A stretch of 42,708 nt of DNA from Chloroflexia bacterium (lineage in GTDB: Bacteria > Chloroflexota > Chloroflexia > DTKN01), in assembly GCA_016928715.1 (NCBI GenBank), contig JAFGKG010000157.1:1-42708 (forward strand), read 5' to 3'. The notes beneath the pieces were generated by a model, which made no database searches, was not told the DNA's origin, and was given only the letters and a program-made list of their open reading frames with translations. Of this stretch, positions 1-42,708 are shown one piece after another; position 1 is the stretch's first letter; every line of letters begins with the position of its first letter. Both the position numbers and the translations under genes were made by a program.

Positions 1-1
1 C

Positions 2-949
2 TTTGCCGGCATCGCCCTGTCCAAGTCCTATACCACCGTAGACCGCGGCACCGTGGGCGTGGTGACCCGCTTTGGCGGCGTGACCGGCGTGGTCTTTCAG
101 CCCGGCCTCAACTGGCGCACGCCCTTTATCGACGAGATCCTGGTTGTCGAGACCATCATCCAGTCCTACGAGAGCAGTGATGAGCCGACTCAGTCCAGCG
201 CCGACTATACCGACATCCCCGTCTCGGCCCAGACCATCGACGGCCAGCAGATTGCGATCAAGTACACCGTGCTCTTTCGCATCCCGGCCGACCAGGCCGA
301 CGAGATCGTGCAGAACATTGGCCTGCCGGCCGCCGTCGTCGAGAACGTGGTCAAGGCCAACTCGCGCAGCCTCTGCCGCCTGCTGGCCCAAAGTTATACC
401 GCCGAGGATCTCTACAGCGGCGAGGGCGTCTTTGCCTACGAGAACGAGGTGCGCAGCAGCCTGGAAAGCGTCTTTGCCCTGCGCGGCATCGTGATGGAGG
501 ACTTTCTCGTGCGCAAGATCGACTTTGACGAGGACTATATCCGGGCCATCGAGAACCAGCAGATCGCCCAGGAGAACATTGAGACGCGCCAGTACGAGGC
601 CGAGGCGGCCCAGTACGAGAAGGAGCGCCAGATCCGCCTGGCCGAGGCCGACGCCGAACGCATCAAGCTGACCGCCCAGGCCAACGCCGAGCAGCAGCGC
701 CTCCTGGCCGACGCCGAGGCCTACGGCATCGAGGTGCGCGGCCTGGCCCTGAAGGAGTATCCCGAGTTGGTCCAGTGGGAATTTGTGCGCAACCTGGTCG
801 GTGTGCAGTGGGGCATCCTGCCCAGCGACGGCGTGACCCCCCTGATCCCGCTGCCCGAATTCGAGCAGCCGGTCCTGACGCCTACGCCCACCGTGCCCCC
901 CGTACCCACACCTGTACCGACACCTGAACCCACACCCAGCACTCCCTAG
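2..949 (+). CDS. SPFH/band 7 (prohibitin-like) protein, 5' end missing
   Basis: The frame is open from the first bases of the window, so the true start lies upstream; 315 residues are visible. The visible N-terminus has the typical SPFH entry (DRGTVGVVTRFGGV, then a PGLNWRTPFID turn), preceded by what may be the end of a membrane anchor. The middle is the band-7 fold. From about residue 180 comes a charged, Ala/Glu/Gln-rich helical stretch that should form the coiled coil used for oligomerisation. The C-terminus ends in a low-complexity Pro/Thr tail rich in PTP units. SPFH proteins build membrane-bound rings or scaffolds that affect proteases and membrane organisation; the specific partner here is unknown. 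A terminator hairpin follows, separating it from the macroglobulin gene. Family assignment is confident, cellular role is not. Confidence 0.88.
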   Translation, partial: FAGIALSKSYTTVDRGTVGVVTRFGGVTGVVFQPGLNWRTPFIDEILVVETIIQSYESSDEPTQSSADYTDIPVSAQTIDGQQIAIKYTVLFRIPADQADEIVQNIGLPAAVVENVVKANSRSLCRLLAQSYTAEDLYSGEGVFAYENEVRSSLESVFALRGIVMEDFLVRKIDFDEDYIRAIENQQIAQENIETRQYEAEAAQYEKERQIRLAEADAERIKLTAQANAEQQRLLADAEAYGIEVRGLALKEYPELVQWEFVRNLVGVQWGILPSDGVTPLIPLPEFEQPVLTPTPTVPPVPTPVPTPEPTPSTP

Positions 950-995
950 CGAGTCTCCGGGCTGGTTGCAGTCGTTCGGAGCACATCGCTATACA

Positions 996-1028
996 GCCCT
1001 CCCGCGGGCCTGGCGCCCGCGGGAGGGC
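996..1028 (+). terminator. Rho-independent terminator-like hairpin
   Basis: Perfect 14-bp inverted repeat (996-1009 with 1015-1028) around a 5-nt loop CTGGC, followed by CATTTTG. It lies 47 bp after the SPFH stop codon and before the macroglobulin gene. The stem is very GC-rich; the T run is short (4), so termination efficiency is uncertain. Confidence 0.75.
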
Positions 1029-1100
1029 CATTTTGAAACGTTTCTCCCGCGGGCAGCGTCTTTATATCGAGTCCGTCATTAAAAGACAAGGAGGCCTCCC

Positions 1101-4100
1101 ATGACAGCCCGCGTACCCGTTCCCAAATCTCCGCCTTCCCGTTTCCCTACCCGCAACTCCTGGTGGTCCAGCGCACTGCAGCTCTTGATCGTGCTGCTGG
1201 TGGCCGGCGGCCTGGTCGGCCTGCAGCGGCTGCACACCCTGCCCGAGCGCATAGACGACCAGCAGACCATCGTCGTCGGTCCCCGGCAGTTCGCCCCCGA
1301 CAGCGACGCCTCGCTCCGCGTGGTGGTGCAGGACGCCGCCGGCGGCCAGGCCATCGAGGGCGCCCGCGTCAAGCTCCGGCTCAAGCCGGAAATCGGCGGC
1401 ACCCTGGACCTGTACGAGGGCCGCACCGATGCCAGCGGCAGCCTGCCGGTGCAGTTCCACCTGCCGACCGACCTGGAGGGGCCGGCCCAGCTTATCGTCG
1501 AGACCGACTCGGAGCTGGGCCGCGACCGCATCGAACAGACCATTATCGTCCAGCGCGACTATCGCCTGCTCATCAGCAGCGACAAGCCCCTCTACCAACC
1601 CGGCCAGACCATCCACATGCGCGTCCTGGCCCTGAACAACCACGACCTCAGCCCCGCCCGGGGCAGCACGGTCGATTTTGTCGTGCAGGACCCCAAGGGC
1701 AACAAGGTCTACCGCCAGAGCGTGACGACCTCTGATTTCGGGGTCGCCGCGCTCGATTTCACCCTGGCCGACATGGTCAACCAGGGCTCCTACAAGTTGG
1801 GCGCCTCCATCGGCGACACCGGCTCGGAAAAGACCGTCGAGGTGCGCCCCTATGTGCTGCCCAAGTTCGGCCTCAGCGTCTCGACCGAGCGCAGCTTTTA
1901 CCTGCCCGGCGAGCGCGTCGAGGGCCTGCTCCAGGCGGACTATTTCTTTGGCAAGCCGGTCGCCCAGGGCCAGGTACAGATCGAGGGCACGGTCTGGGAC
2001 GTGGGCCGCAACGTGCTGTTGGAACTGCAGGGCCAGACCGACGAGAACGGCGCCTTTGCCTTTAGCTTTGACCTGCCGGACTATTTTGCCGGTTCCGGTC
2101 TGGATGCCGGCCAGGCCCAGTTCGCCCTGGAGGTTACCGTCATCGACCAGACCGAGCACGCCGAGCAGACCAGCCTGGTCCTGCCCATCGCCGCCCAACC
2201 CCTGCTCATCGAGGCCGTCGCCGAGAGCGGCGCGCTCAAGCCCGGGGTCGAGAACGTCGTCTACCTGCTCACCACCTACCCCGACGGTCGGCCGGCCCCG
2301 ACCCGGATGCAGTTCAGCCTGGACGGCGGCGAGCCCGTCGATCTGCGCAGCAGCCAGTTCGGCCTGGCCGAGTTCCGTTTTGTGCCCCGGTCGGGGGCGA
2401 CCCACGCCCTGAACGTCACCGCCCGGGACGAGGCCGGCCGCTCCGCCGGCCGGCAGTTCGCCCTCTCGGCCGAGGCCGGGGGGGACAGCGTGCTGCTGCG
2501 CGCCGACCGCGCCTCCTACGTCGTCGGCGAGACGATGCACCTGCTGGCCCTGAGCCCGCTGCAGAGCGGCTCCATCTACCTGGACGTCGTCAAGGCCGGC
2601 CAGACCCTCTCCACCCGCTCCGCGCTCGTGCAGGGCGGCCGGGCGGAATTCGTCCTCGACGTCGGCCCCGAATTGTACGGCACCATCGAACTGCACGCCT
2701 ACAAGGTGCTGCTCGACGGCACTATCGTCCGCGACAGCCGCCTGGTGCTGGTGGACGCCCCCAACGACCTGGCCATCGGCATCCACGCCGACCGCGATAG
2801 CTACCTGCCCGGAGATGTCGCCCACATGGCCTTCCAGACCAGCGCCGCCGCCCATCCCGACCTCGGCGTGCAGGCCGTCCTGGGCCTGGCCATCGTGGAC
2901 GAATCCGTCTTTGCCCTGCAGCAGCAGGACCCCGGTTTCGCCAAGCTCTATTTCATGCTGGAGCAGGAACTGCTGGAGCCCTTTTACCAGGTGCAGGGCT
3001 TTGACCTGCCCAGCACTCTGCCCCCCGACCAGGAGCCGGCGCGGGAGGCCCAGGACCTGGCCGCCAAGGCCAGTTGGGCCGGCCTGACCGGCGCGTCGGC
3101 CGCCCCGCTGAATTCCCGCCCGCAAAAACAGGAGGCCCTGCGCCAGGCGCAGCTCCAGGGCTTTGAGCTTGTCGGCCAGGCCGGCGCCGTCGCCATGCTG
3201 CTCATCCCCCTGTCGCTCTGGGCGGTGGGTCTGCTGGCCCTGCGCAAAAGCGGCCTGCTGGGGCGGAGCCTGCTGCGCCTGCTCCTGGCCATGGTCATCG
3301 TGCTGGCCGTCACCGTGCCGCTGGGCTTTGTTCTGGCCCGCCACGCTGAGGCCCTCCTGCCGCCCCTGCTGGTGCTCGCCGCCGCCGGCGTGCTCGTCCT
3401 GGGGGGCTATGGCTGGGCCCGGGGCGACCGCGCCGCCCAGCTCTTTGCCCTATTCAGCCTGGCCTGGGCCGCCGCGCTCTTTGTGCTCGTGCGCGCCTCC
3501 GATTGGGCCGCGCCGCCCCAGGGACTGCTCGTCGCCGCCCTGCTCGCTTACCTGCTCGTCCCCGGCGCCTACCTGCTGTTGGGGCAGGGGCGCTGGCTGC
3601 AGGCGCGCCGCTTTGCCGGCGGGTTGGCCAGCGGGCTGGGCGGCCTGCTCACCATACCGGCCCTGGGCGTGGCCCTGCTCTCCCTGAGCCTGTTCAACGC
3701 CGGTGTGGCCGGGACGGCCTGGCCCGGAGGCGCCCCGCCCCAGGACCTGGTGCTGGAGGACGGCATGGTCCTGCGGGGGGCGCCCATGCCCACGCCCGCC
3801 CCCGCCCTAGAGAAGGACGGTGCGGGCCGCAACGAGCAGGCCGCGGCCGGCGAGCCGCCCCGCCTGCGGCAGTACTTTCCCGAGACCCTCTACTGGGCAC
3901 CCGAGGTCCTCACCGACGAGAACGGCTACGTCGTGCTGGACGTCCCCATGGCCGACAGCATTACCACCTGGCGGCTCACCGCCCTGGCCTCCTCCCAGGA
4001 CGGCCGGCTCGGCTTTGCCACCCAGGGCCTGCGCGTCTTTCAGGATTTCTTTGTCGACGTGGACCTGCCCGTCGCCCTGACCCAGGGGGACGAGATCAGC

Positions 4101-5960
4101 ATCCCGGTCGGTGTGTTCAACTATTTGCCCCAGGAACAGGAGGTGCGCCTGGTGGTGCAGCAGGAATCCTGGTTCGAACTGCTGGGGCCCCAGGAGCAGA
4201 CCCTGCTCATTGCTTCCAACGACATCGAGGTGGTCTATTTCCCCATCCGCGTCCGCGAATTCGGCTGGCGGGGCTTCCAGGTCACGGCCTGGGGCAGCCA
4301 GATGAACGACGCTATCCGCCGCCAGGTGCGGGTCCTGCCCGACGGGCAGGAGGTCCGCCTCAGTGAGAGCGATTGGCTGCGCCAGACCAAGACCGTGGCT
4401 GTGGACATTCCCGCCGGGACCGTGCCGGGCACCGCCTATGTCGAGGTCAAGATCTATCCCGGCGTGATGGCCCAGGTCATTGAGGGCCTGGAAAAGATCC
4501 TGCGCCTGCCCCACGGCTGATTCGAACAGAGTACGTCGGCGACGTACCCGAACGTTCTCATCCTCGACTATATGCAGCGCACCGAACAGGCCAGCCCGGA
4601 GGTCCAAATGACCGCGGAAAAATACGTCGGCACCGGTTACCAGCGCCTGCTCACCTTTGAGGTCCCCGGCGGCGGCTTTTCCCTCTTTGGCCAGGCCCCG
4701 GCCAGCGTCTTTCTCTCCGCCTACGGCCTGATGGAATTCAGCGACATGGCCCAGGTCTATCCCGTGGACGAGGCGGTGATCGAGCGCACGGCCCAATGGC
4801 TGCTGAACCAGCAGCAGTCCAACGGAAGCTGGAGCGCGCAGGGCTACTCGGAGCATTGGGCCATCGACTCCGATACGGCCACCAGCGCCTACATCGCCTG
4901 GTCCCTGATCGAGGCCGGCTACGGGGATACAGACCCGGTGGGGCGGGCCATCGAATACGTCCGCGAGTTCGCCCTGCAGGAGCAGGACCCCTATAACCTG
5001 GCCCTGGTGGCCAATGCCCTGGCCGCCTACGATCCGGCCCACAGCAGCACCCGCGCCGCCCTGGACAGGCTGTACGAACTGCGGGTGCAGGAGGGGGAGG
5101 TGGTCTATTGGACCACGCCGGGCGCCTCCTTTATGGGCGCCTCCGGCGAGAGCGGCAGCCTCGAGGCCACCGCCCTGGCCTCTATCGCCCTGATGCGGGC
5201 CGACCTCTATCCCGACGCCGTCGGTGGGGCGCTGGCCTACCTGATCCAGGGCAAGGACAGTTGGGGCACCTGGAGCACCACCCAGGCCACGATCCTCACG
5301 CTCAAGGCCCTGCTGCTCTCGACCGAAAGGAGCGGCCAGGCCGCCGGCCCCTCCACCCTGCGGGTGAGCCTGAACAACGAGCTGAGCCAGGAGATCCGCA
5401 TCGACGGGAGCAACGCCGACGTGGTGCACGTGGTCTCCTTTGACCACGGCTTTCTGCCCTCCGGGGGCGATCAGGTCCAGATCGAGCTGGAGGGCGGTGG
5501 CAACCTGATGTACCAAGTCGCCAGCAGCTTTTACCTGCCCTGGGAGCAGGTCCTGCCCAGGCCCGAGGCAGAGGAGCTCATCCACATCGATCTGGCCTAC
5601 GACCGCACCAGTCTGGCCGTCAACGATACCGTCACCGTGGACGTCGGCGTCGAGCTCAAGCGGGAGGGCGTGGTCAAGATGGCCCTGATCGACCTGGGGG
5701 TGCCGCCCGGCTTTACGGTGCTGACGGAGGACCTCAGCCTGCTGGTGGAGCAGGGCCTGATCGCTCGCTACGAGCTGACCGGCCGGCAGGTCATTGTCTA
5801 CCTGGAGGATTTCTCCTCCGAGGCCCCGCTGCGTTTCAGCTACCGCCTGCGGGCGCGCTTTCCGCTGCGGGCGCAGACCCCGCCATCCAGTGCCTACGAC
5901 TATTACAATCCCTCCCAGGTATCGGTGCAGGCGCCGTTGGAGATGCAGGTGAGCGAATAG
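1101..5960 (+). CDS. Alpha-2-macroglobulin-like protein with in-frame TGA (probable selenocysteine) at the thioester Cys
   Basis: Read through TGA 4518-4520 this encodes 1619 residues with Sec at position 1140. Both sides of the TGA are in the same frame, with no other stop. The junction reads RLPHG-[TGA]-FEQSTSATYPNV, matching the bacterial thioester signature PxGCxEQ...YPN with TGA in place of Cys. Order seen: N-terminal membrane anchor (about 24-42), macroglobulin beta-domains (60-680), six hydrophobic helices (about 692-866), the A2M domain (FPETLYWAPEV near 930), the thioester motif (1138-1143), the alpha-helical thioester domain, and a receptor-binding-like end (YDYYNPSQ). Apart from the TGA position I find no Cys in the protein. 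Start ATG 1101 has AAGGAGG 7 nt upstream. In the family, Cys and Gln form an internal thioester that traps attacking proteases or surfaces; Sec would give a selenoester. Alternatives: nonsense mutation of a Cys codon, or sequencing error, giving truncated (1101-4520) and remnant (to 5960) pieces. Confidence 0.8.
4518..4552 (+). promoter_or_regulatory. Candidate bacterial SECIS element in the macroglobulin gene
   Basis: Directly after TGA 4518-4520 lies a perfect 7-bp stem (4531-4537 GTACGTC with 4541-4547 GACGTAC) with a GGC loop at 4538-4540. An outer 4-bp helix (TTCG 4521-4524 with CGAA 4549-4552) closes it across an asymmetric internal loop. The apical loop starts 17 nt past the TGA and begins with G, fitting the published bacterial SECIS rules (loop 16-37 nt downstream, G in the first two loop positions). 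The stem is written in codons AGT ACG TCG GCG ACG, unusual for a gene that strongly prefers AGC and ACC, which suggests selection on the RNA. No bulged U as in E. coli fdhF is evident. Confidence 0.72.
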
Positions 5961-5988
5961 CTCGTTCCAAGTTGTGATGCTCCTCTCG

Positions 5989-6026
5989 CCGGTGGGGGCC
6001 GGGCGCAGGCCGCGGGCCCCCACCGG
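5989..6026 (+). terminator. Terminator-like hairpin after the macroglobulin gene
   Basis: A 12-bp perfect stem (5989-6000 with 6015-6026) with a 14-nt GC-rich loop lies 28 bp after the stop codon. It is followed by TGTTAAAAC, with no real T run, so it may be a 3' stability hairpin or a Rho-assisted terminator. The remaining bases up to 6166 hold no recognisable gene or convincing promoter. Confidence 0.5.
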
Positions 6027-6166
6027 TGTTAAAACAAGCTGTCGCCCGGCCGATGGTGGTGACGTCGCCTTGCAGGAGGTGTTTCCGTCCCGTGGGATCG
6101 GTGGGTGAGGTATGAACACGTCGGTTAGCCAGCGATCGTACAAGATTTGTATGCGGGGGGGCGACA

Positions 6167-6583
6167 ATGGTAATCACGGAGGAAATTCAACTGCACACCC
6201 AGGGGCACACCGATATCCAGGACATTACCGTGCAGGTGGCCCAAGCGGTGGCCGAATCGGAGCTGGAGGCCGGCATCGTCACCATTTTTTGCCCCGGTTC
6301 GACCGGCGCGCTGACGACGATCGAGTACGAGAGCGGCGCCCTGGAGGATCTGCGCCAGGTACTGGACGAGATCGCTCCGCCCGACCGGCCCTATCGCCAC
6401 CACCTGCGCTGGGGCGACGACAACGGGCACTCCCACGTTCGGGCGGCGCTCCTGGGTCCCTCGCTGACGGTACCATTTGCCCAGGGCCTCTTGACCCTGG
6501 GCAAATGGCAGCAGATCGTCTTTTTGGACCTGGACACCCGTTCCCGTTCCCGGCGGCTGGTCGTGCAGATTTTAGGGGACTAG
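6167..6583 (+). CDS. YjbQ/UPF0047 family protein
   Basis: The 138-residue product matches the usual length and motifs of the YjbQ (UPF0047) family: STGALTTIEYESG near residue 45 and the metal-site-like stretch GDDNGHSHVRAALLG near residue 83. Family members are small trimeric proteins; some show weak thiamine-phosphate synthase activity, but the physiological role is unsettled. ATG 6167 follows a G-rich stretch (GGGGGGG) 6 nt upstream. Its 3' end overlaps the convergent STAS gene by 12 bp, so the two share a junction with no room for a terminator. It stands alone between the macroglobulin gene and the minus-strand signalling cassette. Confidence 0.9.
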   Translation: MVITEEIQLHTQGHTDIQDITVQVAQAVAESELEAGIVTIFCPGSTGALTTIEYESGALEDLRQVLDEIAPPDRPYRHHLRWGDDNGHSHVRAALLGPSLTVPFAQGLLTLGKWQQIVFLDLDTRSRSRRLVVQILGD

Positions 6584-6913
6584 AAAGCTCTCCAGGCCGG
6601 CCTGGCGGTCGGCAAAGATTTCGAACAGAGTGCTAAAGCCCGAGATGTCGAAAACCTCTCGTACGGGTTCCTGCAGAGCGGCCAGCCGCAGGTCCCCACC
6701 GGACGAGCGGGCCACCTTGAGCCCTCCCAGCAGCGCTCGCAGGCCGGCGCTGCTCACATAGTCCACCTCGGACATGTCCAGGATCAACTGGTGATGATCG
6801 GCGGCCTGTTCTTCGCTCAGGGTCTGCTCCAAATCGCGGGCCGTATTGGCATCGACGTCACCACAAAGCTTGATGAGGGTGACCGTGTCAATCCTCTCCG
6901 TGCTTAATTCCAT
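6572..6913 (-). CDS. STAS-domain anti-sigma factor antagonist (SpoIIAA/RsbV-like)
   Basis: A single 113-residue STAS domain. The phosphorylatable Ser lies in the standard loop DYVSSAGLRALL (Ser54/Ser55). In partner-switching systems the unphosphorylated antagonist binds an anti-sigma kinase and frees its target; a HATPase kinase phosphorylates it and a PP2C phosphatase resets it. Both activities are encoded immediately upstream on the same strand: the SpoIIE-type phosphatase with fused HATPase ends 17 bp before this start. AAGGAGAGG lies upstream of the ATG. No sigma factor gene is in the window, so the final target may be elsewhere or may not be a sigma factor. Confidence 0.92.
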   Translation of the reverse strand: MELSTERIDTVTLIKLCGDVDANTARDLEQTLSEEQAADHHQLILDMSEVDYVSSAGLRALLGGLKVARSSGGDLRLAALQEPVREVFDISGFSTLFEIFADRQAGLESFLVP

Positions 6914-6930
6914 ACTTTGCGCTCCTCTCC

Positions 6931-9834
6931 TTACGGGGTAGGGGTGCTCTCGTCCGACGCCGGGGTGATCTGTTTGATCAACCAGAGGATATTGCCCTGC
7001 TCCGGATCGGATTCGTACTTGATCCTATCCACCAACTGCTGGATCAGGTACACGCCCAGACCGCCGATGGGGCGATCCTCCCAGGAGGACCCCAGATCGG
7101 GTGCGGGGGCGTGGTGCGGATCAAAGGGGGTGCCCCGATCCTGCAGGGTGACGACGAACTCGTCCTCCTCCACCCAACAATGGAGCAAGAGCTCACCATC
7201 CTCCTGGCCCTCGTAAGCGTACTGGATGACGTTGGTACAGGCCTCGTCCAGCGCCAGCCGGACGTGATAGGCCTGGCGCTCATTCAGACCGGCGTCTTGG
7301 GCCGCCTCCAGGATGAAATTACTGATCGCGGTGAGGTTTTCCAGGCGACTGCTTACTCTGAGGTGTCGCTGCAATTCCCCCTCCTCTTGGGTTTCGGGTA
7401 CGGGTTCTGTGGGCTGGTAATCGTCGGCCACCTTGACCACCAGCAGGGTGATGTCGTCGAACTGCGGCTCGTCCTGGGTAAAGGCCTTGACCTCCAGGCT
7501 GATCTGGGCCATCAGTTCGGCCGGCGGGAGATGGTGGTGCTGTTCGATCACCGTCTTGAGCCGCTCTTCCCCGAACAGTTCCGCCTGGGCATTTTTGGCC
7601 TCGGTGACGCCGTCCGTATAGAGCACCAGTACGTCGCCGGGTTCTAGCTGAACTTCGCCCTCTCCCAAAAAGACGTCGTCGATCGCGCCGAGGGCAATCC
7701 CTTTGGCCTTGAGCATCATGCCGCGGCGGATGTCCTTGCCGATGAGAAAGGGCGGGTTATGGCCGGCGTTGATAAAGTGGAGGTGCATGGTTTGTGTATT
7801 GACGACGGCGTAAAAGAGGGTGACGAACATCGAACTCTTGGTATCCTCCAACATAAAAGCGTTGGCCTTTTTGAGGGCGGTGAGTACGTCCGTCGTGCCC
7901 ATGGAATAGGCGCGGATGAGGCTGCGGGAGAGGGCCATAAAGAGGGCCGCGGGCACCCCCTTGTCCGAGACGTCGGCTACCAACAGGCCCAGCCGGCCGC
8001 CGGCCAGGGGGATAAAGTCGTAAAAGTCCCCCCCCACGTGCCGGGCGGGCAGGTTCATCGCCGCCACGGCCAGTCCTTCGACCTGGGGCCAACTGCGGGG
8101 CAAAAAGCTCTGCTGGATATCCCGGGCAATCTCGAGTTCGCGCACAAAGCGCTCCCGTTCGGCGGTCGTGCGGGCCAGTTCGGTGGTATAGTGTTTCAGG
8201 TCAACGGTCATTTGGTTAAAGGCGCCGGCCAACTGGCCGATCTCGTCGTGCGAGCTGATCTCCACCCGGGTGTCCAGGTCGCCGCGGCCGATGGCCTCGG
8301 TCCCCTGCACCAGGGTTTGGATAGGGCTGGTGATGTTGCGGGCCAACAGGACGGCGATGCCGGCGACCGCCAGCACCGTGATGCCCAGGATCAGGCGGGT
8401 GTTGCTCACCAACTCTTGGCGCTCCTGCTCGATCTGGCGTTCCACCCGGTCGGCTGTCTCCTGCATGCCCTCCTCGACCTGGTTGGCCGTCTGCTGCATC
8501 TCCTGCTCGACCCGATCGGCGGTCTGTTCGATGGCCGCCTCGACCAGGGCGGCCGGTTCGTGGAACTGCTCGCGGTCGGCCGTCACGGCCACCCAGCCAA
8601 AGCCGGCCGGGCTGTTGTAGCGCCCGGTGTAGTAGGGGATAGTGGCGTAGGAGAGGTTGCGCAGGCGCCCCTCGGGGTGGGCCTGGTCGATCCAGACGTA
8701 TTCCTTCGAGCCCGAGGTGACCCCCTCCTGGTTCTCCTGGCAGACTTTGGGATAGACGGGGTCAATAAAGCCAAAGTCCCACAGATTGGCGGGGATGTAG
8801 CCGGTTTTGGCTTGTTCGGCAGCATCCTCGGCGTTAAGCGAGGGGACCAGCCGCCCCCGCTCGTCCAGGCCGACGATGTAATAGTGCCGGCCCTGGGAGA
8901 TGGACCAGCCGCGGTTGTCAATGATGTACGAATGCAGCCCCGTGATCGAGCCCACCTCCAGGCGATAGCGCTCCTCGTTGCTGATCATGTGGTTGGTGAA
9001 TTCCATGACGTGATCGTGGTCGAGGGAGAGCATGACGAAACCGATCTTTTCCCCATTCTCGAATATGGGCGTGGCGAAGCGAATGACGCCCTCGTAGCGT
9101 TGGCCCTGGGGGTTCTCCTCGGCGGCATAGGCGATGCTGACCGGCAGGTACCAGCCCAGCACCTCCGAGACATAGATCTCCCCTTGTGCCAGGGCCATGG
9201 CCTGGGCATAGTAGTTCTCCCTTTTATAGGTAGTGTTCTGGGGCAGGCTTACATCGCGCAGTTCGTTCCGGGGCACAATCTCGCCATCGCGAATGCGAAT
9301 GACCTCCTGGCCGTTTTTGTCGATAAAGGCGACCTCGCGGTACAAGGGTTTGTCGATGACAATCCCCTCTTCCCAGGCCCGGGTTCCAGGGACCGTGTTC
9401 TCGCGGGTCCAGATGGGGCTGCGGTTGTTGCTGTAGAATCTTCGGTAGGCCTGGGCGTCCCGGGGGAGCAGGGCCAGGGTCCGCAGGTCATCCTCCCGTT
9501 CGTAGAGAAAGCGGGCGATGCTCTGGGCCTTGTCGTAGGCGCGCAGCTCAAAGGACTCTTGGGAACGTTCGTCCAGGGCCTGTTTGCTGGGCGGGATGGC
9601 CTCCTCGGCCATCTGCTCGTAGCCCTGCAGGGCCTTGGTGGTGACCTCGGCATAGCCCTGGGCGGCCTTGGCCGTGATCTCGGTATAGCCCTGGTTGGCT
9701 TTGGTCGTTACCTCTGAGTAGCCCTGGGTCGAGACAAGGACGATCACGACCAGGGGGACCAGCGCGCAGAGGAGAATGGCCAACAACACCTTGATCAGCA
9801 AACGAAAGCGAACGGGGGACTTGGTTGGGTTCAA
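6931..9834 (-). CDS. Membrane sensor with HAMP, SpoIIE-type PP2C phosphatase and fused HATPase
   Basis: I choose TTG 9834 (967 residues): it follows GGAGGT by 6 nt and overlaps the upstream stop in a TTGA arrangement, indicating coupling. Order: TM1 (about 12-35), four tandem 11-residue repeats of the type QGYxEVTTKAx (36-80), an extracytoplasmic Cache-like sensor domain, a second block of four 11-residue repeats of the type ExADRVExxMQ (about 430-475), TM2 (478-500), HAMP, PP2C/SpoIIE (about 575-800, with GGDFYDF and DDITLLVV), and a C-terminal HATPase (LDEACTNVIQYAYEG, GGLGVYLI). It carries the antagonist phosphatase and the anti-sigma-like kinase modules in one chain, so the ligand-binding domain could set the phosphorylation state of the STAS protein downstream. 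The signal sensed is unknown. Confidence 0.9.
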   Translation of the reverse strand: MNPTKSPVRFRLLIKVLLAILLCALVPLVVIVLVSTQGYSEVTTKANQGYTEITAKAAQGYAEVTTKALQGYEQMAEEAIPPSKQALDERSQESFELRAYDKAQSIARFLYEREDDLRTLALLPRDAQAYRRFYSNNRSPIWTRENTVPGTRAWEEGIVIDKPLYREVAFIDKNGQEVIRIRDGEIVPRNELRDVSLPQNTTYKRENYYAQAMALAQGEIYVSEVLGWYLPVSIAYAAEENPQGQRYEGVIRFATPIFENGEKIGFVMLSLDHDHVMEFTNHMISNEERYRLEVGSITGLHSYIIDNRGWSISQGRHYYIVGLDERGRLVPSLNAEDAAEQAKTGYIPANLWDFGFIDPVYPKVCQENQEGVTSGSKEYVWIDQAHPEGRLRNLSYATIPYYTGRYNSPAGFGWVAVTADREQFHEPAALVEAAIEQTADRVEQEMQQTANQVEEGMQETADRVERQIEQERQELVSNTRLILGITVLAVAGIAVLLARNITSPIQTLVQGTEAIGRGDLDTRVEISSHDEIGQLAGAFNQMTVDLKHYTTELARTTAERERFVRELEIARDIQQSFLPRSWPQVEGLAVAAMNLPARHVGGDFYDFIPLAGGRLGLLVADVSDKGVPAALFMALSRSLIRAYSMGTTDVLTALKKANAFMLEDTKSSMFVTLFYAVVNTQTMHLHFINAGHNPPFLIGKDIRRGMMLKAKGIALGAIDDVFLGEGEVQLEPGDVLVLYTDGVTEAKNAQAELFGEERLKTVIEQHHHLPPAELMAQISLEVKAFTQDEPQFDDITLLVVKVADDYQPTEPVPETQEEGELQRHLRVSSRLENLTAISNFILEAAQDAGLNERQAYHVRLALDEACTNVIQYAYEGQEDGELLLHCWVEEDEFVVTLQDRGTPFDPHHAPAPDLGSSWEDRPIGGLGVYLIQQLVDRIKYESDPEQGNILWLIKQITPASDESTPTP

Positions 9835-11378
9835 TTGGACACCTCCCCTCGGACTTGAGCCGGGGACAATGAACAACTTGCTGTGGATTCGTACTGTCTT
9901 TGAATGTACTGTCTCAGGGTTTGGGCCAGATCTGAAACCACCATGATCTGGCCAAAGTCGATGGGCACATTGAGGTACTGCAGGCGAAGGACGTCCTGGC
10001 CATCTTGTTTGGGTAGGACGCCGGCGATGATAAAGCCCATGGCCTCGAAATGGGCGCAGAGCAGGGCCGTATGGGGGTTGCTCAAGGGCAGGTCGAGGTG
10101 GATGCAGGCGATGCCCTTGCGGCAGAGCTCGTTGAGTTTGATCTCGATTTCGGACGTGGCGTAGCGGCCATAGTTGATCATCTCAATGTGGGCGGCATCG
10201 TTGGCCGACATGACGTGGGTGGAGAGGATCGACTGGGCCGGGAGGGCTTGGGCCTCGACCTCATCGCGGGCCGTCGTCACCAGTTCCCGGTCGAGCCGCA
10301 GCATGGCGTACAGTCGGCCGAGGAGCGCGCGGTGATGCCAGGGCGCGTAGAGGCGGTTCTGGCCGACCGTGGACAGGGGCAAAAAACTGTAGAGCAGGGA
10401 CAGCCGCTGGGTCAGCTCTTGGCCGGCGATCTTTTTGAAATAGACGGATTGGGGAATCAGGCCCAGGAAGAGGGCCGTCTCGCGGAAACCCAGCTTGAGG
10501 CTGGCCTTTTGGGAATAGAGGTGGTTGGTCACCGGTTCGCCAAAGAGGCCGACCAGCCCATGATCGCGGGCATAGTCGATGGCAAATTGCAGCAGGCGGG
10601 TGAGCAGTCCACGGCTGCGGTGGGCGGGATCCACTGCGGCCTGGCCCAGCTCGCGGATGGGCGAGTTCACGTCTCCACCAAAGATGGCGCAGTGCCCGGC
10701 GACCTCGCCGGTGTCCGAGACGGCGACAAGGGAGATCTGCTGGCCATTCTCGTTCATGGCGATCAATCGTTCGGGGTAATAGATGTGTTCACCGGGGTAG
10801 GTGTAGCCGTAGGTCTTGTAGACACATTTGGCGACCTCGATAGCTTCGGCGGGCTCCATGGTGCGGAACTCGTAGCTGCCGGGGGGGGCCGGCCGGATCT
10901 TGGCCGCATCGGCCTCGTAGGGGCTCAGCTCCTCGTCGGAGAAATAGTTGGTGATGCTGCCGCTTTCCAGGTACTTGATCAGGTGGAGCTCTTTGCCCTC
11001 CGGCCCCTTGCTGACAAAGTGCACCTCGTCCATCAGCCTTTTCATCAGGAAAAAGCCCAGCCCGCCCAGCTCGCGGTCAAGGCCGGCGGCGGGGTCATAG
11101 TCGGCGATGAGGGAGGGGTTGAAGGGCATGCCCGTGTCGGCGACAATGACCCGCAGCCCGACGTCGGACTCTTCGCAAATGATGCGGAGCAGGTTTTTCT
11201 CCCCCGGTTCAAAGGCGGTCTCGATCACGTGGGTGCAGGCTTCGTCCGCGGCCAGGCGGATGCGGTTGGTCTCTTGTTCCGAAAAGCCGACCTTGGCGGC
11301 GATTGCTTTCACGTATGCGCCAATGGCTGGCAGGTAGGACAGGTCATTGGGAATGGTTAGTTCGGTTCGATCTTGCAT
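9831..11378 (-). CDS. HATPase (RsbW-like) fused to GNAT acetyltransferase
   Basis: The start is placed at ATG 11378 (515 residues), where the HATPase domain begins; GGATGTGAG just upstream is a modest ribosome site. Residues 1-140 are an RsbW/SpoIIAB-type HATPase with intact glycine boxes (VADTGMPFNP and LGGLGFFLMKRL). Its N-box reads DEACTHVIE, so the Mg-binding Asn of the family is His (His50). Residues about 170-330 resemble a GNAT acetyltransferase (AAVDPAHRSRGLLTRLL). The remaining 180 residues look like another degenerate GNAT-like or regulatory region (GIACIHLDLPLSN, AHFEAMGFIIAGVLP). It is the first gene of the cassette and overlaps the phosphatase gene by 4 nt. The acetylation substrate is unknown; the kinase half may only bind and not phosphorylate. 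Confidence 0.8.
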   Translation of the reverse strand: MQDRTELTIPNDLSYLPAIGAYVKAIAAKVGFSEQETNRIRLAADEACTHVIETAFEPGEKNLLRIICEESDVGLRVIVADTGMPFNPSLIADYDPAAGLDRELGGLGFFLMKRLMDEVHFVSKGPEGKELHLIKYLESGSITNYFSDEELSPYEADAAKIRPAPPGSYEFRTMEPAEAIEVAKCVYKTYGYTYPGEHIYYPERLIAMNENGQQISLVAVSDTGEVAGHCAIFGGDVNSPIRELGQAAVDPAHRSRGLLTRLLQFAIDYARDHGLVGLFGEPVTNHLYSQKASLKLGFRETALFLGLIPQSVYFKKIAGQELTQRLSLLYSFLPLSTVGQNRLYAPWHHRALLGRLYAMLRLDRELVTTARDEVEAQALPAQSILSTHVMSANDAAHIEMINYGRYATSEIEIKLNELCRKGIACIHLDLPLSNPHTALLCAHFEAMGFIIAGVLPKQDGQDVLRLQYLNVPIDFGQIMVVSDLAQTLRQYIQRQYESTASCSLSPAQVRGEVSN

Positions 11379-11466
11379 CTCACATCCAGGTTCAACCGCT
11401 GACTCGCGGGCTTGCCCGAGGCCGCATTGTTCCATCTGGTGGCCGAGTAGCTATTTTCTGGGGCAC

Positions 11467-11495
11467 ATTGTACCATCTTTGTCGGCGATGGTCAA
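11467..11495 (-). promoter_or_regulatory. Sigma70-type promoter for the partner-switching cassette
   Basis: On the minus strand, TTGACC (11490-11495) and TACAAT (11467-11472) are separated by 17 bp. It lies about 90 bp upstream of the ATG at 11378 and directs transcription of the HATPase-GNAT, SpoIIE and STAS genes. Confidence 0.75.
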
Positions 11496-11508
11496 TGTGC
11501 CGACATTA

Positions 11509-11622
11509 CGAAAACAGCACGACGCGGATTTTGCACGGATTACACAGATTGCCCGGATAAGCGGCCGGTCCGGGCTGTGCCATCCGGGCAATCCGAAAAG
11601 GATCCGCGTCGTACTGTTTTCG
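11509..11622. repeat. 114-bp imperfect palindrome (MITE-like)
   Basis: The outer arms (11509-11529 and 11602-11622) are inverted repeats matching at 20 of 21 positions. A second inverted pair (11547-11557 with 11583-11593, GATTGCCCGGA) lies inside. No coding sequence is seen. It sits just upstream of the cassette promoter and behind the saccharopine dehydrogenase gene. The remaining bases to 11702 hold no recognised gene. Structure suggests a small non-autonomous element or a large cruciform/hairpin. Confidence 0.75.
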
Positions 11623-11702
11623 TCCTTTGGGGTGGCCCGCAGAGCCTGCCCCATAGGCGGAGGGGACGAGGCCCTCCTCGGCCTACCCGTGCTTGAACGC
11701 GC

Positions 11703-13031
11703 CTAGCCCAGGACCTCTATTTCCTCGCGGAACTCGATGTCCAGGTTGCCCAGCTCCTCCAGTACGGGCCGGTAGATCTCGGGATGCACTGGGACCAGCA
11801 CGCCGCGCAGGGCAATTTCCCCCTCCAGGATCATGCGGGCGGCCACGGCGGCGGGCAGCCCGACGGTGCGGGCCATGCTGGTGTAGCCGTGGGGGATGCC
11901 AAAGTCGATCATGGTCGAGGTGATCCTTTCCTGGCGATCGGGATACTCGGCCAGGAATTGGTGCTGGAGCACCAGCATATCGCGTTCCCCGGGCGCGTAC
12001 TGCATTTTGGGCAGCATGGTGGCGGCCAGGGCGTCGATGGGCGTTTGGGGACACTCGGGCAGGGGCGACTGGCTGAACAGTCCCAGCCATTCCAGGTTGT
12101 CCAGGATGAACGAGTCGGTTTCCAGCCCCAGGTAGGCGGCGGCGTCGGCACGGCTGGCGGGGCCCTTTTGGCCGATCAGCAGGCCCAGCAGTTGGGCATA
12201 GCTCAGGCCGGCCAGGTCCAAGCTTTCCTCCTCGAGCAGGCCCAATTCGGCGATTTTCTTCAGGGTGGGGCACCAGCCCGGGTAGCGCAGGGTGCCGCGG
12301 AACATCATCTGGTCCGGTTGGATGCCATAGGTCTCCATATAGGGCAGGCTGTCCCGGTTGGGATAGCCCTCGAATTCGATCTGCTCCCCTTCGACCTGCA
12401 CGGTGACCGGCCAAAAGTGGTCAAAGAGATCGGGGCCGGGGATTTCGACGATGGCCCCGTCGCGGAGAAAGCGGGCCGGGTTTCTGCCGGCCAGCAGCAC
12501 GCCCTTGGGGCTCCAGGAGAACTTGTAGCCAAAGGGATTGTCATTGTCCTCGGGGGCCGGCAGGCCGCCGGCGTAGGAGGAGAAGCTGCGGATGCGGCCG
12601 CCCTGGGACTGTACGCGGTGGACGACCTCCATGGTCATCATGTGATCGATCCCCGGGTCGACCCCCACCTCGTTGAGGACGGTCAGTCCGGCCGCCCTGG
12701 CCGGCTCGTCCAGGGCCTGCATAGCCTCCTTGACGTAGGAGGTAGTGACCATGTGGGTGCCCTGCTCGATGCAGGCCTGGGCGACCAGGGGGTGATATTT
12801 GTAGGGCAGCAGGCTCACGGCCAGCTCGTGCTGCCCGACGATCTCGCCCAGCCTCCCCGCATCCTTGCTGATGTCAAAGGCCAGGGCCCGGCCGTTGGCG
12901 TGATCGGCCACCAGGGCCTGGGCCTTGGCCAGAGTCCGGCTGGCCACGGTGACCTGAAAGCCGTGCTCCAGCAGGTACTCCACGTGCGCTCCGGCAACCA
13001 AACCTGCGCCAAAAACGACGACCTTTTTCAT
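11703..13031 (-). CDS. Saccharopine dehydrogenase (glutamate-forming type)
   Basis: The 442-residue product starts with a Rossmann motif (VVVFGAGLVAGAHV) and continues with the saccharopine dehydrogenase C-terminal fold (NEVGVDPGIDHMM, YAGGLPAPEDNDNP, SYAQLLGLLIGQKG). This enzyme oxidises saccharopine to glutamate and aminoadipate semialdehyde using NAD(P). The gene directly upstream resembles the lysine-ketoglutarate reductase half of the eukaryotic bifunctional AASS enzyme, so together they give the first two steps of lysine breakdown. AGGAGAGAAAC precedes the ATG. The 38-bp gap to the upstream gene contains a short hairpin (13054-13070) that overlaps the upstream stop codon. Confidence 0.88.
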   Translation of the reverse strand: MKKVVVFGAGLVAGAHVEYLLEHGFQVTVASRTLAKAQALVADHANGRALAFDISKDAGRLGEIVGQHELAVSLLPYKYHPLVAQACIEQGTHMVTTSYVKEAMQALDEPARAAGLTVLNEVGVDPGIDHMMTMEVVHRVQSQGGRIRSFSSYAGGLPAPEDNDNPFGYKFSWSPKGVLLAGRNPARFLRDGAIVEIPGPDLFDHFWPVTVQVEGEQIEFEGYPNRDSLPYMETYGIQPDQMMFRGTLRYPGWCPTLKKIAELGLLEEESLDLAGLSYAQLLGLLIGQKGPASRADAAAYLGLETDSFILDNLEWLGLFSQSPLPECPQTPIDALAATMLPKMQYAPGERDMLVLQHQFLAEYPDRQERITSTMIDFGIPHGYTSMARTVGLPAAVAARMILEGEIALRGVLVPVHPEIYRPVLEELGNLDIEFREEIEVLG

Positions 13032-13069
13032 GTTTCTCTCCTTTTTCCTGGATGGGGCAACGTTTGCCC

Positions 13070-14386
13070 CTACGAGCGATCCAGATACTGTTCGATGTAG
13101 CGATAGTCGGGGGTCAATTGCCCCTGGTACACGATTACGCCCCGCTTGATCTCGGGCGGTAACTGCAATTGTTCGAACGGCACTGTATAGTCGGCCCGGG
13201 CGATGATCGGGATATAGGGGTCGAGCATGTCGCTGAAATATTCCGAGGCGTCTCGGGGCACCTCGCTGGGTAGGATGTCCACCGCCAGCACCACAGGGCC
13301 CGATCCCGCCACGCCGTCGTTGGTCTGGCCCGTTCTGGGGTCATATACATAGACGGGCTCGTCGGGTTCGGTGGAGCGGACGGTGACTTGGATGGCTCCT
13401 TCGATATCGCAACTGACGTCCCCGATAACCCGGAGCTTGGGCTGTCCCTCGCTGTAGAGCCGGCGGATGGAATCCTTGGTCACCAGTCGGGGGTAGCGGC
13501 CGTTCCAATAGTTGGCGTTGATCAGCAGCGAGAGATGCGGCAGGTATTGTTCAAAACAGCCGCGGTAGAGATCGCTGTGCTCGTAATAATGCTGCAGGTC
13601 AAATTCGAGGCCGGGGGACTTGGGTTCGACAATGTGCTCTTCCTTAAAGACCACCTGGTAGACGCAGTGGCGGGAGACGGAGGGCTCTGTGGCCAAGGTC
13701 GCCAGATCCTCTGGGGCGATCTCCTGGACGCCCAGTTCTGACAGCATGTCGAACGCACCCTGGCCCACGTTGCCATAGCCGGCCACCCCAATGGTCAGGG
13801 GGCTGATGCTCTCGGGCAGGCCTTCCTCTCGGATGCGCTGGCCCACCTCGCGCAGGGCGGCCCGGGCCTCGGCCAGGCTGTCGTAGCTGTGGGTTTGGCG
13901 GATAGCGCTGAAAGGGTTGTCCAGGCCCTCCCACTGCAAGCGCTGGCCCAGTGCCCAGAGCGTGTCGACCAGGCCGGCCGCGCCGGCGTGCCAGCCGAAA
14001 AAGATCAGCCGGCGGCCCCGCTCGTTGGTGACCTTTTCATAATCGATCAGTTGGCAGCCCAGTTCCATCAGCCGCCGCAGCATGGGCATGTTATAGGACT
14101 GCCCTTTGATGACGTGGGCAAAAAAGACATAGGTTTTTTGGGGCAGCAGCAGCTCGGGGGGGATCTCTTTGATGGCGAAAATGACCCTGGCGGGGGAGAG
14201 ATCTTGTTGGACCATCGCGCCTACCGAGGCGTATTCCTCGTCCTTAAAGACGCGGATGGGGGAGGGCTGCACATAGATTTCCAGCCCCTCTTGTTCTTGC
14301 AGTTCCTGCACTTTGCGCGGCGTGATCGGCACACGCCGTTCCCAGACACTCTTGTCCTCGCGCCGAATACCAATCCGGATGGTCAT
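13070..14386 (-). CDS. Lysine-ketoglutarate reductase-like protein (AlaDh/PNT N-terminal fold)
   Basis: Start ATG 14386 follows AAGGAG with 8-nt spacing; it gives 438 residues. The N-terminus (IGIRREDKSVWERRVPITP) and the stretch KTYVFFAHVIKGQ resemble the lysine-ketoglutarate reductase half of human AASS. LIDYEKVTNERGRRL and FFGWHAGAAG are also of that type, as is the Rossmann segment VAGYGNVGQGAFDML. The reaction joins lysine and 2-oxoglutarate to saccharopine using NADPH. Alanine dehydrogenase shares the fold, but AASS-like segments and pairing with saccharopine dehydrogenase favour the lysine role. First gene of a two-gene operon with its own promoter. Confidence 0.82.
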   Translation of the reverse strand: MTIRIGIRREDKSVWERRVPITPRKVQELQEQEGLEIYVQPSPIRVFKDEEYASVGAMVQQDLSPARVIFAIKEIPPELLLPQKTYVFFAHVIKGQSYNMPMLRRLMELGCQLIDYEKVTNERGRRLIFFGWHAGAAGLVDTLWALGQRLQWEGLDNPFSAIRQTHSYDSLAEARAALREVGQRIREEGLPESISPLTIGVAGYGNVGQGAFDMLSELGVQEIAPEDLATLATEPSVSRHCVYQVVFKEEHIVEPKSPGLEFDLQHYYEHSDLYRGCFEQYLPHLSLLINANYWNGRYPRLVTKDSIRRLYSEGQPKLRVIGDVSCDIEGAIQVTVRSTEPDEPVYVYDPRTGQTNDGVAGSGPVVLAVDILPSEVPRDASEYFSDMLDPYIPIIARADYTVPFEQLQLPPEIKRGVIVYQGQLTPDYRYIEQYLDRS

Positions 14387-14529
14387 TGTACCCGCTCCTT
14401 GACGATCGACCCCCAAAAAAATAGGGGCCGCGAAGGGGTCCCCGTGCTGCAACGGGCATGTGGGGAGACCCCTTTGTCTCACACCAATGGCCATCGTGGT
14501 CACGCCTGGTGATCAGCCTAGCCGGGCGT

Positions 14530-14558
14530 ATTGTACTATAACCTGGCCTAAGGTGCAA
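14530..14558 (-). promoter_or_regulatory. Promoter of the lysine catabolism operon
   Basis: Minus-strand TTGCAC (14553-14558) and TACAAT (14530-14535) with a 17-bp spacer, about 145 bp upstream of ATG 14386. It is back to back with the plus-strand promoter at 14566; the two -35 boxes are only 7 bp apart. Confidence 0.72.
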
Positions 14559-14565
14559 ACCGGGC

Positions 14566-14594
14566 TTGCCTCTCCTGCCCTCTTGGTGTAAAAT
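14566..14594 (+). promoter_or_regulatory. Promoter of the YraN/bPH_2 unit
   Basis: TTGCCT (14566-14571), 17-bp spacer, TAAAAT (14589-14594), about 80 bp before the YraN start. The leader includes a short inverted repeat GGGATG/CATCCC. Confidence 0.65.
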
Positions 14595-14673
14595 AGTTGT
14601 TAGAGAAGGGTTGAGCCCAGTGGGGATGTCCTACTCGATTTTGGCATCCCTGCTGGAATTGCTGGGGGAGACT

Positions 14674-15066
14674 ATGAGCCGAGGAGCAACGCGCCGCTCA
14701 TTGGGTCACTTTGGCGAGGTCGTGGCCGAGGGGCATCTGCGGCGTTCGGGCTATACCATCGTGGCGCGGAACTGGCGCTGTCGAGAGGGCGAGATCGACC
14801 TGGTGGCGCGGGAGGGTGGGGACTGGGTCTTTGTCGAAGTGCGCACGCGCCGGGGGAAAAGTTGTGGCACGCCGGAAGAGTCCATCACCCCGGCCAAGCA
14901 ACGCCGCCTCCTGCGTCTGGGCCAGGCTTTTTTGTGGGAGCAGGGCTTGATGGACGTCTCTTGGCGTATCGACATTGTCGCCGTGGAGGTCGATCGCTCC
15001 GGCCGGCCGGCCCGGGTTAGCGTTCTCGTTGGCGCCGTGATGGCAGAGGGAAACGACTTTGAGTGA
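14674..15066 (+). CDS. YraN/UPF0102 family protein
   Basis: 130 residues, normal for the family. A restriction-endonuclease-like core is visible: GEIDLVAREGGDWVFVEVRTR (E-D...E-V-R arrangement, residues 37-57) after the typical GHFGEVVAEGHLRRSGY entry. The family is predicted to be nuclease-like; function is not settled. ATG 14674 is chosen because homology begins there and GGGGGAG precedes it; an in-frame upstream ATG at 14626 lacks this. The 3' end overlaps the next gene by 8 nt. Confidence 0.9.
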   Translation: MSRGATRRSLGHFGEVVAEGHLRRSGYTIVARNWRCREGEIDLVAREGGDWVFVEVRTRRGKSCGTPEESITPAKQRRLLRLGQAFLWEQGLMDVSWRIDIVAVEVDRSGRPARVSVLVGAVMAEGNDFE

Positions 15067-16309
15067 ACCCAAGACTCAAAAAAGTGACAAAACTGTGGGG
15101 CGTTTCAATCTTGAATTGGCCGCCGGGGAAGAGCTGCGCTTCGTATACCCCCGCCACTGGATTGTCTTTGCCCGCCGCACTTGGTGGCTGGCGCTGGTGC
15201 TGGGCCTGCTTCTGATCATCGGGCGTTGGTTGATCGCGCGCCTGATCGAGGACAGCGGCGAGGCACTGGCGCCCACTATCCTGCTGACGGCCATTCTGGC
15301 GGCGGCCTCGATCCTGCTGCTATTCTTTTATCTCGACTGGCGCAACGATGCCCTCATCTACACGAACCGGCGCCTGGTTCATGTCGAGCGGGTTGTGCTG
15401 ATTTTCAAGTCGCAGGAAGAGGTCACCCTGGACAAAGTGCAGGACGTCAACACTACCGTGCGCGGGCTGTTCGCCCAACTGCTGGGCTATGGCGACATCT
15501 ATATCGACACGGCGGCGCGGGGGACCGACATCCGCTTTGGCCCGATTGCCCGGCCGCGTGACGCCCAGCAGGAGGTGATGGCCACCGTGCGCGGCCTGCA
15601 AGCCAAGGCCAGCGCGAAACTGATGCAGCAGACCCTGCTGCACCGGATGGACCCCGATCGCTATCCGGAGCCCAGCCTGCCCCGGGCGACGGCGCCTGAG
15701 ATGCCGGTCCGCAGGCGTTGGCGCCTGCTGGAATGGATCTGGCCGCCCAATCCCCGCCGGGAGGGAGACGAGATTACCTGGTACAAGCACAACATCTTTT
15801 TACTGCAGCGCATGCTGGTGCCGACTTTGCTGCTGATCCTGGTCGCCGCCGGCGCCTTTTTCTTTCCCCCCTGGGCCGATGCCAGCGCTCTCTGGATTGG
15901 GTGGGGCCTGCTCCTGCTCCTGCTCGTCGGGGTCCTGGTGGTCAATTACCAACTCTGGCTGGGGGATATCTATGTCCTGCGCTCCGACATGCTGTTGGAT
16001 ATCAAGCGCACGCCTTTTGGTCTCTTTGGGGAGAGCCGCCGCGCGGGTGGCTTGGGGCGTATCCAAAACATCATGCTGGAGCAGCCGGGCTTTATGGCCA
16101 ACCTGTTCAATTTTGGCAACGTGCGCATCCAGACCGCCGGCCAGGAGGATTTTACCTTTAACCGGGTGCCCCGCCCGGAGGAGGTGCAGCGAGAAATCGA
16201 CCGCCGCCAGGCGCTCTATCGCCTGCGCCAGGAACAGCGCGAGCGCGAGGGCATTGCCGATTGGGTGGTGACCTTTTGGCAGATGACCCAGGAACCTCCG
16301 GAGCAGTAA
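15059..16309 (+). CDS. Duplicated bPH_2 domain membrane protein
   Basis: 416 residues starting at TTG 15059, which overlaps the end of the YraN gene; AGAGGG lies upstream. The architecture is a repeated unit of two membrane helices plus a bacterial PH (bPH_2) domain: helices about 41-62 and 68-93 followed by a PH domain (LIYTNRRLVHVERV, LDKVQDVNTTVRG), then helices about 250-268 and 275-297 followed by a second PH domain (IYVLRSDMLLDIKR, LGRIQNIMLEQPG). YdbS/YdbT-like proteins share this fold. The C-terminus is a charged helix. Role unknown; being just upstream of the dnaA region carries no clear functional meaning. Confidence 0.85.
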   Translation: MSEPKTQKSDKTVGRFNLELAAGEELRFVYPRHWIVFARRTWWLALVLGLLLIIGRWLIARLIEDSGEALAPTILLTAILAAASILLLFFYLDWRNDALIYTNRRLVHVERVVLIFKSQEEVTLDKVQDVNTTVRGLFAQLLGYGDIYIDTAARGTDIRFGPIARPRDAQQEVMATVRGLQAKASAKLMQQTLLHRMDPDRYPEPSLPRATAPEMPVRRRWRLLEWIWPPNPRREGDEITWYKHNIFLLQRMLVPTLLLILVAAGAFFFPPWADASALWIGWGLLLLLLVGVLVVNYQLWLGDIYVLRSDMLLDIKRTPFGLFGESRRAGGLGRIQNIMLEQPGFMANLFNFGNVRIQTAGQEDFTFNRVPRPEEVQREIDRRQALYRLRQEQREREGIADWVVTFWQMTQEPPEQ

Positions 16310-16375
16310 GCCGGCAAGTTGCTCTACAAATCGGGAGCCGGCTCTTGGCGGCAGCGGGCGTCCGAGTATGCACAT

Positions 16376-16543
16376 TTATCCACAGGCTGTCCACAGGTTA
16401 TTTCTTTCCTGCCAGAGTCGCCGTCCTGGAAAGGGTCCAAGCAGGCCTATAATTAGCGCTTTTTTGGCACGAGTTTTTTTCGGATAGTGCATGTGCCGGA
16501 CAACTCACATGCCCCCGGGGGGGGGCGATTGCTTTTGTCCACA
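16376..16543. other. DnaA-box cluster upstream of dnaA (possible oriC or autoregulation site)
   Basis: A consensus DnaA box TTATCCACA lies at 16376-16384, a near match CTGTCCACA at 16387-16395, and TTGTCCACA at 16535-16543, all in the same orientation. An A/T-rich stretch with T6 and T7 runs lies between them (about 16448-16490). The whole 424-bp gap between the bPH_2 gene and dnaA is non-coding. This could be the chromosomal origin or the self-regulatory region of dnaA; the number of boxes is small for a full oriC. Confidence 0.55.
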
Positions 16544-16636
16544 AAAAGCGATTCCGGGAGAGCGCTGTAGTAACCACAGTGCAGGGAACTGCCCCGGAAG
16601 GATAAGGAATCGTCATAGGAAAAGGGCCAAAAAGAC

Positions 16637-16665
16637 TTGCGCGTCCAGGGTAAACCTGATATGAT
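16637..16665 (+). promoter_or_regulatory. Promoter of dnaA
   Basis: TTGCGC (16637-16642), 17-bp spacer, TATGAT (16660-16665), about 70 bp upstream of the dnaA start and downstream of the DnaA boxes. Confidence 0.65.
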
Positions 16666-16733
16666 GTAAGGCACACACGCGCTCTTGATCGGTTGGGACC
16701 CTTGAAGGGGGCGACGACATTGAGGAGGATTCA

Positions 16734-18122
16734 TTGAACGCCAAACAGGTCTGGCAAGCAGTTCTGGGGGATTTGCAGTTGCGCCTCTCCCGCTCTGATT
16801 ACGAGACCTGGCTGCAGGGCACCTCGATTGTGGCCTTTGAGGACGGCCTGGTCGTCATTGGGACGCCGAACTCTTTTGCCAAGCAGTGGCTGGAGCGGCG
16901 GGCCGGTGATTTAATCCGCCGCACCCTTTCCAATGTGCTGGGTTATACCGTGCAGGTGCGCGTTGTCGTCATGGGGAACGGCGCCAATGGCGCCCTGGGA
17001 TTGAGCAGCCGCAAGAGGACGCGCTCTGGGGGCAGTGCTTCCCCGGCCCAGGCCGAGGGCGGCCCCAAGCAGCTCAGTTTGCCCACCCCTCTGCCGGGCG
17101 GTCTTAATCCGCGCTATACCTTTTCCACTTATGTGGTCGGCAGCAGCAACCGCATGGCCCACGCTGCCGCGATGGCCGTGGCGGAGAACCCCGCCCACGC
17201 CTATAATCCCCTCTTTATCTACGGTGGGGTCGGGTTGGGCAAAACCCACCTGCTGCACGCGGTGGGGCACTATGCCCGCGAGCAGAATCCAAACCTGCAG
17301 CTGCTCTACGTTTCCTCGGAAACCTTTACCAACGAGCTCATCCAATCCATCCGCCACCAGGAAACCGAGCAATTTCGCCAGCGCTATCGACACAATGACA
17401 TCCTGCTCATCGACGACATCCAGTTCATCGCCGGCAAGGAGAGCACCCAGGAGGAATTTTTCCACACCTTTAATTCCCTGCACGCCGCCTACAAGCAGGT
17501 CGTGATCACCAGCGACCGTCCCCCCAAGGCGATCCTGACCCTGGAGGAGCGCCTGCGCTCTCGTTTTGAGGGCGGCTTGATCGTGGATATTCAGCCCCCC
17601 GATTGGGAAATCCGTCTGGCGATCCTGCGCGCCCGGGCCGAGGAGCAGGGTCGCGTTCTGCCCGACGCCGTGGTCGAGTTCCTGGCGCAGCGGGTGCAGA
17701 GCAATATCCGCGAATTGGTCGGTTCCCTCAATCGTGTGGTCGCCTATGCCGAGCTGAATGGCCTGCCCCTGACGGCGGATCTGGCCCACGAGGCCATGGA
17801 CGACATTTTCCTGGACGGCCACCGGCGTGATCTGAGCATTCTGCAGATTCTGGAGGCGGTGGCCCAGTTCTATAATCTAAGCCTGGAGGATCTGCGGGGC
17901 AAGAGCCGCAGCAAGTCGGTGACGGGGCCCCGCCAGGTCGCGATGCACCTGATCCGTGAGGAAACCGATACCTCCCTGGCCGAAATTGGCAATGAGCTTG
18001 GCGGCCGCGATCACACCACCGTGCTCTATGGCTGCGACAAGATCTCCCGCGAGATCGAGGTGGATGCCCGACTGCGAAGAGAGATCCTGTCCCTACGGGA
18101 AAAGCTGCACAACGGCGTGTAG
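16734..18122 (+). CDS. dnaA: Chromosomal replication initiator DnaA
   Basis: 462 residues with the full domain order: domain I (1-85, WLQGTSIVAFEDG), a short variable linker, the AAA+ domain with Walker A GGVGLGKTH (about 164-172) and Walker B LLIDDIQF (about 223-230), and the C-terminal DNA-binding domain IV with signature GGRDHTTVLYGCDKI (about 423-437). It binds DnaA boxes and opens the origin. The start is TTG 16734, with GAGGAGG 5 nt upstream; a TTG start would keep expression low. The gene stands alone: dnaN, recF and rpmH are not next to it. Confidence 0.97.
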   Translation: MNAKQVWQAVLGDLQLRLSRSDYETWLQGTSIVAFEDGLVVIGTPNSFAKQWLERRAGDLIRRTLSNVLGYTVQVRVVVMGNGANGALGLSSRKRTRSGGSASPAQAEGGPKQLSLPTPLPGGLNPRYTFSTYVVGSSNRMAHAAAMAVAENPAHAYNPLFIYGGVGLGKTHLLHAVGHYAREQNPNLQLLYVSSETFTNELIQSIRHQETEQFRQRYRHNDILLIDDIQFIAGKESTQEEFFHTFNSLHAAYKQVVITSDRPPKAILTLEERLRSRFEGGLIVDIQPPDWEIRLAILRARAEEQGRVLPDAVVEFLAQRVQSNIRELVGSLNRVVAYAELNGLPLTADLAHEAMDDIFLDGHRRDLSILQILEAVAQFYNLSLEDLRGKSRSKSVTGPRQVAMHLIREETDTSLAEIGNELGGRDHTTVLYGCDKISREIEVDARLRREILSLREKLHNGV

Positions 18123-18149
18123 CGTCCCTGTCACATACCGGCCCTTGGC

Positions 18150-18258
18150 ACCTTAGCACCGAAATTCTTGCCCCAAAAAACAAGGATTTCAACCACAAAG
18201 GACACGAGCTTTTCCCCCTTTGTTTCCTTTGTGGTTTTTTTGTTTCGGCTCGGCCGGC
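18150..18258. repeat. Dispersed repeat, copy 1
   Basis: The segment from ACCTTAGCACCGAAATTCTTG onward closely matches 28120-28252. Shared blocks include AAAAAACAAGGATTTCAACCAC and a 3' arm with CCTTTGTGGTT. Internal arms AACCACAAAGGA and TCCTTTGTGGTT form a hairpin. It follows dnaA directly and has no coding potential. Confidence 0.75.
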
Positions 18259-18272
18259 TTGGGACCTGTAAA

Positions 18273-18411
18273 AGAATAACCTCCCGGTTTTGCGGCCTGT
18301 CCTCCGTCACCGGCTAAAGCCTCGACTCCAAAAGAAACCCGTAAAAGGTCTCAAATTCCCGGACCGGAGTCAAGGCTTTAGCCGGTCAAAACAAAACCGG
18401 GATGTTATTCC
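18273..18411. repeat. 139-bp imperfect palindrome between dnaA and the lipoprotein gene
   Basis: The outer arms read AGAATAACCTCCCGG on the left and its near reverse complement at about 18397-18411. Inner arms ACCGGCTAAAGCC.CGACTCC and GGAGTCAAGGCTTTAGCCGGT are also inverted. Not coding. Together with the repeat before it, it fills the gap after dnaA; it could act as a bidirectional transcription barrier between the convergent genes. Confidence 0.7.
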
Positions 18412-18422
18412 TTGCCGCTTCC

Positions 18423-19709
18423 TTAGGGTTCGATCCGCTGCAGGCCCGCTCCATCGGGGCCGGCCCGGAACAACTCGCCGGCGCTCGTGACAAAGAGCTG
18501 ATCCTGCCACCAATAGAGTCCCTCCGCCCCTACCCCCTCCAGTGGGCCCAATGACTGTGAGCGGATCTGCACGCCGGCCTCGAGTTGGTAGAGGAGTTGC
18601 CGCTGCCGGTCCGCATAAACGGCCGCGCGTCCCTGCGGGGACCAGCCCAGCACGGAGAACGAGGAGCCGCTGGCGATCTCTTGTCGGCCGCTGCCGTCGG
18701 CGCCGCTGAGCACCACGCGCTCCAGGTCCTCTATGTAGAGCAACTGGCTCCCGTCGGGGGACCAGGACAGGCCGTTGGGCGACCAGCTAAAGGCGCTGCC
18801 CTGGACTTGCCCCAGTGGTTCGGCCGTGGAACTCTCTACGTCCAGGCGCCAGAGGGTAAAGGCCGTGCTTTCCAGTGGGTCGGCCGGCCCGATGGCCACG
18901 TGGGCCTGCTGGCCATCTGGCAGCCAGCGCGGCTCGGGCAGCCAGGCATACTCGCTGTAGGTGCCGACGGCGCGGAATTCGAGCAGGATATTCACTTCCA
19001 GGGTGGCCAGCGAAAGCGCCTCAATGCGCGTGGGCCGGTTTAGCAGCAGCCAGTCCCCCCGTGGGCTGAGCGCAAAGCGGGCCATGTGTCCCTCCCCGGC
19101 GTATAGGCGGCGCAGTTGGCCGCCGGGCAGTTCGATCAGCCAGAGGTCGTCCAGGGGCTCGACGCCGCCGGGGCCCAGGGCGGAAAAGTCGACCATGCTG
19201 TTAAAGAGCAGCGTCTGGCTGTCGGGCAGCCAGACCACCCGGTCGGGCTGGCGGGGCAGCTCGTCGGCTCCGTCGTCGTTCAACGGAAAGGCCGGCAGCG
19301 CCGAGACGTCCAGGGCCTGCTCCTGCCCGCTGGCCAGCTCCAGCACCCACAGGCTGAGGGGGCGGGGCAGCAGTTCCGTGGGTGCTTCCTCGCGCCGAAA
19401 GAGCAGCCGGCGGCCGTCCGGCGAGAGCAACGGTTGGCAGGAGCGGCCATCCTCGACCAGGAGGCGGTGGTCGCTGCCGTCGTAGAGCCAGATGTCGCCG
19501 TCGAGTTCATAGACCAGCGCTTCCGCTTCCGGCGGCCGGGTGGGGTTGGCCGTCGGCGCCGGCGCGGTGGGCCGCACGGTGGGTACGATCGTGGCGGGCG
19601 CCGTGGTGGGCGCGGTGGTCGAGGGCGCCGGCCCGCAGCCCCAGAGCAGGAGCAGCGTGCCCAGCAGTAGGCCCACGCCGGCCAGTCTGGAAAAGGAATG
19701 ACGCTTCAT
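18423..19709 (-). CDS. Lipoprotein with TolB/DPP-IV-like beta-propeller
   Basis: Start ATG 19709 is preceded by GGGGAGGT and gives 428 residues. A signal peptide with lipobox LLLLWGC places the lipidated Cys at residue 25. A Thr/Pro/Ala-rich linker of about 35 residues follows, then repeated WD40/PD40-like blades (LSPDGRRLLFRRE, VWLPDSQTLLF, LSWSPDGSQLLY, LGWSPQGRAAVY). Such proteins are exported and anchored on the outer face of the cytoplasmic membrane; binding partner unknown. The gene is convergent with dnaA. No clear promoter was found because a repeat occupies the upstream gap. Confidence 0.85.
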   Translation of the reverse strand: MKRHSFSRLAGVGLLLGTLLLLWGCGPAPSTTAPTTAPATIVPTVRPTAPAPTANPTRPPEAEALVYELDGDIWLYDGSDHRLLVEDGRSCQPLLSPDGRRLLFRREEAPTELLPRPLSLWVLELASGQEQALDVSALPAFPLNDDGADELPRQPDRVVWLPDSQTLLFNSMVDFSALGPGGVEPLDDLWLIELPGGQLRRLYAGEGHMARFALSPRGDWLLLNRPTRIEALSLATLEVNILLEFRAVGTYSEYAWLPEPRWLPDGQQAHVAIGPADPLESTAFTLWRLDVESSTAEPLGQVQGSAFSWSPNGLSWSPDGSQLLYIEDLERVVLSGADGSGRQEIASGSSFSVLGWSPQGRAAVYADRQRQLLYQLEAGVQIRSQSLGPLEGVGAEGLYWWQDQLFVTSAGELFRAGPDGAGLQRIEP

Positions 19710-19782
19710 GGTGGACCTCCCCTGCGCAAATGCGACGACAAAGAATCCCCTGGAGATCAAAAAGAGGCGGCTTATTTTCCGA

Positions 19783-19827
19783 GAGATTCTTCACTTCGCC
19801 GCCTGCGGCGGCTCGTTCAGAATGACA
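19783..19827. repeat. Short dispersed repeat (single arm)
   Basis: GAGATTCTTC...CGCCGCCTGCGGCGG...CAGAATGACA is nearly the reverse complement of the left arm of the palindrome at 21838-21967 (AGCCGCCGCAGGCGGCGAAG is shared). It lies between the lipoprotein and mvhD-like genes. No gene is seen in 19710-19855. Confidence 0.7.
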
Positions 19828-19855
19828 GGTGCTGCATCACTTGTCTGACACTGTA

Positions 19856-20296
19856 CTAGGACGGCTCGCTGACCGCCTGCGCTTTCCGCAGCGGACTGGG
19901 TCCCAGGGCGCGGATCTGCTCGGTCAGCTCGCGGGCAATTTCGGCGAAACGGGGCCCATCGGCGGACGAGAGGGTGTAAAAGGCCACCCGCTCCGGCTGC
20001 AGGCCGATCTCTTGGAGGATCTTTTGGGTGTACTCGACGCGCTTTTTGGCTCGGAAATTACCTTCCAGGTAATGGCAGGTGCCCTCCAGTCAGCCGGCGA
20101 CAAAGACGCCGTCCGCGCCTCGTTCGAGCGCGCGCAGCAGGTGCAGTACGTCAATACGGCCGGAGCAGGGCAATTCGATGATCTTGACGTTGACCGGGTA
20201 GCCCAGCCGCATCGCCCCGGCCAGGTCCGCCGCCGCGTAGGCGCAGTAATGACAGCAGAAACCAACGATTTCGGGCTCGAACTGCCTCTCAGCCAT
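19856..20296 (-). CDS. mvhD: MvhD-type hydrogenase iron-sulfur subunit with in-frame TGA (selenocysteine)
   Basis: Start ATG 20296 follows GGAGGAGGAA; reading through TGA at 20092-20090 gives 146 residues ending at TAG 19856-19858, normal for the family. The N-terminus has the Cys cluster GFCCHYCAY (C14, C15, C18), then ELPCSGRID (C44). GADGVFVAG-[TGA]-LEGTCHYLEGN follows, with TGA at residue 69 where relatives carry Cys or Sec. Sec-containing MvhD/VhuD proteins are known in methanogens and some bacteria, so this is probably a real selenoprotein; a truncated 68-residue product is the alternative. MvhD relays electrons between a hydrogenase or other donor and heterodisulfide-reductase-like HdrA via a [2Fe-2S] cluster. 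No Hdr or hydrogenase gene is in the window. It is divergent from the flavodiiron gene. Confidence 0.85.
20057..20092 (-). promoter_or_regulatory. Candidate bacterial SECIS element in the mvhD-like gene
   Basis: On the minus strand a perfect 6-bp stem (ATTACC 20073-20068 with GGTAAT 20062-20057) encloses a TGGAA loop. The loop starts 22 nt after the TGA (20092-20090), with G at the second loop position, meeting the bacterial SECIS rules. The stem uses codons GGT and AAT, where GGC and AAC are favoured. Confidence 0.7.
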
Positions 20297-20417
20297 TTCC
20301 TCCTCCATACAAATCCTATCCGCAGCCGATAATTGCCTTGCCGATCTCTGGGCCATCCACAGCTCCTTGAGGAGATGACGAGTTCGTCTGTACTTGCTGC
20401 TTCAATCGTTCAACAAG

Positions 20418-20446
20418 ATTCTACCACAGAGACGGGGGCAGGTCAA
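20418..20446 (-). promoter_or_regulatory. Promoter of the mvhD-like gene
   Basis: Minus-strand TTGACC (20441-20446) and TAGAAT (20418-20423), 17-bp spacer, about 120 bp upstream of ATG 20296. Its -35 box lies 20 bp from the -35 box of the divergent flavodiiron promoter. Confidence 0.72.
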
Positions 20447-20466
20447 GGATTAAAGATGGGCGGCAC

Positions 20467-20495
20467 TTGACAGCGCCTTTGTATAAGTATATAGT
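20467..20495 (+). promoter_or_regulatory. Promoter of the flavodiiron protein gene
   Basis: TTGACA (20467-20472), 17-bp spacer, TATAGT (20490-20495), about 70 bp before the start codon. A shared regulator site could fit in the short space between the two divergent promoters. Confidence 0.75.
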
Positions 20496-20564
20496 GTGAT
20501 CGGGAGGGACAAACGCCGGCCCAAATGCTCCACCCATGGGCCCAACATATATCTAGGAGGAAAG

Positions 20565-21776
20565 ATGTCAGCTATTGCCATCAAGCCGGACATTTACTGG
20601 GTCGGTGTCAATGATCGCACCAGCGATCTTTTCGAGGGCCTTTGGCCCATCACCCAGGAGGGGGTTTCTTATAACGCCTACCTGGTGCGCGACGAACGCC
20701 AGGCCATCATCGACCTGTCCAAGGCGATCAAGGGGGACCAGTTCTTTGAACAGGTGGCCGCGGTCACCGATCTGTCCGCCCTGGACTATATCGTCATCAA
20801 CCACATGGAACCGGACCATTCGGGTGTGCTGCGGACCCTGCTGCGCATCGCGCCCCAGGTCGAGATCCTGGGTTCGGAGAAAACCAAGGCTATGCTCGAG
20901 TCCTTCTATGGCGTCACCGAAAACGTCCGGGTGGTCGAGGATGGCGAGACCCTCTCCCTGGGCCAGCATACGCTGCAGTTCTTTTCCACCCCCTTTGTGC
21001 ACTGGCCCGAAACCATGATGACCTACGAGACCAGCCGGCGCATCCTCTTTGCCTGCGATGCCTTTGGCAGCTACGGGGCCCTGCGCGGGGCCATTTTTGA
21101 CGACGACTGCGCAGACCTGGATTTCTACGAGCAGGAGGCGCTGCGCTATTACGCCAACATTGTGGCCAAGTTCAGCCGCATGGTGCTGCGCGCCATCGAC
21201 AAGCTGGCCGACCTGCCCGTCGACATGATCGCCCCCTCCCACGGCCTGATCTGGCGCCGGAACCCCGAACGCATCGTCGAGCTGTACCGCCGCTGGGCCG
21301 AGTACGCCACCGGTCCCACGGAGCCGGGGATTACACTGCTCTATGCTTCGATGTACGGCAATACCGAAAAGATGATGAACACCGTCGCCCAGGGGATCTC
21401 GAGCGAGGGCCTGCCCCTAGACATCTTTGACGTGCACCATACCCACGTCAGCTACATCCTGTCCTCGCTGTGGACCAAGGCCGGGGTGATGATCGGCGCG
21501 CCCACCTACGAGGGCGGGCTGTTCCCTTACGTCGTCCATGTGCTTGATATGGCCAAGCGCAAGGGCGTGCGGGGCAAACTGCTGGGCTATTTCGGCAGCT
21601 ATGGCTGGAGCGGCGGCGCCCAGCGCGAGTTGGGCCAGTGGGTCGAGGATCTCAAGTGGGAGTCGGGCCCTGTGCTGGACTTTGTGGGGGCGCCTACCCA
21701 GGCCGAGCTGGAGCAGGGAGAGGCCTTTGGGGCCGCCTTTGCCCGGTCCGTGCGAGAGAGGCTGGAACAGCGCTAG
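20565..21776 (+). CDS. fprA: FprA-type flavodiiron protein
   Basis: 403 residues; ATG 20565 with AGGAGG 4 nt upstream. The N-terminal metallo-beta-lactamase-like domain carries the diiron motif NHMEPDHSG (about residues 80-88). Further ligand regions are FVHWPETMMTYE and the APSHGLIWR segment. From about residue 255 a flavodoxin domain begins (LLYASMYGNTEKMM) and binds FMN. Flavodiiron proteins reduce O2 to water or NO to N2O; electron donors include rubredoxin, F420H2 or other carriers. Divergent placement next to an MvhD-like electron carrier suggests a shared redox or oxygen-protection role (inference). Confidence 0.93.
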   Translation: MSAIAIKPDIYWVGVNDRTSDLFEGLWPITQEGVSYNAYLVRDERQAIIDLSKAIKGDQFFEQVAAVTDLSALDYIVINHMEPDHSGVLRTLLRIAPQVEILGSEKTKAMLESFYGVTENVRVVEDGETLSLGQHTLQFFSTPFVHWPETMMTYETSRRILFACDAFGSYGALRGAIFDDDCADLDFYEQEALRYYANIVAKFSRMVLRAIDKLADLPVDMIAPSHGLIWRRNPERIVELYRRWAEYATGPTEPGITLLYASMYGNTEKMMNTVAQGISSEGLPLDIFDVHHTHVSYILSSLWTKAGVMIGAPTYEGGLFPYVVHVLDMAKRKGVRGKLLGYFGSYGWSGGAQRELGQWVEDLKWESGPVLDFVGAPTQAELEQGEAFGAAFARSVRERLEQR

Positions 21777-21837
21777 GACCGTTTCAAAATTGCTCAGCAA
21801 GACCCATACTGATAATGCAACCGCGCTAAATTGTAAC

Positions 21838-21967
21838 TGTCATTCTGAGCGAGCCGCCGCAGGCGGCGAAGCGAAGAATCTCCTGGGCTAAAACCGGCAT
21901 CTTTTTGCGGCCCGGGAGATTCTTCGTCGTCGCAGTTGCTGCGCAACTGCTCCTCCTCAGAATGACA
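21838..21967. repeat. 130-bp palindromic repeat (MITE-like)
   Basis: The ends are perfect inverted repeats: TGTCATTCTGAG at the left and CTCAGAATGACA at the right (21956-21967). Inner arms GAAGAATCTCC.GGGC and GCCCGGGAGATTCTTC are also inverted. One arm recurs at 19783-19827 in the opposite direction, so copies flank the mvhD-fprA pair. Non-coding. Nothing else is recognised from 21777 to 22038. Confidence 0.75.
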
Positions 21968-22038
21968 ATGTGACGTCCCCAAATACCAGGGGCCTGGCTA
22001 GTGTACTTTGAAACAGCCCTGGAATAACGCGCGAGAAT

Positions 22039-22067
22039 TTGACAAATCCCCTTTCATCTGTTATAAT
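22039..22067 (+). promoter_or_regulatory. Consensus sigma70 promoter of the ABC-2 exporter leader
   Basis: Exact consensus TTGACA (22039-22044), 17-bp spacer, TATAAT (22062-22067). It is followed by AGGGG, as at two other promoters in this window (33359-33368 and, on the minus strand, 42526). Confidence 0.85.
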
Positions 22068-22101
22068 AGGGGATAATGGCAATTCGCTCATGAGGTGTTC
22101 G

Positions 22102-22221
22102 ATGCAAACAGTAGGCGCACTCGACAACATCCAAATCCAGCGCCCCCGAGTCCGGCGGCGCGAGCCGGCCTTTCAGCCGGCGCAATCTAGTTGCCGTAGT
22201 GTGCCCATGAGCGGAGGATAA
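22102..22221 (+). CDS. Possible 39-residue leader peptide
   Basis: ATG 22102 is preceded by GAGGTG at a 5-nt spacing and reads 39 codons to TAA 22219-22221. The product is Arg/Pro/Gln-rich (RPRVRRREPAF) with no recognised family. It lies about 35 bp after a consensus promoter and just before a strong hairpin with a T run, the arrangement of a transcriptional attenuator. A GCCGGC...GCCGGC repeat lies inside. It may be a real leader ORF or chance; GGAGGATAA after it is not followed by a near start. Confidence 0.4.
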   Translation: MQTVGALDNIQIQRPRVRRREPAFQPAQSSCRSVPMSGG

Positions 22222-22242
22222 CAAGGTCCGTCCAGCAAAATT

Positions 22243-22287
22243 AAAAGCCGTGGGCCTGCGGCAAAGCGAAATGGCCCACGGCTTTTT
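22243..22287 (+). terminator. Strong hairpin with T run in the ABC-2 leader (attenuator-like)
   Basis: A perfect 14-bp stem (22243-22256 AAAAGCCGTGGGCC with 22273-22286) with a 16-nt loop ends in TTTTT. It lies between the consensus promoter and the ATPase start at 22403, so it either ends a short leader RNA or works as an attenuator for the exporter genes. Confidence 0.7.
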
Positions 22288-22402
22288 GTATGTCCGGCGA
22301 GATTCAGAGCAGGCCGTGGACCGTGATGGCGGTTCGACGGCCTTTTTGTGTGGCCGGCCCGGCTGGGACGGACGGGACCGTCGGCGAAAAGAGGAGGGAA
22401 AG

Positions 22403-23326
22403 ATGAAAGCACAGTCAATGTCCTCGGATTTTTCGGTCTTGGACGGCGTGGTTGCGAGGCAGCCTTTGGAGGTCAGCATGGAAGCGACAACGATTGCATT
22501 GAGCGTGGAGCAGGTCAGCAAGCGCTTTCGCAAGAAAAATGGCAAAAAGAACGGCCGGCGGAACGGGTCCAACGGCGGCGACCCTCATACCATCCTAGCC
22601 GTCAAGGGGGTCAGCCTGCAGGTGCGCTGCGGCGAGATCTTTGGCATCCTCGGCGCCAACGGCTCGGGTAAATCCACCCTCATCCGCCTGATCTCGACCC
22701 TGCTGCTGCCCGACCAGGGCCGCATTACCGTCTTTGGGCACGAGCTGCCCGACGAGGAAATGCAGGTCAAGCGGCTGATCAACCGGGTCTCGGTGGACGC
22801 CTCCTTTTTCAAAAAGCTGTCCTCTATGGAGAACCTGATCTATGCCGCCCGGCTCTACGGCGTGCCGGCCCGGCCGGCCCGCGAAAAGGCCATCGAGATC
22901 CTGGAGCAGTTGGGCGTGTCCCGCGAGCGGGTCTATGAACCCCTGGAGAACCTCTCCCGCGGCATGCAGCAGAAGGTGGCGATCGCTCGGGCCTTTTTGA
23001 CCCAGCCGGTGCTGCTGCTGCTGGACGAGCCCACCACGGGGTTGGACCCCCGCTCCAAGCGGGAGGTGCAGGACTTTGTGCTGCGCCTGCGGGACGAGCA
23101 CGACGCCACCATCCTGCTGACGACGCACGACATGGAGGAGGCCGATCGCCTCTGCGAGCGCATCGCCCTGATCGACCAGGGCCGCATCGTGGCCCTGGAC
23201 ACGCCGGCCGGCCTCAAGGCCCGCGTCGGCCAGGAACAGGGCCGCGATGGCGACGGCGTGACCCTGAACGACGTCTTTTTCGCCCTGACCGGGCGCACCC
23301 TCCACGACGACGAGGAGGAGCCGTAA
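22403..23326 (+). CDS. ABC-2 type exporter ATPase
   Basis: ATG 22403 follows GAGGAGGG and gives 307 residues. The ATPase core is complete: Walker A GANGSGKST, signature LSRGMQQKVAIARA, Walker B LLLLDEPTTGLD and H-loop TTHDMEEAD. Before the core is an unusual extension of about 60 residues ending in a basic, repetitive linker (RKKNGKKNGRRNGSNGG). It is followed 30 bp later by an ABC-2 permease. The pair resembles drug, lipid or polysaccharide exporters of the DrrA/NodI type; substrate unknown. Confidence 0.92.
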   Translation: MKAQSMSSDFSVLDGVVARQPLEVSMEATTIALSVEQVSKRFRKKNGKKNGRRNGSNGGDPHTILAVKGVSLQVRCGEIFGILGANGSGKSTLIRLISTLLLPDQGRITVFGHELPDEEMQVKRLINRVSVDASFFKKLSSMENLIYAARLYGVPARPAREKAIEILEQLGVSRERVYEPLENLSRGMQQKVAIARAFLTQPVLLLLDEPTTGLDPRSKREVQDFVLRLRDEHDATILLTTHDMEEADRLCERIALIDQGRIVALDTPAGLKARVGQEQGRDGDGVTLNDVFFALTGRTLHDDEEEP

Positions 23327-23356
23327 GTTTGAGGATTAAAAGTAAGGAGGATCATC

Positions 23357-24202
23357 ATGTTGTCCATCGGGCGACGTTTGTTACAAGAGTTTCGCGCGTC
23401 CTACGCCTTTGTCGAGCGAAACTTTAATCTGGTCAAGCGCTACTGGGGCTGGGAGGTCGTCTGGTTGGCCTATTCCATCGCCAACGCCCTGTCCATCACC
23501 TTTATCGGCCGGGCCACGGGCGATATCATCGGCCGGCCCTTTAGCCAGGACGAGATCAGCCGGGCCATCCTCTACCTCCTGGTAGGGACCCTGGTCTGGC
23601 ACTATCTCTCGATCGTCTTTGATTCGGTCAGCGAGATGGTGGCCTGGGAGCGCTGGGAGGGCACTATCGAGTACACCTTTATGTCGCCCGTCTCGCGCTT
23701 TACGCATATGGTGGGCACAGCGGTCTTTTCCCTGGTCTATGGCCTGCTGCACACCACCGTCATCCTGGGGATCGTGGCCCTCTTTTTCCGCTTGGACCTG
23801 AGCCAGGCCAACCTGTGGGCCGGCCTGGTGGTGCTGGTGGTGGCCTCCTTCTCCTTTATCGGCATGGGCATCGTCGGGGCCATTCTGCCCCTGCTCTTTC
23901 CCGAGCGCGGCGCCCAGATGACCCACGTGGTGCAGGCCATGGTGCTGCTCTTTTCGGGGGTCTATTACCCGATCTCGGTGCTGCCGCTGTGGATGCAAAA
24001 GATGGCCCGCTTTTCGCCGGCCACCTACGCTCTGCAGGGCATGCGCCTGGCCATCCTGGAGGGCAGTCCGCTGCGGGAGCTGTGGTCCTACATGTGGCCG
24101 CTGCTCTTGATGGGCCTGGTCTTTACCCCGCTCGGCGTGATCCTCTTTCGCCAGGGCGAGCGCTATGCCAAGCGAACCGGCCGGCTGTCCCGGAATGGGT
24201 AG
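23357..24202 (+). CDS. ABC-2 type permease
   Basis: 281 residues with about six hydrophobic segments, including AILYLLVGTLVWHYLSIVF, SLVYGLLHTTVILGIVALFF, GLVVLVVASFSFIGMGIVG and LLLMGLVFTPLGVILF. The conserved ABC-2 region LLFSGVYYPISVLPLWMQ is present. AAGGAGG lies 6 nt before the ATG. It forms the membrane part of the exporter with the ATPase before it. Two-gene operon; the next transcription unit starts at the promoter at 24227. Confidence 0.92.
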   Translation: MLSIGRRLLQEFRASYAFVERNFNLVKRYWGWEVVWLAYSIANALSITFIGRATGDIIGRPFSQDEISRAILYLLVGTLVWHYLSIVFDSVSEMVAWERWEGTIEYTFMSPVSRFTHMVGTAVFSLVYGLLHTTVILGIVALFFRLDLSQANLWAGLVVLVVASFSFIGMGIVGAILPLLFPERGAQMTHVVQAMVLLFSGVYYPISVLPLWMQKMARFSPATYALQGMRLAILEGSPLRELWSYMWPLLLMGLVFTPLGVILFRQGERYAKRTGRLSRNG

Positions 24203-24226
24203 TTTTGGCCCTCGAGTGGGCCCCTG

Positions 24227-24255
24227 TTGACTCGGCCCTGTCTCAATGTTATACT
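24227..24255 (+). promoter_or_regulatory. Promoter of the CotH-DUF4956-VTC operon
   Basis: TTGACT (24227-24232), 17-bp spacer, TATACT (24250-24255). Its position rules out any start codon for the CotH gene before about 24262. Confidence 0.72.
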
Positions 24256-24346
24256 ACAAGCTGCAGTGGTTCAGCAACGGACAATGTCCAACCGCAGCGG
24301 ACCCCGGAATTTCCCCTGTGGTTGCCGAGCGGTGGGCAGAGCGCTG

Positions 24347-26002
24347 ATGGAAACCCGTCGGGACCTGCGCCCCTCCAAGTGGCGGCGAAGACTGGAACTG
24401 GCCGCCGTCGTCCTGTTCGCCCTGGCCGGCGCCGGCCTGCTGGCCGCCCAGGCCTGGCCGGCCCGGCCGCGGCCGGCCGCGACGGCCAGCCCCGAGGTGT
24501 TCGCCCAGGCCAGCGCTATGCCCAACCAGGGCTGGCTGCCCCTGATGGTCCATTTCAGCGCCTACGGCAGCCACTCCAGCGGGGCGGCCATCACCCGCTA
24601 CGAGTGGGACCTGGACGGCAACGGCTCCCCGGACTATGACGCGACCGCCCAGGGCGGCTATGCCTCCTACCTCTATTCCAAGCCGGGCACCTATACGATC
24701 ACCCTGCGGGTGACCGACGCCCAGGGGCGCTATGCCACCGACCAGGTCACCGTCCAGGTGCGCCACCCGGCCGCCAGCAGCGTGGACTATTGGACGATCT
24801 TTGACGACAGCCGCGTGGGGCGGATCGACATCGCCCTGGCCCGGTCCGATTGGCAGCGTATGTGGGCCGACCCCGAGGCCAAGGTTGAGGTGCCGGCCGA
24901 CGCCGTCATCCTGGGCGAGCGCCTGGAGGACGTCGGTTTTCGCATGCGCGGCCAGTTCTCCCTCCGCGAGTCGGGCAGCAAAAAACCCTGGTCCATTGAC
25001 ACCGATGCCTACGTCGACGGGCAAGAGTTCCGCAACCTGCGCCGGCTGATCCTCACCAACAATATCGGTGACCCCAGCATGCTCAAGGAAAAGCTGGCCT
25101 ACGAGATGATGCGTTTTGCCGGCGTGCCGGCCGGCCACGTCGCCTACGTCGAACTGTGGATCGATATCACCGACGACGCTGCTCCGCCCCTCTACTGGGG
25201 GATCTATACCATGATCGAGCGGGTGGACGCCAAATATCTGGCCAACCGCTTTGGGCCGGCCAGCAAGAGGGGCAACCTCTACAAGGCCAGCCACGCTCAG
25301 CGCGGGCCCATGGACCTGGTCTATTACGGCGACCGCATTGAGGACTATCCCACCCAGAACGGCCAGTACGCCTACGGCAAGATGAACAACGAGGAGGAAA
25401 ACGATTACAGCGATATCGTCGATCTCTGCCGGGTCGTCGACGGCACCGCCTACGCCAGCGAGGCCGAGTACGTCCAGGCCCTGGAAGCGGCCCTGAACGT
25501 GGACACCTTTCTGCGCTACATGGCCGTGGTCAACATCCTGGACAATTGGGATAGCTATCCCAATACGGGCAATAATTATTACCTGTTCAACAACCCCGTC
25601 AGCGGCCGTTTTGAGTGGATCCCCTGGGATCTGACCTGGGGAGGGGACGCCCGCGCCCCACTGTTGGGCAGCAGCGGGCCCGGCCTGGTACAGCGGGCGC
25701 CGCTGTACGACGGGGTGTTCCAGGTGCAGGGCTACCGCAGCCAGTACACGGCCTACGTGGACCTGCTGCTCCGTTACTGGTTTACGCCCGATCACATCGA
25801 GGAAGTGGCCCGGCGTTATCACCGCCTGATCGCCCCCTACGTGACCCAGTCCAGCGGCGATCGGGCCTTTTACGGGGACCGGCCCATGTTCCCCCCCGAG
25901 AGCTTTCAGCACGACTGGCAGGATTTGCTCCGTTTTACATCCGAGCGCAGCCGCTATCTACGAGAACGATTAAACGAGGGCCAGGACCATCGGCTCAAAT
26001 AG
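24347..26002 (+). CDS. PKD-domain CotH-family protein kinase-like protein
   Basis: With ATG 24347 the product has 551 residues; ATG 24284 is an alternative. A membrane anchor (about 16-36) is followed by a PKD domain (ITRYEWDLDGNGSPDYD, YTITLRVTDAQG), then a CotH domain (150-545) with RMRGQFSLRESGSKKPW, LKEKLAYEMMRFAGVP, YWGIYTMIERVDAKYL, NWDSYPNTGNNYYLF and WIPWDLTWGGD. CotH proteins are atypical kinases; B. subtilis CotH phosphorylates spore coat proteins. Here the enzyme should face outside the membrane. It heads an operon with a DUF4956 membrane protein and a VTC-domain protein, a set seen together in many bacteria, pointing to a joint role possibly linked to polyphosphate (inference). 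Confidence 0.88.
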   Translation: METRRDLRPSKWRRRLELAAVVLFALAGAGLLAAQAWPARPRPAATASPEVFAQASAMPNQGWLPLMVHFSAYGSHSSGAAITRYEWDLDGNGSPDYDATAQGGYASYLYSKPGTYTITLRVTDAQGRYATDQVTVQVRHPAASSVDYWTIFDDSRVGRIDIALARSDWQRMWADPEAKVEVPADAVILGERLEDVGFRMRGQFSLRESGSKKPWSIDTDAYVDGQEFRNLRRLILTNNIGDPSMLKEKLAYEMMRFAGVPAGHVAYVELWIDITDDAAPPLYWGIYTMIERVDAKYLANRFGPASKRGNLYKASHAQRGPMDLVYYGDRIEDYPTQNGQYAYGKMNNEEENDYSDIVDLCRVVDGTAYASEAEYVQALEAALNVDTFLRYMAVVNILDNWDSYPNTGNNYYLFNNPVSGRFEWIPWDLTWGGDARAPLLGSSGPGLVQRAPLYDGVFQVQGYRSQYTAYVDLLLRYWFTPDHIEEVARRYHRLIAPYVTQSSGDRAFYGDRPMFPPESFQHDWQDLLRFTSERSRYLRERLNEGQDHRLK

Positions 26003-26021
26003 CCAAGCAAGAGAGGTGACC

Positions 26022-27362
26022 ATGAACCGCAAGTCGATCCACCTGACCGTGCTCCTGGTGGGCGCCCTGGTGCTGGCCGGCTTGTTCGTCGTCCGCGCCG
26101 CGGCCCAGGACCCGGGCTTTAGCGAGACGTTCGACGACGTCCAATTGTCCGGTTGGGAGCATTCCCCCGAGGTCATTGTCTCGGAGGGCGTCCTGCGCAT
26201 CGCGCCGGCCAACTTTGCGGCCCGCCTGGGGAGCTGGCAGAATTTCGACCTTGGCTTGAGGCTGCGCTACAGCGGGCCCGGCGAGACCCACGTCAACTAC
26301 CGGGCCAGCGACAGCGGCAGCTACCTGCTGCGCCTGGCCGAGGAGGAGGTCGCCCTGCTCAAGACGGCGCCGGATGTGGAGCCCGAGGAACTGGCGCGTT
26401 CGGAGGGGCCGGCGCTCGTTTCCGGCGCCTGGATGGACGTGCGCATCGTCCTGGAGGGGGACGAGCATACCATCTCGATCGACGACAGCGTGCTGCTGAC
26501 GGCCAGCGACCCGGCGGAGCCCCTGCCTCCCGGGACGATTGCTTTTGCCTCGCACGGCGAGCGCAGGACCGAGGTCGACGATGTCACCCTGGAGGTGTTG
26601 GCCGGGGAACCGGATCCCGGGCCCGCCGCGCGCGAGACGGTCCCGCCCGCGGCCACGCCTACCCCGGTGGCCGGCCCCACCTCATGGCAGGCCTTTTGGG
26701 AGGATCTGACCGCCGCCCGATCGGAGACGCTGGCCTGGGAGAACTGGGTCGTCAACCTGGTCCTGGCGGTGATTACCTCCTTTATCCTGAGCCGGGTGTA
26801 CGTCTACTGGGGCGCGGCCCTCTCCAACCGGCGCAGGTTCGCCGCCAACTTTATGCTGATCACCGTCACCACCACCTTTATCATCCTGGTCGTGCGCTCC
26901 TCGGTGGCCCTCTCGCTCGGCCTGGTGGGCGCGCTCTCGATCATTCGTTTCCGCGCGGCGATCAAGGACCCCGAGGAACTGGCCTATCTCTTTTTCGCCA
27001 TCAGCCTGGGCATCGGCCTGGGGGACAACCAGCGCCTGGTCACCCTGGCCGCGCTCCTGGTGGTCATTCTCCTGATCGGCCTGTCGCGCCTCCTGCGCCA
27101 GACCCAGGCCGACGTCAACCTGCACCTGTCCGTCGCCGGCCGCGCGCCGGCCAAGGTCGAACTGCCGCGCGTGATGGACGTGCTGGCCAAACACTGTTCC
27201 CGGCTGCGCCTGCTGCGTTTCGACGAGACCCCCGAGGTGATCGAGATGTCCTTTGTGGTCGAATTCCGGCACGTCGCCGACCTGGACCGGGCGCGGGCCG
27301 ACCTGCAGGCCCTGGCGCCGGATTTAGAGATCTCGTTCCTGGACAACAAGGGGGTCTGGTGA
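26022..27362 (+). CDS. DUF4956 membrane protein with N-terminal extracellular beta domain
   Basis: ATG 26022 follows GAGAGGTG; 446 residues. A signal peptide (1-28) ends near ARAAAQD. Residues 30-195 resemble a concanavalin-like beta-sandwich (SETFDDVQLSGWEHS, SFVSGAWMDV-like turns, GTIAFASHG). A Pro/Thr linker follows. The DUF4956 part starts near 245 with helices WVVNLVLAVITSFILSRVYVY, FMLITVTTTFIILVVRSSVAL and SLGLVGALSIIRFRAAIKD, the last being the family hallmark. A cytoplasmic C-terminal domain of about 90 residues ends the protein. It overlaps the VTC gene by one nucleotide (TGATG), indicating coupled translation. Function unknown; placed with polyphosphate-type genes. Confidence 0.85.
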   Translation: MNRKSIHLTVLLVGALVLAGLFVVRAAAQDPGFSETFDDVQLSGWEHSPEVIVSEGVLRIAPANFAARLGSWQNFDLGLRLRYSGPGETHVNYRASDSGSYLLRLAEEEVALLKTAPDVEPEELARSEGPALVSGAWMDVRIVLEGDEHTISIDDSVLLTASDPAEPLPPGTIAFASHGERRTEVDDVTLEVLAGEPDPGPAARETVPPAATPTPVAGPTSWQAFWEDLTAARSETLAWENWVVNLVLAVITSFILSRVYVYWGAALSNRRRFAANFMLITVTTTFIILVVRSSVALSLGLVGALSIIRFRAAIKDPEELAYLFFAISLGIGLGDNQRLVTLAALLVVILLIGLSRLLRQTQADVNLHLSVAGRAPAKVELPRVMDVLAKHCSRLRLLRFDETPEVIEMSFVVEFRHVADLDRARADLQALAPDLEISFLDNKGVW

Positions 27363-28072
27363 TGGAGCGGGCAGCGAGTGCGGGCTATACGCCGCTGCGG
27401 GACTATCGCTACGAGCGCAAATTCCTGGTCGAGGACCTGACCTTTCACCAGATCCTGGGCCTGGTCCGGCTGCACCCGCGGATGTTCTACGCCCCCTACC
27501 CCCCGCGCTACGTCAACAACGCCTACCTGGACACGGCGGACCTGGAGAACTATTACGACAACGTCTGCGGGGCCGCCCGCCGGCGCAAGGTGCGCCTGCG
27601 CTGGTACGGCGCGCTGGCCGGGCCGGTGGATCACGCGGTGCTCGAGTTCAAGGTCAAGGAGGGCCACGTGGGGCGCAAGCACAGCTACCCGCTGCGCGAT
27701 TTTTCCCTGGACGACGTCTTTGGAGACCGCCGTCTGCAGCAGGTCGCGGCCGGCTCCGAACTGCCGGCTATGGTGCGGGAGGAACTGCGGGCCATGCAGG
27801 TCGTCCTGCTGAACCGCTACTACCGGCACTATTTCGCCTCGCGGGACGGCCGCTTTCGGGTCACGCTGGATCGCGAGATCGCCTTTTACCGGGCCAACGG
27901 CGCCTTTGGCAGCTCGCTGGTGCACCGCCAGGTCCGCTGGGGCGTCCTGGTCGTCGAGTTGAAATATGATGTGGCCCAGGAGACTGCAGCCGCGCGGGTG
28001 TCCTCCGCCTTTCCCTTTCGGGTGACCCGCAGTTCCAAGTATGTGCAGGGGATGGAGAGAGTGTATTTCTGA
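27362..28072 (+). CDS. VTC-domain protein (polyphosphate polymerase-like)
   Basis: 236 residues with the triphosphate-tunnel features of the VTC/CYTH fold: YERKF (R19, K20), RLRW (R78, R80), LEFKVKEG (E95, K97, K99), LNRYYRHYF, VTLDREI and LVVELKYD near the C-terminus. Yeast Vtc4 uses these residues to make polyphosphate from ATP. The length fits a catalytic domain alone. The DUF4956 neighbour could supply the membrane channel and the CotH protein a linked activity. No polyphosphate kinase or exopolyphosphatase gene is nearby. Activity is inferred. Confidence 0.87.
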   Translation: MERAASAGYTPLRDYRYERKFLVEDLTFHQILGLVRLHPRMFYAPYPPRYVNNAYLDTADLENYYDNVCGAARRRKVRLRWYGALAGPVDHAVLEFKVKEGHVGRKHSYPLRDFSLDDVFGDRRLQQVAAGSELPAMVREELRAMQVVLLNRYYRHYFASRDGRFRVTLDREIAFYRANGAFGSSLVHRQVRWGVLVVELKYDVAQETAAARVSSAFPFRVTRSSKYVQGMERVYF

Positions 28073-28119
28073 GAAAGCAACCCAACTGTCCTTTGTGTTT
28101 CTGATCCAGCCGGTTTAGT

Positions 28120-28252
28120 ACCTTACCACTGAAATTCTTGCACAAAAAACAAGGATTTCAACCACCAAGGACACAAAGGGAACGAAGGGAAAAATCTTTG
28201 TGTCCTTGGTGTCCTTTGTGGTTCTCCCCTTTTTGGTTCCGGCTCAGCCGGG
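28120..28252. repeat. Dispersed repeat, copy 2
   Basis: Matches 18150-18258 over most of its length (GAAATTCTTGC, AAAAAACAAGGATTTCAACCAC, TCCTTTGTGGTT). It holds a perfect 16-bp inverted repeat (28163-28178 with 28196-28211, CACCAAGGACACAAAG). It fills the gap between the VTC gene and the LolD-like gene and could stop or separate transcription. Confidence 0.77.
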
Positions 28253-28265
28253 TTAGGAGGAACTC

Positions 28266-29012
28266 ATGTCCGACATATTGCAAACCAGCGATCTGCGCAA
28301 GCAGTACCAGATGGGCGAGGTCACCGTCGACGCCCTCTGCGGGGTGGACCTGGCCGTGCGCCGGGGCGAGTTTGTGGCTGTGATGGGGCCCTCCGGCTCG
28401 GGCAAGTCGACCCTGCTGCACCTGATGGGCGGCCTGGACAGCCCCAGCGATGGCGAGGTCACCCTGGCCGGCCGGCGGCTGGCCCACCTGGACGACGACC
28501 AGATCACCATCGTGCGCCGGCGCCAGGTCGGCTTTGTCTTTCAGTTTTTCAACCTGCTGCCCACCCTGACCGCCGCCGAGAACGTGGCCCTGCCCCTGCT
28601 GATCGACGGCAAGCGCATCGACCGGTACAGCGCCCGCATCGACGAACTGCTCGAACTCGTCGGCCTGGGCCAGCGCCGCGGCCACAAGCCCGACCAGCTT
28701 TCCGGCGGCGAGCAGCAGCGGGTGGCCATCGCCCGCGCCCTGGTCACGGAGCCGGACATTGTCCTGGCCGACGAGCCCACCGGCAACCTGGACAGCAAGT
28801 CGGGCGCGGCCATCCTGGACCTGCTGCGGCGGGCCTGCGACGAAAAGGGCCAGACCATCGTCATGGTCACCCACGACCCCCGGGCCGCCTCCATCGCCGA
28901 CCGGGTGGTCTTTATGCGGGACGGACGGCTCATCCGCCAGTTGGACAACATGGGGAGGCAGGACGAGAGCGTCCAGCTCATCATGGACGTGATCGCGGAA
29001 CTGGAACTGTAG
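28266..29012 (+). CDS. LolD/MacB-type ABC transporter ATPase
   Basis: 248 residues; ATG 28266 with AGGAGG 6 nt upstream. Walker [10 protein letters not shown], signature [15 protein letters not shown], Walker [14 protein letters not shown] and H-loop VTHDPRAA are intact. This ATPase class works with FtsX-type permeases in mechanotransmission, lipoprotein release or export of peptides and drugs. Two FtsX-like permease genes follow directly and a third lies further downstream; it probably serves all three (inference). Confidence 0.94.
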
Positions 29013-29038
29013 GGCCAGGGCGTAAAGCTGAGGGCGAC

Positions 29039-31117
29039 ATGAACTTTTCCCTGCTGCTGGACTGGCGTAACCTCAAGGCCCACTCCCTGCGCAGTCTCCT
29101 GACCACCCTGGCAATCGCCCTGGGTGTGGCCATGGTCCTGGCCGCGGCGATCGTGGGCCAGGCCGTCTCTCAACAGGCCGACCGGCTGGATCGCCAGCCC
29201 CAGGGGCTTGAGGGCACGACCTTTATCGTGCAGTTGGGCCTGGCCATGATCGGCGCCATCATGCTTTTTGCGGCCGGCTTTGTCATTCTGAACGCCTTTG
29301 CCATCGCCGTCACCAACCGTACCCGCCAGCTCGGGATTTTGCGCGCCCTGGGCATGACCCGCCGCCAGATGATCGCCCGTCTTCTGAGCGAGGCGGGCTT
29401 GTTGGGCCTGCTTGGCGCTCTCCTGGGGCTCCTGCTCGGCCTGGGGCTGGCCTGGGCCGTGATCCGCTTGACCGGATCGCGGACAACGCCGGTTGTGCCG
29501 TGGTGGGGCTGGCCCTCGAGCCTGCTTCTGGGCCTGGGCGTGACCACGTTGGCGGCCCTGCTGCCGGCCCGCCAGGCCGGCCAGGCCGACCCCCTGGAGG
29601 CCCTGTATCCACGACGCCGCCCATCGGCCGGCGGTTGGTATATCCGCTGTGGAGGCCGTTGGGGCCGCATCCTGCTCCTGGCGACCCTGCCCGCCATAGC
29701 GGCCCTGGCCCTGCTGGGGCGCCCCCAATTCTATCCATCCCTGCTGCTGGTGCTGGTGGGGCAGGCGGTACTGCTCCTGGCCGCCGTGCTGCTGCTGCCG
29801 GCGCTGCTCGCCGGCGCCGCCCGCCGGGCGCGGGCGATCGCGGCCCGGCGCCTCCAGTGGGCGGGCTGGCTGGTCCCCGGCCGGCTGGCCGCGGACAATC
29901 TCCTCCGCAACAGGCTGCGCTCGGTCCTCACCGCCGGGGCGCTGGTCGCGATCCTGACGACGATCGTCGGCAGCAGCGGCCTGCTGACGGCCATCCTCAA
30001 GGGCGGCCTGCGAGGCTACTTTCAACTGTTCAACGAGGACGCTATGCTGGTGCCGGACATCGCCGGGCTGCTGGCATCGGGCGATCTTTCGATGGACAAT
30101 ACCTACGCCCGCCTGACCACCGAGGCCGTGCTCGACCCCGCCCTGGTGGAGGCCGTGGAGGGGGCCGCGCTGCAGGGGGGCTTTACGGTGGAGCGCATCG
30201 GTTTTGCCCCCATCCCGGCCGAACTGGGGCCCATCCCCGGCAGCCCCGGCGTCTTTGTCGAGCCGGAGCTTTTTTTGGGCCTGGGCAACTTTGACTTTTT
30301 CCAGGGGGACCCCGTCGAGGCCCTGGAGCTGCTGCAGCGAGGGCGGGCCGTGCTGCTGTTCCCCATCGTCGCCGAGCGCCTGCAGCTCGGTGTCGGGGAT
30401 GCCGTAGCGGTCCAGACGCGCCACGGAGAGATCCCCTTTACCGTGGCCGGCATTGGCGGCAACGGCTACAGCTTTGCGGCCTTTTCCTACGCCGACGGAG
30501 AGGATTATTTTGACCTGACCGGTCCTTCCTGGTTAGGGCTGATCGTTCCGCCGGGGCAGGACGTCGACAGCGCGGTCGCGCAGGTGCGCGCGGTCCTGGA
30601 GCCCTTTGAGGGAGTCGCCATCGGCAGGCTCGATGACGCGGCCCTGGAGGCCACCTGGTTCAAAATGATCGACCAACTACAACTGCTGCTCAACGCCCTG
30701 CTGCTGCTGGCCGTGCTGGTCGCCGCTGTAGGCGTAGTCAACACCATGGTGATCAACGTTGCCGAGCGGCGGCGCGAGCTGTTCCTGCTGCGCGCCATCG
30801 GCGCCAGCCGGCGGCAGGTGCAGCGGGCGGTGATGATCGAGGCCGTCCTGCTGGGGCTCTTGGGATCCATCGTCGCCATCGGGCTGGGCCTGGCCATGCT
30901 GGCGCTGTTCGTCCTGGCGCTCACTCCGGGGGGGACGTCCTCGATGGGCTTTCGCGTGAGCTGGCAGCTCGCCTGGCAGACGCTGCTGCCGGCCCTGCGC
31001 GACCTGGGCCTGACCTCGGCCGTCGTCCTGCTGGTCGGGCCGGCCGTGGCGGCCCTGGCCGCCTACTGGCCCGCCCGGCTGGCTCTGAGGACCGGGGCCG
31101 GCCGACCCGGAGAATGA
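29039..31117 (+). CDS. FtsX-like ABC permease 1
   Basis: 692 residues. TM1 is in [19 protein letters not shown]. Two FtsX domains are visible: [25 protein letters not shown]-type near residue 80 and [21 protein letters not shown] near 575. Between TM1 and the first FtsX core there are only about 25 residues, where MacB or LolC proteins usually carry a large extracellular domain. A big extracytoplasmic domain is kept in the second half (about 320-540). The region near residue 380 ([18 protein letters not shown]) is closely matched by permease 3, so the two are paralogues. Start ATG 29039 lies 26 bp after the ATPase. Confidence 0.9.
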
Positions 31118-31120
31118 CCG

Positions 31121-33181
31121 ATGCGCTCACTGAATCATCTCGCCTGGCGCAGCCTGGCTCAGCACCGCCTGCGCTCGCTGCTGAGCGCGTTGGCCGTGGC
31201 CCTGGGCGTGTCCACGGTCGTGGCCGCGGACCTGGTGGGCGCGGCCATCCGCAACGCCGGACAGACCCTGGAGGGCAGCCAGGGCACAGTCACCTTTGCC
31301 GGTGATTTCCTCAACAGCGGCCTGCGCCTGATGGGCCTGGCCATCCTGGCCGCGGCCGGCCTGCTCGTCTTTAACGCCTTTGCCATGGGCATCACCCAGC
31401 GGAGGGAACGGATTGGCGCGCTGCGCGCCCTGGGCCTCACCCGCCGGCAGGTGCTGCAATTAGTGTGGGTCGAGGCCCTGCTGCTGGGCGCGGGCGGTTC
31501 CCTGCTGGGCCTGCTGGTCGGCCCCCTATGGGGTCGCGCCATCCTGCTGCTGCTGACCCGCTGGACCGGCATCGCCCACGGGGCGGCTCCCCTGCGCCCG
31601 TTCAGCCTGCTGGGGGCGGCCGCCCTGGGCCTGGGCCTGACCCTCGTGGCCACGCTGTTCCCGGCCTGGCGGGCGACCCGCGTCCCGCCCCTGGCGGTCC
31701 TGCGCGCGGCCCGCGTGCTCAAGCCTGCTGCGGGGGTACGGCGGCCGGCCCTGCTGGGGCTGCTGCTGATCCTCTCGCTGTTTGCCTACCTGCTGCTCCG
31801 CCCGCCGGCCCGCAGCGTGCTGACGCCCCCCTGGGATTTCGTCCTGGTCGGCGCTTTTGCCGGCGGCTGCCTGGCCGGCCTGTTGCTGCTCCTGCCCTGG
31901 CTGTTAGAGACGACGAGCCGGCTCGTCCGCCGGCCGGCCCGGCGCAGCGCGGCCCTGCGCCTCTCGGCCGACAACCTGGGCCGCGCCCGCGGCCGGGTCG
32001 TCCTGACCGTCGCCACCCTGGCCACAGCCCTGTTGGCCATCGTCGCCGTGACCGGCATCAGCACCTTTACCTTCGAGATCGTCATCACCCAGATCGCCTC
32101 CCGTTACGACATGGACTGGGTGGTCATGCCCTTTGAAATAGCGGAGGGAGGCCCCATCGTGGACTGGGAGATCCTGAGCAAGTGGGATCTCTCCACGGCG
32201 CGGATCCCGGTCGAATTCGTGGCCGACTTGGACCGTCTGACGGCCGGCCGGGCCCGGCTGGTGCACGTGCCCGAGGTCGTCGTCCCTGAAATAGCGATTA
32301 TGAGCGGCATGCCCTCCTTTGTGGCCGACCCGGAAGAATTGAGCCAGTCCGGCCTGTTCACCTTTAGCGCGGGGGGTTGGTCCAGCGCCCGCCCGCTCAT
32401 GGAGGCCGGCTGCGCCCTGCTGCTGACGCCGCGCATGGCCCGCCAGAACGGTGTGGGCCTGTACGACACCCTGGTCCTGCAGGGCGTGGACGGTCCCGTA
32501 GACTGCACCGTCGCCGGCCTGGGCACCAGTTCCTTCATGGGCACCTCGATCATCAGCCGGGCCGCCGGGGATGCCTTTGGCCTGCGGCCGGACCAGCTCT
32601 TTGCCATCATTGTGCTGCCGCTGCCGGGCGTGGATCGGGAGGGCCTGCAGGCCGATCTGCGGGATCTGATTGATCGTCAAGGCGGGGTCTCCCTGATCGA
32701 GGTCGAGCCCTTTTTCCAGGACGTCGCCGCCGTCGTGGATCGCCTGCAGGCGCTGCTGAACGGCATGCTGCTCCTGGCCATCCTGGCCGCGGCGGCGGGG
32801 GTGCTCAATACGACGCTGATCGCGGTCCACGAGCGGCGGCGCGAGCTGGGCCTGCTGCGGGCCTTGGGGGCGACGCGCCGGCAGCTATGGGCGGTCGTCG
32901 TCGGCGAGGCGGCCTGGATGGGCCTGCTCGGCGGCCTGCTCGGGCTGCTGGCCGGCCTGGGGCTGACGGCCATATTCGTACTGGTGCAGGGCGGGCACAT
33001 GTATGGCCTGCAGGATCTGGCCCTGGGGCCGGCCATCGGGCAGAGCCTGGGGCCGGCGCTGGGCAGCGGCCTCCTGGGCCTGCTGGCGGCCCCGTTGGTT
33101 TCGGCCGCGGCGGCCGGCCTGGCCGTCCGGGCCACGCTGCGTCGGGAGATAACCGCCCTGCTCTCATTGGCGGAGGCCTAG
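31121..33181 (+). CDS. FtsX-like ABC permease 2
   Basis: 686 residues, starting 3 bp after permease 1 stops, with GGAG upstream. Same layout: TM1 near residues 20-40, a short linker, first FtsX block (VFNAFAMGITQRRERIGALRALG), central hydrophobic helices, a large extracytoplasmic domain in the second half (about 320-540), then the second FtsX block (NTTLIAVHERRRELGLLRALG). Its extracytoplasmic domain differs from those of permeases 1 and 3, so it may form a hetero-pair with permease 1 (inference). Confidence 0.9.
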   Translation: MRSLNHLAWRSLAQHRLRSLLSALAVALGVSTVVAADLVGAAIRNAGQTLEGSQGTVTFAGDFLNSGLRLMGLAILAAAGLLVFNAFAMGITQRRERIGALRALGLTRRQVLQLVWVEALLLGAGGSLLGLLVGPLWGRAILLLLTRWTGIAHGAAPLRPFSLLGAAALGLGLTLVATLFPAWRATRVPPLAVLRAARVLKPAAGVRRPALLGLLLILSLFAYLLLRPPARSVLTPPWDFVLVGAFAGGCLAGLLLLLPWLLETTSRLVRRPARRSAALRLSADNLGRARGRVVLTVATLATALLAIVAVTGISTFTFEIVITQIASRYDMDWVVMPFEIAEGGPIVDWEILSKWDLSTARIPVEFVADLDRLTAGRARLVHVPEVVVPEIAIMSGMPSFVADPEELSQSGLFTFSAGGWSSARPLMEAGCALLLTPRMARQNGVGLYDTLVLQGVDGPVDCTVAGLGTSSFMGTSIISRAAGDAFGLRPDQLFAIIVLPLPGVDREGLQADLRDLIDRQGGVSLIEVEPFFQDVAAVVDRLQALLNGMLLLAILAAAAGVLNTTLIAVHERRRELGLLRALGATRRQLWAVVVGEAAWMGLLGGLLGLLAGLGLTAIFVLVQGGHMYGLQDLALGPAIGQSLGPALGSGLLGLLAAPLVSAAAAGLAVRATLRREITALLSLAEA

Positions 33182-33335
33182 AGGCGTTCCACATTTGCTC
33201 AGTGAAAGTTATTTTGTAGGGGCAAGGCATTTTCCCTGGAAATCCCAAGCTGCTGAACCTCTTACAAATGCTCGGGTGTCCACCTACGTGGATGCCCCGA
33301 CGGCCGCCCAAAAAATGGCGCCGCTCCGGCCGACG

Positions 33336-33364
33336 TTGCACAAGACCGTTAAATTGGCTATAAT
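33336..33364 (+). promoter_or_regulatory. Promoter of the GAF-FtsX unit
   Basis: TTGCAC (33336-33341), 17-bp spacer, TATAAT (33359-33364), followed by AGGGG. It gives a leader of about 150 nt. Nothing gene-like is seen elsewhere in 33182-33521. Confidence 0.8.
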
Positions 33365-33436
33365 AGGGGCAGTCGGCTGCGGTCATTTTCGGCGCAGCCG
33401 AGGCCGGGCCGCTACGAAGAATCTAAACATTTCTGT

Positions 33437-33460
33437 GGGGGCGAGGCACGCCTCGCCCCC
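33437..33460 (+). repeat. GC-rich hairpin in the leader of the GAF gene
   Basis: GGGGGCGAGG (33437-33446), loop CACG, CCTCGCCCCC (33451-33460): a perfect 10-bp stem in the untranslated leader, followed by a second short repeat CCGCCTACGCGGGGG. No T run. It looks like a small interspersed palindrome rather than a dedicated regulator. Confidence 0.55.
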
Positions 33461-33521
33461 CCGCCTACGCGGGGGCAGGCTCTACAGAAAGCTCTATTTA
33501 CGGACCCATGAGGAGGAATCG

Positions 33522-34541
33522 ATGAACGCGGAACTATCCCCCAACCCGGAATTGCGATGGGCCCACCTGACGGCCCTCATTGAAGCCGGCAACCTGCTCA
33601 ATGCCACCCTCGACCCCAACGAGGTCCTGGGCCAACTCATGTACCTGGCGGCGCAGGGCACCGACGCCGACCGGGCCACGCTCTACCTGCTGGATCGTCC
33701 CCAGGGCGAACTGCGTTCCATTGTCCTGTTCGAGGAAGGGCTGCGCGAGATCCGCCTGCCCATCGAGTCCGGGATCGCCGGCTACGTGGCCCGCACTGGC
33801 GAGACGGTCAACGTGGATGACGCCTACGCCGACCCGCGTTTCGATCCCCAGATCGACCAGTTGGTCGGCTACCGCACCCAGAGCATCCTGACCGTACCCA
33901 TGCACGACCCGGAAGGGACCATCAACGGCGTCGTCCAGGTGCTGAACAAGGGCGGGGGCCACTTTAGCGAGGAGGACGGGCTGTACCTGCGCGCCCTGGC
34001 CGAGCAGGCCTCCCTGGCCCTGGAGAATACCTACCAGCACGCCGCCCGCCTGGTCGACTGCGAACGACTGGCGGTCCTCTATCGGGTCAACCAGATGTTG
34101 ACGGAGGCGCCCTCCCTGCAGGACGCGCTGCCCGAGGTGCTCGAGATTATGGCCCGCTCTCTTTCCTGCGAGGCCGGCTCGGTCCTGCTGCGGCACCAGG
34201 AGCAGCCTGGCCTGCTCTTTGCCTTTGCCACCGGCCCGATCGACAAGCTGCGGACCTTCCAGGTCCCCCTGGAGGGCAGTATCGCCGGTTGGGTGCTGCG
34301 AGAGCAGCAGCCGCTTGTGGTCGACGATGTCCAGGCCGACCCCCGCTTTTTCGCCGACGTGGACCGGGGGACCGGCTTCCGCACCCAGGGCATGCTCTGC
34401 GCGCCCCTGCGGGCGCATGGGCGCGCCATCGGCGTGATCGAGATCCTGAACAAAGAGGAGCGCGCCCCCTTTGAGGAGGCCGAACTGCGCTTTCTGCAGG
34501 CGGTGGCGGACAGCGTGGCCTTGGCGATCGGCGCAAAATGA
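33522..34541 (+). CDS. Tandem GAF-domain protein
   Basis: 339 residues; ATG 33522 with AGGAGGAATCG upstream. Two GAF domains are seen: residues 15-170 (ADRATLYLLDRPQGEL, GIAGYVARTGETVNVDDAYADPRF, GVVQVLNKGG) and 185-338 (AGSVLLRHQEQPGLLF, GSIAGWVLREQQPLVVDDVQADPRF, GVIEILNKEE). No output domain such as HATPase, GGDEF or PP2C follows, so it must act on a partner. The stop overlaps the start of permease 3 in an ATGA arrangement, indicating coupled translation and suggesting that it senses a ligand or redox state for this transporter (inference). Confidence 0.9.
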   Translation: MNAELSPNPELRWAHLTALIEAGNLLNATLDPNEVLGQLMYLAAQGTDADRATLYLLDRPQGELRSIVLFEEGLREIRLPIESGIAGYVARTGETVNVDDAYADPRFDPQIDQLVGYRTQSILTVPMHDPEGTINGVVQVLNKGGGHFSEEDGLYLRALAEQASLALENTYQHAARLVDCERLAVLYRVNQMLTEAPSLQDALPEVLEIMARSLSCEAGSVLLRHQEQPGLLFAFATGPIDKLRTFQVPLEGSIAGWVLREQQPLVVDDVQADPRFFADVDRGTGFRTQGMLCAPLRAHGRAIGVIEILNKEERAPFEEAELRFLQAVADSVALAIGAK

Positions 34542-36589
34542 CGTCCTCCCTTGCCATGCTGTGCTGGCGCAGCCTGGCCGCCCGCCCGCTGCGCAGCCTG
34601 CTGACGACCCTGGCCATCACCCTGGGCGTGGGCATGGTGCTGGCGGCGGCCATGGTGGGGCAGGCGGCCGCTCAGGGTGCCGCCCGGCTCTCCGAACAGT
34701 CCCAGATGGGCAACGTGGTCCTGGTGCAGAGCGTCCTGGGCCTGGTCGGTCTAATGATCCTGCTGGCGGCCGCTTTTGTGATCTGGAACGCCTTTGCCAT
34801 GGCTGTCACCGCGCGCACTCGCGAGGTGGCGGCCCTGCGGGCGCTGGGAATGACGCGCCGGCAGGTGCGGCGGCTGGTGTTGGCCGAGGCCGGCCTGCTG
34901 GGACTGGTCGGGGTCGGCCTGGGCCTGCTGGCCGGCCTCACTCTGGCCGGGGGCGTGGTGCGGGCCATGGGCACCCTGGAAGATGTACGCTTGGCCGTGC
35001 CCGGGTGGGGCCTGGTCCTCAGTGTGTCCTTGGGCCTGGGGGTGACACTGCTCGGCGCCCTGCAGCCGGCCCGGCGGGCCGGCCGTATCTCGCCCATCGC
35101 CGCCCTGCGCATCCGAGCCTCCTCCCCCGGCCGGTACGAGCGCTACGGCGGCCGCCTGGGCGGCCTGCTGCTCTGCCTGCTGCTCTGCGGCCTGCTGCTC
35201 GTTGGCCTGCTGCTCCGTCCCGACGCCATCACCGCCCAGGCCTTTTTCCTGCTGGGGCAGGCCGGGGTGCTGGGCGCCATGGTGCTGCTGCTGCCGGCCC
35301 TGGTCCGGCCCACCGCGGCCCTGGCGCGGCCCCTGCTGCGCCGGCTGGGGGCCCCCGGCCGGCTGGCCTTGGACAACATCCTCCGCAATCGCCTGCGCAC
35401 GGCCATGACGGTCGGTGCGCTGGCGGCCGGCCTGACCATGCTGGTTGCCCTCAACGGGCTGAGCACGGCCGCGTTCAAGGGCAGCATCCTCCGCCTGGGC
35501 AGCATGCTCCAGGAGGACGCCTTTGTGGTCGTCGACCTGGCCTACCTGGTCGAGACGAAACAACTGGCGATGGAAAACTTTTTACAGGCCATCACCCAGC
35601 CCCTGCTGGACATGGCCCCCGTGATCGAGGCTCTCGAACCGCTGGAGCGCAGCGGCCGCATCCGCATTGAGCGCTGCTGTTTTGCCCCGGTCCCGCCCGA
35701 GTTGGGCGCGATCCCCGGGGCGCCTGGCATTTTCGTCGACCCGGAGATCTTTTTAAGGATTGGCAATTTCGACTTTTTTCAGGGCGATCCAGACTCGGCC
35801 CTGGACGCGTTCCAAGGCGGCCCGGCCGTCCTGCTGCCGCCCCTGGCGGCGCAGCGTTTGGGCGTCCAGGTGGGTGATCCGTTGCTTTTGCCGACCCCCC
35901 AGGGCGAGATGCGCTTTACCGTGGCCGGTGTCGGCGGCAGCGCCTATGCCCTGCCGGTGCTCTCTTTTGCGGACGGCCGGCGCTACTTTGGCCTGACCAC
36001 ACCCACTCATCTGGGCATTGTCGTGCTGGAGGGGAATGTCCAGGCCACGCTGGACGAGATCGCAAGCATCGTGGCCCCCTTTAACCTGACCCTGTACAGC
36101 GCCGAGAACACCTTTGCGCCGCTGGTGGGCATTGTCGACCGTCTGCAGGCCCTGCTCAGCGCCCTGCTGCTGTTGGCCGTGCTCGTCGCCGCGCTGGGCG
36201 TGGCCAATACGATGGTCATCAACCTGGCCGAGCGCCGGCGAGAGCTGGGCCTGCTGCGGGCGGTGGGGGCGACCCGCGGCCAGGTTCGGCAGACGGTCGT
36301 GATCGAGGCCGCCCTGGTCGGTCTGATGGGGGCGCTGCTCGCTGCGGTGCTGGGGTTGTTGATGCTGGCGAGTTGGGGGATGTTGGTCCTGCCCCACGGC
36401 ACCGCCTCGATCGGTGTACGCCTAGACCTGGAAACGATTCGGCTGACCATAGGCGCCGGGCTGCGCGATTGGGCCCTGGCGGCCATGGGGGCGCTGGTCC
36501 TGGGGCCGTTGGTAGCCGGCGCCGCGGTATGCCTCCCCGCCCGGGGGGCAGGGAGGCAGCGGGTGTTGGGGGCACTGGCCGAGGAGTAA
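34538..36589 (+). CDS. FtsX-like ABC permease 3
   Basis: 683 residues, overlapping the GAF gene by 4 nt. Close paralogue of permease 1: FAPVPPELGAIPGAPGIF and [10 protein letters not shown] occur in both. Layout is the same, with TM1, a short linker (about 25 residues), the first FtsX block (IWNAFAMAVTARTREVAALRALG), a helix cluster, a large extracytoplasmic domain and the second block (NTMVINLAERRRELGLLRAVG). No ATPase of its own is encoded in this operon; the LolD-like ATPase at 28266 is the likely partner. Its 3' end is convergent with the Nudix gene, with 10 bp between. Confidence 0.9.
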   Translation: MTSSLAMLCWRSLAARPLRSLLTTLAITLGVGMVLAAAMVGQAAAQGAARLSEQSQMGNVVLVQSVLGLVGLMILLAAAFVIWNAFAMAVTARTREVAALRALGMTRRQVRRLVLAEAGLLGLVGVGLGLLAGLTLAGGVVRAMGTLEDVRLAVPGWGLVLSVSLGLGVTLLGALQPARRAGRISPIAALRIRASSPGRYERYGGRLGGLLLCLLLCGLLLVGLLLRPDAITAQAFFLLGQAGVLGAMVLLLPALVRPTAALARPLLRRLGAPGRLALDNILRNRLRTAMTVGALAAGLTMLVALNGLSTAAFKGSILRLGSMLQEDAFVVVDLAYLVETKQLAMENFLQAITQPLLDMAPVIEALEPLERSGRIRIERCCFAPVPPELGAIPGAPGIFVDPEIFLRIGNFDFFQGDPDSALDAFQGGPAVLLPPLAAQRLGVQVGDPLLLPTPQGEMRFTVAGVGGSAYALPVLSFADGRRYFGLTTPTHLGIVVLEGNVQATLDEIASIVAPFNLTLYSAENTFAPLVGIVDRLQALLSALLLLAVLVAALGVANTMVINLAERRRELGLLRAVGATRGQVRQTVVIEAALVGLMGALLAAVLGLLMLASWGMLVLPHGTASIGVRLDLETIRLTIGAGLRDWALAAMGALVLGPLVAGAAVCLPARGAGRQRVLGALAEE

Positions 36590-36599
36590 AAAAGATCGC

Positions 36600-37574
36600 T
36601 CAACCGATGCGCAGGGGCGCGATGCCGCCGGCCGGAAATCCGCAGGCCTGGTAAAAGGTGCGCACCGGCTCGTTGGACCGGGCCGTGTCCACCAGCAGGT
36701 AGGGGCAGTCCCGGCGGCGGGCCAGGCGCACCGCCGCCTCCACCAGGGCCGCGCCGATGCCCTGCCGGCGGTAGGTCGGCTCCACGGCCAGTTCCTCGAT
36801 CAGTGCCCGCATGCCGGTCAGGCTGTAGGGGAAGGATAGGGAGAGAAAGCCGATCACGCTCCCGTTGACCTCTGCTACCAGGACCTCTAGGCCGGGGCTC
36901 TCGCGGAAACGTTGGGCGACGGCGCGTCGATCCAGCGTGCTGACGTCGGGGTCGCCCGGGATCAACCACAGCAGTTCCAGTACCCGCTCCTCGTCCTGGG
37001 GGCGGGCCCGCCGGATGCGCACGCCGGGCAGCGGTTCCAGCAGCCCATCGATCTCGGGAGTCTGCGGTTGGCGATGGCGGTCCCGCTGCCAGCGGGCCAG
37101 GGCCTCGCGGTGGGTGCGAAAGGCCAAGCGGGGCATGTCGTCGGGTGGAAACACGCGCACGTCCGCAGCGTCGTCGCCGGCCTGCAGCCGGCCGCCCACC
37201 ACGTCGGCACTGTAAAAGGTGACGATGCCCCCGCCGGCGGGATCCTCCTCCCCAAAGGAGTACACGCCCACCAGGTCGAGGACCTTGGCCTCCAGCCCGG
37301 TCTCTTCGCGGCATTCGCGAACGGCGGCCATCTCGATGCTCTCGTCCGCCTCGACAAAGCCGGCCGGGAAGCACCAGCCGCCGGCCTGGGGGGGCTCCCG
37401 CCGCCGCACTAGCAGGATGCCCTCCTCCATCTGCACGATCACGGCTACCCCCGGCACCGGGTTGTGGTAGAGCACCAGGCTGCAGGCCGGACAAACCGGC
37501 CGCAGGCGGCCGGATTGCTCCCGCAGCTCTAGCTCGTGGCCACAGCGCGGGCAAAAACGAGTTTCCTGGGACAT
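36600..37574 (-). CDS. Zinc ribbon-Nudix-GNAT fusion protein
   Basis: 324 residues in three parts. A zinc ribbon uses C8, C11, C28 and C31 (FCPRCGHE and VCPACS). A Nudix hydrolase domain has a complete Nudix box from G72 to L94 (E78, R86, E87, E90, E91, G93). A GNAT acetyltransferase makes up the last 150 residues (LAVEPTYRRQGIGAALVEAA, ARSNEPVRTFYQACGF). The zinc ribbon plus Nudix part resembles NudC-type or ADP-ribose pyrophosphatases, but the SQPWPFPxS motif of NudC is not seen. Substrates of both halves are unknown. Last gene of the minus-strand run; start 6 bp after the PPC gene stop. Confidence 0.88.
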   Translation of the reverse strand: MSQETRFCPRCGHELELREQSGRLRPVCPACSLVLYHNPVPGVAVIVQMEEGILLVRRREPPQAGGWCFPAGFVEADESIEMAAVRECREETGLEAKVLDLVGVYSFGEEDPAGGGIVTFYSADVVGGRLQAGDDAADVRVFPPDDMPRLAFRTHREALARWQRDRHRQPQTPEIDGLLEPLPGVRIRRARPQDEERVLELLWLIPGDPDVSTLDRRAVAQRFRESPGLEVLVAEVNGSVIGFLSLSFPYSLTGMRALIEELAVEPTYRRQGIGAALVEAAVRLARRRDCPYLLVDTARSNEPVRTFYQACGFPAGGIAPLRIG

Positions 37575-37580
37575 GTACGC

Positions 37581-38072
37581 TCAAAACTCCTTGCCCGACA
37601 GCCCGGGCAGGCCGGGTTCCGCGCTGGGATCCAACCGGCTTTCCAGGATTTCCCAGAGGGATAGGCCGGTCTGCGGATCCTCCTTGCGCTGCAAGACCGG
37701 CCCCTGCAGCTCTTGCAGCCAGAACTCGCCGACAAAGACCTCGCTCTCAAAGAGATGACCGGCGTAGGCTTTGCCCTCCTTGTCGGAGAGGATCGCGTGC
37801 AGGTGCACAAAGGGGTCGCCCCCCTTGAGCGATACGTTCCCCTGGCAACTGACGATCTCCATCTCTTGCTCGATGGGGATGCGCTGGTAGGCCTGCGTTT
37901 CCTGGTCGAAAAAGCCCAGCACGGCCCAGCGCACGGTGCCGATGGCCGTGATCCAGCCCGTGTGGATCTCCTTTTCGCGGCAAAAGCTCGTCAGTGCTGC
38001 GGTGATATCGCCGTCCTCGGGCAGCCGGCCCACGAAGGATCGGCCCGTCTTGAATTCCTGTGCGCGGATCAT
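37581..38072 (-). CDS. PPC (DUF296) domain protein
   Basis: With ATG 38072 (AAGGAGGAGAAGCAA directly upstream) the product has 163 residues and starts at the PPC domain. Motifs: SFVGRLPEDGDITAALTSF, GWITAIGTVRWAVLGFF, GNVSLKGGDPFVHLHAILSD and AYAGHLFESEVFV. PPC domains form trimers; in plants they accompany AT-hooks, in bacteria their ligand is unknown. The frame stays open to ATG 38228, which would add 52 very basic residues (RRRRLQQAV, RWGRAWKRLLWR) and overlap the WecA-like gene; this longer form is possible. No gene other than this extension lies in 38073-38211. Confidence 0.8.
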   Translation of the reverse strand: MIRAQEFKTGRSFVGRLPEDGDITAALTSFCREKEIHTGWITAIGTVRWAVLGFFDQETQAYQRIPIEQEMEIVSCQGNVSLKGGDPFVHLHAILSDKEGKAYAGHLFESEVFVGEFWLQELQGPVLQRKEDPQTGLSLWEILESRLDPSAEPGLPGLSGKEF

Positions 38073-38211
38073 TTGCTTCTCCTCCTTGAGTACGCCTTGA
38101 TAGCGCCAAAGCAATCGTTTCCAGGCCCGTCCCCAGCGGGGGGTCTTGGGGCCCAGCTCCCGCAGGCGGACAATCTGGCGCACGGCCTGCTGCAGCCGCC
38201 GCCGGCGCAGT

Positions 38212-39312
38212 TCATCCTGTGCGGGCATTCGTGTCCTCAATCCGGCCCGGCTGTCGCCGGGCCAGCCACCAAAGCAGCGCGCTGATGCCCAGGCCGATCA
38301 GCACCAGGGCGTAGAGCTTGTACAGACCCTTGGGCAAAAAGATGGCCAGGGCGCCAAAGCCGCCGCAGAAAACGTAAAAGAGCAGCACGATCTGTACCTG
38401 CGAGAGACCCAGGTCCAACAGGCGGTGGTGCAGGTGTTCCCGGTCGGCCTGGGCAAAAGAACGTCCCTGGGAGAGGCGAAAGATAATGCGCCAGGCCACG
38501 TCCAAAATGGGCACGCCCAGGACCAGCAGGGCGGTGGCAATCTTGGCCCCCCCAATGATAGAGAGGATGGCCAGGGCATAGCCCAGGAACATGGCCCCGG
38601 AATCCCCCATAAAGATGCGCGCCGGGTGGAAATTGTAGGGCAAAAAGCCCAGGCAGGCTCCGGCCAGGGCCAGGGGCAGCGGGGCCAGGCTGTATTGCTT
38701 CAACAGAAAGGTGTGCAGGAACATCAGCAGGGCGGCGATGGCGGTCACCCCGGCGGCGAGCCCATCCAGGCCGTCCAGGACGTTGCCCACGTTCATCATG
38801 CCCACGATCCAAAAAAAGGTCAACGGTACGGCCAGCAGCAGCGGCAAATAGATCGTCTCGCCCCCCAGCAGGCTGGCCAGGGGATTCTGCACCTGGGTGA
38901 TGACAAAACCGGGGGCCGGTTCCTGTTGGGGGGCCAGGAAGTAGGGCAGCACGGCCACCGCGGCCACCCCGAACTGGATGGTCAGCTTGGGCCAGGGGGC
39001 CATCTCGCGGATGTCATCCCAGAGGAGCAGGGCAAAGGCCAGCAGGGAGCCCAGGGCGAGCAGGCCGATACGGATGGATTCGCCGGCCGGCCGCTCGATG
39101 GGCCAGCGTAGGAGCAGCAGCAGCATCCCACTCAGCGCCAGGACCATGGCCAGCCCCCCGCTGCGGGGGATGGCACCCTCGTGGATGTGGCGATCGCCCG
39201 AGCGCACGTGCCAGCCGGCCCGCTGCCCCAGCCGGCGGGCCAGCGGGGTGAGCAGGGCGGACAGGAGCAGGGGCAGCAGAAAGGAAATCGACAGCAGTGG
39301 CCAGTGCGGCAT
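38212..39312 (-). CDS. WecA/TagO-like undecaprenyl-phosphate sugar-1-phosphate transferase
   Basis: 366 residues with about ten hydrophobic helices. Family motifs are intact: IPRSGGLAMV, LLWDDIREMAPWPKL, NVLDGLDGLAAG, FMGDSGAMFLGY and the C-terminal HLHHRLLDLG. This enzyme class moves a HexNAc-1-phosphate from a UDP-sugar to undecaprenyl phosphate on the inner face of the membrane, the first step of many surface glycans. The next polymer genes are not in the window. It starts 12 bp after the zinc-ribbon gene in the same run. Confidence 0.93.
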   Translation of the reverse strand: MPHWPLLSISFLLPLLLSALLTPLARRLGQRAGWHVRSGDRHIHEGAIPRSGGLAMVLALSGMLLLLLRWPIERPAGESIRIGLLALGSLLAFALLLWDDIREMAPWPKLTIQFGVAAVAVLPYFLAPQQEPAPGFVITQVQNPLASLLGGETIYLPLLLAVPLTFFWIVGMMNVGNVLDGLDGLAAGVTAIAALLMFLHTFLLKQYSLAPLPLALAGACLGFLPYNFHPARIFMGDSGAMFLGYALAILSIIGGAKIATALLVLGVPILDVAWRIIFRLSQGRSFAQADREHLHHRLLDLGLSQVQIVLLFYVFCGGFGALAIFLPKGLYKLYALVLIGLGISALLWWLARRQPGRIEDTNARTG

Positions 39313-39324
39313 CGAGTATTCCCC

Positions 39325-39699
39325 TTACAGGTGAATGTCCGCCAGGATCTCTCGCGTGCAACTGCTGCAGAGCAGCGAGCCCAACTGCTCAAAAGGACCC
39401 GCCGGCCCGCTGAACTCTTGCCCGCAGCGGGGGCAAGTGCGCCGGCCCAGCGGTTCTTTTTGGCCTCTAGGGCCGCTGGGGGCCAGCGCGGCCGCAAAGC
39501 CAAAGGGTCCCAGCCTGGCCGCCAGGCGGCGCGCCTCCTGCAGCGTGATGGTGTCCCCGGCGACCAGCGCGGCTTGGGCAATCTCGCGCACGAACTGCGA
39601 GACCTGCTCCAGCCTGGACGCCAGGACGTCGTCCTCGGCGTTCAGGGCTGCCTCCAGCTTGGATTCCAGGTGCTCCAGCAAGTCCAAGGCGGTGATCAT
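39325..39699 (-). CDS. Small zinc-ribbon protein of unknown function
   Basis: 124 residues; GGAGGAG precedes ATG 39699. The first 65 residues are helical and acidic (LEHLESKLEAALNAEDD, FVREIAQAALVAG). The C-terminal part has two Cys pairs, CPRCG near residue 89 and CSSC near residue 111, separated by a Gly/Pro-rich stretch: a zinc-ribbon. I recognise no specific family. It lies between a glutaredoxin-PDZ gene and the WecA-like gene, 21 bp from the former. Confidence 0.75.
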   Translation of the reverse strand: MITALDLLEHLESKLEAALNAEDDVLASRLEQVSQFVREIAQAALVAGDTITLQEARRLAARLGPFGFAAALAPSGPRGQKEPLGRRTCPRCGQEFSGPAGPFEQLGSLLCSSCTREILADIHL

Positions 39700-39720
39700 G
39701 GCTTCTCCTCCTGTCCTCCG

Positions 39721-40239
39721 TCAGAAAATCAATTCTCCGGATAGCTCCCGGCCATTGCGCCACCAGATTATCGGCACGACCTGGCCGGTGCTCAGAGTGG
39801 ACAGCGCCTTGTGCAGATCGGAGGCGCCCCGCAGCGGCCGGCCATCCAGGGAGAGAATGACGTCGCCCTCGCGCAGGCCGACCCGATCGGCCGGGGACCT
39901 GGCCTTGACGCCGCCCACGTAGGCCCCATCCGGCAGCGATGTGCCCTGCCGGCGGGCGATGGTCGCCGCTCCGGCGATTTTGGCCCCCAGCTTGGGCCGC
40001 GGGCGCGAGCGTTGGGCCAGTACCTGTTCCAGCCGGCCCCGGTCGAAACCGACAATGACCTCGTCGTCAATGATCGTGACCGGCACCCCCTGCTGTCCGG
40101 TTCGGCGGACCATTTCCATGGCCGCCTGGCGATCCCGGCTGACGTCCTTTTCCCGGTAGGGGATGTCGCGCTGGTTGAGAAACTGCTTGACCATGCGGCA
40201 GTAGCCGCAGGTTGGGGTGGTATAGAGGGTTACGTCCAT
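39721..40239 (-). CDS. Glutaredoxin-PDZ fusion protein
   Basis: 172 residues from ATG 40239, with AGGAAGG upstream; the ATG just before it (40242) would leave no spacing. Residues 1-75 are a glutaredoxin with active site TCGYC (C10, C13), the cis-Pro loop GVPVTI and GFDRGRLEQVL. A basic linker follows. Residues about 95-172 are a PDZ domain (GAYVGGVKARSPADRVGLREGD, ILSLDGRPLRGASDL). There is no signal peptide, so it is probably cytoplasmic. The PDZ domain may dock the disulfide reductase to a target; partner unknown. Ends 21 bp before the zinc-ribbon gene. Confidence 0.88.
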   Translation of the reverse strand: MDVTLYTTPTCGYCRMVKQFLNQRDIPYREKDVSRDRQAAMEMVRRTGQQGVPVTIIDDEVIVGFDRGRLEQVLAQRSRPRPKLGAKIAGAATIARRQGTSLPDGAYVGGVKARSPADRVGLREGDVILSLDGRPLRGASDLHKALSTLSTGQVVPIIWWRNGRELSGELIF

Positions 40240-40275
40240 CATCCTTCCTACTCGTTTGCTTTGACTAGTCCGCAC

Positions 40276-41013
40276 CTACGGTTCTATCTCGAAAATGGGC
40301 GGCATGGCCCGCTTGTGCGCCGAGGCCGCCTGCATACGCCGCACCTTGTCCAGTACCTGCGGCGATACTTTTGCTCCCGGCTTTCCCTCCAGGACCGCGA
40401 TGGCCGCGTCCAATTCGTCGTAGCTCAGGCCCATTTCGGCCTCGTCCGTCTGGCCGGGCCAGAGGCCGGCGCTGGGGGGTTTGTGCACAATATCCTGGGG
40501 GACGCCCAGGTAGAGGGCCAATTCCCGGACCTGGCCCTTGTCCAGGTCCCCCAGCGGCAGGATGTCGACCCCGCCGTCCCCATACTTTGTAGAATAGCCG
40601 ACCTGGATTTCCACCTTGTTGCCCGATCCCACGACCAGGCCGTTGCGCTCGTTGGCCAGATAGTACCAGGTCAGCATGCGCAGGCGGGGCTTGAGGTTGG
40701 CCTGGGCCAGGCGGCCGCCGGGGGGCAGGACCCGCATCAGGGCGTCAAAGGCGCCCTCCAGGGGGATCTCGATTGTCTCGATCCCCAGTGGCCCGGCGAC
40801 CCGCAGGGCGTCCTCGCGGTCCTGGGGGCTGCTGTAGCAGGGCATAATCACGCCCAAAACGGCTGGCCCTCCCAGAGCCCGCCGGCACAGCGCCGCCACC
40901 ACCGCAGAATCCACGCCCCCGCTCAGACCCAGGACGGCGATCTCGGCGCCGGCCTCCTGCACCTTTTGGCCGATCCAATGGGCGATCCGCTCGGCTGCCC
41001 GCTCAACGTCCAT
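40276..41013 (-). CDS. nadE: NH3-dependent NAD+ synthetase
   Basis: 245 residues with PP-loop SGGVDS (31-36), the deamido-NAD and ATP region GSGNKVEIQVGYSTKYGDGGVD, LGDLDKGQVRELALYLGVP, and the family end KPPSAGLWPGQTDE. The enzyme amidates deamido-NAD to NAD using ATP and ammonia; no glutaminase domain is attached, so it uses free ammonia or a separate glutaminase. AAGGAGG lies upstream of ATG 41013. It lies between the FAD oxidoreductase and the glutaredoxin genes, all linked to redox metabolism. Confidence 0.94.
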   Translation of the reverse strand: MDVERAAERIAHWIGQKVQEAGAEIAVLGLSGGVDSAVVAALCRRALGGPAVLGVIMPCYSSPQDREDALRVAGPLGIETIEIPLEGAFDALMRVLPPGGRLAQANLKPRLRMLTWYYLANERNGLVVGSGNKVEIQVGYSTKYGDGGVDILPLGDLDKGQVRELALYLGVPQDIVHKPPSAGLWPGQTDEAEMGLSYDELDAAIAVLEGKPGAKVSPQVLDKVRRMQAASAHKRAMPPIFEIEP

Positions 41014-41071
41014 TACGTCCTCCTTGCCAATGTCCTTGGGAACTGCAAAAGGATAACTTGTTGACAGCTCT

Positions 41072-42436
41072 TTACTCTTCCATAATGATCTGGAAACGAT
41101 CCCCCGTGGCCCGCAGGTTGAACTCGACCCCGCAGATGGGACAGGTCAGGCGGCCCTGCTGCAGATCCTCCTCGCTGATGTGCATCAGGAATTTGCACAC
41201 CGGGCAGAGCACCTCAGCGCCGGCCGCGGCCCAATAGCGTTGGTCAAAGAGGCGGCGCAGTATTTCTGCGGGGACCTCTTTGAAGGGCGTCTGCTGGCGC
41301 ACCAGCGGCTCCACGTGCGAGGCCTCGCTGACTTCTCCAACCATGGTTGCGCCAACGACGCGGTCCAGGGAATCGATCAGCAGTTCCTTGTACACGCCGT
41401 TCGAGGGATAGTCTCCGTGCTCCCGACGCACCTTGCCCTGCGGATGTGGATGGCCCATCACCAGGATGGGCAGGCCAAAAGCGCGCGTGGAAAGCGAGGC
41501 CGTGCGCCGGCGGTAGGGCGCATTTCCTCCGCTCATATTGACCGCTGCGGTCACCCCCTGGTGCCAGGCCCGCAGCCAGCCAAAGGCCAGGGGTTCGTCC
41601 GACAGGCGGACGGCATCGCCGGCCGCATAGACGTCGGGCAGGCTGGTGCCAAGCCGGTCGTCCACCCAGACCTGCTGTTCCGCCGCCAGCCCGGCCTCGC
41701 GGGCCCACTCGATCGGCGGCCGCAGTCCATCGGCCACGCCGGCCACCTGGCAGGGGATCTCGTCCCCGGAAGCCGTGCGAACGGCCCGCAGCCGTCCCCC
41801 CTGGCCCAGGAACTCGACCACCTGCATCTCGGGGCGGAGTTTGACCCCCTCGCTGCGCAGGCGCTGCTCTACCAGGAAGGCGGCCTCGGGGTTGAGCACC
41901 TGGGGCCAAAAGCGGGATCCGGAGAACGGATAGGTGACCTCCAGGCCCAGCAGGCGAAAGGCCTGGGCCATAGCCAGCCCCAGCACGCCCTCGCCAAGGA
42001 CCAGGGCCTGCCGCACGTTCCTGGCCGCGCTCTGCAGTGCGGCCACGTCCCGCAGGGTCAGCAGGCTGAGTACGCCCTTTAGCTCGGAGCCGGGCCGGCC
42101 CTGGGAGGGCCGGCTCAGGCCTACGGCCAGCAGAAGCCGGTCATAGTCCAGCGTTTCCCCGTCGGCCAGCGTGACCTGGTGAGCCTGGGCATCGATCCCC
42201 ACGACCTCCGTCCCAAGGCGCAGCTCGATGTCCTTTTCCCGGTAAAACGATTCGGGCCGGCCCAAGAGTTCCTCCTGGGAGACGCGGCCGACCAGGTGTT
42301 CCACCAGGGAGGGCCGCCGGTAAAAGGGCACCGTCTCGCGGGAGAGGACCATGATCTCGCCCCCCCGGTCACGGCGGCGGAGGCTTTCGGCGGCCTTGGT
42401 TCCGGCCACGCCGTTTCCAACAATTACGTAGCGCAT
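41072..42436 (-). CDS. FAD/NAD(P)-dependent oxidoreductase with C-terminal zinc ribbon/rubredoxin-like domain
   Basis: 454 residues; GGAGGAG precedes ATG 42436. FAD-binding motif IVGNGVAGTKAAESL at the start, NAD-binding motif VLGEGVLGLAMAQAF near 148, and the second FAD motif DVYAAGDAVRLSD near 270. The fold is that of NirB/rubredoxin reductase-like enzymes. After about residue 400 there is an extra domain with CPVC and CPIC pairs, like rubredoxin or a zinc ribbon, that could pass electrons or bind metal. Electron acceptor unknown. First gene of the minus-strand run, with its own promoter. Confidence 0.88.
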   Translation of the reverse strand: MRYVIVGNGVAGTKAAESLRRRDRGGEIMVLSRETVPFYRRPSLVEHLVGRVSQEELLGRPESFYREKDIELRLGTEVVGIDAQAHQVTLADGETLDYDRLLLAVGLSRPSQGRPGSELKGVLSLLTLRDVAALQSAARNVRQALVLGEGVLGLAMAQAFRLLGLEVTYPFSGSRFWPQVLNPEAAFLVEQRLRSEGVKLRPEMQVVEFLGQGGRLRAVRTASGDEIPCQVAGVADGLRPPIEWAREAGLAAEQQVWVDDRLGTSLPDVYAAGDAVRLSDEPLAFGWLRAWHQGVTAAVNMSGGNAPYRRRTASLSTRAFGLPILVMGHPHPQGKVRREHGDYPSNGVYKELLIDSLDRVVGATMVGEVSEASHVEPLVRQQTPFKEVPAEILRRLFDQRYWAAAGAEVLCPVCKFLMHISEEDLQQGRLTCPICGVEFNLRATGDRFQIIMEE

Positions 42437-42525
42437 GCGCTCCTCCTACTTTTTGTTCTAAACTACAACCTTGGGTGCTTTTTTTAGCAATCCCTGTTAC
42501 GCTGGTCCCGACGGTCTGTCCCCCT

Positions 42526-42554
42526 ATTATACTACAACCGCTTGTCGGCCACAA
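42526..42554 (-). promoter_or_regulatory. Promoter of the FAD oxidoreductase-nadE run
   Basis: Minus-strand TTGTGG (42549-42554), 17-bp spacer, TATAAT (42526-42531), followed by AGGGG. It lies about 90 bp upstream of ATG 42436. Confidence 0.75.
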
Positions 42555-42708
42555 TATTAACATTGGCTCTACTGAAAAAAACCGCCAAGACGCCAAGGGC
42601 GCCCAGATTTTATAGTAAATTGGTAACTGCTCAGGCTGTAGCCGTTCAATAGATGTTCACAGAATTCTAACGAGATTCTTGCACAAATCTAACGCTTTTA
42701 GAGTATCC
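42555..42708. other. Non-coding window end
   Basis: No gene is recognised. A short stretch (CCGCCAAGACGCCAAGGGCGCC, about 42591-42612) resembles the Ala/Gly-like repeat arms seen in intergenic elements elsewhere in this window, and an A/T-rich tail follows. It may be the edge of another interspersed repeat. Confidence 0.35.

What the first reader, a model, noticed from the sequence alone, without database searches (positions are those of the whole stretch)
4518..4520. In-frame TGA at the thioester cysteine of an alpha-2-macroglobulin: candidate selenoester protein
Seen: the two halves of the gene are in one frame with a lone TGA between them, and the TGA falls exactly on the Cys of the thioester signature (PHG-[TGA]-FEQSTS...YPNV). 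Known: in this family that Cys bonds to the Gln of the same motif to make a reactive thioester. Inferred: TGA encodes selenocysteine, giving a selenoester, which would be more reactive than a thioester. I know of no described selenocysteine alpha-2-macroglobulin, but could not search.
Basis: partly seen in the sequence, partly recalled or inferred. Interest (0 to 1): 0.96.

Follow-up and report, generated by a model that had tools for sequence, protein, structure and literature searches.

The report
Selenocysteine-containing bacterial alpha-2-macroglobulin family
A bacterial cousin of our blood protease-trapping protein appears to use selenium instead of sulfur at its reactive centre, and the same swap is seen in bacteria of several phyla, which suggests a selenium ester bond that would be a new use of selenium in a natural protein.

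Summary
In detail: one alpha-2-macroglobulin (A2M) gene, 1101-5960, has a single in-frame TGA at the thioester Cys. Decay or error does not explain it. A motif scan of one genome for each of 84,980 species gave 48 matches; 44 (37 genomes; Planctomycetota, Chloroflexota, Myxococcota, Abditibacteriota) are A2Ms with TGA at that codon. dN/dS beyond the TGA is 0.14-0.22 in seven window pairs. Relatives carry TGC/TGT there. The draft genome has tRNA-Sec, selA and selB; selD was not found. A SECIS-type hairpin (7 bp, loop GGC, 17 nt after the TGA) sits in rare codons; that element is in 19 of 19 TGA loci and 0 of 11 Cys loci of one Chloroflexota class. Planctomycetota/Myxococcota TGA genes have other strong stem-loops (mean z -2.45, n 28; Cys 0.06, n 25). 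So UGA is very probably selenocysteine (about 0.95). A Sec-Gln selenoester is the natural inference, untested (about 0.6). No A2M is in a 2026 table of 119 prokaryotic selenoprotein families; my searches listed no report of one.

The parts
1101..5960 (+). A2M gene read through one TGA (1619 codons, stop TAG); N-terminal hydrophobic segment, MG domains, bait region, multi-helix hydrophobic insert, A2M domain, TED, receptor-binding domain
4518..4520 (+). TGA codon, predicted selenocysteine 1140, at the Cys of the CXEQ thioester motif
4509..4529 (+). thioester-site motif PHG-Sec-FEQ
4531..4547 (+). SECIS-type hairpin GTACGTC-GGC-GACGTAC, loop begins 17 nt after the TGA, loop type G[G/U]N
4529..4559 (+). 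alternative longer fold of the same stretch (lowest energy in the window sequence alone); the family comparison supports the 17-nt hairpin instead
1158..1214 (+). N-terminal hydrophobic segment (residues 20-38)
   Evidence: hydropathy
1566..1838 (+). MG2 domain (PF01835)
2496..2918 (+). bait-region domain (PF07703)
3162..3677 (+). hydrophobic insert with six predicted membrane segments (residues 688-859)
   Evidence: hydropathy
3885..4154 (+). A2M domain (PF00207)
4524..5312 (+). thioester domain TED (PF07678), after the TGA
5676..5924 (+). receptor-binding domain (PF07677)

Best explanation
The gene encodes a probably membrane-anchored alpha-2-macroglobulin whose thioester cysteine is replaced by selenocysteine. 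Strongly supported: UGA 1140 is decoded as Sec by SelA, SelB and tRNA-Sec, directed by an in-frame bacterial SECIS hairpin at 4531-4547; the protein continues into a TED and receptor-binding domain under selection. Inferred: in the native fold the selenol of Sec1140 is acylated by the side chain of the Gln three residues on (U-F-E-Q), giving an intramolecular selenoester in place of the thioester. [quoted passage not shown] Also inferred: the better leaving group makes the trap faster or broader.
For: 44 A2M loci in 37 genomes have TGA at this codon, with the frame open on both sides as far as the held stretch shows; 8 further genomes were found by homology, 7 of them read. dN/dS after the TGA for seven window pairs is 0.143-0.217, and lower than before the TGA in all six pairs with both parts. 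Orthologues without TGA have TGC/TGT: 11 of 11 and 25 of 25. Own genome: tRNA-Sec 75 bits, cut-off 47, called by ARAGORN too, SelA 549 bits, SelB 319 bits, each over cut-off. The genome's SelA is closest to those of Chloroflexota TGA-A2M genomes (13 compared, 52.7-58.9% identity). TGA-A2M genomes over cut-off: selA 35 of 37, tRNA-Sec 33 of 37, 28 of them at 67 bits or more, selD 33 of 37, with an in-frame TGA in selD itself in 31 of 37. Hairpin: 17 of 45 TGA loci have a stem score of 6 or more against 0.1 expected from synonymous shuffles, 0 of 25 Cys orthologues; 19 of 19 TGA loci against 0 of 11 Cys in one class. In 22 distinct sequences 93.5% of cells pair, 0 of 500 shuffles as high; one U-A pair becomes G-U or A-U. 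Loop G[G/U]N and 17-nt spacing fit the published bSECIS model. Glu and Gln of the motif are invariant in 27 aligned proteins. The AlphaFold model (pLDDT 87.5) matches native CD109, A2ML1 and C3.
Against: selD was not found in the window's genome; the draft is 88.9% complete with 5.0% contamination. Of 158 genomes of the window's own class, 23 matched the protein at 1e-20 and only the window's own has the TGA; the other matches are at most 35% identical, while the near relatives come from another class, so transfer or a misplaced contig is possible. A plain dinucleotide shuffle of 61 nt shows no excess stability (z -0.14). The lowest-energy fold of the window sequence alone is a longer alternative. 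Only one of the seven hairpin pairs has a two-sided change, in 6 related sequences, and four never vary. selA does not discriminate: 22 of 29 Planctomycetia genomes with Cys-type A2Ms also have it. Five of the 33 tRNA-Sec calls are at 49.5-53 bits, near the cut-off. Planctomycetota/Myxococcota TGA genes lack the Chloroflexota hairpin and share no single consensus stem. The pattern demanded EQ, so conservation of EQ in the 44 loci is by construction. Selenium, read-through and ester were not measured.
Confidence: 0.88

Rival explanations
1. Selenocysteine is inserted but does not form an ester: the selenol serves redox chemistry or binds a metal, as in most known selenoproteins.
For: The review considers most prokaryotic selenoproteins redox or metal related (PMC13188914). 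In the Chloroflexota-type group a His at the place aligned with the His of the GCGEQ-type A2Ms is present within 3 columns in 10 of 11 Cys forms but in 1 of 23 Sec forms (seven Sec forms have a His a few residues further, register uncertain), so the chemistry may have changed.
Against: The window protein has no Cys that could pair with Sec. Glu and Gln of the motif are invariant in the 27 proteins aligned and the TED fold is predicted. Close orthologues differ in Sec or Cys at the same codon, which fits a like-for-like replacement. In the other group 20 of 28 Sec forms have a His within 3 columns.
Confidence: 0.25
2. The UGA is read by the Sec machinery or a variant tRNA but delivers cysteine or another amino acid, so that an ordinary thioester results.
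For: Unusual UGA-reading tRNAs that insert Cys are known from other bacteria (recalled, not tested here). selD was not found in the window's assembly.
Against: tRNA-Sec over cut-off with anticodon TCA, SelA and SelB are present, and a bSECIS-type element follows the codon; selD carries an in-frame TGA in 31 of 37 TGA-A2M genomes. A plain TGC/TGT codon exists in sister genes and would be simpler.
Confidence: 0.05
3. Pseudogene or sequencing error: the TGA is a nonsense change and the downstream half is decaying.
For: Draft assemblies; reads could not be inspected.
Against: 44 loci in 37 assemblies with TGA at the same codon; TGA in 26 matching genomes, TAG in 1, TAA in 0; dN/dS after the TGA well below 1 in all 17 pairs measured (0.046-0.509); selected hairpin.
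Confidence: 0.01
4. Programmed termination: UGA normally ends a shorter protein without TED, and occasional, perhaps selenium-dependent, read-through makes the full trap.
For: Sec insertion competes with termination in general (recalled); such a site could act as a selenium switch.
Against: The part after the TGA is more constrained than the part before it in six window pairs, and Cys orthologues have no stop there.
Confidence: 0.05

Closest known systems
Type I alpha-2-macroglobulins and thioester proteins (human A2M, CD109, A2ML1, TEP1, C3/C4; bacterial Salmonella A2M and E. coli YfhM)
   Same: MG2, MG3, bait, A2M, TED and receptor-binding domains. Closest solved sequences are CD109 (6.5e-83) and human A2M (9.3e-82); the model superposes on native CD109, A2ML1, C3 and A2M (TM over query 0.80-0.86). 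Glu and Gln of the motif kept.
   Different: UGA in place of the Cys codon; SECIS-type hairpin inside the coding sequence; hydrophobic insert with six predicted segments; only distant similarity to the Salmonella and E. coli chains (9.7e-12 and 4.8e-10).
Bacterial selenoproteins (119 families/subfamilies in PMC13188914, Table 1)
   Same: In-frame UGA, downstream hairpin within the published bSECIS limits, Sec machinery in the genome, Cys-containing homologues.
   Different: No A2M or other thioester protein is in that table (read; term search). The site is an acyl-transfer site in the Cys-type relatives, not a redox or metal site.
Selenophosphate synthetase SelD as selenoprotein
   Same: Occurs in TGA-A2M genomes; in 17 of 27 selD loci read, the best stem after the UGA has a 3-nt loop G[G/T]N (no shuffle control).
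   Different: A catalytic Sec of a metabolic enzyme; used here as a positive control only.

Membership tests
Bacterial selenoprotein | in-frame UGA with conserved frame beyond it | tested here: met
Bacterial selenoprotein | homologues with Cys at the UGA position | tested here: met
Bacterial selenoprotein | other homologues with UGA at the same codon | tested here: met
   44 loci in 37 genomes; 7 more read
Bacterial selenoprotein | bSECIS: loop 3-9 nt, stem 4-16 bp, G in the first two loop positions, 16-37 nt spacing, MFE at most -7.5 | tested here: met
   7 bp, loop GGC, spacing 17; 4521-4550 folds with this hairpin at -8.4 kcal/mol, the 17-nt core alone at -7.3; model from PMC13188914
Bacterial selenoprotein | SelA, SelB and tRNA-Sec in the genome | tested here: met
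   draft genome with 5.0% estimated contamination
Bacterial selenoprotein | SelD in the genome | tested here: not met
   no match in the 88.9% complete draft; 33 of 37 other TGA-A2M genomes have it over cut-off. Absence from a draft is weak evidence.
Bacterial selenoprotein | selenium in the protein | not testable with these tools
   needs 75Se labelling or mass spectrometry
A2M/thioester protein family (by homology) | MG2, bait region, A2M, TED and receptor-binding domains above Pfam cut-offs | tested here: met
Type I (thioester) A2M, strict sense | CXEQ motif with cysteine | tested here: not met
   UGA in place of Cys; Glu and Gln present. It is a Sec variant of the type, not a thioester A2M in the strict sense.
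Type I (thioester) A2M, strict sense | internal ester between the Cys/Sec and the Gln | not testable with these tools
   needs biochemistry or a structure

The most novel reading that the evidence does not exclude
Nature uses an intramolecular selenoester: a family of bacterial macroglobulins, in at least four phyla, with repeated exchange between Cys and Sec, arms its protease trap with a Sec-Gln selenoester, a natural protein selenoester and a selenoprotein whose selenium serves acyl transfer rather than redox.
Probability: 0.6. Interest if true: 0.97.

Novelty: new variant of a known kind. Interest (0 to 1): 0.94.

Why it matters
It would add a selenoprotein family of large proteins (about 1600 residues) whose genes a standard ORF call splits in two. 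It would put selenocysteine at an acyl-transfer site, so the usual view that Sec serves mainly redox and metal chemistry would need widening. It also makes a chemical question testable in nature: what is gained by exchanging a thioester for a selenoester in the fold shared with complement C3 and A2M. The Sec/Cys exchange among close relatives in Planctomycetota gives natural pairs for that test.

Tried and rejected
Pseudogene or sequencing error: rejected. Reassigned code (TGA as a general sense codon): rejected, TGA ends 9 of 26 picked window ORFs. selA as a discriminator between Sec and Cys forms: weak, 35 of 37 against 22 of 29. Plain dinucleotide-shuffle folding of the window stretch: no signal. 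Folding of the first 42 nt after the TGA over 45 TGA loci: mean z -0.76, 31 of 45 below zero; the signal is clear with the bSECIS geometry or with a longer stretch in the non-Chloroflexota loci. One consensus structure for those 28 loci: not found; the 15-pair stem of L084 holds in 60.7% of cells, shuffled mean 58.5, 27 of 500 shuffles as high. Loss of the loop His as a general companion of Sec: not general. A first tree without the Cys orthologues suggested an all-Sec Chloroflexota clade; with them the clade is mixed. Rfam at 4450-4620: no match. PADLOC and NCBIfam: no family. The motif in viral contigs: 0 matches. A first SelA comparison took wrong frames and was discarded; redone.

Not covered by the literature check: subscription papers, supplementary tables, preprints outside PMC, and the groundwater MAG study cited as reference 66 of PMC13188914 (not held), which that review says proposes candidate selenoproteins and which might already list this family; several of my Planctomycetota loci are groundwater MAGs.

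Full report
What is there. The frame 1101-5960 is one A2M gene with a single TGA at 4518-4520 (codon 1140) and a TAG end; the predicted protein has no Cys. Pfam finds MG2, MG3, bait region and A2M before the TGA, TED and receptor-binding domains after it. Aligned with A2Ms of other genomes of the class at about 22-31% identity, the TGA lies on the Cys of GCGEQ or ACTEQ in the better matches; some distant ones have no Cys there. TGA is a normal stop elsewhere in the window (9 of 26 ORFs picked as likely genes), so the code is not reassigned.

Is it a family? I scanned genome contigs (one genome for each of 84,980 species) for P-x-G-TGA-x-E-Q-x5-[Y, A or similar]-P-N. Of 48 matches, 44 lie in A2M frames, open on both sides of the TGA as far as the held stretch shows, and 4 do not (L071, L082, L096, L105). 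41 of the 44 were long enough for the tree. By record title the 44 are 24 Planctomycetota (including a Kuenenia MAG), 13 Chloroflexota, 3 Deltaproteobacteria (Myxococcota in the taxonomy used), 1 Abditibacteriales and 3 unassigned (two of them, on one contig, group with or resemble Chloroflexota). They come from 37 genomes; six genomes hold two or three. A homology search in the class of the genome of L083 (a record titled Chloroflexi) matched 54 of 396 genomes, 20 with one TGA, none with another stop; 8 of the 20 were not in the pattern scan. The 7 of those 8 that were read have FPN instead of YPN, which the pattern excluded, so the family is larger than 44. In the class of L084's genome 104 of 397 genomes matched: 5 with a TGA, 1 with a TAG (a 30% relative), the rest without stops in the match. 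In the window's own class 23 of 158 genomes matched at 1e-20 and only the window's own has the TGA; the others are at most 35% identical.

Selection. dN/dS after the TGA for seven pairs of the window gene is 0.143-0.217. For the six of these relatives with an upstream part it is 0.232-0.341 before the TGA, in each pair higher than after it (the L110 upstream part is only 155 codons). Over all 17 pairs measured after the TGA it is 0.046-0.509, the highest being L074/L077 (0.509), L090/L098 (0.333) and L087/L109 (0.301). dS is often near or above 1 between the window and its relatives, so the ratios are rough. The downstream half is therefore made and needed.

History. A tree of 89 TED regions (quick method; 49 Sec, 40 Cys) puts the window in a nine-row all-Sec group of Chloroflexota type (support 100), inside a larger Chloroflexota-type clade of 21 Sec and 11 Cys; highest identity 77% (L110). 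Among Planctomycetota, L098 (Sec) pairs with L121 (Cys) with support 99. The tree needs 8 changes between Sec and Cys, at least 5 forced by starred branches; rows L073, L094, L103, L080, L072, L086 and L116 are long, so the number is unsure, and gain cannot be told from loss. An earlier tree of 71 rows lacked the Cys Chloroflexota orthologues.

Machinery. The window's genome (226 contigs, 88.9% complete, 5.0% contamination) has tRNA-Sec at 75 bits (cut-off 47), called tRNA-SeC with anticodon TCA by ARAGORN, SelA 549 bits and SelB 319 bits, each over cut-off. SelD was not found. Because the near A2M relatives are of another class, I compared SelA: the window genome's SelA is 52.7-58.9% identical to those of 13 Chloroflexota TGA-A2M genomes, 50.5-51.1% to three genomes of its own class and 44.5-49.8% to three Planctomycetota or Myxococcota genomes. 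This fits one organism but does not prove that the contigs belong together. In the 37 genomes with TGA-A2Ms, selA is over cut-off in 35 (G180 has a contig-edge fragment, G161 none). tRNA-Sec is over cut-off in 33, 28 at 67 bits or more and 5 at 49.5-53 bits; since 5 of 14 control genomes also pass the cut-off, those 5 may be other tRNAs. selD is over cut-off in 33 and has an in-frame TGA in 31. In the 4 genomes of the non-A2M matches selA is over cut-off in 2. In 29 Planctomycetia genomes with Cys-type A2Ms it is over cut-off in 22, so the machinery is necessary but not discriminating.

SECIS in Chloroflexota. After the TGA the window reads TTCGAACAGA-GTACGTC-GGC-GACGTAC. The codons AGT, ACG, TCG, GCG, ACG are uncommon in the gene; the five-codon window at 4530 ranks 4 of 1614, behind three at the gene start. 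Synonymous shuffles reach the fold energy in 19 of 5000 (4521-4550), 55 (4524-4562), 75 (4521-4562) and 173 (4530-4559), while a plain dinucleotide shuffle of 61 nt shows nothing (z -0.14). With the published bSECIS limits (PMC13188914) as a scan, 17 of 45 TGA loci (window plus 44) have a stem score of 6 or more, expected 0.1 from synonymous shuffles; 0 of 25 Planctomycetia Cys orthologues do. The 17 are the window, the 13 Chloroflexota loci, L092 and L099 (unassigned) and L095 (Abditibacteriales). All 17 have the loop at the same place, 17 nt after the TGA, with sequence GGC, GGT, GTT or GTC. In the homology set, 19 of 19 TGA loci (12 the same genes, 7 new) have it, with 6 or 7 pairs, and 0 of 11 Cys loci (at best 4 pairs elsewhere). 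In 22 distinct sequences 93.5% of cells pair, against 87.8% in shuffles (0 of 500 as high). At columns 15/29 a U-A pair is G-U or A-U in 6 sequences, those with Phe instead of Tyr; this is the only pair with two-sided change and may be one event, four pairs never vary, and the outermost pair is open in 10 of 22. The protein follows: the 19 TGA loci read FEQ[ST]TS, the 11 Cys loci FEQTSS. The pattern occurs in the window only here.

SECIS elsewhere. The 28 other TGA loci lack that hairpin but fold more stably than synonymous versions of themselves over 3-63 nt (mean z -2.45, se 0.26) and 9-84 nt (-2.90, se 0.24) after the TGA. 25 Planctomycetia Cys orthologues do not (0.06 and -0.18), nor do 11 Chloroflexota-type Cys orthologues (-0.23 and -0.33); the Chloroflexota-type TGA loci, whose hairpin is short, give -1.09 over 3-48, -0.81 and -0.20. 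Single folds show long stems, for example 15 pairs in L084 and 14 in L090 and L098; nine TGA loci checked form 6-15 of these 15 pairs and ten Cys relatives 6-13. The stems share no one register. As a positive control, of 27 selD loci with TGA in these genomes 17 have a best stem with a 3-nt loop G[G/T]N (no shuffle control was run).

Structure and mechanism. An AlphaFold model of residues 970-1619 from an alignment of 27 (TGA read as Cys) has mean pLDDT 87.5 and pTM 0.85. Foldseek's best matches are native CD109, A2ML1, C3 and A2M (TM over query 0.80-0.86), while the C3b chains (cleaved form) among the 50 listed score 0.37-0.39. By sequence the nearest solved chains are CD109 and human A2M; Salmonella and E. 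coli A2Ms are far more distant. Glu and Gln of the motif are invariant in the 27. In type I A2Ms the bond between Cys and Gln of CXEQ is exposed by bait-region cleavage and traps the protease covalently (PMC5764988, passages). The parsimonious inference is that Sec1140 forms a selenoester with the Gln and works the same way with a better leaving group; the review gives pKa 5.2 for the selenol against 8.3 for the thiol. This step is not shown. Hydropathy suggests an N-terminal segment and six further ones between bait region and A2M domain, so the trap is probably held in the membrane.

Known or new. Searches of 5.39 million open papers listed no title or abstract on a selenocysteine A2M; only the top rows of each listing were seen. 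In the 2026 review of prokaryotic selenoproteins I read sections 5, 7 and 8; its table of 119 families has no A2M. A term search and passages of the deep-Sep paper show none. NCBIfam release 20 has no family for the protein at E 0.001. Subscription papers, supplements and the groundwater MAG study cited by the review (not held) were not checked.

Verdict. UGA = Sec: about 0.95. Selenoester: about 0.6. This is a new selenoprotein family as far as I could check and a Sec variant of the A2M trap, found in at least four phyla.

Noticed in passing
window 3162-3677 (residues 688-859): Six hydrophobic segments between bait region and A2M domain, plus an N-terminal one; 12 Sec-type relatives were checked and most have a cluster of such segments in the same place: a polytopic membrane A2M architecture.
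   Followed up: partly
window about 4830-4870 and aligned loci: A His aligned with that of the GCGEQ-type A2Ms is present within 3 columns in 10 of 11 Chloroflexota-type Cys forms but in 1 of 23 Sec forms (seven Sec forms have SEHW a few residues further, register unsure); 20 of 28 other Sec forms have a His within 3 columns. That it equals the catalytic His of C3 is recalled.
   Followed up: partly
L075, L078, L116 (one genome); L088 and L109; L092 and L099; L069 and L103; L074 and L100; L091 and L094: Six genomes carry two or three TGA-type A2M genes, two of them with both on one contig.
   Followed up: no
L179-L208 selD loci: selD is itself a predicted selenoprotein in 31 of 37 TGA-A2M genomes.
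   Followed up: partly
Planctomycetota/Myxococcota TGA loci, +8 to +60 after the TGA: Very stable but lineage-specific stem-loops, some apparently with the loop or stem arranged outside the published bSECIS limits.
   Followed up: partly
window 2-949 and 6167-6583: Neighbours are a Band 7/SPFH protein and a UPF0047 protein; none of the four neighbouring genes scanned with Pfam is a penicillin-binding protein.
   Followed up: partly
window 6931-11435, minus strand: A SpoIIE-type phosphatase with HATPase and HAMP domains, and a HATPase/acetyltransferase fusion.
   Followed up: no
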